A DNA stretch of 64,000 nt from Spirochaeta lutea (GTDB lineage Bacteria > Spirochaetota > Spirochaetia > DSM-27196 > Salinispiraceae), in NCBI RefSeq assembly GCF_000758165.1, contig NZ_JNUP01000066.1, positions 81,235 to 145,234 of the forward strand, given 5' to 3'. The notes under the pieces were generated by a model. The model saw only the letters and a list, made by a program, of their open reading frames with translations, was not told the DNA's origin and did no database searches. How positions within the stretch are numbered: position 1 is the stretch's first letter; every line of letters starts with the position of its first letter. Of the stretch, positions 1-64,000 are shown piece by piece. The translations under genes and the position numbers were made by a program.

Positions 1-858
1 GAGAACCGGCCACAACCCGACGGCACCCCTGCCGCCCCGGAGAACCGGCCCCGGGGCACGACGAACCTCCAGCGGGGCACGACGAACCTCCAGGGGCTCC
101 TGGCCCGGCGCTGGCAGGAAATCGCTGAGCGTCAGTTTCAAGAGCAGCGGCCGGAGATCCGTCTGTTCGTGGGGCATTTTTTCTTTGCAGCGCCGGGGAC
201 AGCGAGGGCGGGGCTGACCGAGGTCTTGCGCGGGGAGGAGGGCGAGGGAGAACGCTCGGTGCTGCATCCAGGAGGTATTGAATTGATTTCTACGGCGGCC
301 ATTCCCCAGGTGGACTACGCTGCCTTTGGCCACCTCCACCGGCCCCAGATTCTCCATGGCGAACAGCGCTTTCCGGCGGTGTATGCCGGCAGCCCCATCG
401 CCTACTCCCAGGCGGAGGCGGACCAAGAGAAAACCGTAATGATACTGGAGTCCCAGGACCTCGGCATCATGGCCCTGCACACCCTAGCTATTTCATCGGG
501 CCGCCGGATTCTTCGCCACCGCGCGTCCAGTCCGGATGAAGCCCTGTCCTGGCTGAAGGAACACCCCGATGATTTCATCGACCTGGAGATAGAGACACCC
601 AGGTTTCTGGAAGGTGGGGTGTACCAGGAGATCAAACAATCTCATCCCCGGTTGCTGAGTATTGTCCCGGTATTAACCGCCTCCCGGGACGATGACCGGT
701 TACCGGAATCCATGGATCCCCGGGAGCAGGGTCTGGAGGACCTCTTTGCCCGGTTCTTCCAAGAACGAAAGGGGGTTGCCCCCAGCGAGGAGATCCTCAC
801 CCTGTTCAGGGAACTCGCCAGCCTTGATCCCGATGAGGCCCAGGAGGAACAGCAATGA
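1..858 (+). CDS. sbcD: SbcD exonuclease subunit, C-terminal part (5' end outside window)
   Basis: The frame is open from base 1 to a TGA at 856-858, so the gene enters the window already running; 285 residues are visible. SbcD is the Mn-dependent phosphoesterase subunit of the SbcCD (Mre11-Rad50 type) nuclease that opens hairpins and processes DNA ends. Visible family motifs are VGHFFF, the metal-binding GHLHRPQ and the VYAGSPIAYS stretch; the first phosphoesterase motifs (DxH, GDxxD, GNHD) must lie upstream. The residues before GLLARRW are a low-complexity linker containing a perfect 21-bp tandem duplication (52-93), and GAGAACCGGCC occurs at both 1-11 and 40-50. The stop overlaps the sbcC start (ATGA), as expected for a coupled operon. 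Confidence 0.9.
   Translation, partial: ENRPQPDGTPAAPENRPRGTTNLQRGTTNLQGLLARRWQEIAERQFQEQRPEIRLFVGHFFFAAPGTARAGLTEVLRGEEGEGERSVLHPGGIELISTAAIPQVDYAAFGHLHRPQILHGEQRFPAVYAGSPIAYSQAEADQEKTVMILESQDLGIMALHTLAISSGRRILRHRASSPDEALSWLKEHPDDFIDLEIETPRFLEGGVYQEIKQSHPRLLSIVPVLTASRDDDRLPESMDPREQGLEDLFARFFQERKGVAPSEEILTLFRELASLDPDEAQEEQQ
52..93 (+). repeat. 21-bp in-frame tandem duplication inside sbcD
   Basis: Two perfect copies of a 21-base unit beginning CGGGGCACGACG occupy 52-72 and 73-93. The unit length is a multiple of three, so the duplication adds seven residues (RGTTNLQ-type) to a linker without breaking the frame. Confidence 0.85.
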
Positions 859-3800
859 TACCCCAACACCTCACCATTCAGGGCCTGTACAGCTATAAGC
901 AGGCCCAGCACATTGATTTCAGCACCCTCACAAAGTCGGAGGTGTTCGGCATCTTCGGTCCCGTGGGCAGTGGTAAATCCACCATACTAGAGGCGGTGCT
1001 CTTCGCCCTCTACGGTAAGACCGAACGACTTTCGGGGAACGAAAAAATCGGTCCGAATATGATAAACCTATCCAGCCAGAAACTCTGGATTGATTTCCGA
1101 TTCAAACACGGAACCCAGGAGTATCGATTCACCGTAGAGAACCGGCGCCGAAAATCGAAACCTGAAGAAACAGAGAGCATGACCCGCCATGCATACCGCC
1201 TGGTAGCCGGCAGTCCATCCCGCTCAGCTCAAACCTCCCGGGACCCTGAGAACAGCCAGAATCACCCCATCGAGGACCCCACCCCGGCTCAACACTCCCC
1301 GAATACCCCCCGGGCCGACCTATCAACCGACCTATCCACTGAGCACTCTGCCGGAGCTTCACCTAATCCGTCAGATTTCTGGGAACCCATGGATACCGGA
1401 GAAAAATCAGCGCCGGAGGTGGCTGAAGAGATTCTGGGCCTGAGTTACGACGCCTTTCGCCGGACAGTCATCATCCCCCAGGGAAAATTCCAGGAATTCC
1501 TGCAGCTCGGTCAGAGCGAACGCAGCAAGATGCTCCTGGAACTATTCAACCTTGACCGCTTCAATCTAAACCGCCGCGCCCAGGTCCTGCGCCAGCGCCT
1601 AGAAGCCCAGACAAAAACCCTGGAAAAGCAGCTGGAAGAAGTCGGCCCGGCAACCCCTCAAGAATTGGAGGCCATCACCCGAAGCCTGGCAGAAAAAACC
1701 CGTGAGGTTGCGGCACTGGAAGAACAACTGACCAACCTTCAAACCGAGCTGAACAAGGCCCGGCGCTTTCAGGAATTACACCGGGAGCTGGAGGAAAAAC
1801 GCCGGATACAACGATCCCTGGATAATCAAGCCCCGGAGATGCAGACCATGGAACAGACCATAGCCCGGGCAGAGGTCTGGATCACCAAAATCCAGCCCCT
1901 TTGGGAACGCCGTGAATCCCTGGATGCCGAATTACAGGCTCAACACGATCAAATACGCAGCCTCCACACCACCCTTGAGACCCTGACGAAGGATATTCAG
2001 GAATTAGAAGGCCAGCTGTCTCCCCTAGCAGAGTTGCAAGGCCGCGGCGCAGAGATCCGCCGTGAACAAGAACATCTGCTCCGGGCCCTGGAAGCCCTGG
2101 ACCTCCATCAACGCTCCACGGAACTGCATTCAAAAATCCACACTCTTCAAACCGAGATCGCGCCCCGGGCGGAATCCCTCTCTGAGTTGAATGTAAAACT
2201 CGCTGACCTGGGAACCAAGGTTGACCAGAATCTTCCCCGCCCAAGCCTGATCCAAACCATCCAAACTTGGCATACCCGAACCGCTGAGGCTACCCGGGCG
2301 CTCCAGGACCAACGCTCCCGCCGAGACCGCCTGGACCAGGAGGAATCGGAGCGCCATCGGGAGGATGAGATTCTGCGAAGTGATTTCAGCGCCCGGCTAA
2401 CCGGGATCGCATCCCAGCTGGATCCGTCCACATCCCCCCAATCCCCGGTCCATCCGCCCTCCTGGGATACCCTGCTCCAGGGCTACCGGGATCTAGAAAC
2501 CGCTCTTCGTACCCGGATCCAGGAAGAAACCGAAACCGCCATTAGAAACCAAGAACTTCAGCGCATCAAGGGCAGTCTGAAGGAGGGCGACCCATGTCCG
2601 GTTTGCGGCGTTCCCTACCATAGGGGCGGTCATGCCGATACCCCCGGTCCAGCCGGCACCCCGGAACGGGATATCCCAAACCTCACCTCCGGGTCTCCGG
2701 GGCAGGCTGCCTCACCGACTCCGCCTAGTCCGCAGCTCCAAGAACTGAAAGAAATCCTCACCACCTTTGGAGAAGACTGTTTCCAGGCAGCCCAGGCAAA
2801 CAAGACCAGGGAAGACCATAGCCGCCAACAGCACCGTGAACTGGATTCTGCTATGACAGCCCTGGAGGGCCATTTGGAGGAGCTGCTCCGAACCCCGCCA
2901 CCGGAACTCCCAGAACTCCCCCCGGATTGGCAGGGGCTCGCTGATCCCACCACATTTCCCGAATCCATGGCCCGGCTCGCGGTCCTCCAGGATCAACAGC
3001 AGGAGGCCCTGGGTCAACGTACTGCCTTGGATCGGGAGAAACAGCACCTCACCGCCGAGCTGCACCGCATGGAAATCACCCTGGAACAACATCGTAGTGC
3101 CCTGAATGAAACCGGGGAAACCTGCCGCCGGCTGATCAGCCAGCTGCCCCCGAGGATAACGGATCAGTTGCCCCAGGACCTGATCACCCCTCCCGGACCC
3201 GATGCATCCAAGACCCTGACCCACAGCAAAACCAGCGATGCAGCCCTGGAGGAGCTCCGGGAACATCTCCGGGCCGAGGCAGATAAAACCGCGGAACAGC
3301 TCCATACCCTGGAAACCCGGCTTCCCGAACTCTCCCGGAATCTGCAGGCAAAAAAGCAGGATCGCGCGGTACTCTCCGAGCGACAACAGCACCTCCAGAC
3401 CCATGCCGGGAGCCTCGAATCCGAATCGGCCGATCTATCCTACCAAATCTCCCGGCTCAGCCAGGAACACCATCTCTCCGGCCATACCCTGGACGACCTC
3501 CGGGAAAATCCTCCGGATACCCAAACCCTCAAAGCCGCCCTGGAGCGCTACCATCAGGAATCCCGGCAGACAGACCACCGAATTGCGGAGCTTCTTGCGA
3601 CCCTGAAGGGTCTGCCGGGGGAGCCCAGACCCCTGGAAGAGCTGGAAGCGCTTGCCGGTACCGCGGCGGCACGGCGGGATGAGCTGCTCTCCGACCTGGG
3701 CAGCCTGGAAACCACCCGGAAACTGACCGAGGATAGGTTGTCCCGGCGTACTGAACTCCAAAGTCAGCTGAACCACGCCCTATCCCGGCGCGACGCCGCC

Positions 3801-4283
3801 AAGGTGTTGGCGAACCTCCTCAAGGGGGATGCCTTCCTTGACTTTGTCGCTCAGACCTACCTCCAGGATCTGGTCTCCCGGGCAAACCGCCGCTTCATGG
3901 AATTGACCCGTCAGAGCCTGGAACTGGAGCTCGGACCGAAGAACGAGTTTCTTATCCGGGATCTGCTCCACGGCGGCCGGCTCCGGTCGGTGAAGACCCT
4001 TTCGGGGGGCCAGACCTTCCAGGCAGCCTTCTCCCTGGCCATTGCCCTGGCCGACTACCTTGATCACCAGGGAGGCGGATTCTTCTTCATGGACGAGGGA
4101 TTCGGCAGTCTCGACCGGGACAGTCTGGATATCGTCTTTCAATCCCTCCGCCATCTCCGCCGGGAAAACCGCCTGGTGGGAATTATTAGCCATGTGGAGG
4201 ATCTTAAGCAGGAAATTCAAACCTACCTCTCCATCGAAAATGATCCCAAGGAAGGGAGCATTGTCTCACCCAGTTGGGAATAA
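855..4283 (+). CDS. sbcC: SbcC, ATPase subunit of the SbcCD nuclease
   Basis: 1142 residues, SMC/Rad50-like, acting with SbcD on DNA ends and palindromes in the cytoplasm. Domain order: N-terminal ATPase half with Walker A GPVGSGKST (35-43) and a Q-loop region VIIPQGKFQEFL; a long coiled coil; a zinc-hook CPVC at 581-584; the returning coiled coil; then the C-terminal ATPase half with signature LSGGQTFQAAFS and Walker B FFFMDEGFGSLD. Two insertions are unusual: a Ser/Pro/Thr-rich stretch at about residues 120-178 between the Walker A region and the Q-loop, and a Pro/Gly-rich stretch of about 35 residues directly after the zinc hook. The start overlaps the sbcD stop by four bases. Confidence 0.96.
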   Translation: MIPQHLTIQGLYSYKQAQHIDFSTLTKSEVFGIFGPVGSGKSTILEAVLFALYGKTERLSGNEKIGPNMINLSSQKLWIDFRFKHGTQEYRFTVENRRRKSKPEETESMTRHAYRLVAGSPSRSAQTSRDPENSQNHPIEDPTPAQHSPNTPRADLSTDLSTEHSAGASPNPSDFWEPMDTGEKSAPEVAEEILGLSYDAFRRTVIIPQGKFQEFLQLGQSERSKMLLELFNLDRFNLNRRAQVLRQRLEAQTKTLEKQLEEVGPATPQELEAITRSLAEKTREVAALEEQLTNLQTELNKARRFQELHRELEEKRRIQRSLDNQAPEMQTMEQTIARAEVWITKIQPLWERRESLDAELQAQHDQIRSLHTTLETLTKDIQELEGQLSPLAELQGRGAEIRREQEHLLRALEALDLHQRSTELHSKIHTLQTEIAPRAESLSELNVKLADLGTKVDQNLPRPSLIQTIQTWHTRTAEATRALQDQRSRRDRLDQEESERHREDEILRSDFSARLTGIASQLDPSTSPQSPVHPPSWDTLLQGYRDLETALRTRIQEETETAIRNQELQRIKGSLKEGDPCPVCGVPYHRGGHADTPGPAGTPERDIPNLTSGSPGQAASPTPPSPQLQELKEILTTFGEDCFQAAQANKTREDHSRQQHRELDSAMTALEGHLEELLRTPPPELPELPPDWQGLADPTTFPESMARLAVLQDQQQEALGQRTALDREKQHLTAELHRMEITLEQHRSALNETGETCRRLISQLPPRITDQLPQDLITPPGPDASKTLTHSKTSDAALEELREHLRAEADKTAEQLHTLETRLPELSRNLQAKKQDRAVLSERQQHLQTHAGSLESESADLSYQISRLSQEHHLSGHTLDDLRENPPDTQTLKAALERYHQESRQTDHRIAELLATLKGLPGEPRPLEELEALAGTAAARRDELLSDLGSLETTRKLTEDRLSRRTELQSQLNHALSRRDAAKVLANLLKGDAFLDFVAQTYLQDLVSRANRRFMELTRQSLELELGPKNEFLIRDLLHGGRLRSVKTLSGGQTFQAAFSLAIALADYLDHQGGGFFFMDEGFGSLDRDSLDIVFQSLRHLRRENRLVGIISHVEDLKQEIQTYLSIENDPKEGSIVSPSWE

Positions 4284-4312
4284 CCGGGGACTTTCCGCTA
4301 TACTATGGGTTG

Positions 4313-6388
4313 ATGACCCAAGGCCGTCCAATATCCCCCAGTATTCTACCCCGGTCACTACCCCGTCCCCTGCTCCACAGGATCAGGAGGCTCGGGGCGT
4401 TCCCCGGCTTATTTCTGATTCTCGTTGCGTGGCTGGTTCCCGCTCCCGCCCAGGGCCAGAGTCTCTTGGTACTAGGCGATCTGTACAATTCCCACCCCCT
4501 TCAGATCCGCCCTGCTCTGGACCAGGCTCTACATAACCTGCCGCCGTCGGACCCCTTAACCATCCGGCTGCTGCAGGCCCGGGATCTTCGGTTCAGTGAT
4601 CCCCAACGGGCCGTCCAGATCCTCCACGCGCTCCTGGAAGACACCCAGCATCTCCAAACCATGCATCCCGCGTCGGCTTTGCGGATATATGCGAGGGTGT
4701 TTCTTTCTCAAATCTTTTTTTTCCAGGGTGATTCGACAGCCTCCCTGGAGCAGATTGATCAGGCTTCCCGGGCTGCTTCCGGGGGAAACGATTCCCTGCG
4801 CCGAGGACTTGTGGCAATCGAAAAGATTTCCCTCTACACCACCCTGGGGATGCTGGAACAGGCCCTGCAGACCGGTTTGGAAGGATTGCAGCAGTTTACC
4901 GAGGTGCAATCCGTGTACCTGGAGATTCTCCTGGCCGTTGCCGGCGTGCAGCTCGCCTTGAACCGGACCCCCGAAGCCCTGGTTAGCCTACGATCCGTCC
5001 AGGAATTCGCAAGCTTGGGTAACCAACCCGTACTCACGGCCCTTTCCCAAGCCGCCCTAGGACTTTCTCACCACTTTGATAGAGACTTTTCCCGGGCAAT
5101 ACAGGCCGTTACCGCCGCCCGGGACAATTTTCTCGACCTTGATCTTCCCGGGGCTGCGGCCATTCAGGACAATAACCTGGCCCAGATCTACGAAGCCCAG
5201 GGAACCTATGCCCGGAGCATCACGACCCAGGAGCGGGCGATCGAACAACTACCCCGGGACCTTCCCCCCTCCCTCCACCAATACATGAGGATAAACCTTG
5301 CTAATCTCTTTATCCGGGCAGGTCAGTATTCCCGAGGCTATGACATGTTCGAGGTTGAAATACCGAAAATGCTAACTCAAAAAGACTTCAGGTGGGGATT
5401 CCGGGCCGCTGAGGTCTATATCACCGCCCGGTCTAACCAGGGGGATTTTCAGCAGGCCGTAAATATGGCTAACTCGGTATTGGCGATTAGTGCGGTCTCC
5501 CTTCCCGGCCTTACCTCCGACCCCCTCCAGGGACCGGCTCGCAGGAACCTGGCCCTTATCTACCATGCCCGCTCCCGGGCCTTCGAGGCCCAGGGAAGAT
5601 ATTTTGAAGCTCTGGACGATTTCCGGCGCTACCATTCCCTGTCCCAATCCAGCCGGGCTGCTACTACCAGTACCCAGCTGGGGATCATCCGGGAACAAAT
5701 CGCAGCGACCCGGAACCTAACGGAACTTGAGCTCCTACAAAAGGACCTGGAAATCCAGCGCCTTCAGATCGACCGTCAGCAGAGCATCCGCAATCTGCTC
5801 CTGGTCAGTCTGCTCTTCCTCGGAATCTTGGCTCTGCTCATTACCCTGGTCTATCTCCGTTCCGTCCGGCAAAGCCTGGAATTCCGGCGGATGTCCCGGC
5901 ACGATTTCCTTACCGGCCTGTACAACCGCCGGGCCTTTGTAGAGCAGGCAGTTTCCATGCTGGAACAGCTCAAGGCCGGCCCTGAAGAAACCTATGCGAT
6001 TATTTTGGCCGATGTTGATCATTTCAAGCGGTTCAACGATACCTACGGCCACGAATGTGGTGATGAGGCCCTCAAATGGATTTCCGGTACCCTGAAGGAG
6101 GCATTACGGGAAAGCGATGTCCTGGCGCGCTGGGGGGGCGAGGAGTTCATCATGATGCTGCCGAATACAGGACTCTCTGCTGCGGAAGAGATTGCCCAAC
6201 GGCTTCGAAAGCAGGTCAACCGGCAGATCTTCACCTTTCAAAGTCACCCCCTGGAGATAACCATGACCTTCGGGGTGAGTCAGCGTCTGCCAGGCCAGGG
6301 ACTGGATCAAGTGATCGCCCATGCAGACCAGGCCCTCTACGCAGGCAAACAAAACGGCCGAAACCAGGTCAATTCATGGACGGCTTGA
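4313..6388 (+). CDS. TPR-repeat membrane diguanylate cyclase
   Basis: 691 residues. A hydrophobic N-terminal segment (GLFLILVAWLVPAPAQG) looks like a signal peptide, followed by about 400 residues of helical TPR-like repeats, a transmembrane helix (NLLLVSLLFLGILALLITLVYL) after a short coiled coil, and a C-terminal GGDEF domain. The catalytic motif is GGEEF at 608-612 and the inhibitory site RESD lies five residues before it, so this should be an active, product-inhibited c-di-GMP synthase with a periplasmic sensor. I prefer ATG 4313 over the TTG at 4274 that overlaps sbcC: no Shine-Dalgarno sequence precedes either, and a TATACT hexamer lies at 4299-4304. The 3' end overlaps convergent yqgE by 20 bp. 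Confidence 0.88.
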   Translation: MTQGRPISPSILPRSLPRPLLHRIRRLGAFPGLFLILVAWLVPAPAQGQSLLVLGDLYNSHPLQIRPALDQALHNLPPSDPLTIRLLQARDLRFSDPQRAVQILHALLEDTQHLQTMHPASALRIYARVFLSQIFFFQGDSTASLEQIDQASRAASGGNDSLRRGLVAIEKISLYTTLGMLEQALQTGLEGLQQFTEVQSVYLEILLAVAGVQLALNRTPEALVSLRSVQEFASLGNQPVLTALSQAALGLSHHFDRDFSRAIQAVTAARDNFLDLDLPGAAAIQDNNLAQIYEAQGTYARSITTQERAIEQLPRDLPPSLHQYMRINLANLFIRAGQYSRGYDMFEVEIPKMLTQKDFRWGFRAAEVYITARSNQGDFQQAVNMANSVLAISAVSLPGLTSDPLQGPARRNLALIYHARSRAFEAQGRYFEALDDFRRYHSLSQSSRAATTSTQLGIIREQIAATRNLTELELLQKDLEIQRLQIDRQQSIRNLLLVSLLFLGILALLITLVYLRSVRQSLEFRRMSRHDFLTGLYNRRAFVEQAVSMLEQLKAGPEETYAIILADVDHFKRFNDTYGHECGDEALKWISGTLKEALRESDVLARWGGEEFIMMLPNTGLSAAEEIAQRLRKQVNRQIFTFQSHPLEITMTFGVSQRLPGQGLDQVIAHADQALYAGKQNGRNQVNSWTA

Positions 6389-6992
6389 AGCCCATCTCCG
6401 CCAGCACCCAGTAGGCACCGCCCTTCTCCTTTAGGGCCTTCTTCCAGACCTGGGAGGCATCGGGTTCAAAAACCAGATCCGCCGAGGCAGGAATCACCGT
6501 CCAGGCAGCCTCAACCAGCTCATGCTCGAGTTGTCCGGCTCCCCATCCCGCATACCCCACGCAGAACCGTACATCCTTGGGTAGTCCCAGGGCATCTTCT
6601 GCCCGGAACACCCGGTCCATAATGGAGAAATCCGGCTCAAAAATAACCCCCGAAGCGGGATGAATAGCATGTTCACTCACCGCTCCGTCCGGCAGCCCGG
6701 AGTGAATAACAAAAACCCGGTTCTGCTCCACCGGTCCGCCCACGTACAAGCCGAGATTCCCCGAGGGCAGTCCGGCATACTCGGGCAACACATCCCGCAC
6801 CACTGCATCCCCCGGCCGGTTCAGCACCAGCCCGAAGGCACCCTGCTCATCGTGGTGGATAACCAGAATGACGGTCTGTAAAAAATTTGGATCATGGAGT
6901 TCCGGCTCGGCTATCAACAGTTTTCCCGTAAGATCTATGCCGCTCTGAGATCCCGAGTTTTCATCTGCTCCTGGTTGAAGGGGTTCAGCCAT
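6369..6992 (-). CDS. YqgE/AlgH family protein (UPF0301)
   Basis: 207 residues from ATG 6992; a GTG at 7007 is possible but lies over a -10-like element. Family features are LTGKLLIAEPELHDPNF near the start, GAFGLVLNRP, the GLYVGGPV stretch and the FCVGYAGWGAGQLEHEL motif, all typical of the soluble AlgH/YqgE fold. Function in the family is not settled (regulatory in Pseudomonas alginate control). No ribosome binding site is visible; a TACACT hexamer lies six bases upstream of the ATG, so a leaderless message is likely. Converges on the cyclase gene with a 20-bp overlap of coding ends. Confidence 0.93.
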   Translation of the reverse strand: MAEPLQPGADENSGSQSGIDLTGKLLIAEPELHDPNFLQTVILVIHHDEQGAFGLVLNRPGDAVVRDVLPEYAGLPSGNLGLYVGGPVEQNRVFVIHSGLPDGAVSEHAIHPASGVIFEPDFSIMDRVFRAEDALGLPKDVRFCVGYAGWGAGQLEHELVEAAWTVIPASADLVFEPDASQVWKKALKEKGGAYWVLAEMGFKPSMN

Positions 6993-6998
6993 GGTTTC

Positions 6999-7028
6999 AG
7001 TGTACACAAAAAAACCGGTCCCTGCCAG
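6999..7028 (-). promoter_or_regulatory. Predicted leaderless promoter of yqgE
   Basis: On the minus strand CTGGCA (7023-7028), an 18-base spacer and TACACT (6999-7004) precede the ATG at 6992 by six bases. The spacer carries the T-run of the upstream acnA terminator, so promoter and terminator share bases. Confidence 0.45.
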
Positions 7029-7052
7029 CCATGAACCTGGACAGACACCGGT
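7008..7052 (-). terminator. Rho-independent terminator of acnA
   Basis: Read on the minus strand, ACCGGT (7047-7052) and a partly paired CTG/CCAG inner stem close with ACCGGT (7014-7019), followed directly by a run of seven T (7014-7008). It lies 190 bp after the acnA stop and directly in front of yqgE. Confidence 0.75.
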
Positions 7053-7241
7053 GTTAGTAGACGATGATCCCCGGCGGTACGAAACCTTCCCGGTCAGCAG
7101 GGGGCTGCCGGACCGTCGAGCCCGGAACCCGGCAGCCCTTCACCAGGAAGGCGGACGCTTTCGGCTGTCCCTCCCCGGTGGCGCCGGGAAACTCAGCCCT
7201 GCGTCAGGAAGGCGGACGCGCCCAACAGTCCTTCCGGGCTG

Positions 7242-9968
7242 TTATGCCCTGGACTCAGCTACCATTCGCCGCAGAACGGTATGAAGGATTCCCCCGTTAC
7301 GGTAGTAATCCACCTCAACCGAGCTATCGATGCGGCAAATCACCCCAAACTCCAGAGTGGAACCATCGGGACGCCGGACCGAAACCCGAATCTCCTGCTT
7401 GGGTTGAACCCCATCATCAACGGTTATGGTGTACTCCTCATCACCCTTCAATCCCAGAGATTCGGCACTCTCTCCCGGCTTAAACTGGAGGGGCAGAACC
7501 CCCATTCCTACCAGATTGCTCCGGTGAATCCGCTCGAAACTCTCAGCGATTACCGCCTGGACCCCAAGAAGCTGAACCCCCTTGGCTGCCCAGTCCCGGC
7601 TCGAGCCCATCCCGTAATCCTTACCGGCTAATACGATGGTCGGTACCTGCTGGGTTTTATACCGCTGGCTTGCTTCATAGATGCTGATCTGATCCCCCGA
7701 GGGCTGGTGGCGGGTCCAGCTTCCCTCGGTTCCCGGCGCCATCTGATTGCGCAGCCGGATGTTCGCAAAGGTTCCCCGGGTCATGATCCGGTCGTTACCC
7801 CTACGACTCCCGTAGGAATTAAAATCAGGCCGTGAAACCCCTTTTTCAGCCAGGTAGGTCCCAGCAGGGCTGTCATAGGCAATGGAACCTGCCGGGCTGA
7901 TGTGGTCGGTGGTGATAGAATCGCCTACCTTTACCAGCACCCGGGCGTTCCCGATGGGGGAAATTGCCTGGGTCTCCAGTCCCATACCGACAAAGAAGGG
8001 CGGCTCCTGGATGTAGGTGGATTCCTCATTCCAGGGATAGACCTTGGTGGCTTGGAGGGGAATATCATTCCACCGGGGATTTGACTTCTCAATGCCCCCG
8101 TAACTCTTTTTAAACGCCTCCCGGTCCAGGGCCTTGCTGACATACCGGGCGAGTTCCTCTTCGCTGGGCCAGATATCCCGCATATAGACCGGCTTACCGT
8201 CCGTATCGGTTCCAATGGCGTCCTCATGCAGGTTTATGTGCATGGTTCCCGCAATAGCGTAGGCAACGCAGAGGGGCGGACTTGCCAGGAAGTTAATCTT
8301 GGTATGGGGATTCACACGTCCCTCAAAGTTCCGGTTCCCTGACAACACCGCACCGACTACCAGATCCTCCTTCTCCACTGCCTGAGCAATATGCTCCGGC
8401 AGGGGACCAGAGTTCCCGATACAGGTCATGCAGCCGTACCCGACCAAATTGAACCCCAACTGGTTCAGGTAGGGCATGAGCCCCGCCTTCTCAAGGTACT
8501 CCGTTACAACCACAGAGCCCGGAGCAAAGCTGGTCTTTACGTAGGGCTTAACCCGCAAGCCGCGTTCAGCCGCCTTTTTGGCGACCAGTCCCGCGCCGAT
8601 GAGCACCGAGGGATTAGAGGTGTTCGTACAGCTGGTGATGGAGGCGATAACCACATCCCCCTGATGCAGCTCGTATTCCTTCCCCGAGGGATCCTTGATC
8701 AGGGCAGACTTCTGGAGATCCCCATCCTGGAGGGCGTATCCCCGCTCCTTAATGGGCGCCTTGTAGATCGTTTTCAGGGTTTTAGGCACATCCTGTAAGC
8801 TTATCCGGTCCTGGGGCCGTTTGGGTCCGGCAATACTTGCCTCTACGGTAGCCAGATCAAGATCCAACACAGCCTGGTATTCCGGCTCGGGATTCGACTC
8901 GTCCCCAAAGATCCCCTGGGCCCGGGTGTAGGTTTCCACCAACTCGAGCAAATCTTCATCCCGCCCGGTGGCGTACATATACTCCAAGGTCTTTTTGTCC
9001 GGAGGGAAGAACCCGGCGGTCGCACCGTATTCAGGAGCCATATTCGCCAGGGTAGCACGGTCGGGCACCGTCAGGGCCCCCATCCCCGGACCGAAGAACT
9101 CAACGATCTTTCCGACCACACCGTGTTCGCGGAGCATCTGGGTAACCCTCAGCACCAGGTCCGTGGCGGTAATCCCCGCCCGCAGACTGCCCCGCAGCCG
9201 AACACCCACTACCGGGGGAGCCAGCATGTAGATCGGCTGACCGAGCATCGCCGCCTCAGCCTCAATTCCTCCCACACCCCAGCCCAGGATCCCAAGACCG
9301 TTGATCATGGTGGTGTGGCTGTCGGTACCCACCAGGGTATCGAAGTACGCCACATCTCCCTCGGGAGTGGTAACAGTCTGAACCACCTTACCCAGATACT
9401 CCAGATTCACCTGGTGGCAGATACCGCTGGCAGGGGGGACAACGTGAAAATTCTCCAACGCAGCCTGACCCCACCGGAGAAACTCATACCGTTCCTTATT
9501 CCGATGGAACTCCAGGTCCATATTCTGTTTAAACGCCTCGGAGGTACCGAAAAAGTCGGTATTAACCGAATGATCGATCACCAGGTTCACCGGCAGCTTG
9601 GGATTAATCTTTTCGGGATCACCCCCCATCCGCTCCATAGCACTCCGCATGGCTGCAAGATCCACTACACAGGGAACACCCGTAAAATCTTGAAGTAGTA
9701 CCCGTGCGGGGGTATAGGGGATTTCAATGTCCGCAGGGTCTGCAGGATTATAGGTTAAGAAGGATTCAACGTGGTCCTTGGTGACCTCTTGTTCGTTTAC
9801 ATTTCGCAGTACCGATTCCAGGAGAACCCGGATGCTATAGGGTAACCGGGTTATGTCCTTACCCAGCTTCTTCCCCAGCTCGGCAATACTAAAATACTGG
9901 TATTCCTTCCCACCGGCTTTCAGACTCGACCGGACACCGAAAAAATCCTCATAGGCAGATCTCTGCAT
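7242..9968 (-). CDS. acnA: Aconitate hydratase, AcnA type
   Basis: 908 residues, the length of AcnA/IRP1-type aconitases. It interconverts citrate and isocitrate in the TCA cycle using a [4Fe-4S] cluster whose three ligands are visible: C447 in SCTNTSNP and C513/C516 in [14 protein letters not shown]. Other family stretches include [19 protein letters not shown] and the C-terminal swivelling domain with [10 protein letters not shown]. The start is supported by AAGGAG five bases before the ATG. The long 3' region (7053-7241) contains a direct repeat of CAGGAAGGCGGACGC (7144-7158, 7205-7219). It is followed by its own terminator and preceded by the U32 gene on the same strand with a 152-bp gap. 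Confidence 0.97.
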
Positions 9969-10077
9969 ACACGCTCCTTAATTGTATCTCCAGCTGAGGG
10001 ATACCGCCCAGGGCGCACCCCTCCAAGGGTATTCGTTTCCTCATACTACCGGGTTTACCGGCAATTCTGCAAGGTAA

Positions 10078-10093
10078 GCCGGGGCTACCCGGC
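10078..10093 (-). terminator. Short hairpin after the U32 gene (weak terminator)
   Basis: GCCGGG-GCTA-CCCGGC is a perfect 6-bp stem with a 4-base loop, 28 bp past the U32 stop. The following minus-strand bases (TTACCTT) are only weakly T-rich. A ten-base C tract (10093-10102) abuts it. Confidence 0.35.
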
Positions 10094-10120
10094 CCCCCCC
10101 CCTGCCCCGCCGGTCATCGG

Positions 10121-12748
10121 TCACTCTCCAAGACCCCGGCGCGCACTTCCTCGGGTAATCCGGAGTCCGTAGCGGTGCAGCAGCTGTTCGAGGCTCTGAT
10201 AGGCTTTCGGACTGGCCGGATCTTTGAGCCACCGGAGTACCAGATCCGTCATCCCCAGCCCTTCCTCCGAGGCCGGATCGATTCCCAGCAGCCCGAGATT
10301 CCGCAGATCCGCAATCCCGGCAAAACCCCTGGCCTGCGTATCCCCATGGATCCCCCCATCCTCCAAAAGACCATCATTCAGGAGAATCCGGCTGTTATAG
10401 ACCTCCGGCAGGTGCAGGGGCCGTTTTACCCACACCACCTGAACATCACCCTCCTGCTGATCCAGAACCGAGGTTTTCCGGCACCGGGCCACACACTCCG
10501 GAGAGAAGTTCTTCACGCCGCAGCCCCCCGCCTTGGTCATAAAACAATTTCTGAGCACCATCCCCCTCTGGGGCCCGAACAACGGAAGTCCCAGTCCCAC
10601 GGTCCCGTTCCCGGCCTGAAGAACCTCCCTACTTTGCTGTACCGAGAGTTCCGGGCTCAACCACACCCCCCTGGCACCCCGATCGACCAACAGCTCCAGG
10701 GTTTGGGCATTGGTACAATTCCAACCCCACCCGGCAACCCACGGCCGGTTGGATAAAAACCCGGATTCAAATCCCCCTGCCCCCCCGACCACCACCGGCC
10801 TTCCGGGAGGTAGGTTCCGAAGCATATCATCCCCGGCCCCGTCCAAAAGCACAGAATCAAGGTAGCCCCAAACCTCTGGATGATCCCTCAGCCAGGCAAG
10901 CCCCCCCTCGTCCGCCGGATCCAATACCGCCGTCAGACCCGCCCGATCAGCGGCGAGAGCAACCGCCGGATCATCACAGAGGACCCAGGCCGTAACGCTT
11001 CCCGCATCCTGGGATTGATTCAACACCGATTCTACCCCTGATTTCCGACCCCCAATACCATCGCCCGCTCCCGGTGCCGTCCGGATAGCACCCACGGAAG
11101 ACCAATATCCTTTTTGCAGTTCTTGGGAATCAGAACCTGAGGGTTCTTGGATGGAAAGCTGCTGGGCCAAAGCCTCGAAAAACGCTGAGACAGCCCGGCG
11201 GCGCAGGGCTTTGATAGCCTTGGGGGCCAGGAATAATCCCTCCTGCCAAACCCCAAACCGGGTATGCTGTAAGGTTAACCCCTGATCCAGGATTCCGACC
11301 TTTTCCAGGACCATGTGGGTACTCAACCCCTGACCCCGGGCCCTATCCACTCCGGCCTCGGAAACCTGGATACTACAGCTGGGAGGAGCATCCCGAAAGG
11401 CTGGTACATCCGGGACTCCCGGCCTCCCGAGGGTAGAAAGTTCCAGGGTAAGCCCCCGTTCCTCCCCCAGGGAGAGTACAATCGCCACCGGAATGGGCGG
11501 CCACCTCAGGTCCGGAATACCCGTATCCTCAACCTTGGTCCCTCTGGGTCGGTCCAGAACAAGGAAATCTCCGGGTTCGACCCGTTGGTCCGGGATGGTC
11601 CTGAACCACCGATACCCAACCCTGCTCTGTCCCGGATCGGCCCATACCTCACACCGCATCCGCAGCACCCCTTCGGGACCGAGGATCATCGCCTCCCGTC
11701 CTCGGAGCTCCCGGTCATCTAAAGCCCGAACATCCTCCAGGATAATCTGCTTCTTCCCCGGAATAAACTGTCTGATCGTCCCCAATATCACCAGGGAACG
11801 GTCTATTTGTCTGTAGGTAAACTGCTCGGGTCCGGGTCTTCCAGCCAGGTATGCGGAAGAAAATCCACGGTTAAAGACCCGGGTGGCCTGGGATTCCTCC
11901 TCGGGAATGATCCGTGCCTCATCTACCATGGTCCGCCATTCAGCCACCAGGGCCGATACGTAGTCCGGCCCCTTCATACGTCCCTCAATCTTCAGACTGC
12001 CGACCCCCGCATCCAGCAGTTCCGTTAAAAACCGCCGGGCGTCCAGATCCCGGAGATTCAGCAGGGGATTATATCCCTCGTGTTCCGGGAGCGTACCGCT
12101 CTCCCGGGGTAGGTTTGCCCGATTCCCCATGCTCCACCGGCGTCGGCAGGGCTGAACACACTGGCCGCGGTTTCCCGATAATCCGGCTATCTGGCTGCTG
12201 AGCATACACTGCCCGGACATACTCACACAGAAGGCTCCATGAACAAAAACCTCGGTCTGTACACCCCAATCCCGGGCACGGGCAGTAAGCTCGGAAATTT
12301 CCGGCATAGAAAGCTCGCGGCTCAGATTCACCCGGGTAAAACCAAGATCAGCCAGAAATCGAATCTGTGCGGCGGTATGGGTTGTGCATTGGGTAGAGGC
12401 ATGCATCTCAAGCTCGGGGAATCGGGAGCGAATGAGGCGGGCCGCACCGAGGTCCTGGAGTATAATTCCGTCGATGTGGGGTAAGGCCTGTTCTTCCAAA
12501 ACCCTCAAGGCGGGAGCGAGTTCGTGTTGGGTAAAGAGAATGTTGAAGGTCAGAAAAAGCCGTGCCCCCCGGCTCCGGGCATGGGCTGCTAACAGGGGCA
12601 GATCCCCCGCCTGAATATTGGACGCACGGCTCCGGGCATTGAACCGGGGTAGGCCCAGGTACACGGCATCCACCCCGGCATCCAAGGCAGCCATCACACT
12701 GGCGACATCCCCCCCCGGAGCGAGAACTTCGGGTTTTTGAAATTTCAT
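10121..12748 (-). CDS. U32-family (RlhA-like) protein with long C-terminal extension
   Basis: 875 residues. The N-terminal half is a clear U32 domain: VLAPGGDVASVMAALDAGVDAVYLG, STQCTTHTAAQIRF, and the cysteine cluster FCVSMSGQC...GQCVQPCR that binds an Fe-S cluster in this family. Characterised relatives RlhA and TrhP hydroxylate cytidine or uridine in rRNA and tRNA; a protease role is historic. The C-terminal half resembles the accessory domain of long U32 proteins and has a second Cys group (NCFMTKAGGCG...CVARC). Between them sits a Gly/Ser-rich stretch around residues 530-570. RlhA itself is about 650 residues, so the extra length is unusual. No Shine-Dalgarno sequence is present; TAGCAT lies six bases before the ATG. 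Substrate unknown. Confidence 0.85.
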   Translation of the reverse strand: MKFQKPEVLAPGGDVASVMAALDAGVDAVYLGLPRFNARSRASNIQAGDLPLLAAHARSRGARLFLTFNILFTQHELAPALRVLEEQALPHIDGIILQDLGAARLIRSRFPELEMHASTQCTTHTAAQIRFLADLGFTRVNLSRELSMPEISELTARARDWGVQTEVFVHGAFCVSMSGQCMLSSQIAGLSGNRGQCVQPCRRRWSMGNRANLPRESGTLPEHEGYNPLLNLRDLDARRFLTELLDAGVGSLKIEGRMKGPDYVSALVAEWRTMVDEARIIPEEESQATRVFNRGFSSAYLAGRPGPEQFTYRQIDRSLVILGTIRQFIPGKKQIILEDVRALDDRELRGREAMILGPEGVLRMRCEVWADPGQSRVGYRWFRTIPDQRVEPGDFLVLDRPRGTKVEDTGIPDLRWPPIPVAIVLSLGEERGLTLELSTLGRPGVPDVPAFRDAPPSCSIQVSEAGVDRARGQGLSTHMVLEKVGILDQGLTLQHTRFGVWQEGLFLAPKAIKALRRRAVSAFFEALAQQLSIQEPSGSDSQELQKGYWSSVGAIRTAPGAGDGIGGRKSGVESVLNQSQDAGSVTAWVLCDDPAVALAADRAGLTAVLDPADEGGLAWLRDHPEVWGYLDSVLLDGAGDDMLRNLPPGRPVVVGGAGGFESGFLSNRPWVAGWGWNCTNAQTLELLVDRGARGVWLSPELSVQQSREVLQAGNGTVGLGLPLFGPQRGMVLRNCFMTKAGGCGVKNFSPECVARCRKTSVLDQQEGDVQVVWVKRPLHLPEVYNSRILLNDGLLEDGGIHGDTQARGFAGIADLRNLGLLGIDPASEEGLGMTDLVLRWLKDPASPKAYQSLEQLLHRYGLRITRGSARRGLGE

Positions 12749-12754
12749 AGGGAT

Positions 12755-12784
12755 ATGCTACATCATTCTCGGCCTGGTTGGGAA
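12755..12784 (-). promoter_or_regulatory. Predicted leaderless promoter of the U32 gene
   Basis: Minus strand: TTCCCA (12779-12784), 18-base spacer, TAGCAT (12755-12760), then six bases to the ATG at 12748. No ribosome binding site lies between. Confidence 0.4.
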
Positions 12785-12875
12785 GCGAGGAACGATAGCG
12801 CGACCTCGGGCATCGGGCATCGGATTGTCAAGAAAACCTGAATCTCTCCCAGAGGCATGGAAATCACCCCCCCCC

Positions 12876-12933
12876 AAAAAAAACAGCCTCGGAGGGACAG
12901 GAGTTACCTGCGGCTTGAGAGCCCTCCGGGGCT
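12876..12933 (-). terminator. Strong intrinsic terminator, no obvious gene in front
   Basis: Minus strand AGCCCCGGAGGG (12922-12933) pairs with CCCTCCGAGGCT (12885-12896) with one mismatch, followed after one G by eight T (12883-12876). The loop is 25 bases. The cysM gene, 370 bp upstream, has its own hairpin, so this may end a separate small RNA. Confidence 0.6.
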
Positions 12934-13241
12934 GGGGGGTAAGGGGTCGGGGGCACGGGAAAAGGAGAAAAACCCGCGGCCACCCAAGCAGCACAATCTA
13001 CACATCATACACGAAAAGGAGGAATTGCCTCTCCTTTTGAACTAAAAACCCCCGGGGCAAGTACTGGTAACAGTTTTTTTGCGGTTATTTTTTTTGGTGG
13101 AGACTCCTTGACCACTCTATGGCATTTAGCTCAGTGCTCAAAAAAATGTAATCGCCACCAGACACGGCGGAACCCGATTTGGTCCGGTGCCAGGGATACT
13201 GCCCGTGAGGGGATACCATAGAGCACGTTACATAAACCAAA

Positions 13242-13262
13242 GGCCTTGCCGCACCCAAGGCC
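13242..13262 (-). terminator. Hairpin terminator after cysM
   Basis: GGCCTTG (13242-13248) and CAAGGCC (13256-13262) form a perfect 7-bp stem 42 bp past the cysM stop; minus-strand bases after it (TTTGGTTTAT) are T-rich. Confidence 0.5.
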
Positions 13263-13304
13263 GTTTTGGAATGATTCCCTATCCCGGGGAGAGGGAGGGC
13301 TGGG

Positions 13305-14210
13305 TTATTCCTCCCGAAACACCCCGGTACTCAGGTACCGGTCTCCCCGGTCGCAGATCACCGTTGCTACCAGGGCATCCTGAATCCCCCTGTCGTCCAG
13401 ATCGCGGAGTACCTGCAGGGCGGCCCACACATTGCCGCCGCTGGATACCCCGGCGAAGATCCCCTCCTGAACGGCAAGCTGCCGGGTCATCTCCTCGGCA
13501 TCAAGGCGGCTTACCTCCACGGTCCGATCCAGTCCCCGGGGATCATAGATTTTCGGCAAGTACTCCTGGGGCCAGGCCCGGATGCCCGGAATACCCCCCT
13601 GGCTGTCGGGCCGAACCCCGATAATCTGGATGTCTGGATTCTGTTCTTTGAGAAATCTTCCGGTCCCCATAATAGTGCCCGTGGTGCCTGTGGATGCGAG
13701 GAAGTGGGTGATTTCCCCATCAGTATCCCGCCAGATTTCCGGCCCGGTTCCCTCAAAGTGAGCCAGGGGATTATCCGGATTGGCGAACTGATCCAGGATT
13801 ACCCCCCTGCCCTGGGCCTGCATCTCCCGGGCCAGATCGATGCATCCCTCCATCCCCCTGCTCCGGGGGGTCAGAATCACCTGAGCGCCGTAGGCTGTCA
13901 TGGCCAGGCGCCGCTCCTGGCTCATATTGTCCGGCATAATCAGAACCATGCTGTACCCCTTGATGGCTGCAGCCATGGCCAGCGCAATTCCGGTGTTCCC
14001 GCTGGTTGCTTCGATGAGGGTGTCGCCGGGTTTGATCTGTCCCCGTTCCTCTGCCCGGGTGATCATGGACAGGGCGGGTCGATCCTTCACGGAACCTGCC
14101 GGATTATTTCCCTCAAGCTTCACCACAAACCTATTGAGCCCTTTATAGAGCCGCTGGATGCGAACCAGGGGTGTGTTTCCAATGCATTCGTCTATAGTCT
14201 TAATGTTCAT
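13305..14210 (-). CDS. cysM: Cysteine synthase, CysM type
   Basis: 301 residues, PLP-dependent O-acetylserine (or related) sulfhydrylase making cysteine in the cytoplasm. Visible are the PLP lysine K42 in NPAGSVKDR, the phosphate loop TSGNTGIA, STGTTGTIMG, and the CysM-like stretches GIRAWPQEYLPKI and GIFAGVSSGG...ICDRGDRYLSTGVF. These match CysM better than CysK, so thiosulfate or another donor is possible. The start has no ribosome binding site: a near-consensus promoter ends six bases before the ATG, so the mRNA should begin at or beside the start codon. Divergent from osmC-metZ, forming a sulfur-metabolism locus. Confidence 0.93.
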   Translation of the reverse strand: MNIKTIDECIGNTPLVRIQRLYKGLNRFVVKLEGNNPAGSVKDRPALSMITRAEERGQIKPGDTLIEATSGNTGIALAMAAAIKGYSMVLIMPDNMSQERRLAMTAYGAQVILTPRSRGMEGCIDLAREMQAQGRGVILDQFANPDNPLAHFEGTGPEIWRDTDGEITHFLASTGTTGTIMGTGRFLKEQNPDIQIIGVRPDSQGGIPGIRAWPQEYLPKIYDPRGLDRTVEVSRLDAEEMTRQLAVQEGIFAGVSSGGNVWAALQVLRDLDDRGIQDALVATVICDRGDRYLSTGVFREE

Positions 14211-14216
14211 AGTTGT

Positions 14217-14245
14217 AGTATAATCATGACTATCTTACTTGACAA
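14217..14245 (-). promoter_or_regulatory. Near-consensus leaderless promoter of cysM
   Basis: Minus strand: TTGTCA (14240-14245), 17-base spacer, TATACT (14217-14222), then ACAACT and the ATG at 14210. On the plus strand the same bases hold TATAAT (14219-14224), a -10 candidate for osmC, so the two divergent promoters overlap face to face. Confidence 0.7.
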
Positions 14246-14259
14246 TAAGGAGCTTATGC

Positions 14260-14676
14260 ATGAGGGTAACCCTGAACCGTGTGAACACGAAAGTCCATTT
14301 CCGTGCCGAAAACGAGGATGGCAATACAATGGATATCGATGGAAGTCCTGCCATCGGAGGAGAGAACCGGGGATTCAGGCCCATGCAGGCGCTGCTGGCC
14401 TCCCTGGCTGGATGCAGTGTGATGGACCTGGTATCTATAATAGAAAAACAGCGCATGACCCTGAAGGATATCCAGATCCAGGTGGATGGCCAGCGCGCCG
14501 ACTCTACGCCTTCGGTGTTCACCGCTATTCATCTGCACTACATCCTAAGGGGACAACTGATTCCCGAAAAGGTTGAACGGGCTGTGGAACTGGCCGTAAA
14601 GAAATACTGTTCCGTGGGTGCAATGCTGGAACACTCTGTAACCATCACCTACGACTATGAGATTAAGGAGGATTAG
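14260..14676 (+). CDS. OsmC family protein
   Basis: 138 residues from ATG 14260, which has AAGGAG (14247-14252) seven bases upstream; the TTG at 14239 is too early and lies in the promoter. OsmC/YhfA-like proteins are small dimeric thiol peroxidase-fold enzymes; family features are FRPMQALLASLAGCSVMDLVSIIEKQR with the redox cysteine, and the late KYCSVGAMLEHSVTITYDYEI with the second cysteine. It sits three bases before the metZ-like gene, suggesting a link with sulfur or peroxide metabolism. The exact substrate cannot be told. Confidence 0.9.
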   Translation: MRVTLNRVNTKVHFRAENEDGNTMDIDGSPAIGGENRGFRPMQALLASLAGCSVMDLVSIIEKQRMTLKDIQIQVDGQRADSTPSVFTAIHLHYILRGQLIPEKVERAVELAVKKYCSVGAMLEHSVTITYDYEIKED

Positions 14677-14679
14677 AGT

Positions 14680-15852
14680 ATGAAAGGATTCGAAACCAGG
14701 GCCATTCGAACCCAACAGGATCGAAGCCAGAACCGGGAGCACTCCGCGCCCATCTACATGACCTCCAGTTATGTCTTTGACGATGCCGAACAGGCCAGGT
14801 CCCTCTTTGCAGAGGAGACCAGCGGTCCAATCTACTCCCGTTACAGCAACCCCAACACCGATGAATTTATTGAGAAACTCTGCGCCTTGGAAGGTACAGA
14901 AGACGGGTTTGCCACCGCATCGGGCATGGCGGCAATGTTTACCAGTCTTGCAGCCTTCCTGAGCGCCGGGGACCACCTGGTAGCCAGCAAGTCGATCTTC
15001 GGCAGCACCCACCAGGTTATCACCAAGATTCTACCCCGATGGGGAATCGAATACACCTACGTGGACTGCTCAGATAAACAGGCATGGAAACGGGCCATCC
15101 AGCCCAATACGAAAATGCTCTACTGCGAGAGTCCCTCGAACCCGGGGCTAGAAATCCTGGACCTCGAATTTCTCGGCACCCTCGCCCGGAACCATTCTCT
15201 GCTCTTCAATGTTGATAATTGTTTTGCCACCCCCTACCTGCAGAATCCCGCAGAATACGGGGCCCACCTGGTAACCCACTCTGCTACAAAGTTCATCGAC
15301 GGTCAGGGCCGCTCCCTGGGGGGCGCAGTCTTGGGCAGCAAGGAACACATCGCTACGGTCCGGGGATTTGCACGGCAAACCGGCCCGGCAATGAGCCCCT
15401 TCAACGCATGGCTGCTCAGCAAGAGCCTGGAAACCCTGGCGGTGCGTATGGACCGGCATTGTCAAAATGCCCTGGAAACCGCCCGATACCTTGAAAACCG
15501 CCCAGAGGTATCCTGGGTCAGTTACCCGGGGCTGCCCAGCCATCCCGGATTTGAATTAGCAAAAAAACAGATGCGCCTTGGCGGGGGGTTGGTGGCCTTC
15601 GAACTAGCCGGAGGGCTCGAATCGGGACGCCGGTTTCTGGACTCCCTCGGGATGATCAGCCTCAGTGCGAACTTGGGAGATACCAGGACCATCGCGACCC
15701 ATCCCGCCAGCACCACCCATAGTAAGCTGAAACCCGAGGAACGGGCCGAGGTGGGCATCAGCGATGGTCTGGTACGGATAAGCCTCGGTCTCGAGAGCTT
15801 GGAGGACATTCTGGAAGACTTGGACCAGGCCCTTACTCGGAGTTCCTCATGA
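14680..15852 (+). CDS. metZ: O-succinyl/acetyl-homoserine sulfhydrylase (MetZ/MetY-like)
   Basis: 390 residues of the Cys/Met-metabolism PLP family. Motifs: YSRYSNPNTDEFIEKLCALEG, the ATASGMAAMF loop, NVDNCFATPYLQNP, the PLP lysine K204 in HSATKFIDGQGR, and THPASTTHSKL near the end. The combination, with no cystathionine-type C-terminus, best fits MetZ, which makes homocysteine directly from an activated homoserine and sulfide. MetB- or MGL-like activity cannot be excluded from sequence. AAGGAGG precedes the ATG. It is the second gene of the osmC operon, and its last bases overlap the downstream dehydrogenase start (ATGA). Confidence 0.85.
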   Translation: MKGFETRAIRTQQDRSQNREHSAPIYMTSSYVFDDAEQARSLFAEETSGPIYSRYSNPNTDEFIEKLCALEGTEDGFATASGMAAMFTSLAAFLSAGDHLVASKSIFGSTHQVITKILPRWGIEYTYVDCSDKQAWKRAIQPNTKMLYCESPSNPGLEILDLEFLGTLARNHSLLFNVDNCFATPYLQNPAEYGAHLVTHSATKFIDGQGRSLGGAVLGSKEHIATVRGFARQTGPAMSPFNAWLLSKSLETLAVRMDRHCQNALETARYLENRPEVSWVSYPGLPSHPGFELAKKQMRLGGGLVAFELAGGLESGRRFLDSLGMISLSANLGDTRTIATHPASTTHSKLKPEERAEVGISDGLVRISLGLESLEDILEDLDQALTRSSS

Positions 15853-16784
15853 GATTGCGCAATCCAAGACGGTTGATAGCCGGTCCCTGGGTTAATCCGG
15901 GACACGAGCGCCCTGGCCGGACCACACCTCGTCCTGGCAAGCCAGCTCAGGGGAACCCAGACCAGGCCAAGCCAGACCAGGCCAAGCCGCCCCTGGGCTG
16001 TATCACCGGGGCCACCAGCGGCATCGGCCTGGGGTTTGCCCGGGAACTCGCCCGCCGGGGTTACCGTCTACTACTCTGCGGACGGCGCAGAGAGATTCTG
16101 GAAACCCGCGCAAGGGAACTAGAGGGTGAGTTCGGTACCTCGGTGGCCCTTTCTCTAGGCGATCTGACCGACCCAGCCTACCGCCGGGAGTTGATCCGGA
16201 CCATGGAGGCTGATCTTCCCTCGGTTCTCGTCCTGAACGCCGGGTTTGGAACCGGCAGTAATTTTACCCAGGTGCCCCTGGAGGTGCACAATACCATGCT
16301 GGACCTACATAGCCGGGTACCCATGGAGATTTGCCGCGCCCTGGTCCCCGGCATGGTAGCCCGGGGATCGGGCAGTATCATTGCCGTAAGCAGCCTGGCG
16401 TCCATAAGTCCGATGCCGGGAAACGGGGTATACAGCGGATCAAAGGCATTTGTAAACCAGTTTATGCGAAGTCTCGGGATGGAACTCTGGGATCAGCCGG
16501 TGGTCGTTCAGAGCCTACTACCCGGTTTTACCTACACGGATTTTCATTCACGGATGGAAACCTGGACCATGGAGCGTAAAAACCGGGGATTGATTCGTTG
16601 GCAAACCCCCGACCAGGTTGCAAAAACGAGCCTGAACGCCCCGAAACACCGTCTGCAGGTCATCCCCGGATGGTCCAATCGGCTCCTATTTAATCTATCA
16701 CGGTTTATTCCCCAGGGGATCTACCACCCTTTGGCGGCTAGAGCAACCCCGGATACATCTCAGGCAGCACATAAAAGACCGTAA
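15849..16784 (+). CDS. Short-chain dehydrogenase/reductase
   Basis: 311 residues. After a basic, Pro/Lys-rich N-terminal extension of about 50 residues comes a classical SDR: TGATSGIG nucleotide loop, LNAGFG (NNAG equivalent), the catalytic Ser in VSSLAS and YSGSK with Tyr and Lys. A C-terminal helix pair resembles the DltE/YqjQ group. Substrate unknown. The extension contains a perfect 15-bp tandem repeat (15957-15986) encoding DQAKP twice, so the true start could lie further in, although the ATG at 15849 overlaps the metZ stop in the usual coupled way and no later in-frame ATG precedes the SDR core. Confidence 0.85.
   Translation: MRLRNPRRLIAGPWVNPGHERPGRTTPRPGKPAQGNPDQAKPDQAKPPLGCITGATSGIGLGFARELARRGYRLLLCGRRREILETRARELEGEFGTSVALSLGDLTDPAYRRELIRTMEADLPSVLVLNAGFGTGSNFTQVPLEVHNTMLDLHSRVPMEICRALVPGMVARGSGSIIAVSSLASISPMPGNGVYSGSKAFVNQFMRSLGMELWDQPVVVQSLLPGFTYTDFHSRMETWTMERKNRGLIRWQTPDQVAKTSLNAPKHRLQVIPGWSNRLLFNLSRFIPQGIYHPLAARATPDTSQAAHKRP
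15957..15986 (+). repeat. 15-bp tandem repeat in SDR N-terminal extension
   Basis: CCAGACCAGGCCAAG is present twice in perfect tandem (15957-15971, 15972-15986), encoding DQAKPDQAKP. Confidence 0.85.
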
Positions 16785-16855
16785 ATCACCGCTTTTGATG
16801 CGTAAACGTATGGATCCTTGGAGCCCGGCGGATATTGTGGGAACAGATGCACACG

Positions 16856-16910
16856 CCTGGGTATCCATCCCGGGGACCCGCAGCTGCCCCACCCCGGGGT
16901 GAGCCCAGGA
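16856..16910. other. G+C-rich imperfect hairpin between convergent genes
   Basis: CCTGGG and CCCGGGG segments on the left pair with CCCCGGG and CCCAGG on the right across a central loop. It lies between the convergent SDR gene and the 236-residue unknown. Neither strand has a T-run, so termination is uncertain. The rest of the 187-bp gap shows nothing else. Confidence 0.3.
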
Positions 16911-16971
16911 TGGAGCCGCTATACCCGGCTGCCGCCCCTGGCTTCACCTACCAGTCCTCTACCCAACGGGG

Positions 16972-17682
16972 TTACTCATCGCGCTGGGCATCATGCACAT
17001 CCTCGGGAAGAGGATCATCAGCATTCTCAATCGTTATGTGGACAGCCTCCTCCACATCCTCGGCGATATCAGGGTTCTCGTGGGTTTCCTTGGCCTTCCC
17101 CCCAGACGTTGATTGCCCGGACTTCGGCTCCTCATTGCCCCGGTTTTCATCATCGTCTCTTGAATCTTCCCCGGGTCTCCGGGGATTATTCAGGCCTGCA
17201 AAGAAGTTACCCACCTGCTCCAACCCGTCGCGGATCACCTTCTCGGCATTCCGGCCGAGATCATCAAAACTGGAACCAGTGGTACGCTCAAAACCATCCC
17301 GGAGATCTTCGGCAGCCTCTTCAACCCCCTCATTCACCGTCTTCCTTCCAGCAGCTACATCAGCCACATTCCTGAATCCCTTGAAAACCTCGGAAATCAG
17401 GTCATCCTTGCCCTGGGCAATCCGCAGCTGTTCACGGTATAAACTTGCCAACCCGGGATATTCCTTAAACACGTAGCTGAGAATCGACCGCAGGTAAATT
17501 ACCCGTTCCCGATTCTGCCTGGGTTGAACCGACAAGTCCTCAACAATAGCAGTAACTACCAGGCCGATAGCTGCTGACCGTTCTGCCCGTTCCACATCAA
17601 GCTCCCGGATATATTGATACGCTCCGAGATAGTTTTTCTGGTGAATTAAATCCTTCACAAAATCCTGTTGCTCGTTATTCAC
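16972..17682 (-). CDS. Unknown protein with acidic, disordered C-terminus
   Basis: 236 residues from a GTG at 17682 with GGAGG upstream. I do not recognise a named family. The first 150 residues are predicted helical (NEQQDFVKDLIHQKNYLGAY, a helix-turn-helix-repeat-like start; then VYLRSILSYVF). The last 75 are strongly acidic and low in complexity (GEDSRDDDENRGNEEPKSG). No signal peptide or membrane helix is visible, so it is probably cytoplasmic. It starts five bases after the DUF2807-like gene on the same strand and is probably coupled to it. Confidence 0.75.
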   Translation of the reverse strand: MNNEQQDFVKDLIHQKNYLGAYQYIRELDVERAERSAAIGLVVTAIVEDLSVQPRQNRERVIYLRSILSYVFKEYPGLASLYREQLRIAQGKDDLISEVFKGFRNVADVAAGRKTVNEGVEEAAEDLRDGFERTTGSSFDDLGRNAEKVIRDGLEQVGNFFAGLNNPRRPGEDSRDDDENRGNEEPKSGQSTSGGKAKETHENPDIAEDVEEAVHITIENADDPLPEDVHDAQRDE

Positions 17683-17686
17683 GGTA

Positions 17687-18403
17687 TTATTCCCTCCTGG
17701 GATTCACTGATCCCAATCCGCTGATCGTTACCAACTGTTGCGCCACATCTCCCAGGTATTCGATGCTTCCCAAACCCGAAAGACTTCCGGAAAGGGAACC
17801 GCCCTGCATATTCAGCACAACGCTTCCCGCCCCATCCAGATTAACCTTGGCGTCAACAGCGGGCAGCTTACTCAAATCAATGGAACCGGCACCCTCGGAC
17901 AACACTGAAATCCGCTGGTATCCCGGCCCTGAGCCGGTAATACTGGCTGCACCATCTACCACAATAGTCAACTCCTCGCCGGTGAGTCCCGTTAGGGTGG
18001 TGGAATTAGCTCCGTCCAGGGAAAGGTAGCTGAGATTTGGCAGGGTGATTTCAATGCGAGCAAATCCGTCGTTGCCTCCGAACAACCCGGTATCCCCGGA
18101 TATACGCAATCCCCTGCCGTTCTCCTCTACCCTAATAGATTCTGGATTATTGTTTCCGGTGATCCTAACCTGGGGGGGCTCACCCAAGGTTACTCTGAGG
18201 TCTCCTATAAAATCCATCTCTATCCGGTCGATTACCGGGGAGATCGAGATGTCCCGAATAACCGGTCCGGCGGAAGATACGTACTCCCGGGAGGACTGAC
18301 TCTTGGATGATCCCCATGGAAAAATCAGCAACGCCCCGGCCACAAGGGCCAGGGTCAACAAAACCCCGACAATCGCCATAGTATGGTACTTTGTAAATTT
18401 CAT
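17687..18403 (-). CDS. Exported DUF2807-like (head GIN domain) adhesin-type protein
   Basis: 238 residues from ATG 18403, which has GAGGTG just upstream. An N-terminal membrane helix or uncleaved signal (MAIVGVLLTLALVAGALLIF) is followed by a region rich in regular beta strands with repeated Gly/Ser turns (LSLDGANSTTLTGLTGEELTIVVDG, ISVLSEGAGSIDLSKLPA), the pattern of DUF2807 single-stranded beta-helix domains. Function in the family is unknown; an envelope location is expected. It forms a two-gene unit with the acidic protein downstream and lies 84 bp after coaX. Confidence 0.75.
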   Translation of the reverse strand: MKFTKYHTMAIVGVLLTLALVAGALLIFPWGSSKSQSSREYVSSAGPVIRDISISPVIDRIEMDFIGDLRVTLGEPPQVRITGNNNPESIRVEENGRGLRISGDTGLFGGNDGFARIEITLPNLSYLSLDGANSTTLTGLTGEELTIVVDGAASITGSGPGYQRISVLSEGAGSIDLSKLPAVDAKVNLDGAGSVVLNMQGGSLSGSLSGLGSIEYLGDVAQQLVTISGLGSVNPRRE

Positions 18404-18487
18404 ACTCACCTCTTCCCGCTCATGATGCACCGAGTATAGCTCGGCCCCGGGGGATCTTCCATACAGGAGATATCCCCTCCAAAACAT

Positions 18488-19282
18488 TCACCGTCGTTCA
18501 TACAGTATCCGCAGTCCGTCCAGGGTTAACCAGGGATCGGTTTCAGAAAAACACGTGACCATGGGGGCAATAATCCTGGAAAGCCCCCCCGTGGCTATCA
18601 CTGTGACTGATCCGGGATCCGGCAATTCACGGCACATCCGTTCCACCACTGCTTCTACCAGTCCCGCCCAACCGTACATAATCCCGGATTGGATCGACTG
18701 AACCGTATTTGTTCCAATAGCCTTGGGCGGAGTCCTAAGCTGCACATGGGGTAACTGGGCTGTACTGCTCCCCAGGGCTGCAACCCCTGAACGAAGACCC
18801 GGAGCTATACTCACCCCTCTGAGAACCGGCCGTAGAAATCCCCCTGTATCCCTGCGTGCCTCCACCGCTGTGAAGGTTAACGCAGTCCCGAAATCAACCA
18901 CCACGCAGGAATGGTTATACTTCTCCCATCCAGCGACGGCATTCGCAAATAAATCCGGTCCGATTTCCCGGGGATTATCAATGGCAATCTCCATGGCTTC
19001 GTTGGAAACAGGTTGTACCAGATAGGACTGGGTACCGGTAAGTTCCTCGATAGCAGCCCGGAAGGGTTCGGTCAGCTCAGGAACCACCGAACTTATCACC
19101 GACCCGGTAATACCCCGGGGATCAATACCCTGATGTTCCATTAGTACCCACAACATGGCCAGGTATTCATCTCCGGTCTTCGAGCTGTCCGAACTGAGCC
19201 GCCAATGGGCGTTCCAGGCATTGTTCCGGTACACCCCCAGGGCGATATTCGAGTTTCCGATGTCAATACAGAGAATATTCAT
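18488..19282 (-). CDS. coaX: Type III pantothenate kinase
   Basis: 264 residues from ATG 19282. CoaX carries out the first step of coenzyme A synthesis, pantothenate to 4'-phosphopantothenate, and is an acetate/sugar-kinase-fold enzyme unrelated to CoaA. Family motifs are the N-terminal CIDIGNSNIALG phosphate loop, DFGTALTFTAVE, GLRSGVAAL (usual SAxLP-type region) and VIATGGLSRII. It needs a monovalent cation in characterised members. The gene lies 19 bp after the metallophosphoesterase, with AAGGAA in the gap but at a long spacing. An upstream in-frame extension (to 19336) overlaps that gene and lacks conservation, so it is rejected. Confidence 0.95.
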   Translation of the reverse strand: MNILCIDIGNSNIALGVYRNNAWNAHWRLSSDSSKTGDEYLAMLWVLMEHQGIDPRGITGSVISSVVPELTEPFRAAIEELTGTQSYLVQPVSNEAMEIAIDNPREIGPDLFANAVAGWEKYNHSCVVVDFGTALTFTAVEARRDTGGFLRPVLRGVSIAPGLRSGVAALGSSTAQLPHVQLRTPPKAIGTNTVQSIQSGIMYGWAGLVEAVVERMCRELPDPGSVTVIATGGLSRIIAPMVTCFSETDPWLTLDGLRILYERR

Positions 19283-19301
19283 GGTAGATATGGTACTTCC
19301 T

Positions 19302-20420
19302 TTAGTCCCGGGAGAGCAAGTCTGAAAAATCCTCAAAGTTGCCGAGGTTTCCCGCCATCTCCGGTCCCCCGAGAAGTTGGATCCGGGAAAAGATATAGTC
19401 CAAGGAATCCCTCTTTATTTCGATATAGTAATAATTACTAGATCCCAGGGGGTGCGCCGGTATCGTTTCATAGGTCAGGTACCGTTTACTCCGTCCACGG
19501 TCGAACCAGTGCTTCAAGACTATCTCACCCGATTCAATTTCCAAGCAGGTAATGCCCCGCTTCCCGATGGTGGTACCCGAGTTAAACATGCATGGCACCA
19601 CGAGATTCGCATTGTAGAGGCTACGGCGGGTAGCAAGCTCATCCTCGCTTTCAATAATTTGAGTGAGATCCTTCTTCAAATCCTCTATCGCGCCCCGTAT
19701 ATTCTTTTTTTTGGATTCGGAAACGCTGGGGTACTTCCGGCACAATCGTTCTATTTCAAAACGGATGGTATCAACCTTAGACATGGATTCAAATAGGGGT
19801 CGGTGGGTGTGGCCGATAACGGACATTACCCGGCTGATAGAGGAAAACTGGTACACCCTCTTTTCCGTGGTAAACCGTTTACTGCTGGAATGACTCACCG
19901 AGTAATTCTTTATCCCCAGAGGGGTTGCCAGGTGCCGGAGAATAAAGGTAAGAATTTCGTTTTCTTTCTGGAACCGCCGGATGGTCTGGTGGCCGTGAAA
20001 GATAAAAATGGTATTCCCCTTCCAGGAAAAGCGCAATGCATCATATACGGGGAAGGGATAATCTCTGATTCCCGGAAGAATACTGTCATGATTTCCGATG
20101 AGTTTTAGTAATCTTCCCTCACCATGAAAACTCCGAAGAAGGTCGTAAAACTCCGGCCACGCCTGTTGGATATCCGTTAGTGAAAAGCGCTGAAGTTCTT
20201 CGATATCGCCGTTGAGGATGAGGGTGTAACCCTGTTCGAAGTAGTCCTCCAGGCTACGGATCACTAGGGCTGAGTTCGGCTTGAAATCATCAGACTTTCC
20301 GCCGTTCCCCAGGTGTAGATCCGAAAAGATAACGTACTTAGTCTTGGGGCTGAGAGCCTTCTCGGAAGTCTCATGATACAATCGCTGCAGGTTTAAGAAA
20401 CTTTCTTTGTGTACCTTCAT
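19302..20420 (-). CDS. Calcineurin-like metallophosphoesterase
   Basis: 372 residues. All five phosphoesterase blocks are present: FSDLHLGN, LNGDIEE, LIGNHD, FIFHGHQ and VIGHTHRP. These coordinate two metal ions. A helical insertion (about residues 215-270, rich in Lys and Glu) and the C-terminal strand region are not part of the core and I do not recognise them. Substrate unknown; UDP-diacylglucosamine pyrophosphatase LpxH-like and nucleotide-cleaving relatives share these blocks, but length and insertion argue against LpxH. Upstream, TATTAT at 20433-20438 would place the transcript start only a few bases before the ATG. Confidence 0.85.
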   Translation of the reverse strand: MKVHKESFLNLQRLYHETSEKALSPKTKYVIFSDLHLGNGGKSDDFKPNSALVIRSLEDYFEQGYTLILNGDIEELQRFSLTDIQQAWPEFYDLLRSFHGEGRLLKLIGNHDSILPGIRDYPFPVYDALRFSWKGNTIFIFHGHQTIRRFQKENEILTFILRHLATPLGIKNYSVSHSSSKRFTTEKRVYQFSSISRVMSVIGHTHRPLFESMSKVDTIRFEIERLCRKYPSVSESKKKNIRGAIEDLKKDLTQIIESEDELATRRSLYNANLVVPCMFNSGTTIGKRGITCLEIESGEIVLKHWFDRGRSKRYLTYETIPAHPLGSSNYYYIEIKRDSLDYIFSRIQLLGGPEMAGNLGNFEDFSDLLSRD

Positions 20421-20498
20421 ACTTACATTCTAATAATACAATGGTTAGAATTCAGTAAGGATACCGTAAGTTTCATCCCCCGGCCCCGATTACCGCCT

Positions 20499-20528
20499 TT
20501 GAAAGATGTATTAAGTGTATGATATAGT
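20499..20528 (+). promoter_or_regulatory. Sigma-70-type promoter of the 609-residue unknown gene
   Basis: TTGAAA (20499-20504), 18-base spacer, TATAGT (20523-20528). The start codon follows at 20554 with GGGAGG in between, a conventional leader, unlike many other promoters in this window. Confidence 0.6.
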
Positions 20529-20553
20529 AAGGTATACAAAAGGGAGGAACGGT

Positions 20554-22383
20554 ATGGCAGGCCAGCCTGCATTTATCCACTACGATTCCAAAGAACGAGA
20601 AATTTTCCTCTCCCAGGTGGGTAATTTTACCCCTGCCGAACGGGAGATTTTTCATAAACTATGCCGAATGTGGGAACCGGAAATAAGCTATAACCGGTTC
20701 TCTGCGGCAATTTTCAGTAATTCTGCCAATGCTAAATCCGATTTGGCCAAGCTTCTGGATAAACTGAAGGCCGAGCGTCATGGGCTTATTACCACAGTCA
20801 TGCAAAACGGAGAGCGGATACCTCAGGGTATCGTTGTCTGCGAACAGGGAGAGCTTATCTTCTACGTCAAGCTGGTAGAAGAGCTGATGACGGATGTCCA
20901 GGAAACCCCGACCTCGCCACTGCCCTCCCAGGAACGGTTGGCGGAGCTGGGATTTCCCCCCCCGGGAGAATACCTGGTGGATACGACCTTCGAGGAGCTG
21001 GCTCTGCGGTACAGCGCCAAGGCCGTACAAGGACCCGGCATACTCCGGATTACACTGCCCGGGGGCGGGGCCTACCTGGTGAGTGAGGGCCAGGTCAAAC
21101 GGTTTGTAACCCTCGCCATAGCCCAGGCACAGGGCTTTTTTCAGAGTCCAAGTCTACTAGCCGCCATGGCAGCCCTAAAAAACGCCAGCCTCATGGATAT
21201 GAAGCGCCAGTTAAACGGCAGGGTACCGGATTTCTGGCTGGATACAGCCGAGCGGATGTTGAAGCACCGGAAACAGCTCGAAACTCACCGCAAAGTCACC
21301 ATTCCCCAGGGATTCTTCTCCCTGATGGCCTTCATTGCCGGTTTTATTACCCAACAGGTTGAGCAGGCTAAAAATGCCAAGAAGGCAGATCAGGAACGGC
21401 GGACAGATCTTCGCACCCTGGCAGAGCACGTTAAGGAACATCCCGGCTTCGCCATGCCGGATAAGGATTTCGCGGAAAAGATTATGTCCTTTAAGGAAAA
21501 ATATGGGGACGATTACTCTGCCTTCCGGGATGAATTTGAGCAGACCTACGTAATTCCCGAATCCGGGAAAAACCTGCCGCCCGTTCTGCACGTAGAAGGG
21601 CACTACATCCACAGTGTCAACCTCCACACCTTCTTCCTGTCCCGGATAAACCGCCTGAGTCCCGAGCTCATGAAAATCTATATTTCCCTGATGACAGCAT
21701 ACATAAAACGAGGCGGTAAACTTGATGAGCCCCTGTTTACCAGTCCGGAATCCTTCGAGAACGATATCGCAGAGAAGGTGCGGATTGAGGACTCCCTACT
21801 CTACCAACTACTGCAAAAACCCCAAACCGTAGCAGAGGCAATCATCATCGCCTCAAAACAATCCTCCCGGGTTCGCTCTGTGGAGGATATGAAGCTCATC
21901 CTGGCAAGCTTCTTTTATCCCGACAAAATTAAGTTCAAGGAACTCGCCCTCATATTCGCTCTGGATGTCCGAGAAATCTATCAACACGCCTTTCTCCGTC
22001 TCTCCATCCTCAGGCAAATAGTCACCAGACTTACGGGAAAACACGAAAGCTTCCAACGCCAGTTCTCAGAACATGTCCAAAAGCTGTACGGCAATATCGC
22101 CCGCCAGGGTGGATCGGTGGAGTCGGCAGAGAAACGATTGGGAGATGCCGGCGGCGCTCCGGACGACCCGGAAATGATACCTTCTCGGCCGGAGCGTACA
22201 GCGGAATCCCAGGGTTCCTCAGGACGACACCAACGGACCTCTCGTGGTTCATCAAAACCCCAAAAAGCGGCAAGCAAATCAGCAACCGGAGCCAAGGCTG
22301 AAATAAAAAAGATACCGAAGCATTATTCACGAACCGAACAGGATTCAGCCTGGAAACAATTTTCTAAGGTGGTAAAAAAATAG
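20554..22383 (+). CDS. Large unknown protein with basic tail
   Basis: 609 residues from ATG 20554 (GGGAGG at a good distance; the ATG at 20515 lies inside the promoter). I do not recognise a family. The first 130 residues look like a winged-helix-like alpha/beta unit (FTPAEREIFHKLCRMW, SDLAKLLDKLKAERHGLI). A long helical middle and a second alpha-rich region (SVNLHTFFLSRINRLSPELMK) follow. The last 75 residues are Ser/Lys/Arg-rich and probably disordered, as in nucleic-acid-binding tails. No signal peptide or membrane helix is visible. The next gene starts one base after its stop, so it heads a three-gene operon with an FAD oxidoreductase and thpR. Confidence 0.8.
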   Translation: MAGQPAFIHYDSKEREIFLSQVGNFTPAEREIFHKLCRMWEPEISYNRFSAAIFSNSANAKSDLAKLLDKLKAERHGLITTVMQNGERIPQGIVVCEQGELIFYVKLVEELMTDVQETPTSPLPSQERLAELGFPPPGEYLVDTTFEELALRYSAKAVQGPGILRITLPGGGAYLVSEGQVKRFVTLAIAQAQGFFQSPSLLAAMAALKNASLMDMKRQLNGRVPDFWLDTAERMLKHRKQLETHRKVTIPQGFFSLMAFIAGFITQQVEQAKNAKKADQERRTDLRTLAEHVKEHPGFAMPDKDFAEKIMSFKEKYGDDYSAFRDEFEQTYVIPESGKNLPPVLHVEGHYIHSVNLHTFFLSRINRLSPELMKIYISLMTAYIKRGGKLDEPLFTSPESFENDIAEKVRIEDSLLYQLLQKPQTVAEAIIIASKQSSRVRSVEDMKLILASFFYPDKIKFKELALIFALDVREIYQHAFLRLSILRQIVTRLTGKHESFQRQFSEHVQKLYGNIARQGGSVESAEKRLGDAGGAPDDPEMIPSRPERTAESQGSSGRHQRTSRGSSKPQKAASKSATGAKAEIKKIPKHYSRTEQDSAWKQFSKVVKK

Positions 22384-22384
22384 T

Positions 22385-23665
22385 ATGGCCGATGTATCCT
22401 TTGCCATTGTTGGGAGTGGTATCCACGGGGTGTTCTCGGCTCTCTCCCTCATTGCTTCCGGGGAGTATGTTCGGGAAGACTTGGCCATCATTGATCCACA
22501 CCCGAACCTGCTTCACCAATGGACCCAGGCGGCAGCCGCTACAGGAATGCACTTTCTCCGTTCCAGCAGCTCCCATTCCATCGCCCCTAATTTTCACAGC
22601 CTCAGATCCTTTGCCCGGGACTACTGGCATACCCAGATATGCATCACCGAGGACGAATACGCCCACATTCCGGGAGCCGAGGCAGAAGCCCGCGCCGCCT
22701 TCCTGATGCCATACAACAGGCCCTCGGTATCCTTATTCAATGCACACGCGAAGGCGCTCATAGACCGTCACAGCCTTGAACGAAGCCATATCCGAGGTAC
22801 CCTCGTCCGCCTTCATCCGGCCTCCCCTGCCTCTCCCCCTCCCTGGACCCTTTTGGTCCATGATGCACAGGGGCAACCCAGGCACATCACCGCCGACCAG
22901 GTTATTCTGGCCACGGGTATCAGCAGCCATCCAGTCCTTCCTCCCTGGCATGACCGCCTCACGGCGCAATCCTTCCACGTGTTAGCACCTCCGCGCCAGG
23001 GGATCCCTTCCCGTAAAAACCGCCATGTCACTGTTTTGGGTGGCGGGCTCAGCGCCGGCCAAGCCGCCATTGATGCCCTTGAGGAAGGCGCCTCCTCGGT
23101 TTGCCTCATGAGTCCCCATCCCCTGGAGGTACAGCGCTTCGACTTTAACCCCTGCTATGTGGGTCCCAAATGCGCCGACAGCTTTTCCCAAGCCACGGAA
23201 AATAGCACCCGGGTAACAGAGGCCCGGCGCAGCCGCTACCCCGGTACCATGACCAGGGAAATAGCCAAGCGTCTTGAGGTTTTAGCTGAAGAAAAGGGCA
23301 TAACCCTAGAAACCGAGTCCATTCATAACGCCGAAGGATCAACCCTGTATGGAGCACGTAAAAACTACCCGGTGGATCTGCTGCTTTACGCCACAGGATA
23401 CCAAAGCGGCAGCGGAGGCGACATTATTAACACCCTCGCCGTGGACTTACAGGCTCCGATATCTCCCGGCGGGTACCCCCAGCTCAGCCCGAACCTTGAA
23501 TGGCAACCACGGCTCTTTGTTATCGGGGCTGCCGCGTTAGGCCGTGTAGGACCCGGTGCGCCGAATCTCATCGGTGCCCACCTTGCAGCCCGGCGGATCT
23601 TACCAGCCCTGGGAATTCCCTTCGCCTGGAGAACAGGGGGAAGGAGAGCTTTTGATGAAAACTAG
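22385..23665 (+). CDS. FAD/NAD(P)-dependent oxidoreductase (monooxygenase-like)
   Basis: 426 residues with two Rossmann folds: FAD-binding FAIVGSGIHGVFSAL at the N-terminus and NAD(P)-binding VTVLGGGLSAGQAAI at about residues 215-230, plus the LILATGI-like and LLYATGYQS motifs. The layout resembles the N-hydroxylating lysine/ornithine monooxygenase and flavin monooxygenase-like group, but no siderophore genes are nearby, so the substrate is unknown. Translation probably reinitiates: the start codon is one base after the upstream TAG and there is no ribosome binding site. The 3' end overlaps thpR by 11 bp. Confidence 0.82.
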   Translation: MADVSFAIVGSGIHGVFSALSLIASGEYVREDLAIIDPHPNLLHQWTQAAAATGMHFLRSSSSHSIAPNFHSLRSFARDYWHTQICITEDEYAHIPGAEAEARAAFLMPYNRPSVSLFNAHAKALIDRHSLERSHIRGTLVRLHPASPASPPPWTLLVHDAQGQPRHITADQVILATGISSHPVLPPWHDRLTAQSFHVLAPPRQGIPSRKNRHVTVLGGGLSAGQAAIDALEEGASSVCLMSPHPLEVQRFDFNPCYVGPKCADSFSQATENSTRVTEARRSRYPGTMTREIAKRLEVLAEEKGITLETESIHNAEGSTLYGARKNYPVDLLLYATGYQSGSGGDIINTLAVDLQAPISPGGYPQLSPNLEWQPRLFVIGAAALGRVGPGAPNLIGAHLAARRILPALGIPFAWRTGGRRAFDEN

Positions 23666-24263
23666 CCGCCTATTTTTTGCCTGGGAGATTCAAATGCCAC
23701 CGGGTAGGAACATACACCTGATTTCCAGCGCCCTCTCGGACCTCACGGAAGGGCAAGACCCGCTATTTCGCCCCGTAATGCCCCGAAACTACCATGTCAC
23801 CGCTATTTTTCTGGGGAATCAACCCGATGAACTCATCCCCTACCTGAGCAAATGCCTTATGGAGTTCAAACCCCAATATACCGAACCGCTCCTTGTCCCG
23901 GTACGCGGCATCGGCGGTATGCCCAGCCTCCAAAAGCCGAACAGCTTTCACATCAGTCTAGAGGACCCGGGCAAGCGCCTCGAATCCCAGAAGGCAGCCT
24001 TGGAACACCGTCTGTTAACCATGAAACCCGACCCGGCACTTCAGTGGTCCCCGGAAAACCGGCCATTCCGTCCCCACCTCACCCTGGGGTATAAACGGAA
24101 GCACACCGATTACGCCGAGCTCGCTGAGGTTCTCACCCTTTTCGGAGTGTCCTGGCAGGCTCTGGTGCCTGAACTCCGGAAGGGTCTGAGCCTAGCCCCG
24201 GTCCCCCGTCTTTTTAAGAGCACTCTCCTGCCCGAGGGGCCCCGATACCAAACCCTTGCATAA
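23655..24263 (+). CDS. thpR: RNA 2',3'-cyclic phosphodiesterase (2'-5' RNA ligase family)
   Basis: 202 residues from ATG 23655, with AAGGAGAG upstream. The two HxTx motifs of the 2H phosphoesterase superfamily are visible: HVTA in NYHVTAIFLG and HLTL in RPHLTLGYKR. Enzymes of this group open 2',3'-cyclic phosphates on RNA ends. Other family stretches are LFFAWEIQ at the start and the GGMPSLQKPNSFHIS region. It is the last gene of the operon; the region behind it is convergent with the MinD-like gene. Confidence 0.92.
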   Translation: MKTSRLFFAWEIQMPPGRNIHLISSALSDLTEGQDPLFRPVMPRNYHVTAIFLGNQPDELIPYLSKCLMEFKPQYTEPLLVPVRGIGGMPSLQKPNSFHISLEDPGKRLESQKAALEHRLLTMKPDPALQWSPENRPFRPHLTLGYKRKHTDYAELAEVLTLFGVSWQALVPELRKGLSLAPVPRLFKSTLLPEGPRYQTLA

Positions 24264-24452
24264 TCCCGGATTGGGCACCCCCTGTTCCGAGCCGAATTTC
24301 GGTGGAACATGCTGCAAAGGACACCAGATATAGGGGAGCAACCTATAAGCCCACCCATGGGTGGTGTCGCCGGGGTGCAATGGTACAAGCTTTGCGCACT
24401 AAATAGTACTTACGCACCACCAAAAACCGGCTTAGCCTGCAACCAGTTAGGC
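24264..24452. other. Convergent intergenic region with palindromes
   Basis: Contains the perfect palindrome CCACCCATGGGTGG (24351-24364), a GGTGGTG/CACCACC pair (24360-24366 and 24415-24421) enclosing about 48 bases, and the MinD-side terminator. No gene seen. Confidence 0.5.
24422..24448 (-). terminator. Terminator of the MinD-like gene
   Basis: Minus strand AACTGG (24443-24448) pairs with CCGGTT (24425-24430, one G-T pair) and runs into T residues (24426-24422), just after the stop codon. Confidence 0.5.
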
Positions 24453-26141
24453 CTATGGCCGTCCGGCCGAGCCTATTTCCTCCAGCAGCAGCTTGGTCGC
24501 CCGGGTAATCTCTCTGGCAGCCGGACTATCCTGGAGCCCCACGACCACTCCCAATCCGCTGTGAAAGAGATCAGTCACAACACGGTGCACCAGTTTTGCG
24601 TAGGCCTGGCGGTTATATCCCCCGCCATCAGATGCCCGGTCATCCGTTGGGTAGGTAAAGAGGAACTGCTCCAACCCCTGACTCTCGGCAATTCGCACAA
24701 GCTGTTTTTCTGCTATAGGAAAAAGCTGTTTAACCACTTCCACAATTCTGGACCGGAATGAGGTATTCCCATCCAGGACTCCTCTGATTTGGGAATACCT
24801 GTCCCGTACTGCGCCCTCAGGTCCGGGTCGCCGGGGGACTGCCCCGCGGACGATCCTGAGCAATGCGGGATGATCCAGTAGTTTCAGGAGGCTATAATAA
24901 AAGAGCAAAAGCCCTCCGGTGTTGCGTACCAGGGGATTCTCCCCGAGGATGGAGGACTGCTTTAGCTCCTTTAACAGGACTATCAGCCGGTACTCGAAGG
25001 ACTGGCGGATTCCCCGGAGCTGGGTGGGCGCCGAACAATCGTAGTACCGATACAACACCTCCCGTGCCTGATATGCCCCGGTTCTGCCAGGCTGGGAACC
25101 AACCAGATTCAGATATTCGGTCAGAGCATCAGCGACCCGGGGCTCTTCCCAGATGCTGCTGTAGCCAAGGACATCTTCCAGATAGGATCGAAGTTCCTCC
25201 TTACCCGGTCGAGAACCCAGGGCAATGAGTCCGTACCGTAAAAGCCTTCTAAAGGCAAGGGGCAGGGCATCCAAGGCATTAATGGAACAATCCTTGCCGG
25301 CCTCGGGGGTTAGCTGTTCAGTCAACAGGGTGAGAGCACCCTCACATCGGTAGAGTAATTGCAGGGTAAAATCAGGTTCGGTGAGCAAGAGGTTAAGAGC
25401 CTGATCCGGAGGGATCCATGCATCCTGGGTTATGCCACCGGGTATTTCTGCGGGGAGCTGAAGCTCCGGCGGAACGAACCTATTGTAGTTTCCAACAACG
25501 TCCCGGGCATTAAACGCTGGATCCCCATGAGGCTCGAAGCGGTTATGCCAGAACCGGAAACGGACATGAGGATTCACCTCCAATGCAGCCTTCATATATC
25601 CACCGGCGCTCACATGACTGGTGGGTTCCGGGTTCAGAACGATAATCAGCTCCTGGATGTAGGGCAACAGGTACAGGTTTTCCTGATTATGAATTCCCGC
25701 AGGAAGGTCAAGAATCAACACATCATAGTCATCAAGCAACCGGGGCCACAGCACCTGGAAAACCAAATTTCTCAGCTGCTTCACCTCCATCTCTTTCAAC
25801 TTGGCCCGGGGAAAGAGGATATGAAGATTCCGGGAAAATACCACCCGGTAATCCTCCAGATTATTGGAAGAATACCCCTGAGGAAGGGCGTCAATCCTGC
25901 TCTTCGGGATATCCAGAACAATACCAGTATTCGAAAGGGGGTCCATATCTAAAAGCCCTACCCGCAGTCCGGATGAGGCTGCAGATAGGGCAATATTTAC
26001 ACTGACGGTGGACTTACCGACCCCACCCTTCCCGGATCCGACAGCCACCAGAGATCCTGGTGATTTTGACGTTCCGCCGGATGGGGAGGGTGTTTTACGC
26101 TGGAGCACTTTCATGGTGCCACCATAGCCTTTTTCGCCCAT
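24453..26141 (-). CDS. MinD/ParA-type ATPase with large unknown C-terminal domain
   Basis: 562 residues if started at ATG 26141, one base after the upstream ABC gene stop; ATG 26114 is an alternative and neither has a clear ribosome binding site. The N-terminal 260 residues are a deviant-Walker-A ATPase: GSGKGGVGKST (signature lysines K38 and K43), LLDMDPLSNTG and Walker B VLILDLPAG. Proteins of this fold position membrane-linked or polar complexes (MinD, FlhG, ParA). The remaining 300 residues are helical and not recognised (YRLIVLLKELKQSS, LLLFYYSLLKLLDHPALLRIV). Placement directly behind two ABC exporter genes suggests a shared transcript. MinD-like membrane targeting helix not evident. 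Confidence 0.85.
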   Translation of the reverse strand: MGEKGYGGTMKVLQRKTPSPSGGTSKSPGSLVAVGSGKGGVGKSTVSVNIALSAASSGLRVGLLDMDPLSNTGIVLDIPKSRIDALPQGYSSNNLEDYRVVFSRNLHILFPRAKLKEMEVKQLRNLVFQVLWPRLLDDYDVLILDLPAGIHNQENLYLLPYIQELIIVLNPEPTSHVSAGGYMKAALEVNPHVRFRFWHNRFEPHGDPAFNARDVVGNYNRFVPPELQLPAEIPGGITQDAWIPPDQALNLLLTEPDFTLQLLYRCEGALTLLTEQLTPEAGKDCSINALDALPLAFRRLLRYGLIALGSRPGKEELRSYLEDVLGYSSIWEEPRVADALTEYLNLVGSQPGRTGAYQAREVLYRYYDCSAPTQLRGIRQSFEYRLIVLLKELKQSSILGENPLVRNTGGLLLFYYSLLKLLDHPALLRIVRGAVPRRPGPEGAVRDRYSQIRGVLDGNTSFRSRIVEVVKQLFPIAEKQLVRIAESQGLEQFLFTYPTDDRASDGGGYNRQAYAKLVHRVVTDLFHSGLGVVVGLQDSPAAREITRATKLLLEEIGSAGRP

Positions 26142-26142
26142 T

Positions 26143-27960
26143 TTAGGAAAGAAGAACCCGCTCTTTCTCTTCAATAAATTGATTGCGGTACAACCGGTGG
26201 TATATACCCTCGGCGGCCATCAGCTCCCGGTGGGTTCCGTCCTCCATAATCCGCCCCTTGTCGATCACAAGAATTCTGTCAGCATCCACAATGGTTGAAA
26301 GCCGGTGGGCAATAACAAAACTCGTCCTATGACTGAGAACCTTCTGAATAGCCTGCTGAATCAGCAGTTCGGTCTCAGTATCGATGGAGCTGGTAGCTTC
26401 ATCGAGAATAAGCAATGCAGGATCAGCCAGGACCGCTCGGGCGAAGCTGATGAGCTGTTTCTGTCCCGTGGACAATAAACCGCCTTCCTCGCCGACCGGA
26501 GTATCATACCCCTTGGGAAGCTGGACAATAAACTCATGAGCCATGGCGGTTTTAGCCGCTTCTTCAATCTCCTGGTCCGTCGCATCCAGCCGCCCGTACC
26601 GTATGTTATCCCGAATACTCCCGCTAAAAAGCTGGGGACTCTGCAGTACATAACCCAGGTTCCCGTGAAGGCAGGCCTGTCCATATTCATGGTAGTCCCG
26701 GCCGTCGATCAGAATCCGACCGGAGCTGGGTTCAAAGAACCGGCATACAAGATTCACTATGGTGCTTTTCCCCGAACCGGTTGCCCCGACGAGGGCGATG
26801 GTCTGTCCGGACTCAACCCGAAGATTGAAGTGTTCTAACACCTGTTCGCCCTTCTCATAGGTAAAACTGACATCCTTGAACTCGATCTCTCCCCGAAGCT
26901 TGGGCCAGGCCTGGTATTTTGGGGTGATTGTATCGCCGTAGCGCTGGATGATTTCCTGGCTGTCGGTTATCTTCGCCTCGGTCTCCAGCAGGTTAAATAC
27001 CCGCTCTCCTGCAGCCCGGGCGGACTGCAGCTCGCTGAACACCCTCGCCAACTCCCGTAAGGGATCGAAAAACTGGGCTGTGTAGGAGAGAAAGGCCGCC
27101 AATGTCCCGAAGGTGATTATCTCCATATTCACCCGGATACCACCGTTCCACAGGGCTAAGGCGGTACCGATAGCCCCGAACACCACCACCACCGGCTGAT
27201 ACAGGCTTGAAAACAGAGCGCTTTTTACACTCATGAAGTCCATACGCCGGGTATAGTGGGCAAATTCATCACAGGCATCCTGCTCGCGGCTCAGACTCTT
27301 TGTGGTTGCCGCCCCCATGAGTCCCTCGTTATAGCTGGCGGTGAGCCTGCTGTTGGTACGCCGGACCAGACGCTGGGAGCGTAGGATTTTTGTCTGAAAA
27401 AACCGGCTGATCCATACCAAGAGGGGAACAACCGACAGGGTCACCAGGGCAAGCTGCCAGTTCAGAACCAGCATAATCACCACAATCCCGGTGATGGTAG
27501 TGAAACCCCAAACAATATCTACGAAGCCCCAGCTAATGGTCTGACCGATCTTCTGGATATCACTGGTTAGCCGGCTCATGAGCCAGCCGCCAGGGGTCTT
27601 ATTAAAGTAATTCAGTTCCAGATCCTGGAGATGCCGGAAACTCCGGTTTCGAAGATCGTGCATAATTGCCATCTCCAAGTATCCAGCGAGCATGATCAGC
27701 GCCAGGACGTTTATTCCCTGCCACAATACCACAGCCAAAAAGCCGATAATAAATCCTTCTAGGCCTTGGATGGTTCCCGGTACGATAAACCGGTCCACCG
27801 CTTGTTGTGTCCAGAGGGCGAAGGTAGCATCGATACCTCCGACCATGATCATCACCAACCCCAGGGCCGCCGTTTGCAGGCGGTATGGCCTGAGGAAGGG
27901 AAGCAGCCTTCGAACGAAGGGCTGCTTGGTTTGTTTTCTCTTTTTTCGTCTGCCTTCCAT
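26143..27960 (-). CDS. ABC exporter subunit with intact catalytic glutamate
   Basis: 605 residues: a basic N-terminus, six predicted membrane helices (about residues 20-330) and a C-terminal ATPase with Walker A GATGSGKST, Walker B LLILDEATSSID (catalytic Glu present) and the variant signature LSTGQKQL in place of LSGGQ. Together with the partner three bases upstream this makes an asymmetric heterodimeric exporter of the TM287/288, LmrCD or YheHI kind: its Walker motifs pair with the partner's normal LSGGQ to form the active site. Substrates in this group are mostly drugs, lipids or peptides and cannot be predicted here. Confidence 0.93.
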   Translation of the reverse strand: MEGRRKKRKQTKQPFVRRLLPFLRPYRLQTAALGLVMIMVGGIDATFALWTQQAVDRFIVPGTIQGLEGFIIGFLAVVLWQGINVLALIMLAGYLEMAIMHDLRNRSFRHLQDLELNYFNKTPGGWLMSRLTSDIQKIGQTISWGFVDIVWGFTTITGIVVIMLVLNWQLALVTLSVVPLLVWISRFFQTKILRSQRLVRRTNSRLTASYNEGLMGAATTKSLSREQDACDEFAHYTRRMDFMSVKSALFSSLYQPVVVVFGAIGTALALWNGGIRVNMEIITFGTLAAFLSYTAQFFDPLRELARVFSELQSARAAGERVFNLLETEAKITDSQEIIQRYGDTITPKYQAWPKLRGEIEFKDVSFTYEKGEQVLEHFNLRVESGQTIALVGATGSGKSTIVNLVCRFFEPSSGRILIDGRDYHEYGQACLHGNLGYVLQSPQLFSGSIRDNIRYGRLDATDQEIEEAAKTAMAHEFIVQLPKGYDTPVGEEGGLLSTGQKQLISFARAVLADPALLILDEATSSIDTETELLIQQAIQKVLSHRTSFVIAHRLSTIVDADRILVIDKGRIMEDGTHRELMAAEGIYHRLYRNQFIEEKERVLLS

Positions 27961-27963
27961 AGT

Positions 27964-29748
27964 TTACACCTCTATTCCTTGGTTCTGGAGAGCATGAAGT
28001 CTTGAGAACAAGCCGTCATGCTCCAGAAGCTGTGCAGGACTGCCCTGCTCCACAAGCCGTCCGTTCTCCATGACCAAGACCAGATCGGCCTTCATCAGGG
28101 TCGACAACCGATGACTGATAAGCATCACCGTCCGGTCGGAGGCGCGTTTACGGATCGCCTCCTGTACAGCCCGGTCGGTTTCGGTATCCAGAGCTGATAG
28201 GCTATCGTCGAATATGAGAATCGGCGCCTGGGCCACCAGAGCCCTGGCAATAGCCACCCGCTGTTTTTGTCCACCCGAAAGGGTTACCCCGCGCTCACCC
28301 ACCGGGGTATCATATCCCGCCTCGAAATCCACGATGGACTGGTGGATGGAAGCATCTCGGGCAGCCTCAAAGATCTCAACCTCGCTGATATTCCGAGCTC
28401 CAACCCCGATATTCCTCTTAATGGTTTTGGCATAGAGAAAGGGCTCTTGGAGCACCAGACTCACCTGGCGTCGTAACCATGCCTTGTCAAAATCCTGGAG
28501 TGGCACCCCATCTATACTGATACTTCCCTGGGTAGGGGCGTAAAACCCCGCGATCAAACCCACCAGGCTCGTTTTTCCTGAGCCGGTATGTCCCAGGATT
28601 CCCACCGTCTGACCGGACTCTATGGTGAAATTCAGATCCTGTAATACGGGGCTTCCCGGTTCATACTCAAGGCTTACCCCCTTGAACTCAATGGCTCCCG
28701 TCAGTTTCTGGCGAATTCCCTGGGGATTCATGGACTCAGGCTCCTGGTCTAGAATTTCCTGAATACGCTCCATGGCAACAAAGGCCTTCCCCATGTCCAC
28801 CAAAACACGCCCCATCTGCCGCACCGGCCATAAAATCATCCAGACCGACGAAACAAATAAGATGAGGGTTCCAATGGTGACCGTCCCCTGGACGGCCCAG
28901 AGGGTTCCCACACAGATAACAGCCAAGACCTGGGTCAAACTCATAATGTCCGTACTGGCCCAGAAGGCTGCGAACCACTGGATAAGCCGCATCGTTACCC
29001 GGCGGTAGTCCTCATTTAATGCCCTGAAGCGGCCGTATTCGTACCCCTCCCGACCAAAGGCCCGTACAACCCGGATGCCGGTAAGATGTTCCTGAACCAT
29101 GCTGGTCAGAGCAGCCTCAGCCTCATCGCTGCGACGAAAAGAACTCTGAATCTTTCCGAAGAACAGGATACTGGCCACCGTCGCCAGGGGAATAATGGGC
29201 ATGGCTACCCAGGCTAACTCCACATGCACCTGGAAGGTCACCACCAAACTGACGGTAACGAGAAATATGGCATTTCCCACCTGTACCAGCTGCAGGGCCA
29301 AAAACTTCCGCACCGTATCCACATCGCTGGTACACCTCTGCAGCAGATCACCCTTTTCACTCCGGGCATGGTATGCGAAGGGCAGATACTGTAGGTGATG
29401 GTAGAGGCGATTCCTGAGGTCCCGGGCGGAACCCTCGCTGGCCTTAGCAGCCAGGTACCCCGATAGGAATACGAATATACCCTGAACCAGCGCGGAGGAA
29501 ACCAGCAAAATTCCGGGTATCCACAACCGCTGTGAGAGGACCTCCCGTCCGCCTAGGGCGGTAAAAAGCCAGATAATCTCCCGCCGCCCGGAGAATGCTT
29601 CCGTGCCAATCACCGAGTCGATGGTTGCCCGGAGAATGAGGGGGCTGTAGTAGGCGAAAATCGCCCCGAATCCCATGAATAAGATGGCTACACCGTACAT
29701 GAGCCGGTATCCCTTCATCATGTTCCAAATTTTTTGTAGGTTGTTCAT
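27964..29748 (-). CDS. ABC exporter subunit with degenerate catalytic site
   Basis: 594 residues from ATG 29748 (the TTG at 29790 has no support). Six membrane helices precede an ATPase with Walker A GHTGSGKTS, signature LSGGQKQR and Walker B ILIFDDSLSALD, where the catalytic Glu is Asp. That substitution, with LSTGQ in the partner, is the known pattern of heterodimeric exporters having one degenerate ATP site. It is the first protein-coding gene of the exporter-MinD unit, with 300 bp of structured leader and a possible small ORF before it. Confidence 0.93.
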   Translation of the reverse strand: MNNLQKIWNMMKGYRLMYGVAILFMGFGAIFAYYSPLILRATIDSVIGTEAFSGRREIIWLFTALGGREVLSQRLWIPGILLVSSALVQGIFVFLSGYLAAKASEGSARDLRNRLYHHLQYLPFAYHARSEKGDLLQRCTSDVDTVRKFLALQLVQVGNAIFLVTVSLVVTFQVHVELAWVAMPIIPLATVASILFFGKIQSSFRRSDEAEAALTSMVQEHLTGIRVVRAFGREGYEYGRFRALNEDYRRVTMRLIQWFAAFWASTDIMSLTQVLAVICVGTLWAVQGTVTIGTLILFVSSVWMILWPVRQMGRVLVDMGKAFVAMERIQEILDQEPESMNPQGIRQKLTGAIEFKGVSLEYEPGSPVLQDLNFTIESGQTVGILGHTGSGKTSLVGLIAGFYAPTQGSISIDGVPLQDFDKAWLRRQVSLVLQEPFLYAKTIKRNIGVGARNISEVEIFEAARDASIHQSIVDFEAGYDTPVGERGVTLSGGQKQRVAIARALVAQAPILIFDDSLSALDTETDRAVQEAIRKRASDRTVMLISHRLSTLMKADLVLVMENGRLVEQGSPAQLLEHDGLFSRLHALQNQGIEV

Positions 29749-29790
29749 AACAATTCTCTTTTGTCTTCCATTGCTGATTCCATTCAGCAA

Positions 29791-30048
29791 GCTTCACGAA
29801 TACCATTTGAAGGATGCTCTACCCGGGCTTCCCCGGATACCCGGGGACACAGGTTCTGCAGGTACGGCATTATTCCTGGTTACCGGGTGCAGGGCCCATG
29901 CACAGCCGGGTTGAATGTATTGAATCCAATACATAGCCCGGAACGGTAGCCAAACCGAACCTGAGTCTGGATAGTGAGACGGCGAAACTGTGTAATAGGT
30001 GGATGCGATTACCCAGTCTCCAAGATCTGGAGCCGGGCTGATGAACCT
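29791..30048. other. Structured leader upstream of the ABC exporter
   Basis: No large gene. It contains TCCCCGG-ATAC-CCGGGGA (29830-29847), a long hairpin CCGGG...ATGTATTG-AATC-CAATACAT...CCCGG (29906-29941) and a TGATGAACC/GGTTTCATCA hairpin around the stop of the small ORF (about 30038-30062). Such a series of stems between a small ORF and an exporter operon looks like an attenuation leader or an operator region. Confidence 0.45.
29906..29941. repeat. Inverted repeat (8-bp perfect core) in the exporter leader
   Basis: ATGTATTG (29915-29922), AATC loop, CAATACAT (29927-29934), extended by CCGGG (29906-29910) and CCCGG (29937-29941). Could be an operator half-site pair or an RNA stem. Confidence 0.7.
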
Positions 30049-30177
30049 CTAGGGTTTCATCAAGAGAAGGTGTCCCCTTGGAACGTCCGCATCATGCCCG
30101 TATACGCAGCGTGCCGCGTTCACATCACCAACACTCATACCGATGTAACTAATTGCTAACTGCGCACTCTTCAACAT
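30049..30177 (-). CDS. Possible small peptide, 42 residues
   Basis: ATG 30177 has AAGGAG exactly eight bases upstream (30186-30191) and promoter-like boxes before that: TTGATA (30237-30242), 16 bases, TATACC (30215-30220). The peptide begins MLKSAQLAISYIGMSVGDVN, with a mildly hydrophobic first half, one Cys and a basic/His-containing end finishing in LLLMKP. It matches nothing I know. It could be a leader peptide controlling the exporter genes 300 bp downstream, a substrate of that exporter, or chance. The ribosome binding site is better than those of most annotated genes here. Confidence 0.4.
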   Translation of the reverse strand: MLKSAQLAISYIGMSVGDVNAARCVYGHDADVPRGHLLLMKP

Positions 30178-30214
30178 GAATGACGCTCCTTTCTTAATAT
30201 ATAGGGTGCTAAAT

Positions 30215-30242
30215 GGTATACCGCAGAGATTCACTTTATCAA
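30215..30242 (-). promoter_or_regulatory. Candidate promoter of the small ORF/exporter unit
   Basis: Minus strand TTGATA-16-TATACC; a second -10 candidate TATATT lies at 30197-30202. The area is flanked by an inverted repeat ACCGCAG (30220-30226) and CTGCGGT (30271-30277), next to eight T (30277-30284). Confidence 0.4.
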
Positions 30243-30320
30243 TAGGTTTTAACAACTTTTTTGTGGATACCTGCGGTTTTTTTTAAGAAAAGACCATAAA
30301 AATGATCCCGCTCGTGGGTG

Positions 30321-31010
30321 TTAGGCCTCGGAAATGTAGGGAATTAGGGCATCCGGGCGGGGAAGTACCGCAAGACACCGGTCCCGAACCCAGGATTCCA
30401 CGGGTCCAAGATCGGGTACGTGAATCACCCCGAGACCAGCAGCCTGGGCAGCGAGAAGCCCGCTTTGGGAATCCTCCAAGCCCAGGGCGTCTCCGGGAGA
30501 CACCCCCAGCCTGCGGCACAGGGTCAGGTATATTTCAGGATCTGGTTTATTATGCCGCACCTGATCCCCTGTGACGATCCGGGCGAAAAATCCGGATAAC
30601 CCGGAGGATTCAAGCTTTGCGGCAGCATAGGGATTTTGGGTTGAGGTTGCCACCCCCAGGGTGATTCCACGGCTCTGAGCCCAGTCCAAGAGGGTTTGGA
30701 CACCCGGTTTAACGGGTACCCCCCGGGAAGCGTAATAGGTTTTGGTATAATCAAACCGAAGGTCCAAAACCCGGTCATAGGGGTAATCCGGACCCAGGAT
30801 CGATAGGAATAGTTCTTTAGTCTGCTGATCGCTGCGGCCAATGGCCTTGACCATGAGCTCCCGGGGTATGGGATGCCCCAGATCCTCGGCAGCCTTAGAC
30901 CATTGCTCCAGGGCGAGGGCCTCGCTGTCGATGAGTAGCCCGTCCATGTCGAAACACATAGCTTGGGGCGCATTCAACGGTTTGGAAGGGAACCGATACT
31001 GGGGAGCCAT
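30321..31010 (-). CDS. HAD-superfamily hydrolase (beta-phosphoglucomutase-like)
   Basis: 229 residues from ATG 31010, eight bases after the stop of the EAL gene; a TTG overlapping that stop (TTGA) is the alternative. HAD motifs in order: FDMDGLLIDSE with the nucleophile Asp and acid/base Asp, ATST (motif II), K of NKPDPEIY (motif III) and LGLEDSQSGLLAA (motif IV). The small helical cap between motifs I and II fits the subfamily of beta-phosphoglucomutase and sugar-phosphate phosphatases. Substrate unknown. Probably co-transcribed with the GGDEF-EAL gene. Confidence 0.88.
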   Translation of the reverse strand: MAPQYRFPSKPLNAPQAMCFDMDGLLIDSEALALEQWSKAAEDLGHPIPRELMVKAIGRSDQQTKELFLSILGPDYPYDRVLDLRFDYTKTYYASRGVPVKPGVQTLLDWAQSRGITLGVATSTQNPYAAAKLESSGLSGFFARIVTGDQVRHNKPDPEIYLTLCRRLGVSPGDALGLEDSQSGLLAAQAAGLGVIHVPDLGPVESWVRDRCLAVLPRPDALIPYISEA

Positions 31011-31018
31011 TGTCCGGG

Positions 31019-32602
31019 TCAAACCTGGGGATCCGGTATCGGCGAGGCGGTTTCAGAATCCTCCGGAGGGCGGGATCCGGCCTGGTCGCTCTGCTGTTCC
31101 AGGTAAACAAGGAAATCCTCCGCAGGCATCGGTCGGGCAAAAAAGTAGCCTTGAAAGATCCGTACACCCTCGTTATAGAGGAACTCAGCCTGTTCCTTGG
31201 TTTCCACCCCCTCGGCGATGGCGTCAAATCCCAGTTCCTTGGCCATAGCAATAATGGTCCGGACGATAGCCTGACTTTTTGCATCATCGGTAACCTTTTT
31301 AATAAAGGATTGATCGATTTTCAGGTGCCCGACGGGCATCCGGTGTACGTAGGAGAGGCTGGAATAGCCGGTGCCGAAGTCATCCACAGCAAATCGGATT
31401 CCCTTGTTATGGAGTTTCTGCATGAGACTGATAATCCGCATGGGTTCTTCAATCAATGTGCTCTCGGTTATCTCTAACCAGAGTTTGTCCGGCGGAAAAC
31501 TATGGTTATCCAGGATGCGCCGGATATTCTCCACGACATCCTCTGTTCTGAACTGCCGGGGAGAGAGATTTATAGAAACACCCCCCAGGGGGAGTTCCTG
31601 GGCAAACCACTGATCCAGGTGACGGGCCACGGTATACAGCACCCAATTTCCGATGGGAATGATCAGGCCGGTTTCTTCCGCCAGGGGGATGAACATTCCG
31701 GGACTAACTAATCCCAACCGGGGATGATGCCACCGGATCAGCGCTTCGGCAAATACCCTTTGCACGACGAACTCGGTACCCTCCTTGAGCACTGAGACAA
31801 TAGGCTGATAGTACATATCAAATTGCTTATCCATCTCCTTAATGGCCTGGTGCTCCAGGGCCTTGATAATGGAATTCTGCAGATCCATGCGCTCTACAAC
31901 CTGGTCCCTCATGCCCTCGTGGTAAATTCCGATCCCGGTGTCCTGATCCAAGGCATGTTGGAGGGCGATATCCGCATTCTGTAAGAGGTAGCTTTTGCTG
32001 TAGCCGTGATCGGGAAAAAGACTTATTCCCACGGTACAGCCGATATGTACATTGTATCCCGTAAAAATATGCGGTTGGTGAATCTCCCGGCGTAATGCCC
32101 GGGCAATTTTTTCGATGGTCTTGGTATTGTAGCTGCCCTCTACGAGAATGAGGAACTCACTCTCCCGGGTATGAAATACGTAGCGATCCCGAAACATGGT
32201 CCGCATTCGCTCACCGAGCTGGTACAGAATCCACTCACTCATCTGGGGTTTTAGAGTCCGCTGGACGGTATCGTAGTTTTTATCTAGGCGCACCAACAGG
32301 AAGGCACCGGAACGCTGGGGTTTTTCCGGGCTCTGATTACCGAAGAAATGGGCAATCTCCTTGTCCATCCGCAGATGGTTCGGCAGGCCCGTTTTGGGAT
32401 TGATTTCCATGCGGCTGCGTAGTTCATTACTGCGCCGGGTCTGTTCATCAATAACCTGCAAAAGCTCCTGGGTCCGGGTAAGAAGCCCCCGCTTGTCTGC
32501 CCGAAGTTGTTTGATCTCTTCCAGCAGATCCATAACTACCTGGCGAATATCCTCTTGTCCGTCCAGCTTATGCATTAGCTGGGAGATGCTCAGCAAACCC
32601 AT
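31019..32602 (-). CDS. c-di-GMP phosphodiesterase with degenerate GGDEF domain
   Basis: 527 residues. An N-terminal coiled coil (about residues 15-65) leads to a GGDEF domain whose catalytic motif has become RESEF (in HTRESEFLILVEG), so it should not make c-di-GMP; it may bind GTP as a regulator. The C-terminal EAL domain keeps its catalytic residues: EALIRW, NLSPRQF, EITES, DDFGTGYSSL, KIDQSF and AEGVET. The protein is therefore most likely a phosphodiesterase that opposes the TPR-GGDEF cyclase at the start of this window. No membrane helix is visible. The C-terminal 25 residues are low complexity. Confidence 0.92.
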   Translation of the reverse strand: MGLLSISQLMHKLDGQEDIRQVVMDLLEEIKQLRADKRGLLTRTQELLQVIDEQTRRSNELRSRMEINPKTGLPNHLRMDKEIAHFFGNQSPEKPQRSGAFLLVRLDKNYDTVQRTLKPQMSEWILYQLGERMRTMFRDRYVFHTRESEFLILVEGSYNTKTIEKIARALRREIHQPHIFTGYNVHIGCTVGISLFPDHGYSKSYLLQNADIALQHALDQDTGIGIYHEGMRDQVVERMDLQNSIIKALEHQAIKEMDKQFDMYYQPIVSVLKEGTEFVVQRVFAEALIRWHHPRLGLVSPGMFIPLAEETGLIIPIGNWVLYTVARHLDQWFAQELPLGGVSINLSPRQFRTEDVVENIRRILDNHSFPPDKLWLEITESTLIEEPMRIISLMQKLHNKGIRFAVDDFGTGYSSLSYVHRMPVGHLKIDQSFIKKVTDDAKSQAIVRTIIAMAKELGFDAIAEGVETKEQAEFLYNEGVRIFQGYFFARPMPAEDFLVYLEQQSDQAGSRPPEDSETASPIPDPQV

Positions 32603-32857
32603 TAATAGTCCTATCCAACGTTCTTACTTTTGCTCTGATCACAAAATCCTGTCCTATCAGACCAGCCTAGGTTCCGGGCAAGGTCCATCGACACCCACCA
32701 GATGCAAAATCCGCCAATATTTTACTTGCATTTTCCAAGCTTTGGCGCACTATGTTGCTATTAGAGTCTCTTACCACAGCAAAGAAATCACTCTTCCCAT
32801 TAGTGTACCCAGGATTATGGAATTTGTATACCGCGAAGAAAGTCCCGCGGCTTGTTT
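32603..32857. other. A+T-richer intergenic region between trmH and the EAL gene
   Basis: 255 bp with no gene seen. A CCGCG/CGCGG hairpin lies about 20 bp past the trmH stop (near 32840), without a T-run. The region must hold the promoter of the EAL gene, but I cannot place it with confidence. Confidence 0.4.
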
Positions 32858-33535
32858 TTACTGTTCTTTAAAAGATGCTTCAATAACCTCCCATTTTTTT
32901 ATACTTCGTCGAAGCCAGGCATGGAGAATCTCCGCCCGTTGGTGCTCGTCCAGCTTCCACGGAAGGGAGGACTGCCGTAGTCTGGTCGTAACATCGTATA
33001 AACAAAGAGCTGCACTCACCGAAATATTAAAGCTTTCAACAAATCCATACATGGGTATCCGGAGTGATTGGTCTGCGAGTTCAAATGCTGTTTCACTCAG
33101 CCCGGTAAGCTCGGTACCGAAAACCAGGGCAACCGGCCCGTCTTCCAGGGGCAGCTGGGAAAGCTCCAAGGCATCCCGGGAGGGAGCGGTAGCAATAATC
33201 CGGTATCCCTGTTTCTTTAGGCTCAGAAGGGCATCACGGGTATTGCCGTTGCCATCCGGCTCCGGGTTTCCATGATACCGCTGGAGGTTAAGCCATTGGC
33301 TTGTGCCCAGTTCCACATCAGGGTTAACCCGGTACCGGTTTCGATTCTCAATGATATGGACGTCCTGGACACCGAAGGCGTCACAGCTTCTCAGAACAGC
33401 CGAGGCGTTGTGGGGTTGGAATATATCCTCTAATACGACGGTAATGTATCGGCTACGATGTTCTAAAACGTCGAGCATGGTCTGCCAGCGTTGGGGTGTG
33501 ACGAAGCCTGAAAGGTATTCTAACAGTGGATTCAT
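32858..33535 (-). CDS. trmH: tRNA (guanosine-18-2'-O)-methyltransferase, TrmH
   Basis: 225 residues from ATG 33535. A SPOUT-fold enzyme: motif 1 FQPHNASAVLRSCDAFG with Asn and Arg, motif 2 VALVFGTELTGLSE, and motif 3 IPMYGFVESFNISVSAALCLYD, which form the knotted AdoMet site. The sequence matches E. coli TrmH through its length, including a C-terminal helix. It methylates the ribose of G18 in tRNA. No ribosome binding site is visible and TACACT lies seven bases upstream of the ATG. Divergent from rlmD-like with only 46 bp between the start codons. Confidence 0.9.
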   Translation of the reverse strand: MNPLLEYLSGFVTPQRWQTMLDVLEHRSRYITVVLEDIFQPHNASAVLRSCDAFGVQDVHIIENRNRYRVNPDVELGTSQWLNLQRYHGNPEPDGNGNTRDALLSLKKQGYRIIATAPSRDALELSQLPLEDGPVALVFGTELTGLSETAFELADQSLRIPMYGFVESFNISVSAALCLYDVTTRLRQSSLPWKLDEHQRAEILHAWLRRSIKKWEVIEASFKEQ

Positions 33536-33542
33536 GGTTGGG

Positions 33543-33575
33543 AGTGTACCAGATGAGGGCCAGGTATGGTAGCAT
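33543..33575. promoter_or_regulatory. Compact divergent promoter region of trmH and rlmD-like genes
   Basis: The 46-bp gap holds TACACT on the minus strand (33543-33548, seven bases before trmH) and TAGCAT on the plus strand (33570-33575, six bases before the methyltransferase). The -35 matches are weak on both sides and no Shine-Dalgarno sequence fits either gene. Confidence 0.35.
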
Positions 33576-33581
33576 AGCCCC

Positions 33582-35075
33582 ATGAGAAAAAAGATTCGCA
33601 GCTATGAAAATTGCAGGGTAATCGACATCAGCCCCGGGGGAAATTCCCTATGCACCGTTCCTTCCCAGGATGCGGAGGGTAATCCCCGAGAAAAATTCGT
33701 GGAATTGGATTCACGCCAGGCGGTACCCGGGGATGTGGTTCACATTAATCTGGGAAGGAGAAAAAAAAAGGGGTTCGCCCAGGGGCAGGTGACCGACCTG
33801 GTTCAAAGCGCGGACTACCGTATCCCCGCCCCATGCCCCCACTTCGGAACCTGCGGGGGATGCCGATGGCAGCATGTACCCTATCCGATTCAGCTCGAAT
33901 GGAAACACACCATGGTAGTCCAGGCCCTAACCCGCCATCTTCCTTCTTCGGGGATTCAGATTCCCGAGGTAAACCCTACTCTGCCCAGCCCGTCGGTGTG
34001 GGAGTACCGCAATAAAATGGAATACAGCTTCTCATCCCGGCGTTGGTTGGATAACCAGGAGCTTGAAGGCCCCGGGGAAGACCATACCAAAACGGACCCC
34101 CGAGCCCTGGGCTTCTTTGTTCCCGGTTATCCCGGAAGGGTCACCGACATCCGGGAATGCCATCTTCAAACGACCGAAGCCAGTGCCATCCGGAACTGGG
34201 TACGGGATTGGGCTTACCAGCATCACCTGTCCTTCTACGATCATAAAACCCATCAGGGCTACCTGAGAACCCTGGTGATTCGCAATAACAGTCAGGGCCA
34301 GTTTCTCGTAATCTTGATTACCGGGGACCACCGTCCGAACCTGGAGCAGGACTTCGTGGATCGACTCACCGCGGAGTTTCCCCGTATTCGGTCGATATAC
34401 GGTATTACCAATAGTAAACTCAATGATTCCTACGCGGATTTAGAGATGCGCAACCTCTGGGGGGAGGAGTGGATTCGTGAAACCCTGGGAGATCTTGATT
34501 TCCACATTGGACCGGGCAGCTTCTTTCAAACAAATATCCCCCAGACCCCCCGGCTCTATGACCTCGCATTGCGGTATGCGGCTCCAGACCCAGCCGGTGA
34601 TCTGGTATACGATTTATATACAGGCACCGGAACCATCGCGGCCTACCTCGCCGGTTCTGCCCGGGAGGTGATCGGCCTCGAGTATGTCGAGGAAGCTGTT
34701 ACCGCTGCCCGGCGGAGTTGCACTGAAAACGGTATTACCAACGCAGGGTTCTATGCAGGGGATATGAAGGATCTGCTTACCCGGGAGTTTTTTGATACCC
34801 ACGGGTGGCCGGATATTGTAGTGACCGATCCTCCCCGGGCAGGAATGCATCCCCAGGTTGTTCAACGCCTTCGGGATGCGAAACCGAAACGGATCGTATA
34901 CGTGAGCTGCAATCCCGAAAGCCTCGGCCGGGATGCAGCACTGTTGACCCAGCCATTGCCCCAGGGCGGCCGGTACTCTATCGACGAAATTCAGCCAGTG
35001 GACATGGCCCCCCACACTCCTCACATAGAAACGGTAGTCCGATTCAGCTACACGAGTAGTCCCGAGACCGAATAA
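33582..35075 (+). CDS. 23S rRNA/tRNA m5U methyltransferase, RlmD/TrmA family
   Basis: 497 residues. An N-terminal TRAM-like strand region (RKKIRSYENCRVIDISPGGNS, VVHINLGRRKKKGFAQGQV) is followed by the Fe-S cluster cysteines CPHFGTCGGCRW, then the AdoMet domain with DLYTGTGTIAAYLA, VTDPPRAGMHP and the catalytic Cys C443 in YVSCNPESLGRDA. This is the RumA/RlmCD group that methylates C5 of uridine in 23S rRNA; the exact position (U747, U1939) cannot be assigned. The last 32 bp overlap the 3' end of the convergent feoC-like gene. Confidence 0.93.
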   Translation: MRKKIRSYENCRVIDISPGGNSLCTVPSQDAEGNPREKFVELDSRQAVPGDVVHINLGRRKKKGFAQGQVTDLVQSADYRIPAPCPHFGTCGGCRWQHVPYPIQLEWKHTMVVQALTRHLPSSGIQIPEVNPTLPSPSVWEYRNKMEYSFSSRRWLDNQELEGPGEDHTKTDPRALGFFVPGYPGRVTDIRECHLQTTEASAIRNWVRDWAYQHHLSFYDHKTHQGYLRTLVIRNNSQGQFLVILITGDHRPNLEQDFVDRLTAEFPRIRSIYGITNSKLNDSYADLEMRNLWGEEWIRETLGDLDFHIGPGSFFQTNIPQTPRLYDLALRYAAPDPAGDLVYDLYTGTGTIAAYLAGSAREVIGLEYVEEAVTAARRSCTENGITNAGFYAGDMKDLLTREFFDTHGWPDIVVTDPPRAGMHPQVVQRLRDAKPKRIVYVSCNPESLGRDAALLTQPLPQGGRYSIDEIQPVDMAPHTPHIETVVRFSYTSSPETE

Positions 35076-35373
35076 CCCGGTATACAACCCCAGCCTCTCG
35101 GGAGAATGGTGTCTGCCGGGAGGTAGGGGTGGAGCTACAGCACCCCGCATGGCATCCCTGGGAGTTGTCGGGCAGACCGGTAACCCCCTCCACCCGGCCC
35201 ATACGTATGAGTTGATCCAACCCGGCCTGGGCCAAGGCCCTGGATAGGCCGCAGTCCACCATGATCTGACGAAAGCAGGCCTCTCCGTGCCGGGTGAGAT
35301 AGGCCCGGATGACCGCCAGGGGCCGGGATTGAGGGTCCGGACCCTGGGGTAAAGGCGGAACCCGGGTACTCAC
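35044..35373 (-). CDS. feoC: FeoC-like winged-helix protein
   Basis: 109 residues from a GTG at 35373 that overlaps the feoB stop (GTGA). The core is a small winged helix (PLAVIRAYLTRHGEACFRQIMVDCGLSRALAQAGLDQLIRMGRVEGV), followed by a Cys-rich patch (GCHAGCC) as in FeoC proteins that bind an Fe-S cluster and modulate FeoB. Position and size support FeoC; sequence similarity within this family is always low. A longer upstream frame exists only because it runs through feoB. Confidence 0.72.
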   Translation of the reverse strand: MSTRVPPLPQGPDPQSRPLAVIRAYLTRHGEACFRQIMVDCGLSRALAQAGLDQLIRMGRVEGVTGLPDNSQGCHAGCCSSTPTSRQTPFSREAGVVYRVIRSRDYSCS

Positions 35374-37922
35374 GAACCGATCCCCTGGGGACGGAATCCG
35401 GAGGAGGAGCGTCCGGCAAGCCAAAACAGCACCACCATGCCCGCCATGAGACCCAGGCTCGTTAGAATCCACCCTACATCTCCCCCCTCAAAAACCTGAT
35501 AAAACAGCACCGCCACCGCCCAGGCCAGTACCAGAAGGTAGCCCCCGAGCCCCAATCCACGCAGCCGACCCATCTCCCGGATCGCAGCACCCATGGCTGC
35601 CAAGCAGGGCGTATAGATCAGCACAAAGAGCAGATAGGCGTAGCCGCTTGCCGGGGTAAACATGCGGGCAAGGCGGCCGGTGGTAATCTTGGTCTGTTCA
35701 TCCTCCCGGGGCTGGCTCAGGGCGGAGAAGCCCAGGGGATCCAGCAAAGCCTCCAGGATGCCGGCAAGATTTATGGGTATACTCACGACAGCCTCCAGAA
35801 GGCGGTCACCCAGGGAATGCCCGGTATCAAAGGGCGCCTGGGGACTTGCCCCGCTCCGTCCGTCTGTGGCGGAATCCTGGGCATAGAGACTGTTCAGGGT
35901 GCCGACGATGGCTTCCTTCGCAAACACCCCGGTGAATAGTCCGACCGTGGCAGGCCAATTCTCGGACTCGATACCCATGGGTGCAAAGACGGGGGTAATG
36001 GCCCTGCTGGTTACACTGAGCAGTGAATCCTCACTGTCCTGGTTGCCGAAGCTCATCCCCCCGGGCCCCACCGCCAGGGAGTTCAGCAGGGACAGCACCG
36101 CTACTGCCAGGGCGATCACCGATCCCGCCCGGATGACGAATGATTTAACCCGGTCCAGGCTATTCCCCACCACGTATCCCAACCGGGGAGCATGGTAGGG
36201 CGGAAGCTCCATGACAAAGTGGGAACTAGCCCCCCGAAACAGGGTATGTTTGAGAAGGATTCCCGTAAGGACCGCGAGGATTATGCCAACCAGGTAGATA
36301 GAAAAGACCACCGATCCCGAGGAGCGGGGGAATAATGCAGCAACGAAGAGGGCGTACACGGGAAGCCGGGCGCCGCAGGACATAAAGGGGGTCATGAAAA
36401 TGGTTGTGTACCGGTCCTTGGTGGATTCTAGGGTACGGGTACCCATTATTCCCGGAACCGTACACCCGAATCCCACGATCATCGGGATGAAGGCCTTTCC
36501 GGGCAGCCCCAGGAACTGCATAAATCGATCCATCACGAAGGCCGCCCGGGCCATGTACCCCGAGTCTTCCAAGATTGACAGCATGAAAAACATAAAAAAG
36601 ATAATGGGAATAAAGGTTCCAACGGTCTGCAATCCGCTTCCGATACCGTTGGCGAGGATTTCCGTGAGCCACTGGGGACTTCCTATGCTCCAAAGCAGCT
36701 GTCCCAGGCCCTCTACCAGGAGTGCCCCCAGGGCCAGATCAAAAAAATCAATGAAGGCGCTGCCCAGGGTGATGGTGACCCAAAATACCAGGTACATAAC
36801 CCCCATGAAGATGGGGATGCCCCAAAGGCGGTGCATAACAATCCGGTCTATCCGGTCGGTGAGGCTTTCCCGGGTCGAGGTGCGGTTAATGGTTTCTCGG
36901 GTTAACCCCTCGATTATGCGGTACTTCTCGTCGGCGGAGAGGATATCCGCTTCCTCTCCCATGGTTGCTTCCAAGGATCTCCGGGCCTCAACCATGGCAT
37001 CCACCTCCCGGGGGGTGTAGCCGTGGTTCAGGAGCCGTCTCTGGATCCATTCGGCGTTTTCAAGAAATTGCAGGGCCGTCCACCGCGGCAGATCCGGGGA
37101 CGGTACTCCGGGAAATGCCCCAGCCAGACGCCTGGGTCTCGGACCAGGGCGTCGGGGATGACCCGGGGCAGCCTGGGCCGGGGAATCTCCGGTGTGAACT
37201 CCGCTCCCCGCTGTGAGTGGGGTAAACCCCTGGATCCAGTCCTCTAAGGCCGGGCTGTACACCGGCGAAGCCTTCGGGTCGGGCACGGTTAGGGGCTCGG
37301 TAACAACCCGGCTCAGCCGGCGGATATGGGTCTTATTCGTACCCTGAACTGGAATGACCGGTACGCCGAGGCGGGCTGACAAACCCCGGGCATCGATGGT
37401 GATGCCACGCTCCTGGCTAATATCGATCATATTGAGGACGACAATCAGGGGTACGCCCAGCTCAATGAGCTGGAGGGTTAGGTAGAGATTCCGCTCCAGG
37501 TTGCTCGCGTCCAGGATGTTAATGATACCGTCGGGCTGTTCCTCCACCAGGTAGTTTCGGGCTACCCGCTCATCCTCGGTATGGGCGGTGAGACTGTAGA
37601 TTCCCGGCAGATCTACCAGGGTGATTTGCATCTCGGTGTGCCCGGTTAGTTTGTCCGACTGCGGCCTCCGGGTATGGCCCATATCCAGGACCTCCCCCTG
37701 GCCGATAAAGGGCTCGGCTAAGAAAAATCCGGGTTCTGCCATGCGCAGCACACCCTCTTTTTTTTCCACCGTTACACCGGGCCAGTTCCCGATCCGGTGC
37801 TTACCCCCTGTCAGGGCGTTGAAAATAGTGGTTTTTCCGCAGTTGGGGTTCCCTACCAGGGCAAGGGTGGTAGTGCCACTCCTGTCTGATGGTCCGGTAT
37901 GGTTCGATTCACGTCTTCTCAT
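35370..37922 (-). CDS. feoB: Ferrous iron transporter FeoB
   Basis: 850 residues. The N-terminal G domain has G1 GNPNCGKTT (24-32), G3 DLPGIYSL and G4 NMID; a helical GDI-like region follows; then the membrane part with two Gate motifs (FGCTVPGIMGTRTL and the later FTGVFAKEAIVGTLNSLYA) and about eight to ten membrane helices. FeoB imports Fe(II) across the inner membrane. A Pro/Arg/Gly-rich insertion of about 50 residues (around 225-275) sits between the G domain and the helical region and is not usual. The gene begins six bases after feoA and ends over feoC. Confidence 0.96.
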   Translation of the reverse strand: MRRRESNHTGPSDRSGTTTLALVGNPNCGKTTIFNALTGGKHRIGNWPGVTVEKKEGVLRMAEPGFFLAEPFIGQGEVLDMGHTRRPQSDKLTGHTEMQITLVDLPGIYSLTAHTEDERVARNYLVEEQPDGIINILDASNLERNLYLTLQLIELGVPLIVVLNMIDISQERGITIDARGLSARLGVPVIPVQGTNKTHIRRLSRVVTEPLTVPDPKASPVYSPALEDWIQGFTPLTAGSGVHTGDSPAQAAPGHPRRPGPRPRRLAGAFPGVPSPDLPRWTALQFLENAEWIQRRLLNHGYTPREVDAMVEARRSLEATMGEEADILSADEKYRIIEGLTRETINRTSTRESLTDRIDRIVMHRLWGIPIFMGVMYLVFWVTITLGSAFIDFFDLALGALLVEGLGQLLWSIGSPQWLTEILANGIGSGLQTVGTFIPIIFFMFFMLSILEDSGYMARAAFVMDRFMQFLGLPGKAFIPMIVGFGCTVPGIMGTRTLESTKDRYTTIFMTPFMSCGARLPVYALFVAALFPRSSGSVVFSIYLVGIILAVLTGILLKHTLFRGASSHFVMELPPYHAPRLGYVVGNSLDRVKSFVIRAGSVIALAVAVLSLLNSLAVGPGGMSFGNQDSEDSLLSVTSRAITPVFAPMGIESENWPATVGLFTGVFAKEAIVGTLNSLYAQDSATDGRSGASPQAPFDTGHSLGDRLLEAVVSIPINLAGILEALLDPLGFSALSQPREDEQTKITTGRLARMFTPASGYAYLLFVLIYTPCLAAMGAAIREMGRLRGLGLGGYLLVLAWAVAVLFYQVFEGGDVGWILTSLGLMAGMVVLFWLAGRSSSGFRPQGIGS

Positions 37923-37928
37923 GGAATT

Positions 37929-38219
37929 CTACTCTTCGGATAGGTGGGAATGGTAGGCTTCTGGCTTCTCAGGGTGATTGGTCGCTGCTGCCTTCTCAAG
38001 GATCAAAATGGCCGCCTCCGCCTTCCGGAGGGAAAGACGGAACCCCCGGGATTCAATTTCCACGGGATCACCCAAGGGGGCCAGTTTACGGACCCGTAGG
38101 ATGGTTCCGCGGGTCAGCCCCATGGATAGCAGTTTCTGGCGGTATGCGGGTTCTCCCGGATGGTACCCCCGGATAATCGCCTGATCGCCGGGGTGCAGTT
38201 CTGACAATGTACAGACCAT
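37929..38219 (-). CDS. feoA: FeoA, SH3-like partner of FeoB
   Basis: 96 residues from ATG 38219 with GAGGCG upstream. The FeoA SH3-like core is clear: LSELHPGDQAIIRGY, RQKLLSMGLTRGTILRVRKLAPLGDPVEIESRGFRLSLRKAEAAILIL. FeoA is needed for FeoB activity in Fe(II) uptake. The C-terminal tail after the core is short and His-containing (NHPEKPEAYHSHLSEE). First gene of feoA-feoB-feoC. Confidence 0.94.
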   Translation of the reverse strand: MVCTLSELHPGDQAIIRGYHPGEPAYRQKLLSMGLTRGTILRVRKLAPLGDPVEIESRGFRLSLRKAEAAILILEKAAATNHPEKPEAYHSHLSEE

Positions 38220-38242
38220 GGTTACGCCTCGCTTACCGCCAG

Positions 38243-38280
38243 AGAGTAGCATGGTTGGGGCTGAACATGCAATAAATTGC
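38243..38280 (-). promoter_or_regulatory. feo operon promoter with inverted repeat over the -35 box
   Basis: Minus strand TTGCAT (38267-38272), 18-base spacer, TACTCT (38243-38248); transcript start about 17 bases before feoA. The inverted repeat GCAAT-AA-ATTGC (38269-38280) covers the -35 element. It does not match the Fur or DtxR consensus closely, but is well placed for a repressor. Confidence 0.45.
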
Positions 38281-38312
38281 TGCCCTTCGCGCCGGCCCGA
38301 AGAATATGTACC

Positions 38313-39302
38313 CTAGGATAGGTTCACCACAAATCGGCCCCGGTGGGAGGATGCCTCCAGGGCATTCAGACAAGAACCAACCTCTTCCAAGGGAATCTGG
38401 GTACATTGATCCAAGAGTTGGGGCAGGCTCCACTGGGTTGCCAGGTGTTCCCAGATACTACGCTTCTGCTCCAGGGGGGTGTCCGCACTGGCAATACCCC
38501 GGAGAGTGATGCCCCGGAGAATGAAGGGATACACAGTCATCTGAAGGTCACCGGAAAGGACGTTTCCGCAGGATGTAGCAGCTCCCCCGAACTTCAATGA
38601 GCGCAGCACCCGGGTAAGAGCCGAGTCCCCGAGGGTATCAACCGCTCCTGCCCACTCCTGGGGTAACAGGGGCTTGTTCCCTGAAGCATCAAATTCATCC
38701 CAAAAAAGCACCCCCTCGGCTCCCAGACTCCGCAGCCAATCAGCCCGGGATTCGTGATGGGTCAGGGCCCACGCGGAGTACCCGAGTTTCGAAAGAATCT
38801 GGACGGCTATGCTCCCTACCCCGCCGGAGGCTCCGGTCACCAGCACCGGTCCGGAATCCGGGAATACAAAGGAGTGCTGCAAGGCATGAATACATAATCC
38901 GGCGGTGAGCCCGGCTGTGCCCAGGGCCATGGCCGTCCGGGCATCCAGGCCCCCAGGCATGGGAAGAACCCATCCAGCCGGAACCCGGATGTACTGCCCG
39001 AAGCCACCGGGAGTATTCATACCCAGGTCGAATCCGCACACGATCACCTCATCCCCGGGACCAAACCCCGCCCCGGATCCCTCCACGACCTCCCCGGCAG
39101 CATCGATGCCCGGAACATGGGGATACTGCCGGGTCACCCCCCGGTTTCCCCGGGAACTGAGCATATCCTTGAAATTCAGAGAGCTTGCGTGAACCCGGAT
39201 GAGCACCTCCCCGGCAGGAAGGTCTGTGGTGTCCTTGGTTACTATCTCTCCTGTGAAGGATCCGTCTGATTTCTGAGAAACCTCATAGGCTCGGTATTGC
39301 AT
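38313..39302 (-). CDS. Zinc-independent MDR oxidoreductase, AcuI/YhdH (acryloyl-CoA reductase) type
   Basis: 329 residues from ATG 39302, which has AAGGAGG seven bases upstream; a longer frame to 39518 runs antisense through azlC and is rejected. Medium-chain dehydrogenase features: SSLNFKDMLSSRGN, PGIDAAGEV, the NADP loop VTGASGGVGSIAVQILSKLGY and RGITLRGIDS-like RGIASADTPLEQKRSIWEHLA, characteristic of AcuI/YhdH, which reduces acryloyl-CoA to propionyl-CoA. The zinc-site cysteines are absent. Divergent from azlC. Confidence 0.9.
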   Translation of the reverse strand: MQYRAYEVSQKSDGSFTGEIVTKDTTDLPAGEVLIRVHASSLNFKDMLSSRGNRGVTRQYPHVPGIDAAGEVVEGSGAGFGPGDEVIVCGFDLGMNTPGGFGQYIRVPAGWVLPMPGGLDARTAMALGTAGLTAGLCIHALQHSFVFPDSGPVLVTGASGGVGSIAVQILSKLGYSAWALTHHESRADWLRSLGAEGVLFWDEFDASGNKPLLPQEWAGAVDTLGDSALTRVLRSLKFGGAATSCGNVLSGDLQMTVYPFILRGITLRGIASADTPLEQKRSIWEHLATQWSLPQLLDQCTQIPLEEVGSCLNALEASSHRGRFVVNLS

Positions 39303-39325
39303 CCCCGCCTCCTTGGCTGTAATGT
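39296..39325 (+). promoter_or_regulatory. Predicted leaderless promoter of azlCD
   Basis: TTGCAT (39297-39302), 17-base spacer, TAATGT (39320-39325), then seven bases to the azlC ATG at 39333. The -35 element overlaps the start codon of the divergent reductase gene. Confidence 0.45.
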
Positions 39326-39332
39326 AGTCTCC

Positions 39333-40136
39333 ATGAATCAAAAGGCATTTCTCACCGGCGTCAGGCTGGGGATTCCCGTGTTCATCGGATACTTCCCCAC
39401 TGCCCTCGCCTTCGGTCTGTTGGCGCGGCAGGCCGGAATGACAACAGCTGAAGCCTTTGCCTTCAGTGTAACAAACTTCGCGGGTGCAAGCCAATTCATC
39501 GCGGTGAACCTCTATCAATCAGGGGCAGCCCTGGGAGAAATCGGAATCGCAGCCCTGATGATCAACCTGCGCTACCTTCTCATGAGCGCAAGTCTGGCCC
39601 CCAAACTCAATCTGCATCGCTCCTGGATCAAACCCTTTATCGCCTACGGTATCACCGATGAGGTTTTCAGTTTGGCATCGACGTACGTCGGCACCCCGGC
39701 TGCAGATACCGGGGCAGGTCCGGCTGCCGTGGTACCCAAGGAACAAGACCAGGGAACCCCGAGGGGAACTAATCCCTCCCCCCGATCCCTAGGCAGTTCC
39801 TTTATGACCGGGCTTATCATCACCTCCTGGTCGGGCTGGGTGACTGGCACCCTGGCAGGCTCCTACTTCGGCATGTTTCTGCCCCAGGCGCTACAGGAGA
39901 GCTTTGTCATTACCCTCTATGCCCTGTTTACCGCTATCCTGGTAGACGAAAGCAAACGGAGCCTCAGAATAGTCCCGGTTGCCGCCCTGGCCGCCGGTCT
40001 CAACACTGTCCTGGTATTAGGCCTGTCCCTCAGCCAAGGGTGGGCATTCGTCATATCGATGATCATCGCTGCCGGAGCCGCAACCCTCTGGACCCCTCCG
40101 GCCCATCCACAGGAGATGCAGGAGGAAATGCCATGA
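39333..40136 (+). CDS. azlC: AzlC, branched-chain amino acid exporter large subunit
   Basis: 267 residues from ATG 39333. A polytopic membrane protein with the AzlC start GVRLGIPVFIGYFPTALAFGLLARQAGM and the FAGASQFIAVNL stretch. With AzlD it exports branched-chain amino acids or their analogues. A soluble, Pro/Gly-rich insertion (about residues 120-155, STYVGTPAADTGAG... to SPRSLGSSF) interrupts the helices after ITDEVFSLA; known AzlC proteins have a short loop there. The stop overlaps the azlD start (ATGA). Confidence 0.92.
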   Translation: MNQKAFLTGVRLGIPVFIGYFPTALAFGLLARQAGMTTAEAFAFSVTNFAGASQFIAVNLYQSGAALGEIGIAALMINLRYLLMSASLAPKLNLHRSWIKPFIAYGITDEVFSLASTYVGTPAADTGAGPAAVVPKEQDQGTPRGTNPSPRSLGSSFMTGLIITSWSGWVTGTLAGSYFGMFLPQALQESFVITLYALFTAILVDESKRSLRIVPVAALAAGLNTVLVLGLSLSQGWAFVISMIIAAGAATLWTPPAHPQEMQEEMP

Positions 40137-40441
40137 GATGGGAAATACTACTGTTAATGCTGGTCACGGCCGGAGGAACCTACCTCCCCCGCGCCCTCCC
40201 CCAGATCTTTCATAGTTCCCGAACCCTTCACCCCAGACTGGTCACCTTTCTGGAGTACCTTCCCACTGCGGCCCTGGGAGCCCTGATTCTGCCCGGCACC
40301 CTCCTCGACTTCTCTCATAATCCCTGGGCGGGTATCGCAGGGCTTGGGGCAGCCGGACTGGTAGCCTGGATCCGACCTGGGCTCATACTCCCCACGGTCT
40401 GTGCGATTGCCGTGACCTACGGAGGGCTGGTTCTCTGGTAA
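40133..40441 (+). CDS. azlD: AzlD, small subunit of the amino acid exporter
   Basis: 102 residues, three or four membrane helices, starting MRWEILLLMLVTAGGTYLPRALP and with FLEYLPTAALGALILPG, both typical of AzlD. It begins inside the azlC stop codon (ATGA), indicating coupled translation of the pair. Confidence 0.92.
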   Translation: MRWEILLLMLVTAGGTYLPRALPQIFHSSRTLHPRLVTFLEYLPTAALGALILPGTLLDFSHNPWAGIAGLGAAGLVAWIRPGLILPTVCAIAVTYGGLVLW

Positions 40442-40480
40442 TCCGGGAAACCCGAGAAGAGTGGTTTTGCCCGGGTGTTA

Positions 40481-40515
40481 GGGTGATTCGAATGCCTCCC
40501 CCAGATTCATCACCC
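40481..40515 (+). terminator. Hairpin after azlD
   Basis: GGGTGAT..GAAT (40481-40493) pairs with ATTC-ATCACCC (40505-40515) with a two-base bulge. No T-run follows, so it may be a processing or rho-type 3' structure rather than an intrinsic terminator. Confidence 0.35.
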
Positions 40516-40576
40516 CAGCCACCCCTCCGGGGATGACCTCCAGTCCGACCCTGTAGATTTTCCCGGAAAACTACCC

Positions 40577-40582
40577 TATAGT
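40577..40582 (+). promoter_or_regulatory. -10 element six bases before the PilZ start
   Basis: TATAGT at 40577-40582 is followed by TACCAT and the ATG at 40589. No ribosome binding site is present and the -35 region (TAGATT at 40554) is poor. Confidence 0.35.
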
Positions 40583-40588
40583 TACCAT

Positions 40589-40924
40589 ATGAACACAGAA
40601 ACAGAACGCCGGCGTGCGCCGCGATACCGGCTCCACCAGCTTGTACACCTCGATATGGGTAGGGAGGATTTCATTCCCGCGGATGGTTTGAATATCAGCA
40701 CCACCGGTCTGGCCTGCCTCACCGATCTCGCCCAGGATGTCGGTTCCAGAATGTTCACCATGTTTCAGCTTGACCCGTCTTCGGAAGAAAGCCTGGTAAA
40801 ATGCGAGGGCATCGTCTCCCGCTGCGATGCTAAACCCAACGGCGAGTTTGAAATAGGAGTAGAATTTACCGACATTCTGGAATCAGATAAAAGGAAGATC
40901 GAAGAGTACTTAACTCAGGCCTAA
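40589..40924 (+). CDS. PilZ-domain c-di-GMP receptor
   Basis: 111 residues, a single PilZ domain. The c-di-GMP contact motifs are the N-terminal RRRAPRYR (RxxxR) and NISTTG (D/NxSxxG); the rest follows the six-strand barrel (GIVSRCDAKPNGEFEIGVEFTDI) and ends in a helix. It should read out the c-di-GMP made and degraded by the two other enzymes in the window. A single-gene unit; the 3' end overlaps the convergent FemAB-like gene by four bases. Confidence 0.9.
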   Translation: MNTETERRRAPRYRLHQLVHLDMGREDFIPADGLNISTTGLACLTDLAQDVGSRMFTMFQLDPSSEESLVKCEGIVSRCDAKPNGEFEIGVEFTDILESDKRKIEEYLTQA

Positions 40925-42234
40925 TCGGCTCCCTTCTCCCGGGGGCCCTCCCTATCACTGGATTGGTCCGGGTTCCCGGGGTAACCGAAGCCCGCCTCCC
41001 CAGCTTCCCGCCGTATCGGCATTTGGGCATTCAATCCCTGGATGGCGATGCGGGTTTCCCGGTTCAATTCCGGAATGACCCGGCTCCAAAGGTTCGACAT
41101 ATCCGGATCGGAAAACCGGTGGGCAGAATACACCATCCGGGATTCAAACCCCCGGCGTACCTTATGCATGGATCCCACCCCGGGATCAAAAAACTCCATA
41201 CCTCTTTCAATGGCCCAGGCCTGGGGCTGGTAATAACAGAGGTTGAAATGAAGGAACCCCCGGTCCGTCTCCGTTCCCCAGTACCGCCCGAACAATCCCC
41301 TACCGGAATCCCCCAGAAAAGCCATGGCCTCGGGGTCCGCTTTCCATTCCCGGCCGGGGGCTGCTCCCCCGGAGGATGCGCCCCGGTGGGAATCACCATA
41401 GGCAGCCAGCAGGGAAATATACTCCGGCTTATATCCCCCCAGGATAGAAAAGAAGCGGGGTGTCAGGAACCGTGCTGCCATAGGACCGAACTGGGTATTC
41501 GTCCTATCGTAGAATCGGTACATGGACTGCCAAGCCTCGGGCGGAGCCTCATCCCCCGGTATAGCACGGAATGAGAATCCGGACTCCCGGTTAACCCGGC
41601 ACTCCCGGCGGATGTTCCGGCGCTGATTCTTTCGGAAGACTTGCTCCACATAGCTGTCAAAGTCAGGATAATTCCGGTTTTGCCAGATAAATTGGTGGTG
41701 CCCCCAGAGGTGGTACCCCCGATCCCTAAGGAATGCTGCGAACCGGTCATCTAAAAACAAGAATGCGATCTGGGCGAGTCTCTCTTCAGCCACGATCTCT
41801 TCAGCCTGGTCGACCAGGGTATGCCAAACCGTCACCTCGTCCTCGCTGCCCTGCTCTATCAAATCCCCCCGTGTTAAAACCCCTAGCCCCTTAACCGGAG
41901 TAGCCGGCACGGTTGCCACCAGCTTCGGAACATAGGGACTGCCGAGGCGCCGGGCAATGTCATACCAGCCGAAATCAAAGAACAGCTCCCCCCAACTGGT
42001 GTCTCTCCGGTAAAAAGGCAGGGCCGCGACCAACACAGGCCCCGATTCACCGGAGGTCCACAACGTAATGATGCGGGGATCCCAGCCAGTCTGCGGACCG
42101 ATGGATCCGGATTCTTCCAGGCTGGCAAGCCAGGACCAGGTAAAAAAGGGGTGAGCTATATCCAGGGTAAGGGGATTCCAATCCCCCGGGGCAATATCAA
42201 GAATAGTCGAGAACACCTTACACGAAATATCCAT
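40921..42234 (-). CDS. FemAB-like/GNAT-fold protein (DUF482)
   Basis: 437 residues. The sequence follows the PF04339 (DUF482, 'peptidogalycan biosynthesis') pattern: HPFFTWSWLASLEESG near the N-terminus, LPFYRRDTSWGELFFDFGW, RKNQRRNIRRECR, RFYDRTNTQFG and the late FDPGVGSMHKVRRGFESRMVYSAH. Members have two GNAT-like halves related to FemAB peptidyltransferases; no member has a proven reaction. A Gly/Ala-rich loop (about residues 285-305) and a 40-residue disordered tail are additions. No ribosome binding site; a promoter ends six bases before the ATG. Confidence 0.85.
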   Translation of the reverse strand: MDISCKVFSTILDIAPGDWNPLTLDIAHPFFTWSWLASLEESGSIGPQTGWDPRIITLWTSGESGPVLVAALPFYRRDTSWGELFFDFGWYDIARRLGSPYVPKLVATVPATPVKGLGVLTRGDLIEQGSEDEVTVWHTLVDQAEEIVAEERLAQIAFLFLDDRFAAFLRDRGYHLWGHHQFIWQNRNYPDFDSYVEQVFRKNQRRNIRRECRVNRESGFSFRAIPGDEAPPEAWQSMYRFYDRTNTQFGPMAARFLTPRFFSILGGYKPEYISLLAAYGDSHRGASSGGAAPGREWKADPEAMAFLGDSGRGLFGRYWGTETDRGFLHFNLCYYQPQAWAIERGMEFFDPGVGSMHKVRRGFESRMVYSAHRFSDPDMSNLWSRVIPELNRETRIAIQGLNAQMPIRREAGEAGFGYPGNPDQSSDREGPREKGAD

Positions 42235-42240
42235 ACCAGA

Positions 42241-42269
42241 AACCTACTGCCCTTTCCGCCGCCGGGCAA
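42241..42269 (-). promoter_or_regulatory. Predicted leaderless promoter of the DUF482 gene
   Basis: Minus strand TTGCCC (42264-42269), 17-base spacer, TAGGTT (42241-42246), then TCTGGT and the ATG at 42234. Confidence 0.45.
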
Positions 42270-42560
42270 GAGACGCGGAGAAGCTACGCTCCCAGGAGAG
42301 CGCGTTCCAACCCACCTAGCTGCGGGGGGTTGCCAGGATGGAAAAAACTGGGTATATTCCGCGGGAATTAAAAACGTGACTGCCGCATCATACGTTGTAC
42401 GCTTTTTCATCCCCAGTTTTGCAGACTCACGAAGCGATAGAACAGATTTGGAACCCAAAGCCCCGTCGGCCCGACCGGCCGAACCGCATAAACAGTGCTT
42501 CCGGTACCGGTTCCACAAAATCTGTCTACAAAACGAACAACCTCTATGAAAGAGAAGGGT
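42270..42560. other. Intergenic region before the GH18 gene with nested inverted repeats
   Basis: AAAACTGGG near 42345 and CCCAGTTTT near 42413 bracket about 60 bases that also contain ATTCC-GCG-GGAAT (42356-42368) and an AAAACGT/ACGTT pair. A long RNA stem or a large operator is possible. No other gene seen. Confidence 0.35.
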
Positions 42561-43865
42561 ATGAAAACACTCCTTACGCTCATGTTCTGTGTTCTGGCTG
42601 GAACCGCCGGGGCCGCCGATCTATCCCCGGGAAGCAACCTCGCGGTTTCCCCCGGTCTGGAAGGACCCGGGGATTCTCACTTTACCGTAACCGCCTACGC
42701 CCCCGGATATGCCCTGGGCCGCATTTCCGAGGAACATCTGCGGCTGGTGGACCGGATTATTTACTTCGGTATCGGAATCCGGCCGGATGGCAGGGTGGCC
42801 ATGCCTCCCCAATCCGATATGCTTCTACTCCGGGACTGGCATGAAAAGTTCGGCATTTCCATCTATTTAGGGGTAGTGGACCACGAGGGAGCCGGATCAA
42901 CTCCAAACCAGGGCTTCGGACGGATTCTACGCTCCCCAACCTATGCAGAACGGTTTCGTGGATCCCTCGATGAGGCCCTTACCGCCGGCCCCTTCGACGG
43001 CGTCGATATAGACTGGGAATGGCCCGCATCGGGCTGGGAAACCGAGGAATACGGCCGTTTTTTATCATCCCTTGCAAAGGACCTCAGACAAAAGCAACAC
43101 GGCCTGTCTATTGCTGTAAGTCCATGGCAGAACATCCCCTGGCAGGCAAGCATCGGGCTCTCTGCTGTTCATTTGATGCTCTATGATAATCCCGGCAGCC
43201 ACAGCACCCTGGAAGATATGCAGCGGGATATCTCCTCCTTTGTGGCACGAACCGGCATTCACCCCCGGAAGGTAAGCGCAGGCCTTCCCTTCTATGCCCG
43301 GGGTCTTCCTACCCATGGGCGGCAATGGAGTCAGGCAGTAAGCTACCGAACCCTCATATCCCGGTACGGCGCCATGCCCACCGAAGACACCCTCCAAGGG
43401 TATGCTCTGAACTCCAGAAATACCATCATAGCCAAGACCGAGTACGCCCTGGCCCGCGGTCTCGGAGGCATCATGATCTGGCACCTTGGAATGGACAGTG
43501 CCGGTCCGGCGTCCCTTACCCGGGCGATACGCCATACTGCAACCCTGGCAGCACTCTCCCCGAGGGTGGCCACAGCCTCGGGGGGAGGGGTTCCCCCGGA
43601 GGGACAGGACCTTACCTCCTCGGGGACCGGTCTACCCCAGACCCCCAAACCGGATCATACCGACGATCCGCGCCCCCTGGCAGTACTCTCGGGCAGGCTC
43701 TACCAATCAACCCAAACCCGGAGACGCCAACAGCGATCCCCCCTGGGGCTACCAGATCCCGTCCACGGCCTTGTTCCCCGGGCACGCCAGTTTCTCCGCC
43801 TGCGGATGGAGGATCATTGGTGGTGGGAGCATCCCGATTGGCCGCTCTTCGTTCCGGGCTTGTAA
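42561..43865 (+). CDS. Secreted GH18-family glycoside hydrolase
   Basis: 434 residues from ATG 42561 (GAGAAGGG just upstream; ATG 42546 is possible). A signal peptide MKTLLTLMFCVLAGTAGAA precedes a TIM-barrel domain with the GH18 active site FDGVDIDWEW (DxxDxDxE, D146 to E153, acid/base Glu present), VSPWQNIPW, HLMLYDN and GIMIWHLGMD. Activity could be chitinase-like or on peptidoglycan-type N-acetylglucosamine. The last 100 residues lose complexity (GGGVPPEGQDLTSSGTGLPQ) and end in a Trp-rich EDHWWWEHPDWPLF, which resembles the edge of a carbohydrate-binding module. Confidence 0.87.
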   Translation: MKTLLTLMFCVLAGTAGAADLSPGSNLAVSPGLEGPGDSHFTVTAYAPGYALGRISEEHLRLVDRIIYFGIGIRPDGRVAMPPQSDMLLLRDWHEKFGISIYLGVVDHEGAGSTPNQGFGRILRSPTYAERFRGSLDEALTAGPFDGVDIDWEWPASGWETEEYGRFLSSLAKDLRQKQHGLSIAVSPWQNIPWQASIGLSAVHLMLYDNPGSHSTLEDMQRDISSFVARTGIHPRKVSAGLPFYARGLPTHGRQWSQAVSYRTLISRYGAMPTEDTLQGYALNSRNTIIAKTEYALARGLGGIMIWHLGMDSAGPASLTRAIRHTATLAALSPRVATASGGGVPPEGQDLTSSGTGLPQTPKPDHTDDPRPLAVLSGRLYQSTQTRRRQQRSPLGLPDPVHGLVPRARQFLRLRMEDHWWWEHPDWPLFVPGL

Positions 43866-43882
43866 GCCCACGAAGGTATTTC

Positions 43883-43911
43883 TTGCCTCTATGAATTTCT
43901 GTGCATATTTT
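43883..43911 (+). promoter_or_regulatory. Predicted leaderless promoter of the ABC-2 exporter
   Basis: TTGCCT (43883-43888), 17-base spacer, TATTTT (43906-43911), then seven bases to ATG 43919. No ribosome binding site in between. Confidence 0.4.
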
Positions 43912-43918
43912 GCATACC

Positions 43919-44809
43919 ATGAGCGATATAATGACCATACGCGGCCTCACCAAGGATTACGGAACCATCCGGGCCGTTGATTCCATAGATTTTTCCATCC
44001 CTGAGGGGATCTGTTTCGGTTTGCTCGGTCCCAACGGGGCGGGTAAAACAACAACCATCGAGATGATGGAAGGCATACTGACCCCAACCGCCGGTCAGAT
44101 AACTTTTCGGGGAAAGGAACTTGATACGCGGTTTCGGGAACGCATCGGTATTCAGTTTCAGTCCACCGCACTCCCGGAATTTATTACCGTCCGGGAGACC
44201 CTGGAACTCTTCTCGGCGTTCTATCCCAATCCCAGACCCATGGATGAGGTAATACGCCTCTGCTCCCTGGAAGACATCCTGGAACAGGATAACCGTAAAC
44301 TCTCCGGGGGACAGCGGCAGAGAATGCTCCTGGGACTGGCCATCATTCCCAAACCGGAAATGATCTTCCTTGATGAGCCCACCACCGGATTAGACCCCCA
44401 GGCCCGGCGAAATTTCTGGGATCTCATCCAGGGTATTAAAAAAGAGAAAACCACCATCTTACTCACAACCCACTACATGGATGAGGCGCAAATCCTCTGC
44501 GACCAGATTGCCATCATGGATCACGGGAAGGTATTAGAACTGGACACCCCCCAGCGGTTGCTCGCAAAGCACTTTGATGGTGCTCTAGTCCGCATACCCC
44601 GGGAGGGAAATAGCACCATACCCGATCGCCTCAGCGCCCTGGCTCACACCGAAATTCTGGATGACCACGTCGCGATAACAACATCGAATCTTGATACCAC
44701 GGTAAAACACCTCCTAGAAGCGGGTATTAATCTGGAGGGTCTATCCATCCACAAACCGAACCTGGAAGACCTATTCATCAAACTGACCGGCTCCTCTCTC
44801 AGGGCCTAA
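43919..44809 (+). CDS. ABC transporter ATPase, DrrA/CcmA type
   Basis: 296 residues from ATG 43919. A single ATPase domain: Walker A GPNGAGKTTT, Q-loop IQFQSTAL, signature LSGGQRQR, Walker B MIFLDEPTTGLD and H-loop TTHYMDEA, followed by a C-terminal 80-residue domain usual for daunorubicin-type ATPases (final NLEDLFIKLTG). Works with the membrane protein encoded 26 bp downstream to export a drug, lipid or polysaccharide. Confidence 0.94.
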   Translation: MSDIMTIRGLTKDYGTIRAVDSIDFSIPEGICFGLLGPNGAGKTTTIEMMEGILTPTAGQITFRGKELDTRFRERIGIQFQSTALPEFITVRETLELFSAFYPNPRPMDEVIRLCSLEDILEQDNRKLSGGQRQRMLLGLAIIPKPEMIFLDEPTTGLDPQARRNFWDLIQGIKKEKTTILLTTHYMDEAQILCDQIAIMDHGKVLELDTPQRLLAKHFDGALVRIPREGNSTIPDRLSALAHTEILDDHVAITTSNLDTTVKHLLEAGINLEGLSIHKPNLEDLFIKLTGSSLRA

Positions 44810-44834
44810 CACAGAGAACAGTAAGGAGATCGTC

Positions 44835-45884
44835 ATGAAACATTTTTCAGCAATGGTTAAGGCCCGCACCATGGAATTTCTACGGGACAGGGGAACATTT
44901 TTCTGGAACCTCCTCTTCCCCATCGTCTTGGTCGCAGGGTTCGCCTTCGCGTTTTCGGGAGGCGAAGACACCCTTTTCACCGTCGGTACCCTGAGACAGG
45001 ATACCTCCGCGCAGACCGACGTCGGCGTCCCCCAGGCTATGGAGGATTTCTTAGACATCCCCCAGATTGAGGTCATCAAGTATGACGGCCAAAAAACCGC
45101 CGATGAACTGGTAGAGCTCGTCCGGCAGCATCAACTCGATATGGCGGTGGATTTCCAAACCCGGGAGTACTTCATAAACGACCAATCGGCCAACGGTCCA
45201 ATTCTCAGGCGGTTGTTAGCGGGTATTCAGGGTGATTCCAATGCCTCAGCAATCCAGTTCAACGAACAGGCAGTGAGCGGCGAGCCTATCCGGTACGTCG
45301 ACTGGCTGGTTCCCGGGGTCATCGGCATGAACATGATGTTCAGCTGCCTTTTCGGGGTCGGCTTCGTAATAGTCCGGTACCGGAAAAACGGGGTGCTTAA
45401 ACGCTTGAAAGCAACACCCGTATCCGCCTTTAGTTTTGTCAGCGCTCAGATGGCCAGCCGGCTGCTCATTGTAGTGGTCACCTCCATCGTGGTTTACACC
45501 GGCACCAATCTCTTCCTCGGATTCACCATGCGGGGCAGCTACCTGAACCTGCTTCTCATCACCATGCTCGGTGTGGTAGCCATGATTAGCCTCGGCCTGA
45601 TTTTCGCGGCTCGGATAAAAAGCGAGGAACTCGCCAGCGGGTTGATGAACCTGATCACCTTTCCCATGATCATCTTCTCCGGGGTGTTTTTCAGTCTGGA
45701 GGGAACGCCGCAAATTCTCCAGAATGCTGCGGTAATCTTTCCCCTCACCCACTTCATCCAGGGAGCCAGAAGCATCATGCTGGAAGGGGCAGGTCTGCCT
45801 CAGCTAATCCCCAATATCCTGTATCTCCTGGGATTCACCGGCGTCAGCCTGGCTATTAGCTCTGCCCTCTTTAAGTGGGAATAA
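44835..45884 (+). CDS. ABC-2 type permease
   Basis: 349 residues; AAGGAG seven bases before the ATG. One N-terminal membrane helix (FFWNLLFPIVLVAGFAFAF), a 120-residue soluble domain, then five helices including GVIGMNMMFSCLFGVGFVIV and the conserved end IFSGVFFSLEGTPQILQNAAVIFPLTHFIQGARSIML, cut here by motif; this is the ABC2_membrane/NatB layout. Partner of the ATPase upstream. Substrate unknown. Confidence 0.93.
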   Translation: MKHFSAMVKARTMEFLRDRGTFFWNLLFPIVLVAGFAFAFSGGEDTLFTVGTLRQDTSAQTDVGVPQAMEDFLDIPQIEVIKYDGQKTADELVELVRQHQLDMAVDFQTREYFINDQSANGPILRRLLAGIQGDSNASAIQFNEQAVSGEPIRYVDWLVPGVIGMNMMFSCLFGVGFVIVRYRKNGVLKRLKATPVSAFSFVSAQMASRLLIVVVTSIVVYTGTNLFLGFTMRGSYLNLLLITMLGVVAMISLGLIFAARIKSEELASGLMNLITFPMIIFSGVFFSLEGTPQILQNAAVIFPLTHFIQGARSIMLEGAGLPQLIPNILYLLGFTGVSLAISSALFKWE

Positions 45885-45981
45885 GCCCTGGGGCGAATCA
45901 GCGTTGCCATTCTACTACGGGAGTGCGGTTCAACCGGTTGCACACTCCCCAAAATTTCACACATCCTGGAAACGCGGTAAC

Positions 45982-46033
45982 AAAAAACAGCCTTGCAAGG
46001 TCCCCCAACTCCGGGGCCCCTAGCAAGGCTGTT
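45982..46033 (-). terminator. Strong terminator of the acc operon
   Basis: AACAGCCTTGC (45986-45996) and GCAAGGCTGTT (46023-46033) form a perfect 11-bp stem; on the minus strand it continues into T residues (complement of A45982-45987). It lies 50 bp after the accA stop and could also stop readthrough from the convergent exporter. Confidence 0.8.
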
Positions 46034-46082
46034 GTATATGCGGCTCACACGCCGATGCTTAGCGGCTTCAAATCACCCTAGC

Positions 46083-47048
46083 TTACCAAGAGAAGAAGCG
46101 CTTAAAAAATCCATCACCCTTCTCCTCGGGATCGTGAAACTCGCCGTAGGATAACAACCGTCTGCTGCGCTCCTTTAGGATGGTCTCGATCTTTTTTCCC
46201 GATAGGTTTCGGTAGGTTGAAAGAATGGTCTCCTTCATCCGGGCGGCAACAAAATTGAGATCGCTATGGGCTCCGCTGGGGGGTTCGGTTATGACCCCGT
46301 CAACTATTCCAAGACTCAAGAGGTCCTTGGCGGTAATCTTCAGCAACCCGGCAGCCATCTCGGCCTTCTTTGCGTCCCGAAGCAGGATGGAGGCACAGCC
46401 CTCAGGAGAAATGACGGAGTACACCGAGTTCTCGAGCATAAAGACCTTGTCCGCCACAGCAATACCGATGGCTCCGCCGGATCCGCCCTCACCGATGATG
46501 GTGGTGATGACCGGGGTTTTAAGGACGGAAAACTCCTTAAGGTTTCGGGCAATAGCCTCGCTGATACCCCGCTCCTCGCTGGTTAGACCTGGGTAGGCGC
46601 CCATGGTATCCACGAAGGTTATGATCGGCCGGCCGAATTTCTCTGCCTGGTGAGCAAGACGCAGGGCCTTCCGGTACCCCTCAGGCTGGGCCATACCGTA
46701 GTTGCGGCGCATGTTTTCCTTCATGTTCTTCCCGCGCTGATGCCCGATGAAGGTGAAGGCTACCCCGCCGATCCGGGCGATTCCCCCGACCATGGCAGGA
46801 TCATCACCGAAGTAGCGATCTCCAAAGAGTTCCATGTACTCATCGCTCATCCGCTCAATGTATTCCAGGGTAGTGGGCCGCTGGGGATGCCGGGCAAGTT
46901 CTACCCGCTGCCAGGGACTGAGATCCGAAAGCTCCCCCTTCTCTAGTTTCGCAGACATCCTCGCCAGATCTTCGCTTATATCGAGTTGATGGCGGTTTGC
47001 CAGGCTCTTAAGTTCTCGGATTTTTTTCCGGATTTCCCGTTCTGTCAT
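46083..47048 (-). CDS. accA: Acetyl-CoA carboxylase, carboxyltransferase alpha subunit
   Basis: 321 residues, typical AccA length. With AccD it transfers the carboxyl group from biotin to acetyl-CoA, giving malonyl-CoA for fatty acid synthesis. Family stretches: the N-terminal helix with IRELKSLANRH, YMELFGDRYFGDDPAMVGGIARIGG, FIGHQRGKNMKENMRRNYGMAQPEGYRKALRL split across conserved Lys/Arg residues, TFVDTMGAYPG, and the oxyanion site IIGEGGSGGAIGI. Start overlaps the accD stop (ATGA). Last gene of accBCDA. Confidence 0.97.
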   Translation of the reverse strand: MTEREIRKKIRELKSLANRHQLDISEDLARMSAKLEKGELSDLSPWQRVELARHPQRPTTLEYIERMSDEYMELFGDRYFGDDPAMVGGIARIGGVAFTFIGHQRGKNMKENMRRNYGMAQPEGYRKALRLAHQAEKFGRPIITFVDTMGAYPGLTSEERGISEAIARNLKEFSVLKTPVITTIIGEGGSGGAIGIAVADKVFMLENSVYSVISPEGCASILLRDAKKAEMAAGLLKITAKDLLSLGIVDGVITEPPSGAHSDLNFVAARMKETILSTYRNLSGKKIETILKERSRRLLSYGEFHDPEEKGDGFFKRFFSW

Positions 47049-47926
47049 TTACTTACCCCCTGAATCTCCAGGTGTGCGTCCATAAGGAATGCCAGGGTGG
47101 ACTTGAGGTCCTTCCGGGGCACCACCCGGTCAACGAAGCCCTTTTCCTGGAGAAACTCGGCTCGTTGGAATCCCGGCGGAAGCTTCTGCTTGATGGTACC
47201 TTCGATGACCCTGGGCCCGGCAAATCCGATCAGGGCATTGGGCTCGGCCAGGGTAACATCGCCAAGCATTGCGAAGGAGGCTGTAACCCCTCCGGTGGTG
47301 GGGTCGGTAAGGACTACGATGAAGGGCATGCGGGTCTGTTCCAGGAGCGCGATGGCATGGCTGGTCTTAGACATCTGCATGAGGCTCAAAATCCCCTCCT
47401 GCATCCGGGCACCCCCCGAGGCGGTGAACAGGATACAGGGCAGACCCCGCTGGGCTGCCAGCAGTATGCCCCGGGTAATCTTCTCGCCCACTACTGAGCC
47501 CATGGATCCACCCATGAACTGAAAACTCATGACCATCACCACAGCCTCACGCCCGAGAATTTTGCATACCACGGTTTTTACCGCCTCATCCAAACCGGAT
47601 TTCTCCTTCGCAGAGGTCACCCGTTCCTCGTACTCCGGAAAATCCAAGGGATTCAGGGAACTGAGCCCCGCTGAAAACTCCTGGTATTCGCCGTTATCAG
47701 CCAATAACCTCAAACGCTCCGGGGCGGAGATCCTGAAATGGTGATTACAGTTGTAGCAGACATAGGCGTTTTCTTTAAGCTTGTCATTTTCCAGGTGGGC
47801 GGAGCAGGCAGGGCATTTATGTTCCTTCTGAACAAATACCCGGTCGTCCACCATGCCGTATTTTAGATTTTGCTTGCTTTTGGGCAGCAGTTTCTGAAAG
47901 AATTTTTCCAGAGAGGTTGTTGCCAT
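47045..47926 (-). CDS. accD: Acetyl-CoA carboxylase, carboxyltransferase beta subunit
   Basis: 293 residues. N-terminal zinc ribbon with C38, C41, C57 and C60 (KCPACSAHL...CYNCNHHF), then the crotonase-like core with FTASGGARMQEGILSLMQMSK, GGVTASFAMLGD and IGFAGPRVIEGTIKQKLP. Forms the carboxyltransferase with AccA. A GGAGG-type site precedes the ATG; there are only three bases between accC and accD. Confidence 0.97.
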   Translation of the reverse strand: MATTSLEKFFQKLLPKSKQNLKYGMVDDRVFVQKEHKCPACSAHLENDKLKENAYVCYNCNHHFRISAPERLRLLADNGEYQEFSAGLSSLNPLDFPEYEERVTSAKEKSGLDEAVKTVVCKILGREAVVMVMSFQFMGGSMGSVVGEKITRGILLAAQRGLPCILFTASGGARMQEGILSLMQMSKTSHAIALLEQTRMPFIVVLTDPTTGGVTASFAMLGDVTLAEPNALIGFAGPRVIEGTIKQKLPPGFQRAEFLQEKGFVDRVVPRKDLKSTLAFLMDAHLEIQGVSK

Positions 47927-47929
47927 ACC

Positions 47930-49252
47930 CTACTCCTCCTCGGCCAGGATGTGTTTTAGCACATCGGTGCCGTACTCGCCGCTGCGGAAGATCTTTGATG
48001 AGATGATCCGCTTTTGCAGTTCGGTGTTTGTGGGGACACCGTGGAGAACCAATTCGTCCAAGACCCGATACATTCGGTCAAGCCCCGCATTCCGGTCCTT
48101 CCCGCGCACAATCACCTTCGCAATCATGGAGTCATAAAAGGGACTCACCATGTATCCATTGTACAAGAAGCTGTCGATTCTCGTACCGAAGCCTCCCGGG
48201 GGCAGATAGTCGGTAATCTTGCCAGGTGCCTTGGCGTTTATCCGGCATTCCACCGCATACCCCTCAAGTTTAATATCATCCTGGGTTATGCTCAGGCGCT
48301 GACCGGAGGCGGCAAGTATTTGCTCGGCAATGATGTCGACCCCGGTAACCATCTCGGTAACCGGATGTTCCACCTGTACCCGGGCGTTGATCTCCATAAA
48401 ATAGTAGTTGTTTTCGTAAACAAGGAACTCGATGGTTCCGGCTCCGACGTAGTCCAGGCCGGAAAATAGCCGCACGGCATCCGAGCCCATGCGCTCCCGC
48501 ATTTCTGGGGTCACTACCGTGGACGGACTTTCTTCTACAAGCTTCTGGTGATTTTCCTGGACCGAGCAGTCCCGCTCCCCGAGGTGCACCACTGTTCCAT
48601 GGCTGTCGGCCAGGATCTGTACCTCTACATGCCGGGGATTTTCCAGATATTTTTCCAGGTAAACCGTTCCATCGTTAAAGGCTTGCTCAGCCTCGGAGGA
48701 AGCGATTTTCAAGGTTCCGACGAAATCCTCGGGGTCACGGACAATCCGCATCCCTTTACCACCACCCCCGGAAGCAGCCTTAATGATAACGGGATATCCC
48801 ATCTCTTCCGCAGCCTGGTAGGCCTTCTCGATATCCTCAATGGAGCCTTCACTCCCGGGTATACAGGGCACCCCGTACTTTCGGGCGGTCCGTTTTGCCT
48901 CTACCTTATCGCCCATAGCCGCGATGGTCTGCCATTTGGGTCCGATAAAAATAAAGCCATTCTCCTCGACCTTTCTGGCGAACTTCGGATTCTCAGAAAG
49001 AAACCCAACTCCGGGATGAATGGCATCACAATGGGTCAAACTCGCAGCAGCGATGATATTATCGATATTGAGGTAACTCGCCCGAGACTGGGCCGGACCG
49101 ATGCACACGGCCTGATCCGCCATTTTTACAGGCAGGGAATGCTGGTCCGCCTCGGAATATACCATCACTGACCGGATCCCCAATTCCTTACATGCCCGGA
49201 CAATCCGTACCGCAATTTCACCGCGGTTGGCAATCAGGATGGATTTAATCAT
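47930..49252 (-). CDS. accC: Biotin carboxylase
   Basis: 440 residues, an ATP-grasp enzyme that carboxylates the biotin on AccB. Visible are ILIANRGEIAVRIVRACKELGI at the start, the Gly-rich ATP loop KAASGGGGKGMRIV, HVEVQILAD, ERDCSVQ, and the active-site MEINARVQVEHPVTEMVTGVD, plus the EGYAVECRINAE-like region. The start overlaps the accB stop (ATGA). Confidence 0.98.
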   Translation of the reverse strand: MIKSILIANRGEIAVRIVRACKELGIRSVMVYSEADQHSLPVKMADQAVCIGPAQSRASYLNIDNIIAAASLTHCDAIHPGVGFLSENPKFARKVEENGFIFIGPKWQTIAAMGDKVEAKRTARKYGVPCIPGSEGSIEDIEKAYQAAEEMGYPVIIKAASGGGGKGMRIVRDPEDFVGTLKIASSEAEQAFNDGTVYLEKYLENPRHVEVQILADSHGTVVHLGERDCSVQENHQKLVEESPSTVVTPEMRERMGSDAVRLFSGLDYVGAGTIEFLVYENNYYFMEINARVQVEHPVTEMVTGVDIIAEQILAASGQRLSITQDDIKLEGYAVECRINAKAPGKITDYLPPGGFGTRIDSFLYNGYMVSPFYDSMIAKVIVRGKDRNAGLDRMYRVLDELVLHGVPTNTELQKRIISSKIFRSGEYGTDVLKHILAEEE

Positions 49253-49752
49253 ACGCGCCGTACCTCAAATAAGGGAGCGCCGTATTCCACCATTGCTCCG
49301 TTCTCCACGAGGATCTTCACAACCTCAAGATCGAAATCAGCCTCTAGCTGGTTCATAACCTTCATGGCTTCGATAATACAGATGGTATCCCCCGCATTCA
49401 GCCGGGTTCCCTCATCCGCAAAGGCTGGTGAGTCCGGAGCCGGTGAACGGTAGAAGGTTCCAACGATTGGTGCGGTGATAACCTCGGTACCAGCCGATGA
49501 ACCCTCAGTGGTTCCGGCATCCCGGGGAGCCGGTGCATTCTCCGCCTGAGATTGCACTGCGGGCTGTCCCATGGCTGGTCCGGGATGGGGTGCTGCATAG
49601 GCTCCGGGGTGGGCAAACATCGCCCCGGGAAGGGACTGTATATCAGTTCCTTTTCGCAGAGAAATTGTTTCCTCGTTGTTCTTGATCTTAATCTCCGACA
49701 GGGAGCTTTCGTCAAATTTTTCAATCAATGCAAAGATGTCCTTCAAATCCAT
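49249..49752 (-). CDS. accB: Biotin carboxyl carrier protein
   Basis: 167 residues. A helical N-terminus (DLKDIFALIEKFDESSLSEIKI), an Ala/Pro/Gly-rich linker (about 40-90) and the C-terminal biotinyl domain with the biotin lysine K131 in IEAMKVMNQ (EAMKM-type, with Val) and the GTFYRSPAPD thumb. AAGGAGG sits nine bases before the ATG. First gene of the accBCDA operon, divergent from fabZ. Confidence 0.97.
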   Translation of the reverse strand: MDLKDIFALIEKFDESSLSEIKIKNNEETISLRKGTDIQSLPGAMFAHPGAYAAPHPGPAMGQPAVQSQAENAPAPRDAGTTEGSSAGTEVITAPIVGTFYRSPAPDSPAFADEGTRLNAGDTICIIEAMKVMNQLEADFDLEVVKILVENGAMVEYGAPLFEVRRV

Positions 49753-49796
49753 AAAGGCGACCTCCTTGTAGTTTTAGGGCCGTAAAAGCGCTTTGA

Positions 49797-49825
49797 ACGC
49801 TACCATTGTATGGTAAGGCTGTCAA
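49797..49825 (-). promoter_or_regulatory. acc operon promoter with an inverted repeat in the spacer
   Basis: Minus strand TTGACA (49820-49825), 17-base spacer, TAGCGT (49797-49802). The perfect inverted repeat TACCAT-TGT-ATGGTA (49801-49815) fills most of the spacer, and the palindrome AAAGCGCTTT (49785-49794) follows at about the transcript start; both are well placed as operators. Confidence 0.6.
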
Positions 49826-49887
49826 CAATTCCGGGTTTAATTCTTGAACGGGATTCAAATATATTTTTAATTTACCGACCTTCCGAC

Positions 49888-49917
49888 TTGCACCACTCCA
49901 GACCACCATGCCATACT
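49888..49917 (+). promoter_or_regulatory. Predicted leaderless promoter of fabZ
   Basis: TTGCAC (49888-49893), 18-base spacer, CATACT (49912-49917), then seven bases to ATG 49925; no Shine-Dalgarno sequence. Confidence 0.4.
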
Positions 49918-49924
49918 TATTGTT

Positions 49925-50347
49925 ATGAAGGATATAAAGGAATTACTTCCCCATAGGGAACCGTTTTTGTTCATTGATCGATTGGAGAAGGCAGATCAGG
50001 AAGAGATCATTGCCTACCGCACCTACACCAGCCGAGAGCCGTTCTTCCAGGGACACTTCCCGGAATATCCGGTAGTACCCGGAGTGATTCTGGTAGAGAC
50101 CATGGCACAGGCAGGAGGCGCCGGTGTCCGGGAGATGGGAATTCTAGGGGAAAACCTCTTCTTCCTGGCTTCTGTAGATAAGGTTAAGTTCCGACGGCAG
50201 GTACGCCCCGATGAAGAGGTTCGCCTGGTTATTAAGAACCTCAAAATCAGCGGCCGCATGCTGAAGCAATCCGGAACGGCCATGGTAGGGGACGAGGTGG
50301 CTGCCGAAGCAGAGTGGTTATGCCTGGTCGGACCTGCACCGAAATAA
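49925..50347 (+). CDS. fabZ: (3R)-hydroxyacyl-ACP dehydratase, FabZ type
   Basis: 140 residues with the hot-dog fold motifs LLPHREPFLFIDR and QGHFPEYPVVPGVILVE; catalytic His44 and Glu58 are present. FabZ removes water from beta-hydroxyacyl-ACP in fatty acid elongation. It lies head to head with accBCDA, so the committed step and a later step of fatty acid synthesis share one regulatory region. Confidence 0.95.
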   Translation: MKDIKELLPHREPFLFIDRLEKADQEEIIAYRTYTSREPFFQGHFPEYPVVPGVILVETMAQAGGAGVREMGILGENLFFLASVDKVKFRRQVRPDEEVRLVIKNLKISGRMLKQSGTAMVGDEVAAEAEWLCLVGPAPK

Positions 50348-50359
50348 GGCTGTACCCCC

Positions 50360-50390
50360 GTACCTGGCCGGTTCTTCGCCTGCCAGGTAC
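50360..50390 (+). terminator. Hairpin after fabZ
   Basis: GTACCTGGC (50360-50368) and GCCAGGTAC (50382-50390) form a perfect 9-bp stem 13 bp past the stop; only short T runs follow. Confidence 0.45.
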
Positions 50391-50457
50391 TCATTCCCTT
50401 CCGCTCTACCTGTACCGTTTAGAGGGCTGATGCGTACCTCTACCGGACCCATATACC

Positions 50458-51549
50458 ATGCACATATTTACTCCCCACCGAACAGGATTATTTATCTCCC
50501 GGCCTCACCGCTTTGCCGTCGTTGCCCGGGATCCAGACACCGGTGAGGAATTTACCGCCCATTGCCCCAATCCCGGGGCCCTCAGGGAGTTTCTCCTACC
50601 CGGAACCCCCCTTCTATTTGAGAAAGCAGCAAACCCAAACCGGAAACTTGCATACAGTCTGGTGGGGTTGAGGTATAAGCAATCCATCGTACCCCTGGTT
50701 TCCGTCCGGGCGAACCTGGCGGCCAGGGAGCTGATTCTCCCCACCCTACTACCCCGGGCAGAGTTCATCCCGGAGTATACCCCTCCGGAGATAGAGGACA
50801 AGTCCAGCCGTTTCGATTTTCTTGCCCGAACCGAGGAGGGAGATACGATTCTCATTGAGGTGAAGGCGTGCAGCTTGGTGGAGCATGGAGTTGCTATGTT
50901 TCCCGATGCCCCGAGCCAGCGGGCCTCCCGCCATCTATCGGAGCTCGCCCATTTGACAACCCAGGGCTATCGGGCGATGACCCTCTTTGTTATTAGTCAT
51001 GGACGGCCCGAGGTCTTTGTACCCCACCTCCACAGCGATCGGCTGTTCACCAGTACCCTCTATGAGGTACACCAGCCCCGGGGGCCGGTGCACATTCATG
51101 CGGCATCCCTGGAGTGTACAAGCCAGGGGGAAGCCCGGGTTGACGGGCTCTCGGTACCCATTATGTTCCCGGAAAAAAGCCTGGTAGAGCAGCCCCGGGG
51201 CGTGCTTGTGGGGTTTCTAACCGACGGATCTGAGCAGTCAGCGGGATACGGGGTAGCAGTGTTGTCCGCTGCCCTTGACCTCCCGGCCAAGACCGCCCGG
51301 TGGCGGCGGGTCATGAAACAGCCCTGGATGCAGGTATACGGCGGCCCGGGTACGGAAGAGACGGTAACCACGGCCTTACTGGGCTGCCGGGGAGCTCTGG
51401 CGGGGGCCGATTATAGGGAGCTGCCCGGGGTTGGCCGAGCCCTGGTCATCCCCTGGCAGGGGCCGGGCATTACGGACAGGGAGTTGCTGGACAGCCTGTT
51501 TTACATACGCCACCGGGTCTTTGTCCGAGAACACTGTCATCCGGACTGA
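50458..51549 (+). CDS. sfsA: SfsA family protein with C-terminal extension
   Basis: 363 residues; most SfsA proteins have 230-250. The first 240 residues match: RFAVVARDPDTGEEFTAHCPNPG, the nuclease-like SRFDFLARTEEGDTILIEVKACSLV with the catalytic E-V-K, MFPDAPSQRASRHLSEL, and a MTLFVISHGRPEVF strand. SfsA was named for sugar fermentation stimulation and binds DNA in E. coli; a PD-(D/E)xK-like nuclease fold is known. The extra 120 residues (LVGFLTDGSEQSAGYGVAVLS, WRRVMKQPWMQVYGG, IPWQGPGITDRELLDSLFYIRHR) are well structured in appearance but not recognised. No ribosome binding site is seen. Confidence 0.88.
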   Translation: MHIFTPHRTGLFISRPHRFAVVARDPDTGEEFTAHCPNPGALREFLLPGTPLLFEKAANPNRKLAYSLVGLRYKQSIVPLVSVRANLAARELILPTLLPRAEFIPEYTPPEIEDKSSRFDFLARTEEGDTILIEVKACSLVEHGVAMFPDAPSQRASRHLSELAHLTTQGYRAMTLFVISHGRPEVFVPHLHSDRLFTSTLYEVHQPRGPVHIHAASLECTSQGEARVDGLSVPIMFPEKSLVEQPRGVLVGFLTDGSEQSAGYGVAVLSAALDLPAKTARWRRVMKQPWMQVYGGPGTEETVTTALLGCRGALAGADYRELPGVGRALVIPWQGPGITDRELLDSLFYIRHRVFVREHCHPD

Positions 51550-51577
51550 GATACAAGGGATTGGGCTTAAATCTCAG
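51546..51577. terminator. Hairpin in the sfsA-ligA convergent gap
   Basis: CTGAGAT (51546-51552) and ATCTCAG (51571-51577) form a perfect 7-bp stem that includes the sfsA stop. No T-run on either strand. Confidence 0.3.
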
Positions 51578-51593
51578 CCAGTTTGCCTCCCTG

Positions 51594-53897
51594 TTATTCC
51601 CTGGGGTACTCCAACAGATCCAGGAATTCCTTCTCGGTCACTACCTGAACGCCGAGGTTTTGAGCCTTCTTCAGCTTGCTGCCGGCTTTTTCACCTGCCA
51701 GGAGGTGGGTAGTCTTTCCGCTAACATCAGAAACCACCGTACCCCCTCGTTTTTTCACCTCAGTCATGGCAAGGTCTCGGGGTTTGAACTGCTCGAAACT
51801 ACCGGTTACACACCAGCTTTGACCGTCAAAGATCTGGGGAAGGCGGCTATCCCGGGAATCCAGGCCATCCTCCGGGGATTGGCTGAATTGCAGCCCCGCC
51901 TCCCGAAGCCGGGCTACCAGGTTTCGTAGTCTCGGTTCGGAGAGGGCCTGGGTCAGTCGCTCAACGGTCCGTTCACCCAATCCCTTGATCTCTAACAAAG
52001 CATTGGAATCACCCCTATCAATGAGAGAAAAAAGATCATCGATGCTCCGGTACCCCTGGGTTATCAACAGTTCGGTGACCTTGGGGCCGACATCGGGAAG
52101 GCCGAGGGACGGTAATACTAGGCGGTAGGGCTGACCGAGGCTGCGCTCCACCCCTTGGCGGATGAGCTGTATCTTTTTTTCGCCGAAGCCCGGCAGATCC
52201 AGGAGGGTTTCATAGGGGATTTGATAGATATCGGGAATATCGTGAATGAGGCCTCGGCGCCAAAGCAGTTCGGCGGTTTCGGCACCGAGGTTTTCGATAT
52301 CCATTTGATCCCTGCCTAGAAAGAACACCAGCCGTCCGAGCTGGCGGTCCGGACAATCAAAGTTGGGGCAGAAATGGTGGGCGCCGTTTTTTACCAGGGG
52401 CGTGCTGCAGGTGGGACAGGCCTGGGGAATCTGCCAGACGGGGTGCTGGGACTCGCCCTTTTCCTCCACTGCTTCGATGGCGGGGATGACATCGCCCCGG
52501 CGGCTCACCCGGACCAGATCGCCCGGGGCCAGCTCCAGGGCGTTGATGTAGTCCTGGTTATGCAGGGTTACGTTCTGGATGGTGGACCCCCCGATTTCCA
52601 CCGCTTCGATCCGGGCCACGGGGGTGACCCGGCCGGTTCGGCCGATTTGTACGTCGATGGAGATAACCCGGGAGATTCCTTGGGGGCTTTCGAACTTATA
52701 GGCCATGGCCCACCGGGGGTGGTGGCCGGTGTAACCGAGGGTCTCCCGAAGCTGAAGGTCATCCACCTTCAAAACCAATCCGTCGATCTCATAATCCAGG
52801 GAACTTCGTTCCCGGGTTTCGGTTTGCAGATAGTGCTCCAATTGACGGATGAGGGTATGTTGACCAGCCTTGTTTTCCCTTGGCGTGCCCGGGGTAGAGT
52901 CGTTCCCCCCCCCTTCGTACCCTCCTGGATGTCCTCCGGTTTGATCTCGGGGCGGGGCGGGTTGCTGGGAGGAACTTGTCTCGGCGGATGCGCCGGCCTC
53001 CTCGGGGTATTCCGCTTCTTGTGGGGAAAGACCTACCGGATGAGGTCCTGGATTCATGGCGGAAAGAAGGGCGGTGCGCCGATTCACCGGGAACCCCAGC
53101 CGCTCGAGCAGGATAAGATTCATCCAGTGGCTTCGGCCGTGGTGTTGGTCTTGAAGGCTGATCGAAGCGGCCTCGGATCGGCCCAGGAGCTCCCAGGCAG
53201 CGGAGAGACCATCATCCTCAAAGAAGGCCTCATAGACAAATATTCTTAGGGGTATGGAGGCGACCTCCCGACTTTTGATCCGCCGCAGACTTCCCGCAGC
53301 AAGATTCCGGGGATTCGCATAGGGGGTCTCCATGGTCCGGTTTATTACCTCAAAATCCGACTTGGAAAGATACACTTCTCCCCTGACAGGACCGGTAAGA
53401 GCCAGGGGAAGGCGCAGAGGCACCTGGGAGATGGTACGGACATTGGCAGTAATATCATTACCTACCCGGCCGTTTCCCCGCGTGACCGCTCTGTCAAGAA
53501 TCCCATCCTTATAATAGAGAACCAGGCTGGCACCGTCGAGTTTCTCCTCAACAACGTAGCGGCCCGCCCCCTGGCCGGTCATTTTAGTGAGCCACCGCTC
53601 CAGTTCATCCAGACTGTAGGCCTTATCTAGAGAGAGGACGGGAATGCTATGCTCAACCTCCGGAAAGTCCGCCGAGAGGTCTGAACCAACCCGCTGGGTA
53701 GGAGAATCCGGCCGAACCGCCTGGGGATACCGGCGCTCCAGATCCTCCAGTCGGTTAGAAAGAGCATCATAGTCGGCATCGGATATCCGGGGTTTTGCAT
53801 CTACGTAGTAATAGCGTTGGTACTCGCTGAGGTGTTCAATAAGCTCGTTGATTTCATCCAGGATTTCCTGGGGTACGGGTGTATGATCCTTGCTCAT
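51594..53897 (-). CDS. ligA: NAD-dependent DNA ligase
   Basis: 767 residues, about 95 longer than E. coli LigA. Order: Ia domain with DAKPRISDADYDAL, adenylation domain with the active lysine K119 in EEKLDGAS, DYEIDGLVLKVDD and PRWAMAYKF, OB fold, zinc finger CPTCSTPLV...CPNFDCPDRQ, helix-hairpin-helix repeats, and a C-terminal BRCT domain (WCVTGSFEQFKPRDL). A Pro/Gly/Ser/Glu-rich insertion (about residues 280-350) interrupts the adenylation domain just before HTLIRQLEHYL, a place where other ligases have a short turn. The start lies 15 bp after the SPOR gene; TACACT seven bases upstream suggests an extra leaderless start. Confidence 0.95.
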   Translation of the reverse strand: MSKDHTPVPQEILDEINELIEHLSEYQRYYYVDAKPRISDADYDALSNRLEDLERRYPQAVRPDSPTQRVGSDLSADFPEVEHSIPVLSLDKAYSLDELERWLTKMTGQGAGRYVVEEKLDGASLVLYYKDGILDRAVTRGNGRVGNDITANVRTISQVPLRLPLALTGPVRGEVYLSKSDFEVINRTMETPYANPRNLAAGSLRRIKSREVASIPLRIFVYEAFFEDDGLSAAWELLGRSEAASISLQDQHHGRSHWMNLILLERLGFPVNRRTALLSAMNPGPHPVGLSPQEAEYPEEAGASAETSSSQQPAPPRDQTGGHPGGYEGGGNDSTPGTPRENKAGQHTLIRQLEHYLQTETRERSSLDYEIDGLVLKVDDLQLRETLGYTGHHPRWAMAYKFESPQGISRVISIDVQIGRTGRVTPVARIEAVEIGGSTIQNVTLHNQDYINALELAPGDLVRVSRRGDVIPAIEAVEEKGESQHPVWQIPQACPTCSTPLVKNGAHHFCPNFDCPDRQLGRLVFFLGRDQMDIENLGAETAELLWRRGLIHDIPDIYQIPYETLLDLPGFGEKKIQLIRQGVERSLGQPYRLVLPSLGLPDVGPKVTELLITQGYRSIDDLFSLIDRGDSNALLEIKGLGERTVERLTQALSEPRLRNLVARLREAGLQFSQSPEDGLDSRDSRLPQIFDGQSWCVTGSFEQFKPRDLAMTEVKKRGGTVVSDVSGKTTHLLAGEKAGSKLKKAQNLGVQVVTEKEFLDLLEYPRE

Positions 53898-53912
53898 ACA
53901 CCCCAGTGTACC

Positions 53913-56660
53913 CTATAAACCCTGGCGAATAAAGGCGTCCCGATACCCCCGGGCCCTGAACCAATAGAGGACGGTTCCTTTTTCATCCTCGGTTAAGGGA
54001 CCGACGTAGAGCCGGTAGAGCTGGCGTTCGCCGCTCTTAATCGGCTCCACAGCAATGGGATAGCCGGGGCTGATGGCCGATACGGCAGTCCGGGCGGATT
54101 CCGGATTAGAAAACGCACCCACCTGAAGGTAATACTGTTCCGGCTGCAGACGGGTCACGATAGGAAGCTGGGCTAGTATTGCCTCGGGACTTTCCTTTTC
54201 TGCCGGGAACTTACCGGGCTGGGTGCTCGGAGCCGAAGTGACCGACGGTCTGCTTGGTTCCGGGCTGCCATCAGGCTCGGTCTTGTCGTCAGGTTCAGGT
54301 CCGGCGGGAGTTCGGTCCTCTACGGGTTCAAGGAATACCAACAAATCATCCGCCGTCTGCAGTACCTGCTCACGATCGGTTCCTGTTTCCGGAGTCGACG
54401 GGGCTGTAGCCTGGGGCTCAGCCAACGCCGCTACCCTCGGATCCTGTTCCGGACCGGGTTGGGCGGGATCCAGGCGTTCCGGGGTTTCCGGGTCTGCAGG
54501 AAGAGCGACACGACCCTCTACATCCGAGGGCTCCTGAGCCTGGGCCATGAGAGGGGGCTCGGCCTGAAGATCTGCAGGTGACTGGTCCTTCGGAGGAACC
54601 GCAACCTGTTCTCCGGGTACTTCGGCCCCTGGTTTGGGGGGTGTACCCGGCTCGCTTAGTCCGGCAGCCACAGGGGTTTCCGGACCAGCCTGGCTGTACA
54701 GCCCGGTTTCAGGATCGCGGCGGCTGGGTTCCGCCAGGGTTGAATCAGCTTTGGGATCCTGGGCCGATGCGTACAACCCTGAATCGGGCTGACGGGGTTG
54801 AGGGGCGGCTAAATCTGCTGCCCCGGCCGATTCCGGACCGCTTTCTGCATAGAGTCCCGTCTCGGGAGTATCTTCCTCGGGGGGCTTAAACTCTGCAGGG
54901 ACCAAGGTAATAATGTACCGCCCTGCCTCGGGAGCCTGTTCCCTGGGAAGGGGGGCATCCGGTGTTTCAGGAGCAGCCACCTGGGGAGCTGGGACGGCGT
55001 CAGTTAAGCCCTGGCGAATTCCTCCGGGAGCGGACAGTCTCGGTGAAGGTTCCTCGGGCAGGGGTCGTTCGGCAGGCTGGGCTTGGGGTAGTCCCGCCAC
55101 CTCCGGGACTGCTTCTCCGGGGCTTGGGAGACGGGGAAAGAGATCGTCATAGGTTTCCGCTTCGGCGGCGAAAGAAGCCAGGGGCAATCCCGGGACCGTC
55201 AAATCCTGGGCCAAACCGGGTTGCAGGCGTCCGGGACTCACCTCAACCCGGGCAAAGTCTGTTTTCGGCTGGGGAACATCTGCCAGAGCCACGGGGCTTC
55301 CCTGGGGGGGAATCTGGCGAGCCAGAGACACCTCTCCCTCCTCGGCGCCCAGGGCTCCCAGAGATGATGGAGCTCCTCCGAAGCGCTGGAAATAATCTTC
55401 TAAGGCCTGGTCGGCCGGATTTCCGGCCATGGGTGAGGCATAAGGCTGGGTTTCTGGAGATTCTGAAGACTCAGGTCTCCGCGTTTCCCCTTGAGGAAGG
55501 GCCGTTTCCCGGCCCAGGGGGAGTCCTGCTACCAGAGAACCATCGGTGACCGGCGGTTCCTCGGGTGCTTCCACCCCCAGGGGAGAAGGTTCCTGAGGCC
55601 GGGCTAATATACTCGCGGTATTGACCGAGGGCGGGCCGAACTGATCCAAGGCTGAACGGATCCCCTGGGATGGGAGGGGCCGGACCTTGGCGGGAACCGG
55701 CCCGGGGGGCTTCCCCTGCTCGGAGGGTTCGGGTGTTCCGGATTCGGAAACACCCGGATCCGATGGGCCTGATTCCGGCGTCGGGGAAACGGGCGGCTCT
55801 ACATCCGGAGCCTGGGCAAGGGCGGGTTGATCGATTATAGGTTCGGCGGACTGCTCAGGAGCCTGGAGGGGTCCCGGCCCTTCCTCGGGTGTTTCTCGGT
55901 CCTGAACGGACTCAACCTCCGCAAGCAGGAGAGACTTGTCCACGGCAAGATCGAAGGGATCCTGGAGGGGCGTATCTCTGGGTACGGCGGGCTGATCCCC
56001 CGGGAAAGCCGCCTCGGAGGATTCGGCTGAGGTTGATTCGGGGCTTGTTTCTGAGGATGGGGCCGGTTCACCCGAGGGTCGGCCTTGAGCGACCTGCGAA
56101 TCGGGTCGGGCCGGATCGGTTTGGGAGGAGGGCTCTACGATCTGGGGTTGCGTCTCCCCGGGCTCTTGGCGGACCGGCTGCTCGGGAATTTCGACGGGTT
56201 CGGGGGAAACCACCACCTCGGGTACCGGCGAATCATCGAAGAGAAATGCATTGGGATCTCCCACCGAAGCAGCGGGATTCAGATCAGGATCGGTAGAAAA
56301 AGGAGCATCCTCGGCCACCCCAGGACTGGAATCCGACCGGCTGGCAACAGGTTCAGCCTGAACAACCGTGGGATACCGTCCTTCAACGCCGAGCTGTTGT
56401 GCTGCTTGGGAGGATAACAGCAGAAACAATCCTGGATCCCGGAGTCTGGAAGTCACCTCGACCCTGACAGTCTCACCGGTTAGGGGATTTGTAACATCAA
56501 CCAGGGTTCCCAGGGGAAAGGCGTTGGACGCCGCATACAGCCCCTGGGCTCCAAAATCGGAACTACCGCTCTGGAGGGCATTTCCGGTCCAGAGTTGCTG
56601 GGGAAAAATCGCCCCAATACAATAGAGTAGCAGAATTAGTAAACCCAAAAATCGCTTCAT
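53913..56660 (-). CDS. RlpA/SPOR-type envelope protein with very long Pro/Glu-rich linker
   Basis: 915 residues from ATG 56660, with GGAGG 11 bases upstream. A signal peptide (MKRFLGLLILLLYCIGAIFP) is followed by an RlpA-like double-psi beta barrel (ASNAFPLGTLVDVTNPLTG...VEVTSRL). About 700 residues of low-complexity Pro/Glu/Ser/Ala sequence come next, then a C-terminal SPOR domain (QYYLQVGAFSNPESARTAV...YRLYVGPL). RlpA proteins are septal lytic transglycosylases or peptidoglycan binders; the barrel here lacks obvious catalytic residues, so a structural role is likely. The linker contains a repeated element, ETGLYAESGPE / DSGLYASAQDP / ETGLYSQAGPE, near residues 610-690. Confidence 0.85.
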   Translation of the reverse strand: MKRFLGLLILLLYCIGAIFPQQLWTGNALQSGSSDFGAQGLYAASNAFPLGTLVDVTNPLTGETVRVEVTSRLRDPGLFLLLSSQAAQQLGVEGRYPTVVQAEPVASRSDSSPGVAEDAPFSTDPDLNPAASVGDPNAFLFDDSPVPEVVVSPEPVEIPEQPVRQEPGETQPQIVEPSSQTDPARPDSQVAQGRPSGEPAPSSETSPESTSAESSEAAFPGDQPAVPRDTPLQDPFDLAVDKSLLLAEVESVQDRETPEEGPGPLQAPEQSAEPIIDQPALAQAPDVEPPVSPTPESGPSDPGVSESGTPEPSEQGKPPGPVPAKVRPLPSQGIRSALDQFGPPSVNTASILARPQEPSPLGVEAPEEPPVTDGSLVAGLPLGRETALPQGETRRPESSESPETQPYASPMAGNPADQALEDYFQRFGGAPSSLGALGAEEGEVSLARQIPPQGSPVALADVPQPKTDFARVEVSPGRLQPGLAQDLTVPGLPLASFAAEAETYDDLFPRLPSPGEAVPEVAGLPQAQPAERPLPEEPSPRLSAPGGIRQGLTDAVPAPQVAAPETPDAPLPREQAPEAGRYIITLVPAEFKPPEEDTPETGLYAESGPESAGAADLAAPQPRQPDSGLYASAQDPKADSTLAEPSRRDPETGLYSQAGPETPVAAGLSEPGTPPKPGAEVPGEQVAVPPKDQSPADLQAEPPLMAQAQEPSDVEGRVALPADPETPERLDPAQPGPEQDPRVAALAEPQATAPSTPETGTDREQVLQTADDLLVFLEPVEDRTPAGPEPDDKTEPDGSPEPSRPSVTSAPSTQPGKFPAEKESPEAILAQLPIVTRLQPEQYYLQVGAFSNPESARTAVSAISPGYPIAVEPIKSGERQLYRLYVGPLTEDEKGTVLYWFRARGYRDAFIRQGL

Positions 56661-56702
56661 AACGTTCCAGTCCTCCACTATCAGGTTCGGCACCTTTCCT
56701 AT

Positions 56703-57200
56703 CTACCATAAGGATAAAATCATCCGACCTGAAATCTCCTCGACATCGGCAAGGGCGTTACCCGGAGTAATGTCTGTCAACAGTTCCTGCTCCAGCACCC
56801 TGCCCGTCGCAATCTCAATCATACTCAACTGGCCCTGGGCCCTTACACTCCGGACTGTAGGTAGATACTCAATTCGGACCTCGGCTACCAACAAGATCGA
56901 AACCCCATTCTGGCGGGCTAATTGGTACAGGGGTTGTTGATCCTGGGATTCAAGGGGATTCTGATGCAGTACCGCCGGGGTATTAAAGGTAATGTACCCC
57001 TGATCGAACCCGCTAGCCATCAATCCCGATTCGATATTCCGCATCAGTTCGGTGCTCAGGCCGGCAGGATTTTCCCCAGGTGTAATCTCCTCGGGAATCC
57101 TCCAGCCATCTGCCCTGCCGAACACCCCGACCATCATGGACTGCCCCCCGGCGGATAGGCTGACCAGCAGAAGCATACATATAGTGATAGTATATCTCAT
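56703..57200 (-). CDS. Small exported protein of unknown function
   Basis: 165 residues from ATG 57200. A signal peptide (MRYTITICMLLLVSLSAGGQS) precedes an alpha/beta domain with NIESGLMASGFDQGYITFN, VSILLVAEVRIEYLP and GQLSMIEIATGRVLEQELL, which has the look of periplasmic TolB/CsgG-like strand-helix units but matches no family I can name. It lies 42 bp before the SPOR gene on the same strand and is probably in the same transcript. GATACT lies six bases before the ATG and no ribosome binding site is seen. Confidence 0.75.
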   Translation of the reverse strand: MRYTITICMLLLVSLSAGGQSMMVGVFGRADGWRIPEEITPGENPAGLSTELMRNIESGLMASGFDQGYITFNTPAVLHQNPLESQDQQPLYQLARQNGVSILLVAEVRIEYLPTVRSVRAQGQLSMIEIATGRVLEQELLTDITPGNALADVEEISGRMILSLW

Positions 57201-57206
57201 AGGAGC

Positions 57207-57267
57207 AGTATCGGCAGGGTTCTCATGGCTGTTGATGATTGATCGGACAGTATTCATGTGATAGTCT
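57207..57267. promoter_or_regulatory. Divergent promoters of the exported protein and the polysaccharide operon
   Basis: Minus strand: TCAACA (57230-57235), 17 bases, GATACT (57207-57212), six bases to ATG 57200. Plus strand: TTGATC (57239-57244), 17 bases, TAGTCT (57262-57267), giving a leader of about 30 bases with GGAG before wzz. Confidence 0.45.
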
Positions 57268-57304
57268 TTGGCGATTGAGAACCCCATACCACCCTGGAGA
57301 ACCC

Positions 57305-58657
57305 ATGGATCAAGACCACTCAACCCATATACAAGATAATCAGCTACCCGTTTCCGGGGATCAACTATACCAGCCGGTACGCAGCACCATTTCCCTGCTC
57401 GACCTGGTTGCCGTCCTGATGAAGCAGAAATTGCTCATTGCCGGTGTTACCCTAGGTGCGATAATCCTGCTGCTGGCAATCAATCTCCTGGCAAAATTCC
57501 TCCCGGCGGAAAATCCCCTTAACCTGGTACCCGACACATTTACCAGCGAGGTTCAGATCTATTTGACCGCAAAGAATAGCTCCGGTTCATTAAGCAACCT
57601 GCTATCCAGCTCCAGCGACAGCGGACTTGCAGGAATTGCCAGCCTTGCGGGGCTCACCGGGGGGGGCGTATCACCCGAAGCAGCCCTGGCGCAGGAACTC
57701 TTGAAAAGCAGACCCCTGCTTGATTCGGTAGCTGAGGATCTTGATCTGTATGAGCGTCTGAACCTGGATGAGAACCCCAAGACAGCTGCCAGAGAGTTCC
57801 TCTCCGATAACATGACTGTGGAGTATAAGAGCGACTCCGGCATTTTTTCCATTACCTTTGAGGATACGGACCGGGAGTTCACCAAAGAAATAATTGATAC
57901 GGTGGTAGTTCATCTGGAACGGTTCTACCGCTCAATAAACCAGGAGCGGAACAACCAAAACCTGGCCTTCGTGGAAGAGCGGGTGGAGGAATTTGCCCGG
58001 AATAAGGACCTTGCCCGGCAGCGGTTAAAGACGTTTCAGGAAAAGAACCAGCTCTTCGTACCCCTGGGTACGGCCGCCTCGGCTGCCGGGGCTGCTCAGT
58101 CCTTTCAGGCACCCCAGCTGATCGCCGAGTACACAGCCATGATTGTAACGAAACAGCTGGAGATTCAGGGGCTTCTGGAATACCTTTCCGAGGATGCAGC
58201 CCAGGTTCGGCGTCTACGCAATGAAATCACCCTACTCCAGAATGCCATACGGGAGCTGCGGTACGGAGATAGTGAAAACCTGCCCATCGATACCATTCCC
58301 GAAAGCCAGATCAATCAGGTGCTCTTGGAATACCAGGACCTCGCTAGAGAGCTCCAGCTCCAGGAATCCCTCTACAGCCAGTTCCTGCTCCAAGCAGAAT
58401 CCATCCGGATTCAAAACGCCGATAAAACAAGCACATTCCAGGTAATCGGCCCTGCCGAGGTGCCAGAGAAAAAATCTGCCCCGTCCCGGGCGATGATCAT
58501 GGTGGTCGGTACAGCCGGCGCCTTCTTCCTCGCAGTGTTTCTGGCGTTCTTCCGCGAATATCTGCAGCGGGTAAAACAGGATCCTGAGGAGGGTAAAAAG
58601 CTGCAGGCAATTAAGGAATCGGCCCGGCTCTTCCCCAAAAAAGGAGCCCAAGAGTAA
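57305..58657 (+). CDS. Wzz-type polysaccharide chain-length/co-polymerase protein
   Basis: 450 residues from ATG 57305 with GGAG upstream. Membrane helices near the N-terminus (LLIAGVTLGAIILLLAINLL) and C-terminus (AMIMVVGTAGAFFLAVFLAF) flank a large periplasmic region with a long coiled coil (about 200-350), the Wzz/PCP fold, and the Pro-rich segment before TM2 (GPAEVPEKKSAPSRA). No tyrosine kinase domain follows, so it is a Wzz/PCP-1 or split PCP-2 type. First gene of the surface polysaccharide operon. Confidence 0.9.
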   Translation: MDQDHSTHIQDNQLPVSGDQLYQPVRSTISLLDLVAVLMKQKLLIAGVTLGAIILLLAINLLAKFLPAENPLNLVPDTFTSEVQIYLTAKNSSGSLSNLLSSSSDSGLAGIASLAGLTGGGVSPEAALAQELLKSRPLLDSVAEDLDLYERLNLDENPKTAAREFLSDNMTVEYKSDSGIFSITFEDTDREFTKEIIDTVVVHLERFYRSINQERNNQNLAFVEERVEEFARNKDLARQRLKTFQEKNQLFVPLGTAASAAGAAQSFQAPQLIAEYTAMIVTKQLEIQGLLEYLSEDAAQVRRLRNEITLLQNAIRELRYGDSENLPIDTIPESQINQVLLEYQDLARELQLQESLYSQFLLQAESIRIQNADKTSTFQVIGPAEVPEKKSAPSRAMIMVVGTAGAFFLAVFLAFFREYLQRVKQDPEEGKKLQAIKESARLFPKKGAQE

Positions 58658-58659
58658 CC

Positions 58660-59217
58660 ATGCCGCTGTTCGTGTGCCAGGTCAAAACAGGGGATGAAAA
58701 AAAGGTGATTCAATACCTCCAGAACCGGGGGGTGGTGTCCCCGAATGTGAAATTCCATACTCCGGAACGCGAGCTCTCCATCCGTAGGGCTGGCAGGGTA
58801 CGGAAGGAGCGATCCCTGCTCTTCCCTAGTTACCTATTCGTTGAAACAGAAACAGTTGAGCCGGAGATGGTTCTCGCCCTGCGAAAAATTCCGGGATTCT
58901 ACCGGTTTTTGCCGGATAACCAGGCTCCCCAGGCCCTATCTGCCGCCGAACGGGATTTGCTGCGCCACCTCATTCATGGCGGCAGGGTGCTGGGACAATC
59001 TAAGGTCATTTTTCGTGAGCAGGGCCGGATCCAGGTACTCTCCGGCCCGTTGCAAGGTCTGGAGGGATGCATAGTGAAGGTTAACCGCCGTAAACAGCGG
59101 ATACGAATCCGTCTGGATTTGTACCAGAACAGTCATCTGATTGATCTAGGGTTCGAGGAAGCAGCCCCCAGCCAGGAAACCGACGGGCCCCCGGCTGAAG
59201 GAGTAGAATCCCGATGA
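58660..59217 (+). CDS. NusG paralogue (RfaH/LoaP-like antiterminator)
   Basis: 185 residues. The N-terminal NGN domain begins LFVCQVKTGDEKKVIQYLQ and includes ERSLLFPSYLFVET; the C-terminal KOW domain is GRIQVLSGPLQGLEGCIVKVNRRKQRIRIRLDL. It lacks several core NusG features and is encoded two bases after wzz with AAAGGAG upstream, the usual position of specialised NusG paralogues (RfaH, LoaP, UpxY) that promote full-length transcription of long polysaccharide or antibiotic operons. It therefore probably regulates the operon it is in. The last 20 residues are disordered. Confidence 0.88.
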   Translation: MPLFVCQVKTGDEKKVIQYLQNRGVVSPNVKFHTPERELSIRRAGRVRKERSLLFPSYLFVETETVEPEMVLALRKIPGFYRFLPDNQAPQALSAAERDLLRHLIHGGRVLGQSKVIFREQGRIQVLSGPLQGLEGCIVKVNRRKQRIRIRLDLYQNSHLIDLGFEEAAPSQETDGPPAEGVESR

Positions 59218-60686
59218 GTATCTATATTATTGGTGCAGGCTTCGCCGGCCGAACCATTGCCAAGGAAATTCTTGCCAAGGGAATCTACGGACCCATTTCC
59301 GCATTCTTGGACGATGATCCCGGAAAAATCGGAACCCACATCGAACAGGCTCCGGTCCTCGGACCCGTTGACGACGTTCTGGATATACTGAGTCTCTCGG
59401 CTAAGGATGAGGCCCTTATAGCCATGCCTTCGGCTCCACGAGAGCGGATCCGGGAGATTTTCGCCCACCTCAAACGGGCAGGCTTCCCCCGGATCAGAAT
59501 TCTGCCGGATGTGGGGCAAATAATTGAGGGAGAGGCTCATCTCGTCCAAACCCGGGAGCTTGATCTGCAAGACCTTTTGGGGCGCAAGCCCCTGAGAATC
59601 GGACTGAAACAGAGTCTGGGTTACCTGAAGGGTAAGCGGGTTCTTATCAGCGGCGCAGGAGGGAGCATTGGCAGCGAGATTGCCCGGCAGTTGCTCCACG
59701 GCGGAGCCGAGCGTCTCTATCTCCTGGGTCATGGTGAAAACAGTATCTATGAGATCGACCGGGAACTTCGCTTACTGCAACAAGAGGGTGTGGGAGAAGA
59801 GGCCACCATCGTTCCGGTAATCGGTGAACTCCAGGATCCAGATTTTACCAACTTCATCATGGAACGGCTCCGGGCCGATGTGGTCTTTCACGCAGCCGCC
59901 TACAAACATGTACCCATGATGGAAGAAAATCCTGTGAATGCCATTAAAAATAACGTTTTCGGCACCCTGAACCTCCTACGGGCCAGCCGGGTTCACGGGG
60001 TCAAACGGTTTGTACTTATTTCCACCGATAAGGCGGTAAATCCCCGTAGTATATACGGTGCGAGCAAGAAAATTGCCGAGGCCATAGTTCTGTCCGAGGG
60101 GCAGAAAACCCAGGCGGATTTTCGTTCCATGGTCGTCCGGTTCGGCAATGTCTTAGGCTCCCGGGGAAGCATCATCCCCCTCTTTCGGGAACAAATCCGT
60201 ACCGGGGGCCCGGTAACCATAACCCACCCCGAGGTCAGCAGGTTTTTTATGACCATTCCCGAGGCGGTATCCTTGGTGCTCAAGGCGGGCGGGGTTGGGA
60301 AAAACTCTGGACTGTACCTCCTAGATATGGGTGAACCGGTTTTTATTCGGGACATCGCCGAACAGCTCATCCGGTTCCACGGCTTCGAACCTCACCAGGA
60401 CATCCCCATTCGAGTCATCGGTCTCCGGAAGGGTGAGAAACTTACCGAAACCCTCACCGAGGATTTTGAGCACGCCCGTACCACAGAGTTTCCCAAAATT
60501 CTGGAGGTTCAAAACTCCCTTGATTGGACAGGGAAGGGTCTGGCCGATTTCCTTGAACAGCTCTACCCTGTTTGTTACCGGAGTTCACAGCAGCCTGAAA
60601 AGTACCGGGACAGAAAGCTGCTGCGCCGCATACTCGCGTCCCGGTTACCCGACCTTCCGGAGAATACCGATGAACCCCAGTTCTGA
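59214..60686 (+). CDS. CapD/FlaA1-like nucleotide-sugar 4,6-dehydratase, soluble form
   Basis: 490 residues. An N-terminal Rossmann-like domain (MSIYIIGAGFAGRTIAKEIL; CoA- or ligand-binding domain type) is followed by an extended SDR dehydratase domain with LISGAGGSIGSEIARQL, HAAAYKHVPMMEENPVNA and the catalytic STDKAVNPRSIYGASKK. Well-studied relatives (WbpM, PglF) have four membrane helices at the N-terminus, which are missing here. The product is likely a UDP-4-keto-6-deoxy-HexNAc used by the aminotransferase encoded next. The start overlaps the NusG paralogue by four bases. Confidence 0.9.
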   Translation: MSIYIIGAGFAGRTIAKEILAKGIYGPISAFLDDDPGKIGTHIEQAPVLGPVDDVLDILSLSAKDEALIAMPSAPRERIREIFAHLKRAGFPRIRILPDVGQIIEGEAHLVQTRELDLQDLLGRKPLRIGLKQSLGYLKGKRVLISGAGGSIGSEIARQLLHGGAERLYLLGHGENSIYEIDRELRLLQQEGVGEEATIVPVIGELQDPDFTNFIMERLRADVVFHAAAYKHVPMMEENPVNAIKNNVFGTLNLLRASRVHGVKRFVLISTDKAVNPRSIYGASKKIAEAIVLSEGQKTQADFRSMVVRFGNVLGSRGSIIPLFREQIRTGGPVTITHPEVSRFFMTIPEAVSLVLKAGGVGKNSGLYLLDMGEPVFIRDIAEQLIRFHGFEPHQDIPIRVIGLRKGEKLTETLTEDFEHARTTEFPKILEVQNSLDWTGKGLADFLEQLYPVCYRSSQQPEKYRDRKLLRRILASRLPDLPENTDEPQF

Positions 60687-61941
60687 TTCCACATCTACAA
60701 CCATCCCCTTCGCAAAACCTAGCCTTGGCAGGGAAGAAGAAGAGGCAGTTATCCAGGTGATGAGAAGCGGCTGGCTCACCTCGGGAGAGCAATGCCGGCT
60801 GTTTGAACAGGAATTCTCCCGGTTTCTTGAGAACAACCCTGGGGAAACCCAGTCTACTGCTCCCCTCCATACCCTGAGTGTAAACTCAGCAACGGCGGGA
60901 CTGCATCTCGCCATGGATGTTTTGGGGGTTCGGCCGGGAGATCGGGTTGCCATGAGCCCCTACACCTTTGTTGCCACCGCAGAGGTGGTACGGTACATGG
61001 GCGGCATTCCAGTATTCGTTGATATTGAGCCGGGAACCTTCCATTTGGATCCGGCTGCCCTGGCAGAAGCCCTGGATTATTGGGAGCGCCAGGGCAGTCC
61101 CATCCGCGGGGTGATTGCGGTACACATTAGCGGTTGCAGTTGGCGCATGGCTGAGTTAGCCGGGCTCTGTAGTAGTCGGGGTATCTGGTTGGTGGAGGAC
61201 GCTGCCCATAGCTTCCCCTCACGAACCTCGGCAGGCTTCCATGGAACCCTGGGGGATATTGGTGTGTTTTCCTTCTACGCCAATAAAACCATCACCACCG
61301 GCGAGGGGGGAATGGTAGTAACCCGGAATGCGACCTGGGCGGAATCAATGAAACGTAAACGCCTCCATGGTATCAGCCGAGAGGTTTGGAACCGCTACCG
61401 GGATGCCGGAGCATCCTGGCAGTATGAGGTCACCGACCTTGGGTATAAGTACAACCTAACCGATTTAGCCGCCGCCATGGGGAGACAGCAGCTGCTAAAG
61501 GCTCAGGGCTTCCTCCAGGCTAGACGGGCAATCGCCCGGGATTACACCCGGGACTTTCTCGGGTGGGATGGCATTCAAATCCCCCCGGCAGGGGATCCGG
61601 ATTCCCCAGGGGCGCCAAAGCCCCTCGAATCTCTCGCTGAGCTTCCCGCTTTCACCGGAGCGGGTCACGCCTGGCATCTGTACATCCTCCAGTTTCCGAA
61701 TTCGACCATTCGGGACAGGGTTCACCGTGGGTTGGCTGCGGTCGGAATCGGGACGAGCATGCATTTTATTCCCCTGCACCGGATGCCCTACTACCGTGAA
61801 CTCGGCTGGCAGGAGGGGGCGTTTCCCCGGGCGGAGTACAGCGCGGATCGTGGATTGAGTATTCCGATATACCCCGACCTTCCTCCGGAATCCCGTAACC
61901 GTGTTGTTGATGAAATCAAAAAAATCTTTGATACTCTGTGA
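60670..61941 (+). CDS. DegT/DnrJ/EryC1-family sugar aminotransferase
   Basis: 423 residues from ATG 60670, with GGAG eight bases upstream and 17 bp inside the dehydratase gene. The PLP fold is clear: FAKPSLGREEEEAVIQVMRSGWLTSGE at the start (conserved start motif), SATAGLHLAMDVLG, VEDAAHSFPS with the PLP Asp, the lysine in FYANKTITTGEGGM, and HLYILQFP. It should aminate the 4-keto sugar made by the upstream enzyme (PglE/PseC/WbpE group). A short disordered loop (PPAGDPDSPGAPK) occurs around residue 305. Confidence 0.92.
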   Translation: MNPSSDSTSTTIPFAKPSLGREEEEAVIQVMRSGWLTSGEQCRLFEQEFSRFLENNPGETQSTAPLHTLSVNSATAGLHLAMDVLGVRPGDRVAMSPYTFVATAEVVRYMGGIPVFVDIEPGTFHLDPAALAEALDYWERQGSPIRGVIAVHISGCSWRMAELAGLCSSRGIWLVEDAAHSFPSRTSAGFHGTLGDIGVFSFYANKTITTGEGGMVVTRNATWAESMKRKRLHGISREVWNRYRDAGASWQYEVTDLGYKYNLTDLAAAMGRQQLLKAQGFLQARRAIARDYTRDFLGWDGIQIPPAGDPDSPGAPKPLESLAELPAFTGAGHAWHLYILQFPNSTIRDRVHRGLAAVGIGTSMHFIPLHRMPYYRELGWQEGAFPRAEYSADRGLSIPIYPDLPPESRNRVVDEIKKIFDTL

Positions 61942-61943
61942 TA

Positions 61944-64000
61944 ATGGCAAAGATTCGATCTGTCAGGTCAACCCTAACCAGCCGCAGCAGGTTTATCACC
62001 GATCTCCCTGGAGAGAATGCCTTGGCCTGCCGGTTTCTCAGATCCGAGAAGGCCCGGGCGAAGATCCTGCGTATCCACATTCCCGAGGAGTCCCGGCTTA
62101 AGGAAGTGCGCGGCGGGGTTTTGCTCCCCGGTGATCTACCCGGTGCCCGAGACCTGGAGTTTTTTGGCAATTCTCTCCCCCTCTTTGCTGAGGATGAGGT
62201 TTTTTTCCAGGGGCAGCCCATTGGATTGGTCTACGCCCCCTCCCAGGCAGACGTCGATGCCATCCTTCAGGAAATTCAGGTCATATATGAGGAACTCCCG
62301 GGAGAGTTCATCCCCAAGGATTCTACTGTTTTTACCACCCGGCGGTTCTCATGGTTTGAACCCACCTGGGCAGAGCCAGGGCCTGCTGCCGCCAATCCCC
62401 GACTGCCCGATCTCCAAGGGGAAAATCCTTCCGAGGACGACTCACCGGAGCAGCCCGGAACCAACACGGCGGAGGATGGTTCGGATACAGAAATTCTCCC
62501 GGAGGTGCAGTGGCTGGATTCCGGGTCGGAAGAAGGGATGGATGATTCGAATTCCGATAACCCAGGAGATTCCCTTGAGTCCGAGATTCAGGATACAAGC
62601 ATCCATGAGATTCATTCCCAACTAAACCTCCATTCCCAGTTTCAACCCGTGCGAGAAAGCCTCGGAGCATATTGTTATTTACACGATGGTATCTTGGTGG
62701 TAAGAACCCCGGCTATCTGGCCCCACCATCTTCAGCGCAGTATCACTCAAATCTGCAAACTCCAGCCGCGCCGGGTTGATGTACAACCGACCATTCCCGG
62801 AATGTACCACGACCGCCTCCTGATTGATTCTGAGATCGTTGCCCTCGGCGCCGCCCTTTGCACTATTCATACCGGCAACCCAGCACTCCTGGTTCTTGAC
62901 CCCGAGGAGGAGATGCTCACCGCCACGAAACAGGCGGTTATGACCTGCTCCCATAGCCTACGGGTGGATGCCGAAACAGGGTTGGATGAGGTGCGGATTA
63001 CCTACCGGATAAATATGGGTGCCTTCCCCCTCTTTACCCAGGAGATTCTCCGGCAGGTAGCAGTTTCAAGCCTCTACCGGTACCGCTGTCCCAAGGGGTT
63101 GGTGGAGGTGGAATTACACCGCACGAACCTCCAGCCCATGAGCATCTTCCACGGGTTTCTCAGCCCTCAGGCTCAAACCTGTACGGAAATTCAGATGAAT
63201 CGGGCGGCGGAGGTGCTAAACGTAGACCCCATGGAACTTCGGTTGGGGTTGCTTCTGCACCCCGGGGAGCAAAATCCCACAGGAGCGGAATTTCCTAACC
63301 CCGAAGAGGTGTTTACCATCCTGCCCCGCCTCGGGGAAATCTCCGATTTTTCCAGGAAATTTTCCGCCTTCGAGGTACTGAGAAAAAGCCGTAGCCGGCA
63401 GGAAAATACCCTGGGCAGGGGATTGTTACACCAGCTCCGGGGTATCGGCATGGCGCTGGGATTCCAGGGCAACGGGTTCACCCGGCCTACCGAACAGTAT
63501 TTTAAAACCCGTGTCAGGCTCCGCCTCGAAACCGACGGAACCATCAAGCTCTACGCCAGTTCCTCTCCCGGGTCCTCTTCCCTGAAGGCCCATTGGCGGG
63601 ATATGGTGCGGGAATTCTTCGATGTCCCCGAAGAATCCATCGAGCTTGTTCAATCCAATACCCTTGAGGTTCCCGATGCGGGGCCGTCCAGCGTATCCCG
63701 AAATATAACAATAATGCGGAAACTCATAGAACAGAGCTGCAAAACCCTCCAGCGCCAGCGCTTCCGGGAGCCCCTACCCCTGGAAATTGTAAAGACGTAC
63801 CGGCCTTCAACCCGGGGCAGCTGGGATGATGAGCAGTTTTCAGGGAATCCCTACTACACCACCAGCTGGGCAGGGGCTGCGGTGGAGGTTGGGGTTGATC
63901 CGGTAACCTACCAGCCGTCGGTAACCGGAGTCTGGGTAGTTGTCAACGCGGGGGGGATTCTCTATAACAGTCAGGCCCGGGCTCATATTGAGGGTAGTGT
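61944..64000 (+). CDS. Xanthine-dehydrogenase-like molybdoprotein, divergent, 3' end outside window
   Basis: Starts two bases after the aminotransferase stop and stays open to the window end (685 codons). Overall order follows molybdopterin subunits of the xanthine/aldehyde oxidase family: a small N-terminal domain (LPGARDLEFFGN...PIGLVYAPSQADVDAI), the first molybdopterin region (VRTPAIWPHHLQRSI), a segment IFHGFLSPQAQTCTEIQMNRAAEVLNVDPMELRL and EVGVDPVTYQPSVTGVWVVVNAG. Catalytic signatures are degenerate: the usual GGGFGGK loop is replaced by PGMYHDR and the RGFG motif by HGFL. An acidic, Ser/Asp/Glu-rich insertion of about 85 residues (140-230) splits the N-terminal part. Function unknown; a non-enzymatic or altered role is possible. 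Confidence 0.75.
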   Translation, partial: MAKIRSVRSTLTSRSRFITDLPGENALACRFLRSEKARAKILRIHIPEESRLKEVRGGVLLPGDLPGARDLEFFGNSLPLFAEDEVFFQGQPIGLVYAPSQADVDAILQEIQVIYEELPGEFIPKDSTVFTTRRFSWFEPTWAEPGPAAANPRLPDLQGENPSEDDSPEQPGTNTAEDGSDTEILPEVQWLDSGSEEGMDDSNSDNPGDSLESEIQDTSIHEIHSQLNLHSQFQPVRESLGAYCYLHDGILVVRTPAIWPHHLQRSITQICKLQPRRVDVQPTIPGMYHDRLLIDSEIVALGAALCTIHTGNPALLVLDPEEEMLTATKQAVMTCSHSLRVDAETGLDEVRITYRINMGAFPLFTQEILRQVAVSSLYRYRCPKGLVEVELHRTNLQPMSIFHGFLSPQAQTCTEIQMNRAAEVLNVDPMELRLGLLLHPGEQNPTGAEFPNPEEVFTILPRLGEISDFSRKFSAFEVLRKSRSRQENTLGRGLLHQLRGIGMALGFQGNGFTRPTEQYFKTRVRLRLETDGTIKLYASSSPGSSSLKAHWRDMVREFFDVPEESIELVQSNTLEVPDAGPSSVSRNITIMRKLIEQSCKTLQRQRFREPLPLEIVKTYRPSTRGSWDDEQFSGNPYYTTSWAGAAVEVGVDPVTYQPSVTGVWVVVNAGGILYNSQARAHIEGS

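Follow-up and report, generated by a model that had tools for sequence, protein, structure and literature searches.

The exporter unit found in the 64,000-nucleotide stretch of Spirochaeta lutea DNA analysed here (the window, to which all coordinates refer) is preceded by a 42-codon open reading frame (ORF), MLKSAQLAISYIGMSVGDVNAARCVYGHDADVPRGHLLLMKP, and we consider it quite probable that this leader acts on the efflux-type ABC exporter as a leader-peptide attenuator, raising expression when ribosomes stall. The tiny ORF is probably a ribosome-stall sensor, because it is its position and not its sequence that recurs before the same pump. In the proposed mechanism transcription would start about 30 nt before the 42-codon ORF. 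As long as ribosomes pass through the ORF and come off it in the normal way, the leader RNA would adopt a fold with which few transcripts reach the exporter genes; if they slow down or stall on the ORF, in response to translation inhibitors and possibly to substrates of the pump, the fold would change and transcription would run on into ABC1-ABC2-MinD. The role of the peptide would be to be translated, its exact sequence mattering little.

All genes of the unit lie on the minus strand: a gene for a HAD-type phosphatase (ending at 30321), the leader ORF, the two exporter halves ABC1 (27964-29748, start codon ATG at 29748) and ABC2 (26143-27960), and, as the last gene, a MinD/ParA-like ATPase (24453-26114), directly after which there is a U-tract terminator-like hairpin with a T-run at 24427. 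ABC_membrane and ABC_tran were the sole clear Pfam domains in both halves, and an N-terminal peptidase domain (C39), which was looked for in the domain search of the exporter, was absent. Two adjacent TMD-NBD genes with one degenerate-looking ATP site, as in heterodimeric exporters of the BmrCD, TM287/288 and TmrAB kind, are present: in motifs read by eye, ABC1 has FDDS instead of DE in the Walker B region and a canonical LSGGQ, and ABC2 has a canonical LDEAT and a signature altered to LSTGQ. Compared with solved structures, both halves matched ABCB1 chains best, followed, depending on the half, by the Sav1866, TmrAB (which we take to be entries 5mkk/6raf), TM287/288 and BmrCD kinds. ABC1 and ABC2 matched the BmrC and BmrD chains (7m33, named YheI/YheH) with E values of 1.1e-81 and 3.5e-99, but other ABC exporters matched them as well or better.

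ABC2 followed ABC1 in all 15 regions fetched, being cut off in some. The exporter-MinD unit described in the initial annotation is real in the window, but the MinD gene is a neighbour at the family level only: in G001, of the same family, the gene after ABC2 shares 42% over 518 residues, whereas no MinD-like gene followed ABC2 in any of 11 further regions that extended far enough, so that the arrangement extends to one of 12 regions. The MinD/ParA-like ATPases of the window and of G001 have in common a long C-terminal part of no assigned family. In G001 (locus L066) the gene before the leader appeared by eye to encode an EAL-domain protein, with no evident HAD gene in between; an EAL/GGDEF gene is likewise found upstream in the window (32602-31019).

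The leader ORF occupies positions 30049-30177 of the minus strand (ATG at 30177, TAG at 30051-30049), a position common to the relatives, and its stop codon is separated from the exporter start by 300 nt. It is preceded by the Shine-Dalgarno (SD) sequence AAAGGAG, which with the spacer covers 30178-30192 of the same strand. Thus the claim from which we started, a 42-codon ORF with a strong ribosome-binding site about 300 nt before a heterodimeric exporter and on its strand, was confirmed, and comparison with relatives placed it above chance. The promoter-like boxes also claimed there do exist on the minus strand between 30242 and 30215: TTGATA (30242-30237) is followed by TATACC (30220-30215) after a 16-nt spacer or by TACCAT after 18 nt, with 9 of 12 positions matching and 37 nt from the end of the -10 box to the ORF start. 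The match taken alone is within the range of shuffles, which often reached the same score (p 0.26), and a scan for boxes found one where 2.0 were expected. Among the relatives, 11 of 15 representatives reached a -35/-10 score of at least 9/12 upstream of the ORF, and the mean score over all 20 leaders scored was 8.50, vs 6.92 for shuffled sequences. The distance between the -10 box and the ORF was mostly 31-43 nt in related leaders with a good box match. On the plus strand, positions 30215-30284 read as a terminator, GGTATACCGCAG ... CCTGCGGT forming an inverted repeat with eight consecutive T after it; this element and the leader promoter's -10 box overlap, and no plus-strand gene is evident there.

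The evidence for a function of the ORF comes from the DNA upstream of orthologous exporters. Orthologs of ABC1 were detected at E<=1e-150 in 23 of 61 genomes, and one more was added from the search of the order at E<=1e-140, giving a spirochaete set of 24 loci including that of the window, 23 of them with at least 300 nt of upstream DNA. By a strict rule (ATG-started ORF of 8-60 codons, SD match of at least 5 nt, within 500 nt upstream) an ORF was present at 18 of these 23 loci; the opposite strand gave 2, and shuffled sequences gave a mean of 1.6 and a maximum of 4. Inspection by eye raised the number to 21 of 23, with ORFs of 12-42 codons. The strict rule had missed three loci: L071, with an ORF start at -524, and L078 and L081, whose SD is limited to GGAG. 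The two loci lacking the ORF are L084 and L086, where another gene, mechanosensitive-channel-like as judged by eye only, reaches close to ABC1. With a crude gene caller, and with the locus of the window counted twice among the 50, such ORFs were found in 27 of 50 gaps before ABC1 vs 10 of 112 gaps of 200-1000 nt elsewhere in the same loci.

The pattern extends in part to more distant relatives. Named genomes, chiefly of Firmicutes together with some of Chloroflexi and Bacteroidota, contributed 80 loci, of which 17 had an ORF when an SD match of at least 6 nt was demanded (opposite strand 2, shuffles 1.4). Of 42 loci from further members of the class, 19 had one (shuffles 4.7, opposite strand 5), and 23 of the 42, including five genomes of the genus g32, had none by the rule applied. 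An alternative is that the ORF and stems of the window arose by chance, the exporter simply having a long untranslated leader and its true control lying at the promoter. The absence of a homologue of the peptide, the weak promoter match and the near-background structure after the stop codon (z -1.55) would agree with this, but an ATG-started ORF with a 6-nt SD stands at a position that also holds an ORF in 20 of the remaining 22 orthologs for which upstream DNA was available, and we regard chance as unlikely.

What recurs is the position and not the peptide. No convincing relative of the leader peptide was found among the 295 other genomes of the phylum (296 including its own, which gave only the self-match); weak matches, e.g. 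one of 33% inside a 459-residue frame with E 0.0028, were taken as chance. Searched as DNA, the whole leader matched nothing in plasmids or phages; its matches in its own genome and in 60 relatives were all short and were taken as chance. Even with the peptide of G001, the closest relative, no clear similarity was seen. Lack of conservation of the ORF in relatives had been named beforehand as the finding that would speak against it, and the outcome was split: the sequence is lost, whereas position and architecture are kept.

In a set of 38 leaders the peptides are 9-42 residues long, drift fast and are unlike in length and composition; similarity persists within genera and between two families. 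The peptides of L075 and L078, equal in length at 28 codons, agree at 11 of 28 positions (p 1/3001 by shuffling, with 231 pairs tested), and the window peptide occurs in none of the best 16 of these 231 pairs. A codon test in close species pairs, from which the L072-L077 row was left out since its codons were unaligned, gave no signal of purifying selection on the amino acids, at low power. Because close species pairs lack such selection, the amino acids as such seem to be little constrained. Two small groups of related peptides were noticed: those of L192, L194, L195 and L202 have a common 'AVD'-like core (e.g. MNRIKAFTLRTVDGPVAHRNR, MYRFKAFSALAVDRPMAYRTR), and those of L221, L223 and L225, all of one family, begin with MLSI and have TLNPV/KLNPV-like cores.

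The initial annotation had also offered that the ORF might encode an exported peptide; this would be a small secreted or signalling peptide carried out by the pump. A peptide gene adjoining an exporter on one strand is what such a system would look like, but the exporter has no peptidase domain of the C39 type, and the precursor is not conserved as would be expected for a bacteriocin-like substrate: the peptides of relatives differ in length and composition, G001 offers nothing clearly similar, and amino-acid change is neutral in close pairs. Since the sequence drifts freely and the pump lacks the peptidase domain, this reading is unsupported, and we give it hardly any credence.

Some bias in composition was noted at the C-terminus. 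In 33 leaders proline made up 19 of 132 residues in the last four positions vs 34 of 733 elsewhere (p 1e-4, post hoc and uncorrected for 20 residues); in an independent set of 20 peptides from the wider class set, doubtful ORFs included, the corresponding numbers were 8/80 and 18/382 (p 0.10). The excess of C-terminal proline is thus a hint only. Arrest of the TnaC type occurs at a C-terminal proline, and the window peptide, which ends in MKP, resembles TnaC in this respect, as does the leader set with its over-representation of proline in the last four residues; unlike the case of TnaC, no TnaC-like sequence was recognised here, and the excess did not go beyond p 0.10 in the independent set. 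Arg-Leu-Arg, which PMC8632094 reports as a motif of leader peptides for antibiotic resistance, occurs in the L087 peptide, MKMFFYLVPRHFPLPVRLRSI.

Part of the relatives have a terminator in the right place. A hairpin with a U-tract lies between the ORF and the exporter in 21 of the 38 leaders, 7 of these 21 being among the 21 spirochaete leaders. The ORF was complementary to the 5' arm of the terminator at p<=0.05 in seven of the 21 terminator-bearing leaders (the closely related L079 and L080, and L085, L087, L104, L121 and L129), the best case being L085 with 16 bp; in the other 14 the complementarity was not significant. A gap-free helix score, used in place of RNAduplex, whose chained pairings spanned the entire ORF, reached significance in only 3 of 16 representatives when its target was everything downstream. 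Complementarity between ORF and terminator arm is the arrangement that would be expected if a ribosome-controlled segment of the ORF competed with formation of the terminator. As to the two roles proposed at the outset, the attenuator is thus favoured by the positional ORF, the frequent terminators and some pairing between ORF and arm, and the exported peptide is disfavoured by the drift and the missing peptidase domain.

The RNA of the window's own leader gave a less simple picture. The whole 570-nt region folds below shuffles (z -4.67, none of 100 shuffles being as low), but the plus strand of the same region is nearly as stable (z -3.61). The signal comes mostly from the 5' UTR and the ORF (z -3.33); the part after the ORF stop is the near-background portion mentioned above, with 15 of 200 shuffles as stable. 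A fold of this strength could point to a ligand-binding riboswitch or a protein-bound RNA element as the controller of the exporter. We hold this to be very unlikely: besides the folding of the plus strand, there is no nucleotide conservation in relatives, and no Rfam family reached its gathering threshold in the window. Four weak permissive Rfam matches in the region, with E up to 5, were taken as chance; weak matches of this kind fall on the plus-strand repeat at 30215-30284.

The structural features listed in the initial annotation were all found on the minus strand. The stop codon of the leader ORF lies in the loop of a hairpin (30062-30039; -7.5 to -8.8 kcal/mol) whose stability is within chance when taken alone (z +0.37 in a 54-nt window); across 16 representatives stop codons tend toward local structure (mean z -1.22). 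The two further stems are real inverted repeats, CCGGGCTATGTATTGGATTCAATACATTCAACCCGG at 29941-29906 and CCCCGGGTATCCGGGG at 29846-29831, the latter with an adjoining GTGT (29831-29850 in all) and no U-tract after it. Unlike the end of the operon, the interval between leader ORF and exporter in the window contains no U-tract (intrinsic) terminator. The best pairing of the ORF with the downstream leader is an 8-bp candidate, a possible long-range alternative pairing between the ORF segment GGGGACAC (30070-30077) and GTGTCCCC (29850-29843); its p against shuffles is 0.34, and it was not populated in a modelled 516-nt transcript. Placing a ribosome on the ORF in the folding model, with the exporter start set at 29751 (3 nt off), produced no clean two-state switch. 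For these reasons, namely the missing U-tract terminator, the p of 0.34 and the lack of a clean switch in the model, the stopping step in the window leader is deduced from its context: the window's leader would work like the attenuators of its relatives, and both the agent that stalls the ribosome and the way in which transcription stops are assigned to it by inference.

One form of the same sensor that would do without an intrinsic terminator has a translational or Rho-dependent off-switch, in which a Rho loading stretch, or the start of the exporter, becomes accessible or masked depending on where the ribosome stands on the ORF. It is a sub-case of the attenuator reading. That the leader lacks a U-tract terminator although the operon end has one argues for it, as does a stretch of C over G (19 vs 11 in 60 nt) starting about 30 nt past the ORF stop, and the available text of PMC12121999 indicates, with toiL-topAI, that such uORFs exist. 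The C excess, a raw count, is mild, and the SD and start of the exporter were unpaired to about 65% in the ribosome-free fold and to 42-66% once a ribosome was placed. Control through a hidden exporter start found no support in the model, since ribosome-placement folding, with the start set 3 nt off, did not hide the exporter RBS. For the window we regard this form as conceivable but on balance doubtful.

Returning to the attenuator as such, the nearest parallel is bmrB-bmrCD of Bacillus subtilis, in which a heterodimeric multidrug ABC exporter is controlled by ribosome-mediated transcription attenuation (PMC4191407). As there, a short SD-led ORF, its translation being predicted, precedes a two-gene exporter on the same strand; a terminator with competing pairing is also shared, but in part of the window's relatives only. 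The terminator of bmrB is located within its ORF (PMC4191407), whereas in the window 300 nt separate the end of the ORF from the exporter and a U-tract terminator is absent. The window leader works most like bmrB-bmrCD, of which it is a variant rather than a member because the bmrB terminator feature fails in the window. By analogy with bmrB-bmrCD, the leader peptide may sense an inhibitor exported by the pump. Other systems share single features. Before the ABC exporter pair patAB of Streptococcus pneumoniae, a terminator, an antiterminator and an anti-antiterminator were predicted (PMC4319486, in part), but the term 'leader peptide' has no occurrences in the text of that paper as available. 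The uORF toiL of E. coli senses ribosome inhibitors and Rho stops the transcript (PMC12121999, available text), as might happen here, but it controls a toxin-antitoxin system, topAI, and not an exporter. A premature-terminator survey (PMC2965389) predicted attenuators, the ABC-leaders, in front of operons for ABC transporters, including that of a multidrug exporter in lactobacilli, and did not settle how they work; in its available text 'spiroch' and 'treponema' have no occurrences. For spirochaetes, searches of open-licence papers yielded no exporter under the control of a leader-peptide attenuator.

A wider hypothesis would cover the exporter family across spirochaetes and partly in Firmicutes and Chloroflexi. 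Fast-evolving leader ORFs would serve as general ribosome-stall sensors, selection keeping an ORF with an SD and about 20-40 codons, often with a proline near the stop and with pairing to the terminator, but not the peptide; in the lineage of the window the intrinsic terminator would have been lost and replaced by the stop-codon hairpin together with Rho-dependent or translational control. In this full form we consider the hypothesis speculative and rather unlikely. L085, L087 and L079, among others, offer testable leaders with clear terminators before exporters of the same family. The results suggest that a multidrug-type exporter of spirochaetes is controlled in response to antibiotics, and they point to a regulatory uORF that is recognisable by its position and architecture after its sequence has drifted beyond the reach of homology searches.

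Follow-up and report, generated by a model that had tools for sequence, protein, structure and literature searches.

The gene at the end of the analysed DNA (a stretch of 64,000 nucleotides of Spirochaeta lutea, contig NZ_JNUP01000066.1, positions 81,235 to 145,234; referred to as the window) and the two genes that follow it encode what is very probably, as judged from sequence comparison, an ancient xanthine dehydrogenase (XDH) paralogue specific to the Spirochaetia, in which the molybdenum cofactor (Moco) is no longer bound. The large subunit is referred to as XL, and its [2Fe-2S] and flavin partner subunits as FeS and FAD. Given the loss of the Moco site, the complex very probably has another job. 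The sequence-only reading of this DNA had suggested a repurposed molybdoprotein scaffold, a proposal supported by the rewriting of the Moco segments, the class-wide extent of the loss and low dN/dS. Features in the window are listed in Table 1.

Table 1. Features of the window that bear on XL, in order of position
Feature	Position	Strand	Remarks
NAD-dependent DNA ligase (ligA)	51594..53897	-	anchor common to Sphaerochaeta-like and Borreliaceae loci
SPOR-domain protein	53913..56693	-	PF05036 E 5.7e-8; divergent from operon
Wzz/GNVR polysaccharide chain-length protein	57305..58657	+	Pfam GNVR PF13807; not seen in conserved block
LoaP-class NusG paralogue (antiterminator)	58660..59217	+	NF033641 136.2 bits, cut-off 125; first gene of conserved block
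CapD/PglF-type nucleotide-sugar 4,6-dehydratase, XL operon	59214..60686	+	Pfam PF02719 E 7e-107
DegT/DnrJ/EryC1/StrS sugar aminotransferase, XL operon	60670..61941	+	Pfam PF01041 E 1e-90; adjoins XL in relatives
XL, XDH-type large subunit, apparently without Moco site	61944..64000	+	first 685 of 793 codons; rest beyond window
Acidic linker, predicted disordered, hammerhead domain to MoCoBD_1	62355..62594	+	model residues 138-217
GMYHDRL at GGGFGGK position	62799..62819	+	XL alignment
IFHGFL at ARGFG position	63144..63161	+	XL alignment
SSSLKA at GQGxxT position	63573..63590	+	XL alignment
AHIEG at GQxxG position	63981..63995	+	XL alignment

With its 3' part recovered from the same contig, beyond the window end to which its frame is open, XL encodes a protein of 793 aa without a stop before its end. 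The Pfam domains Ald_Xan_dh_C, MoCoBD_1 and MoCoBD_2 were all matched above their cut-offs, and an AlphaFold model (pTM 0.76) was aligned with xanthine oxidase 3eub over 677 residues (Z 40.8, rmsd 3.1). The model indicates that the whole XDH large-subunit fold is retained, and the molybdopterin-subunit fold markers that had been read from the window letters are confirmed by the Pfam domains and this structural match. XL is the sole XDH-family gene detected in the S. lutea genome. The 85-residue acidic insertion noted earlier is real and has no general meaning for the XL family: residues 138-217 hold 23 D/E against 1 K/R and have pLDDT below 50 in the model, the stretch around the insertion is 106 residues long in S. 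lutea against a family median of 37, and long inserts of unrelated sequence occur at this site in a few further members. It is a lineage-specific linker, disordered by the model.

To score the Moco segments, 75 XL proteins were aligned with 20 canonical members, including E. coli XdhA and PaoC; the segments used are those in contact with Moco in the aldehyde oxidoreductase and XDH structures. Mean retention of canonically conserved columns in the 75 XL proteins was 29% in these segments versus 67% elsewhere (Mann-Whitney p 8e-7), and fell to 4% for the R of RGFG, 9% for the F of GGGF, 4% for the Q of GQG and 1% for the Q of the GQxxG segment. The contact segments GGGFGG, RGFG, GQG, ASR and GQxxG are not kept in XL in the family alignment, and neither GGGFGG nor RGFG occurs in any of the 75 XL genes. 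Many relatives carry GxxLDGK at the GGGFGGK position, and the residues at the lost motifs vary between lineages. Canonical XDHs of the same phylum have GGGFGG and RGFG, or a near variant. The earlier observation that GGGFGGK and RGFG are not conserved in the S. lutea gene holds, and the loss of catalytic motifs then proposed extends to Moco contact segments beyond these two; an ordinary XDH is ruled out by this rewriting. The C-terminal check that had been advised gave a divided answer: the catalytic Glu is present in S. lutea XL (GIGE), and the Moco contacts are rewritten. Across the family this Glu is kept in 34 of the 75 proteins and replaced in 41.

XL sequences form one clade against canonical sequences (branch support SH-aLRT 100), have intact frames in about 75 loci and share family-specific conserved residues (SDFxRK, RFRxPLPI and GPxxLSR). 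Pairwise dN/dS values of 0.05-0.14 indicate that XL is under selection, including in lineages with lost Fe-S cysteines, and neither frameshifts nor dN/dS near 1 were seen in close relatives. By these measures the clade is conserved across the class Spirochaetia under purifying selection, not decay. From a species-named collection the best 80 of 204 loci encoding relatives were kept, and all but one, a 'bacterium' MAG, have spirochaete or Treponema titles. Some matches beyond the class, among them those in Brachyspira-sized genomes, had XL-like E-values; the seven of these that were read proved to be canonical, with GGGFGG/GGAFGG and RGFG. A fused 959-aa form in Sphaerochaeta-like genomes is without GGGFGG, yet groups on the canonical side.

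A search for XDH-type FAD and Fe-S genes beside XL, as had been proposed, found both directly after it and outside the window: a 161-aa [2Fe-2S] subunit followed by a 283-aa FAD_binding_5 subunit (E 1.3e-32), with short overlaps. All eight Cys of the two [2Fe-2S] sets are present in the S. lutea FeS and in 65 of 75 family Fe-S subunits, which rules out a general loss of clusters. All Cys but one are lost from the FeS of closed genome G007 and of a Sphaerochaeta coccoides-sized genome, the first Cys set is lost from that of a T. pallidum-sized genome, and further lineages show partial losses. On this pattern, most species, though not all, may still be capable of redox chemistry. Before the CxxC of the Moco-proximal cluster, the Gln found in 7 of 7 canonical subunits is retained by 2 of 75 XL-type ones, most of the others having P (43) or L (12); the S. 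lutea FeS has P at this Moco-facing position. In the FAD subunit the glycine motifs are kept, and the Asp and the NASPxAD motif are changed. Of the two findings that were to speak against a repurposed protein, ordinary xdh partner genes and an intact active site, the first was made and the second was not.

Moco biosynthesis genes were compared with the occurrence of XL. Among 199 class genomes at least 90% complete, the XL profile was matched in 165 (canonical matches included), MoaC in 61 and MoeA in 55; in the order-level set MoaA, MoaC, MoaE and MoeA are absent together. XL loci were also read in thirteen genomes assembled in one or two contigs, for which profile matches gave neither MoaC nor MoeA. 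Two of the thirteen, the closed Sphaerochaeta-like genomes G178 and G202, also carry canonical XDH genes with GGGFGG and RGFG intact (L228:1101-3668, L231:1703-4279, L233:672-3194), which are, as far as their sequences go, orphan molybdoenzymes. With canonical-looking XDHs in two closed genomes of this kind, missing Moco genes alone are no proof of missing Moco. A third genome without MoaC and MoeA, G061 of the Treponema family, has a canonical-type XDH with GGSFGGK and RAYGG (L104:2034-4316), so that the class does contain orphan molybdoenzymes; closed genome G195, likewise without MoaC and MoeA, has a canonical XDH split into three frames and an intact XL (L234:2306-4295). S. lutea has its own Moco cluster (MoaA, MoaC, MobB/MobA, MoeA and a ThiF-type gene; L054:431-10644), which adjoins an MFS transporter gene and a molybdopterin oxidoreductase of the PF00384 type, and its Moco genes probably serve this oxidoreductase.

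XL starts two bases after the stop codon of the sugar aminotransferase gene (61939-61941), as had been noticed. The usual gene order in the class is LoaP - sugar dehydratase - DegT - XL - FeS - FAD, and the gene directly upstream of XL encodes DegT or the dehydratase in 66 of 75 loci, a number that rises to 68 with the window and one contig-end case. LoaP genes are often found beside polysaccharide or secondary-metabolite operons (PMC12691694). The two upstream sugar genes are safely assigned at the superfamily level only; the NCBIfam equivalog cut-offs were not reached for PseC (288.8 vs 423.5) or PseB (164.3 vs 407.75). A relative of the SPOR-domain protein occurs near XL in 52 family loci. 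Gene fusions between the XL set and the sugar genes were looked for and none was found, and Borreliaceae and Sphaerochaeta-like genomes have XL-FeS-FAD without an adjoining DegT or dehydratase. Of the surface-polysaccharide role suggested earlier, the linkage is real and conserved and the role itself is not supported: since XL-FeS-FAD persists without adjoining sugar genes in several lineages, a part in polysaccharide synthesis is possible, not required. In the Sphaerochaeta-like loci L098, L099 and L092, XL-FeS-FAD lies between ligA and dnaE-yggT-recG, and dnaE-yggT-recG also follows the FAD gene in genome G002 (L023).

Five Borreliaceae genomes have, beside ligA and after a divergent secreted gene, genes for proteins of ~620, 153-156 and 284-287 aa, followed by PTS enzyme I. 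These loci were missed by the order-level XL profile and were found through the ligA position and a broader profile; their products match XL (E 1e-6 to 2e-8), FeS (E 1e-21 to 1e-25) and FAD (E about 1e-26), respectively. With hhalign the large subunit gave prob 98.3 and E 1.8e-14 to the XL profile versus prob 4.1 to the canonical one, and a weak match (prob 8) to the smaller order-level alignment alone. A model of it reached Z 25 to the XDH/AOX fold from an input alignment that included XL rows, and is thus not independent evidence. The Borreliaceae FeS has lost the first Cys set and kept the second; the secreted protein sits like the SPOR neighbour and is without a Pfam SPOR match. By homology, gene order and published descriptions, the locus is identified as bb0554-bb0556, genes reported in oxidant-resistance screens as needed for this resistance (PMC5333916), recovered in a tick-survival screen (PMC6516651) and named xdhACB, a putative xanthine dehydrogenase (PMC10566445). 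This name, in its Moco-based reading, is not supported by the sequences. B. burgdorferi shares the three-gene set beside ligA, but the set is far more eroded there, with no Pfam match for the large subunit, no sugar genes, and one Fe-S Cys set and the FAD glycine motif lost. In T. pallidum, TPASS_0079 and TPASS_0081, annotated as xanthine dehydrogenase (PMC4403809), match the dehydratase - DegT - XL - FeS - FAD locus of a 1.14 Mb T. pallidum-sized genome (L085), in which, however, the Moco motifs and first Fe-S Cys set are lost and MoaC and MoeA are absent; in the literature collection searched, no paper came up under the locus names TP0078 and TP0080. On these matches, the XL complex is probably present in both the syphilis and the Lyme agents.

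An XDH-like hetero-complex of the XL, FeS and FAD proteins would be retained; electrons would, in most species, move between the flavin and the two [2Fe-2S] clusters, and the former Moco pocket might now be a docking or ligand site; in G007, S. coccoides-like and Borreliaceae genomes, where most cofactor sites are gone, the complex would be a scaffold or a one-cluster sensor. The oxidant phenotype of bb0554-0556, together with the conserved SPOR-domain and nucleotide-sugar neighbours, tentatively suggests envelope upkeep and oxidant resistance as the most likely role, the source of the phenotype being Borrelia, the most eroded family member. As an overall history, it is conceivable, at somewhat less than even chances, that molybdenum was lost once in the Spirochaetia ancestor, that an envelope-linked oxidant-defence complex was kept, which in the Lyme agent and some others later became a scaffold or Fe-S sensor, and that the XDH name is a misnomer in such spirochaetes.

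Also compatible with a Moco-free complex is a redox step in nucleotide-sugar biosynthesis, in which FAD and the Fe-S clusters exchange electrons with a dehydratase/aminotransferase intermediate for a surface or flagellar glycan. The sugar genes directly upstream in 68 of 75 loci, the start/stop overlaps or two-base gaps and the LoaP antiterminator in front argue for such a step, but Sphaerochaeta-like and Borreliaceae genomes have XL-FeS-FAD with none of these genes beside it, several lineages with the sugar genes in place (G007, T. pallidum-like) have lost Fe-S Cys, and no fusion of the two gene sets was found; such a step is considered rather unlikely. Improbable is a divergent, active molybdenum hydroxylase that holds Moco through other contacts and has taken up a different substrate, for which a nucleotide sugar is a candidate. 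Although S. lutea makes Moco and keeps the catalytic Glu, and the FAD glycine motifs and the two Fe-S clusters are mostly retained in the family, this enzyme would have to occur in thirteen XL genomes of one or two contigs without MoaC and MoeA and in the 41 of 75 proteins with Glu replaced, the Moco-side face of FeS has changed as well, and the S. lutea Moco genes, in a PF00384-type cluster with MobA/MobB, would be explained without XL.

The course of the loss could also be read differently. That the Moco motifs disappeared separately in many lineages would fit the differing residues at these positions, but all XL sequences are set apart together by a branch with support of 100, no member has the motifs, and the variety is explained by later drift of a released site, so that repeated loss is very improbable. 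That XL is a pseudogene or an annotation artefact, as lost catalytic motifs alone might suggest, has a negligible probability in view of the intact frames in about 75 loci, the low dN/dS and the conservation of family-specific residues.

The XL reading would correct the XDH annotation in T. pallidum and B. burgdorferi and would give the published oxidant-resistance and tick-survival locus a testable mechanism problem. Molybdenum hydroxylases of the XDH/aldehyde oxidoreductase type (PF01315, PF02738 and PF20256, with PF00941, PF00111 and PF01799) share with the XL complex the fold, the domain order, the Fe-S Cys, the three separate subunits in the large - FeS - FAD order of canonical spirochaete XDHs and, in about half of XL proteins, the catalytic Glu. 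The XL complex differs from them in that the Moco segments and the FeS Gln are lost, some FAD-side residues are changed and it occurs in genomes without MoaC and MoeA. The complex I subunit NuoG/NDUFS1 is a Moco-free member of the DMSO-reductase superfamily, to which a Moco-free XL would be a parallel within the XDH superfamily. A survey of molybdoproteins noted orphan members of the XO family in genomes without Moco synthesis and suggested Mo-independent forms (PMC6147048); it found no sequence feature for these orphans, whereas XL has one in the loss of the Moco segments. Moco-free XDH descendants, suspected from orphan genes (PMC6147048), would now be represented by a whole clade with a sequence signature, a T. 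pallidum-sized genome included.
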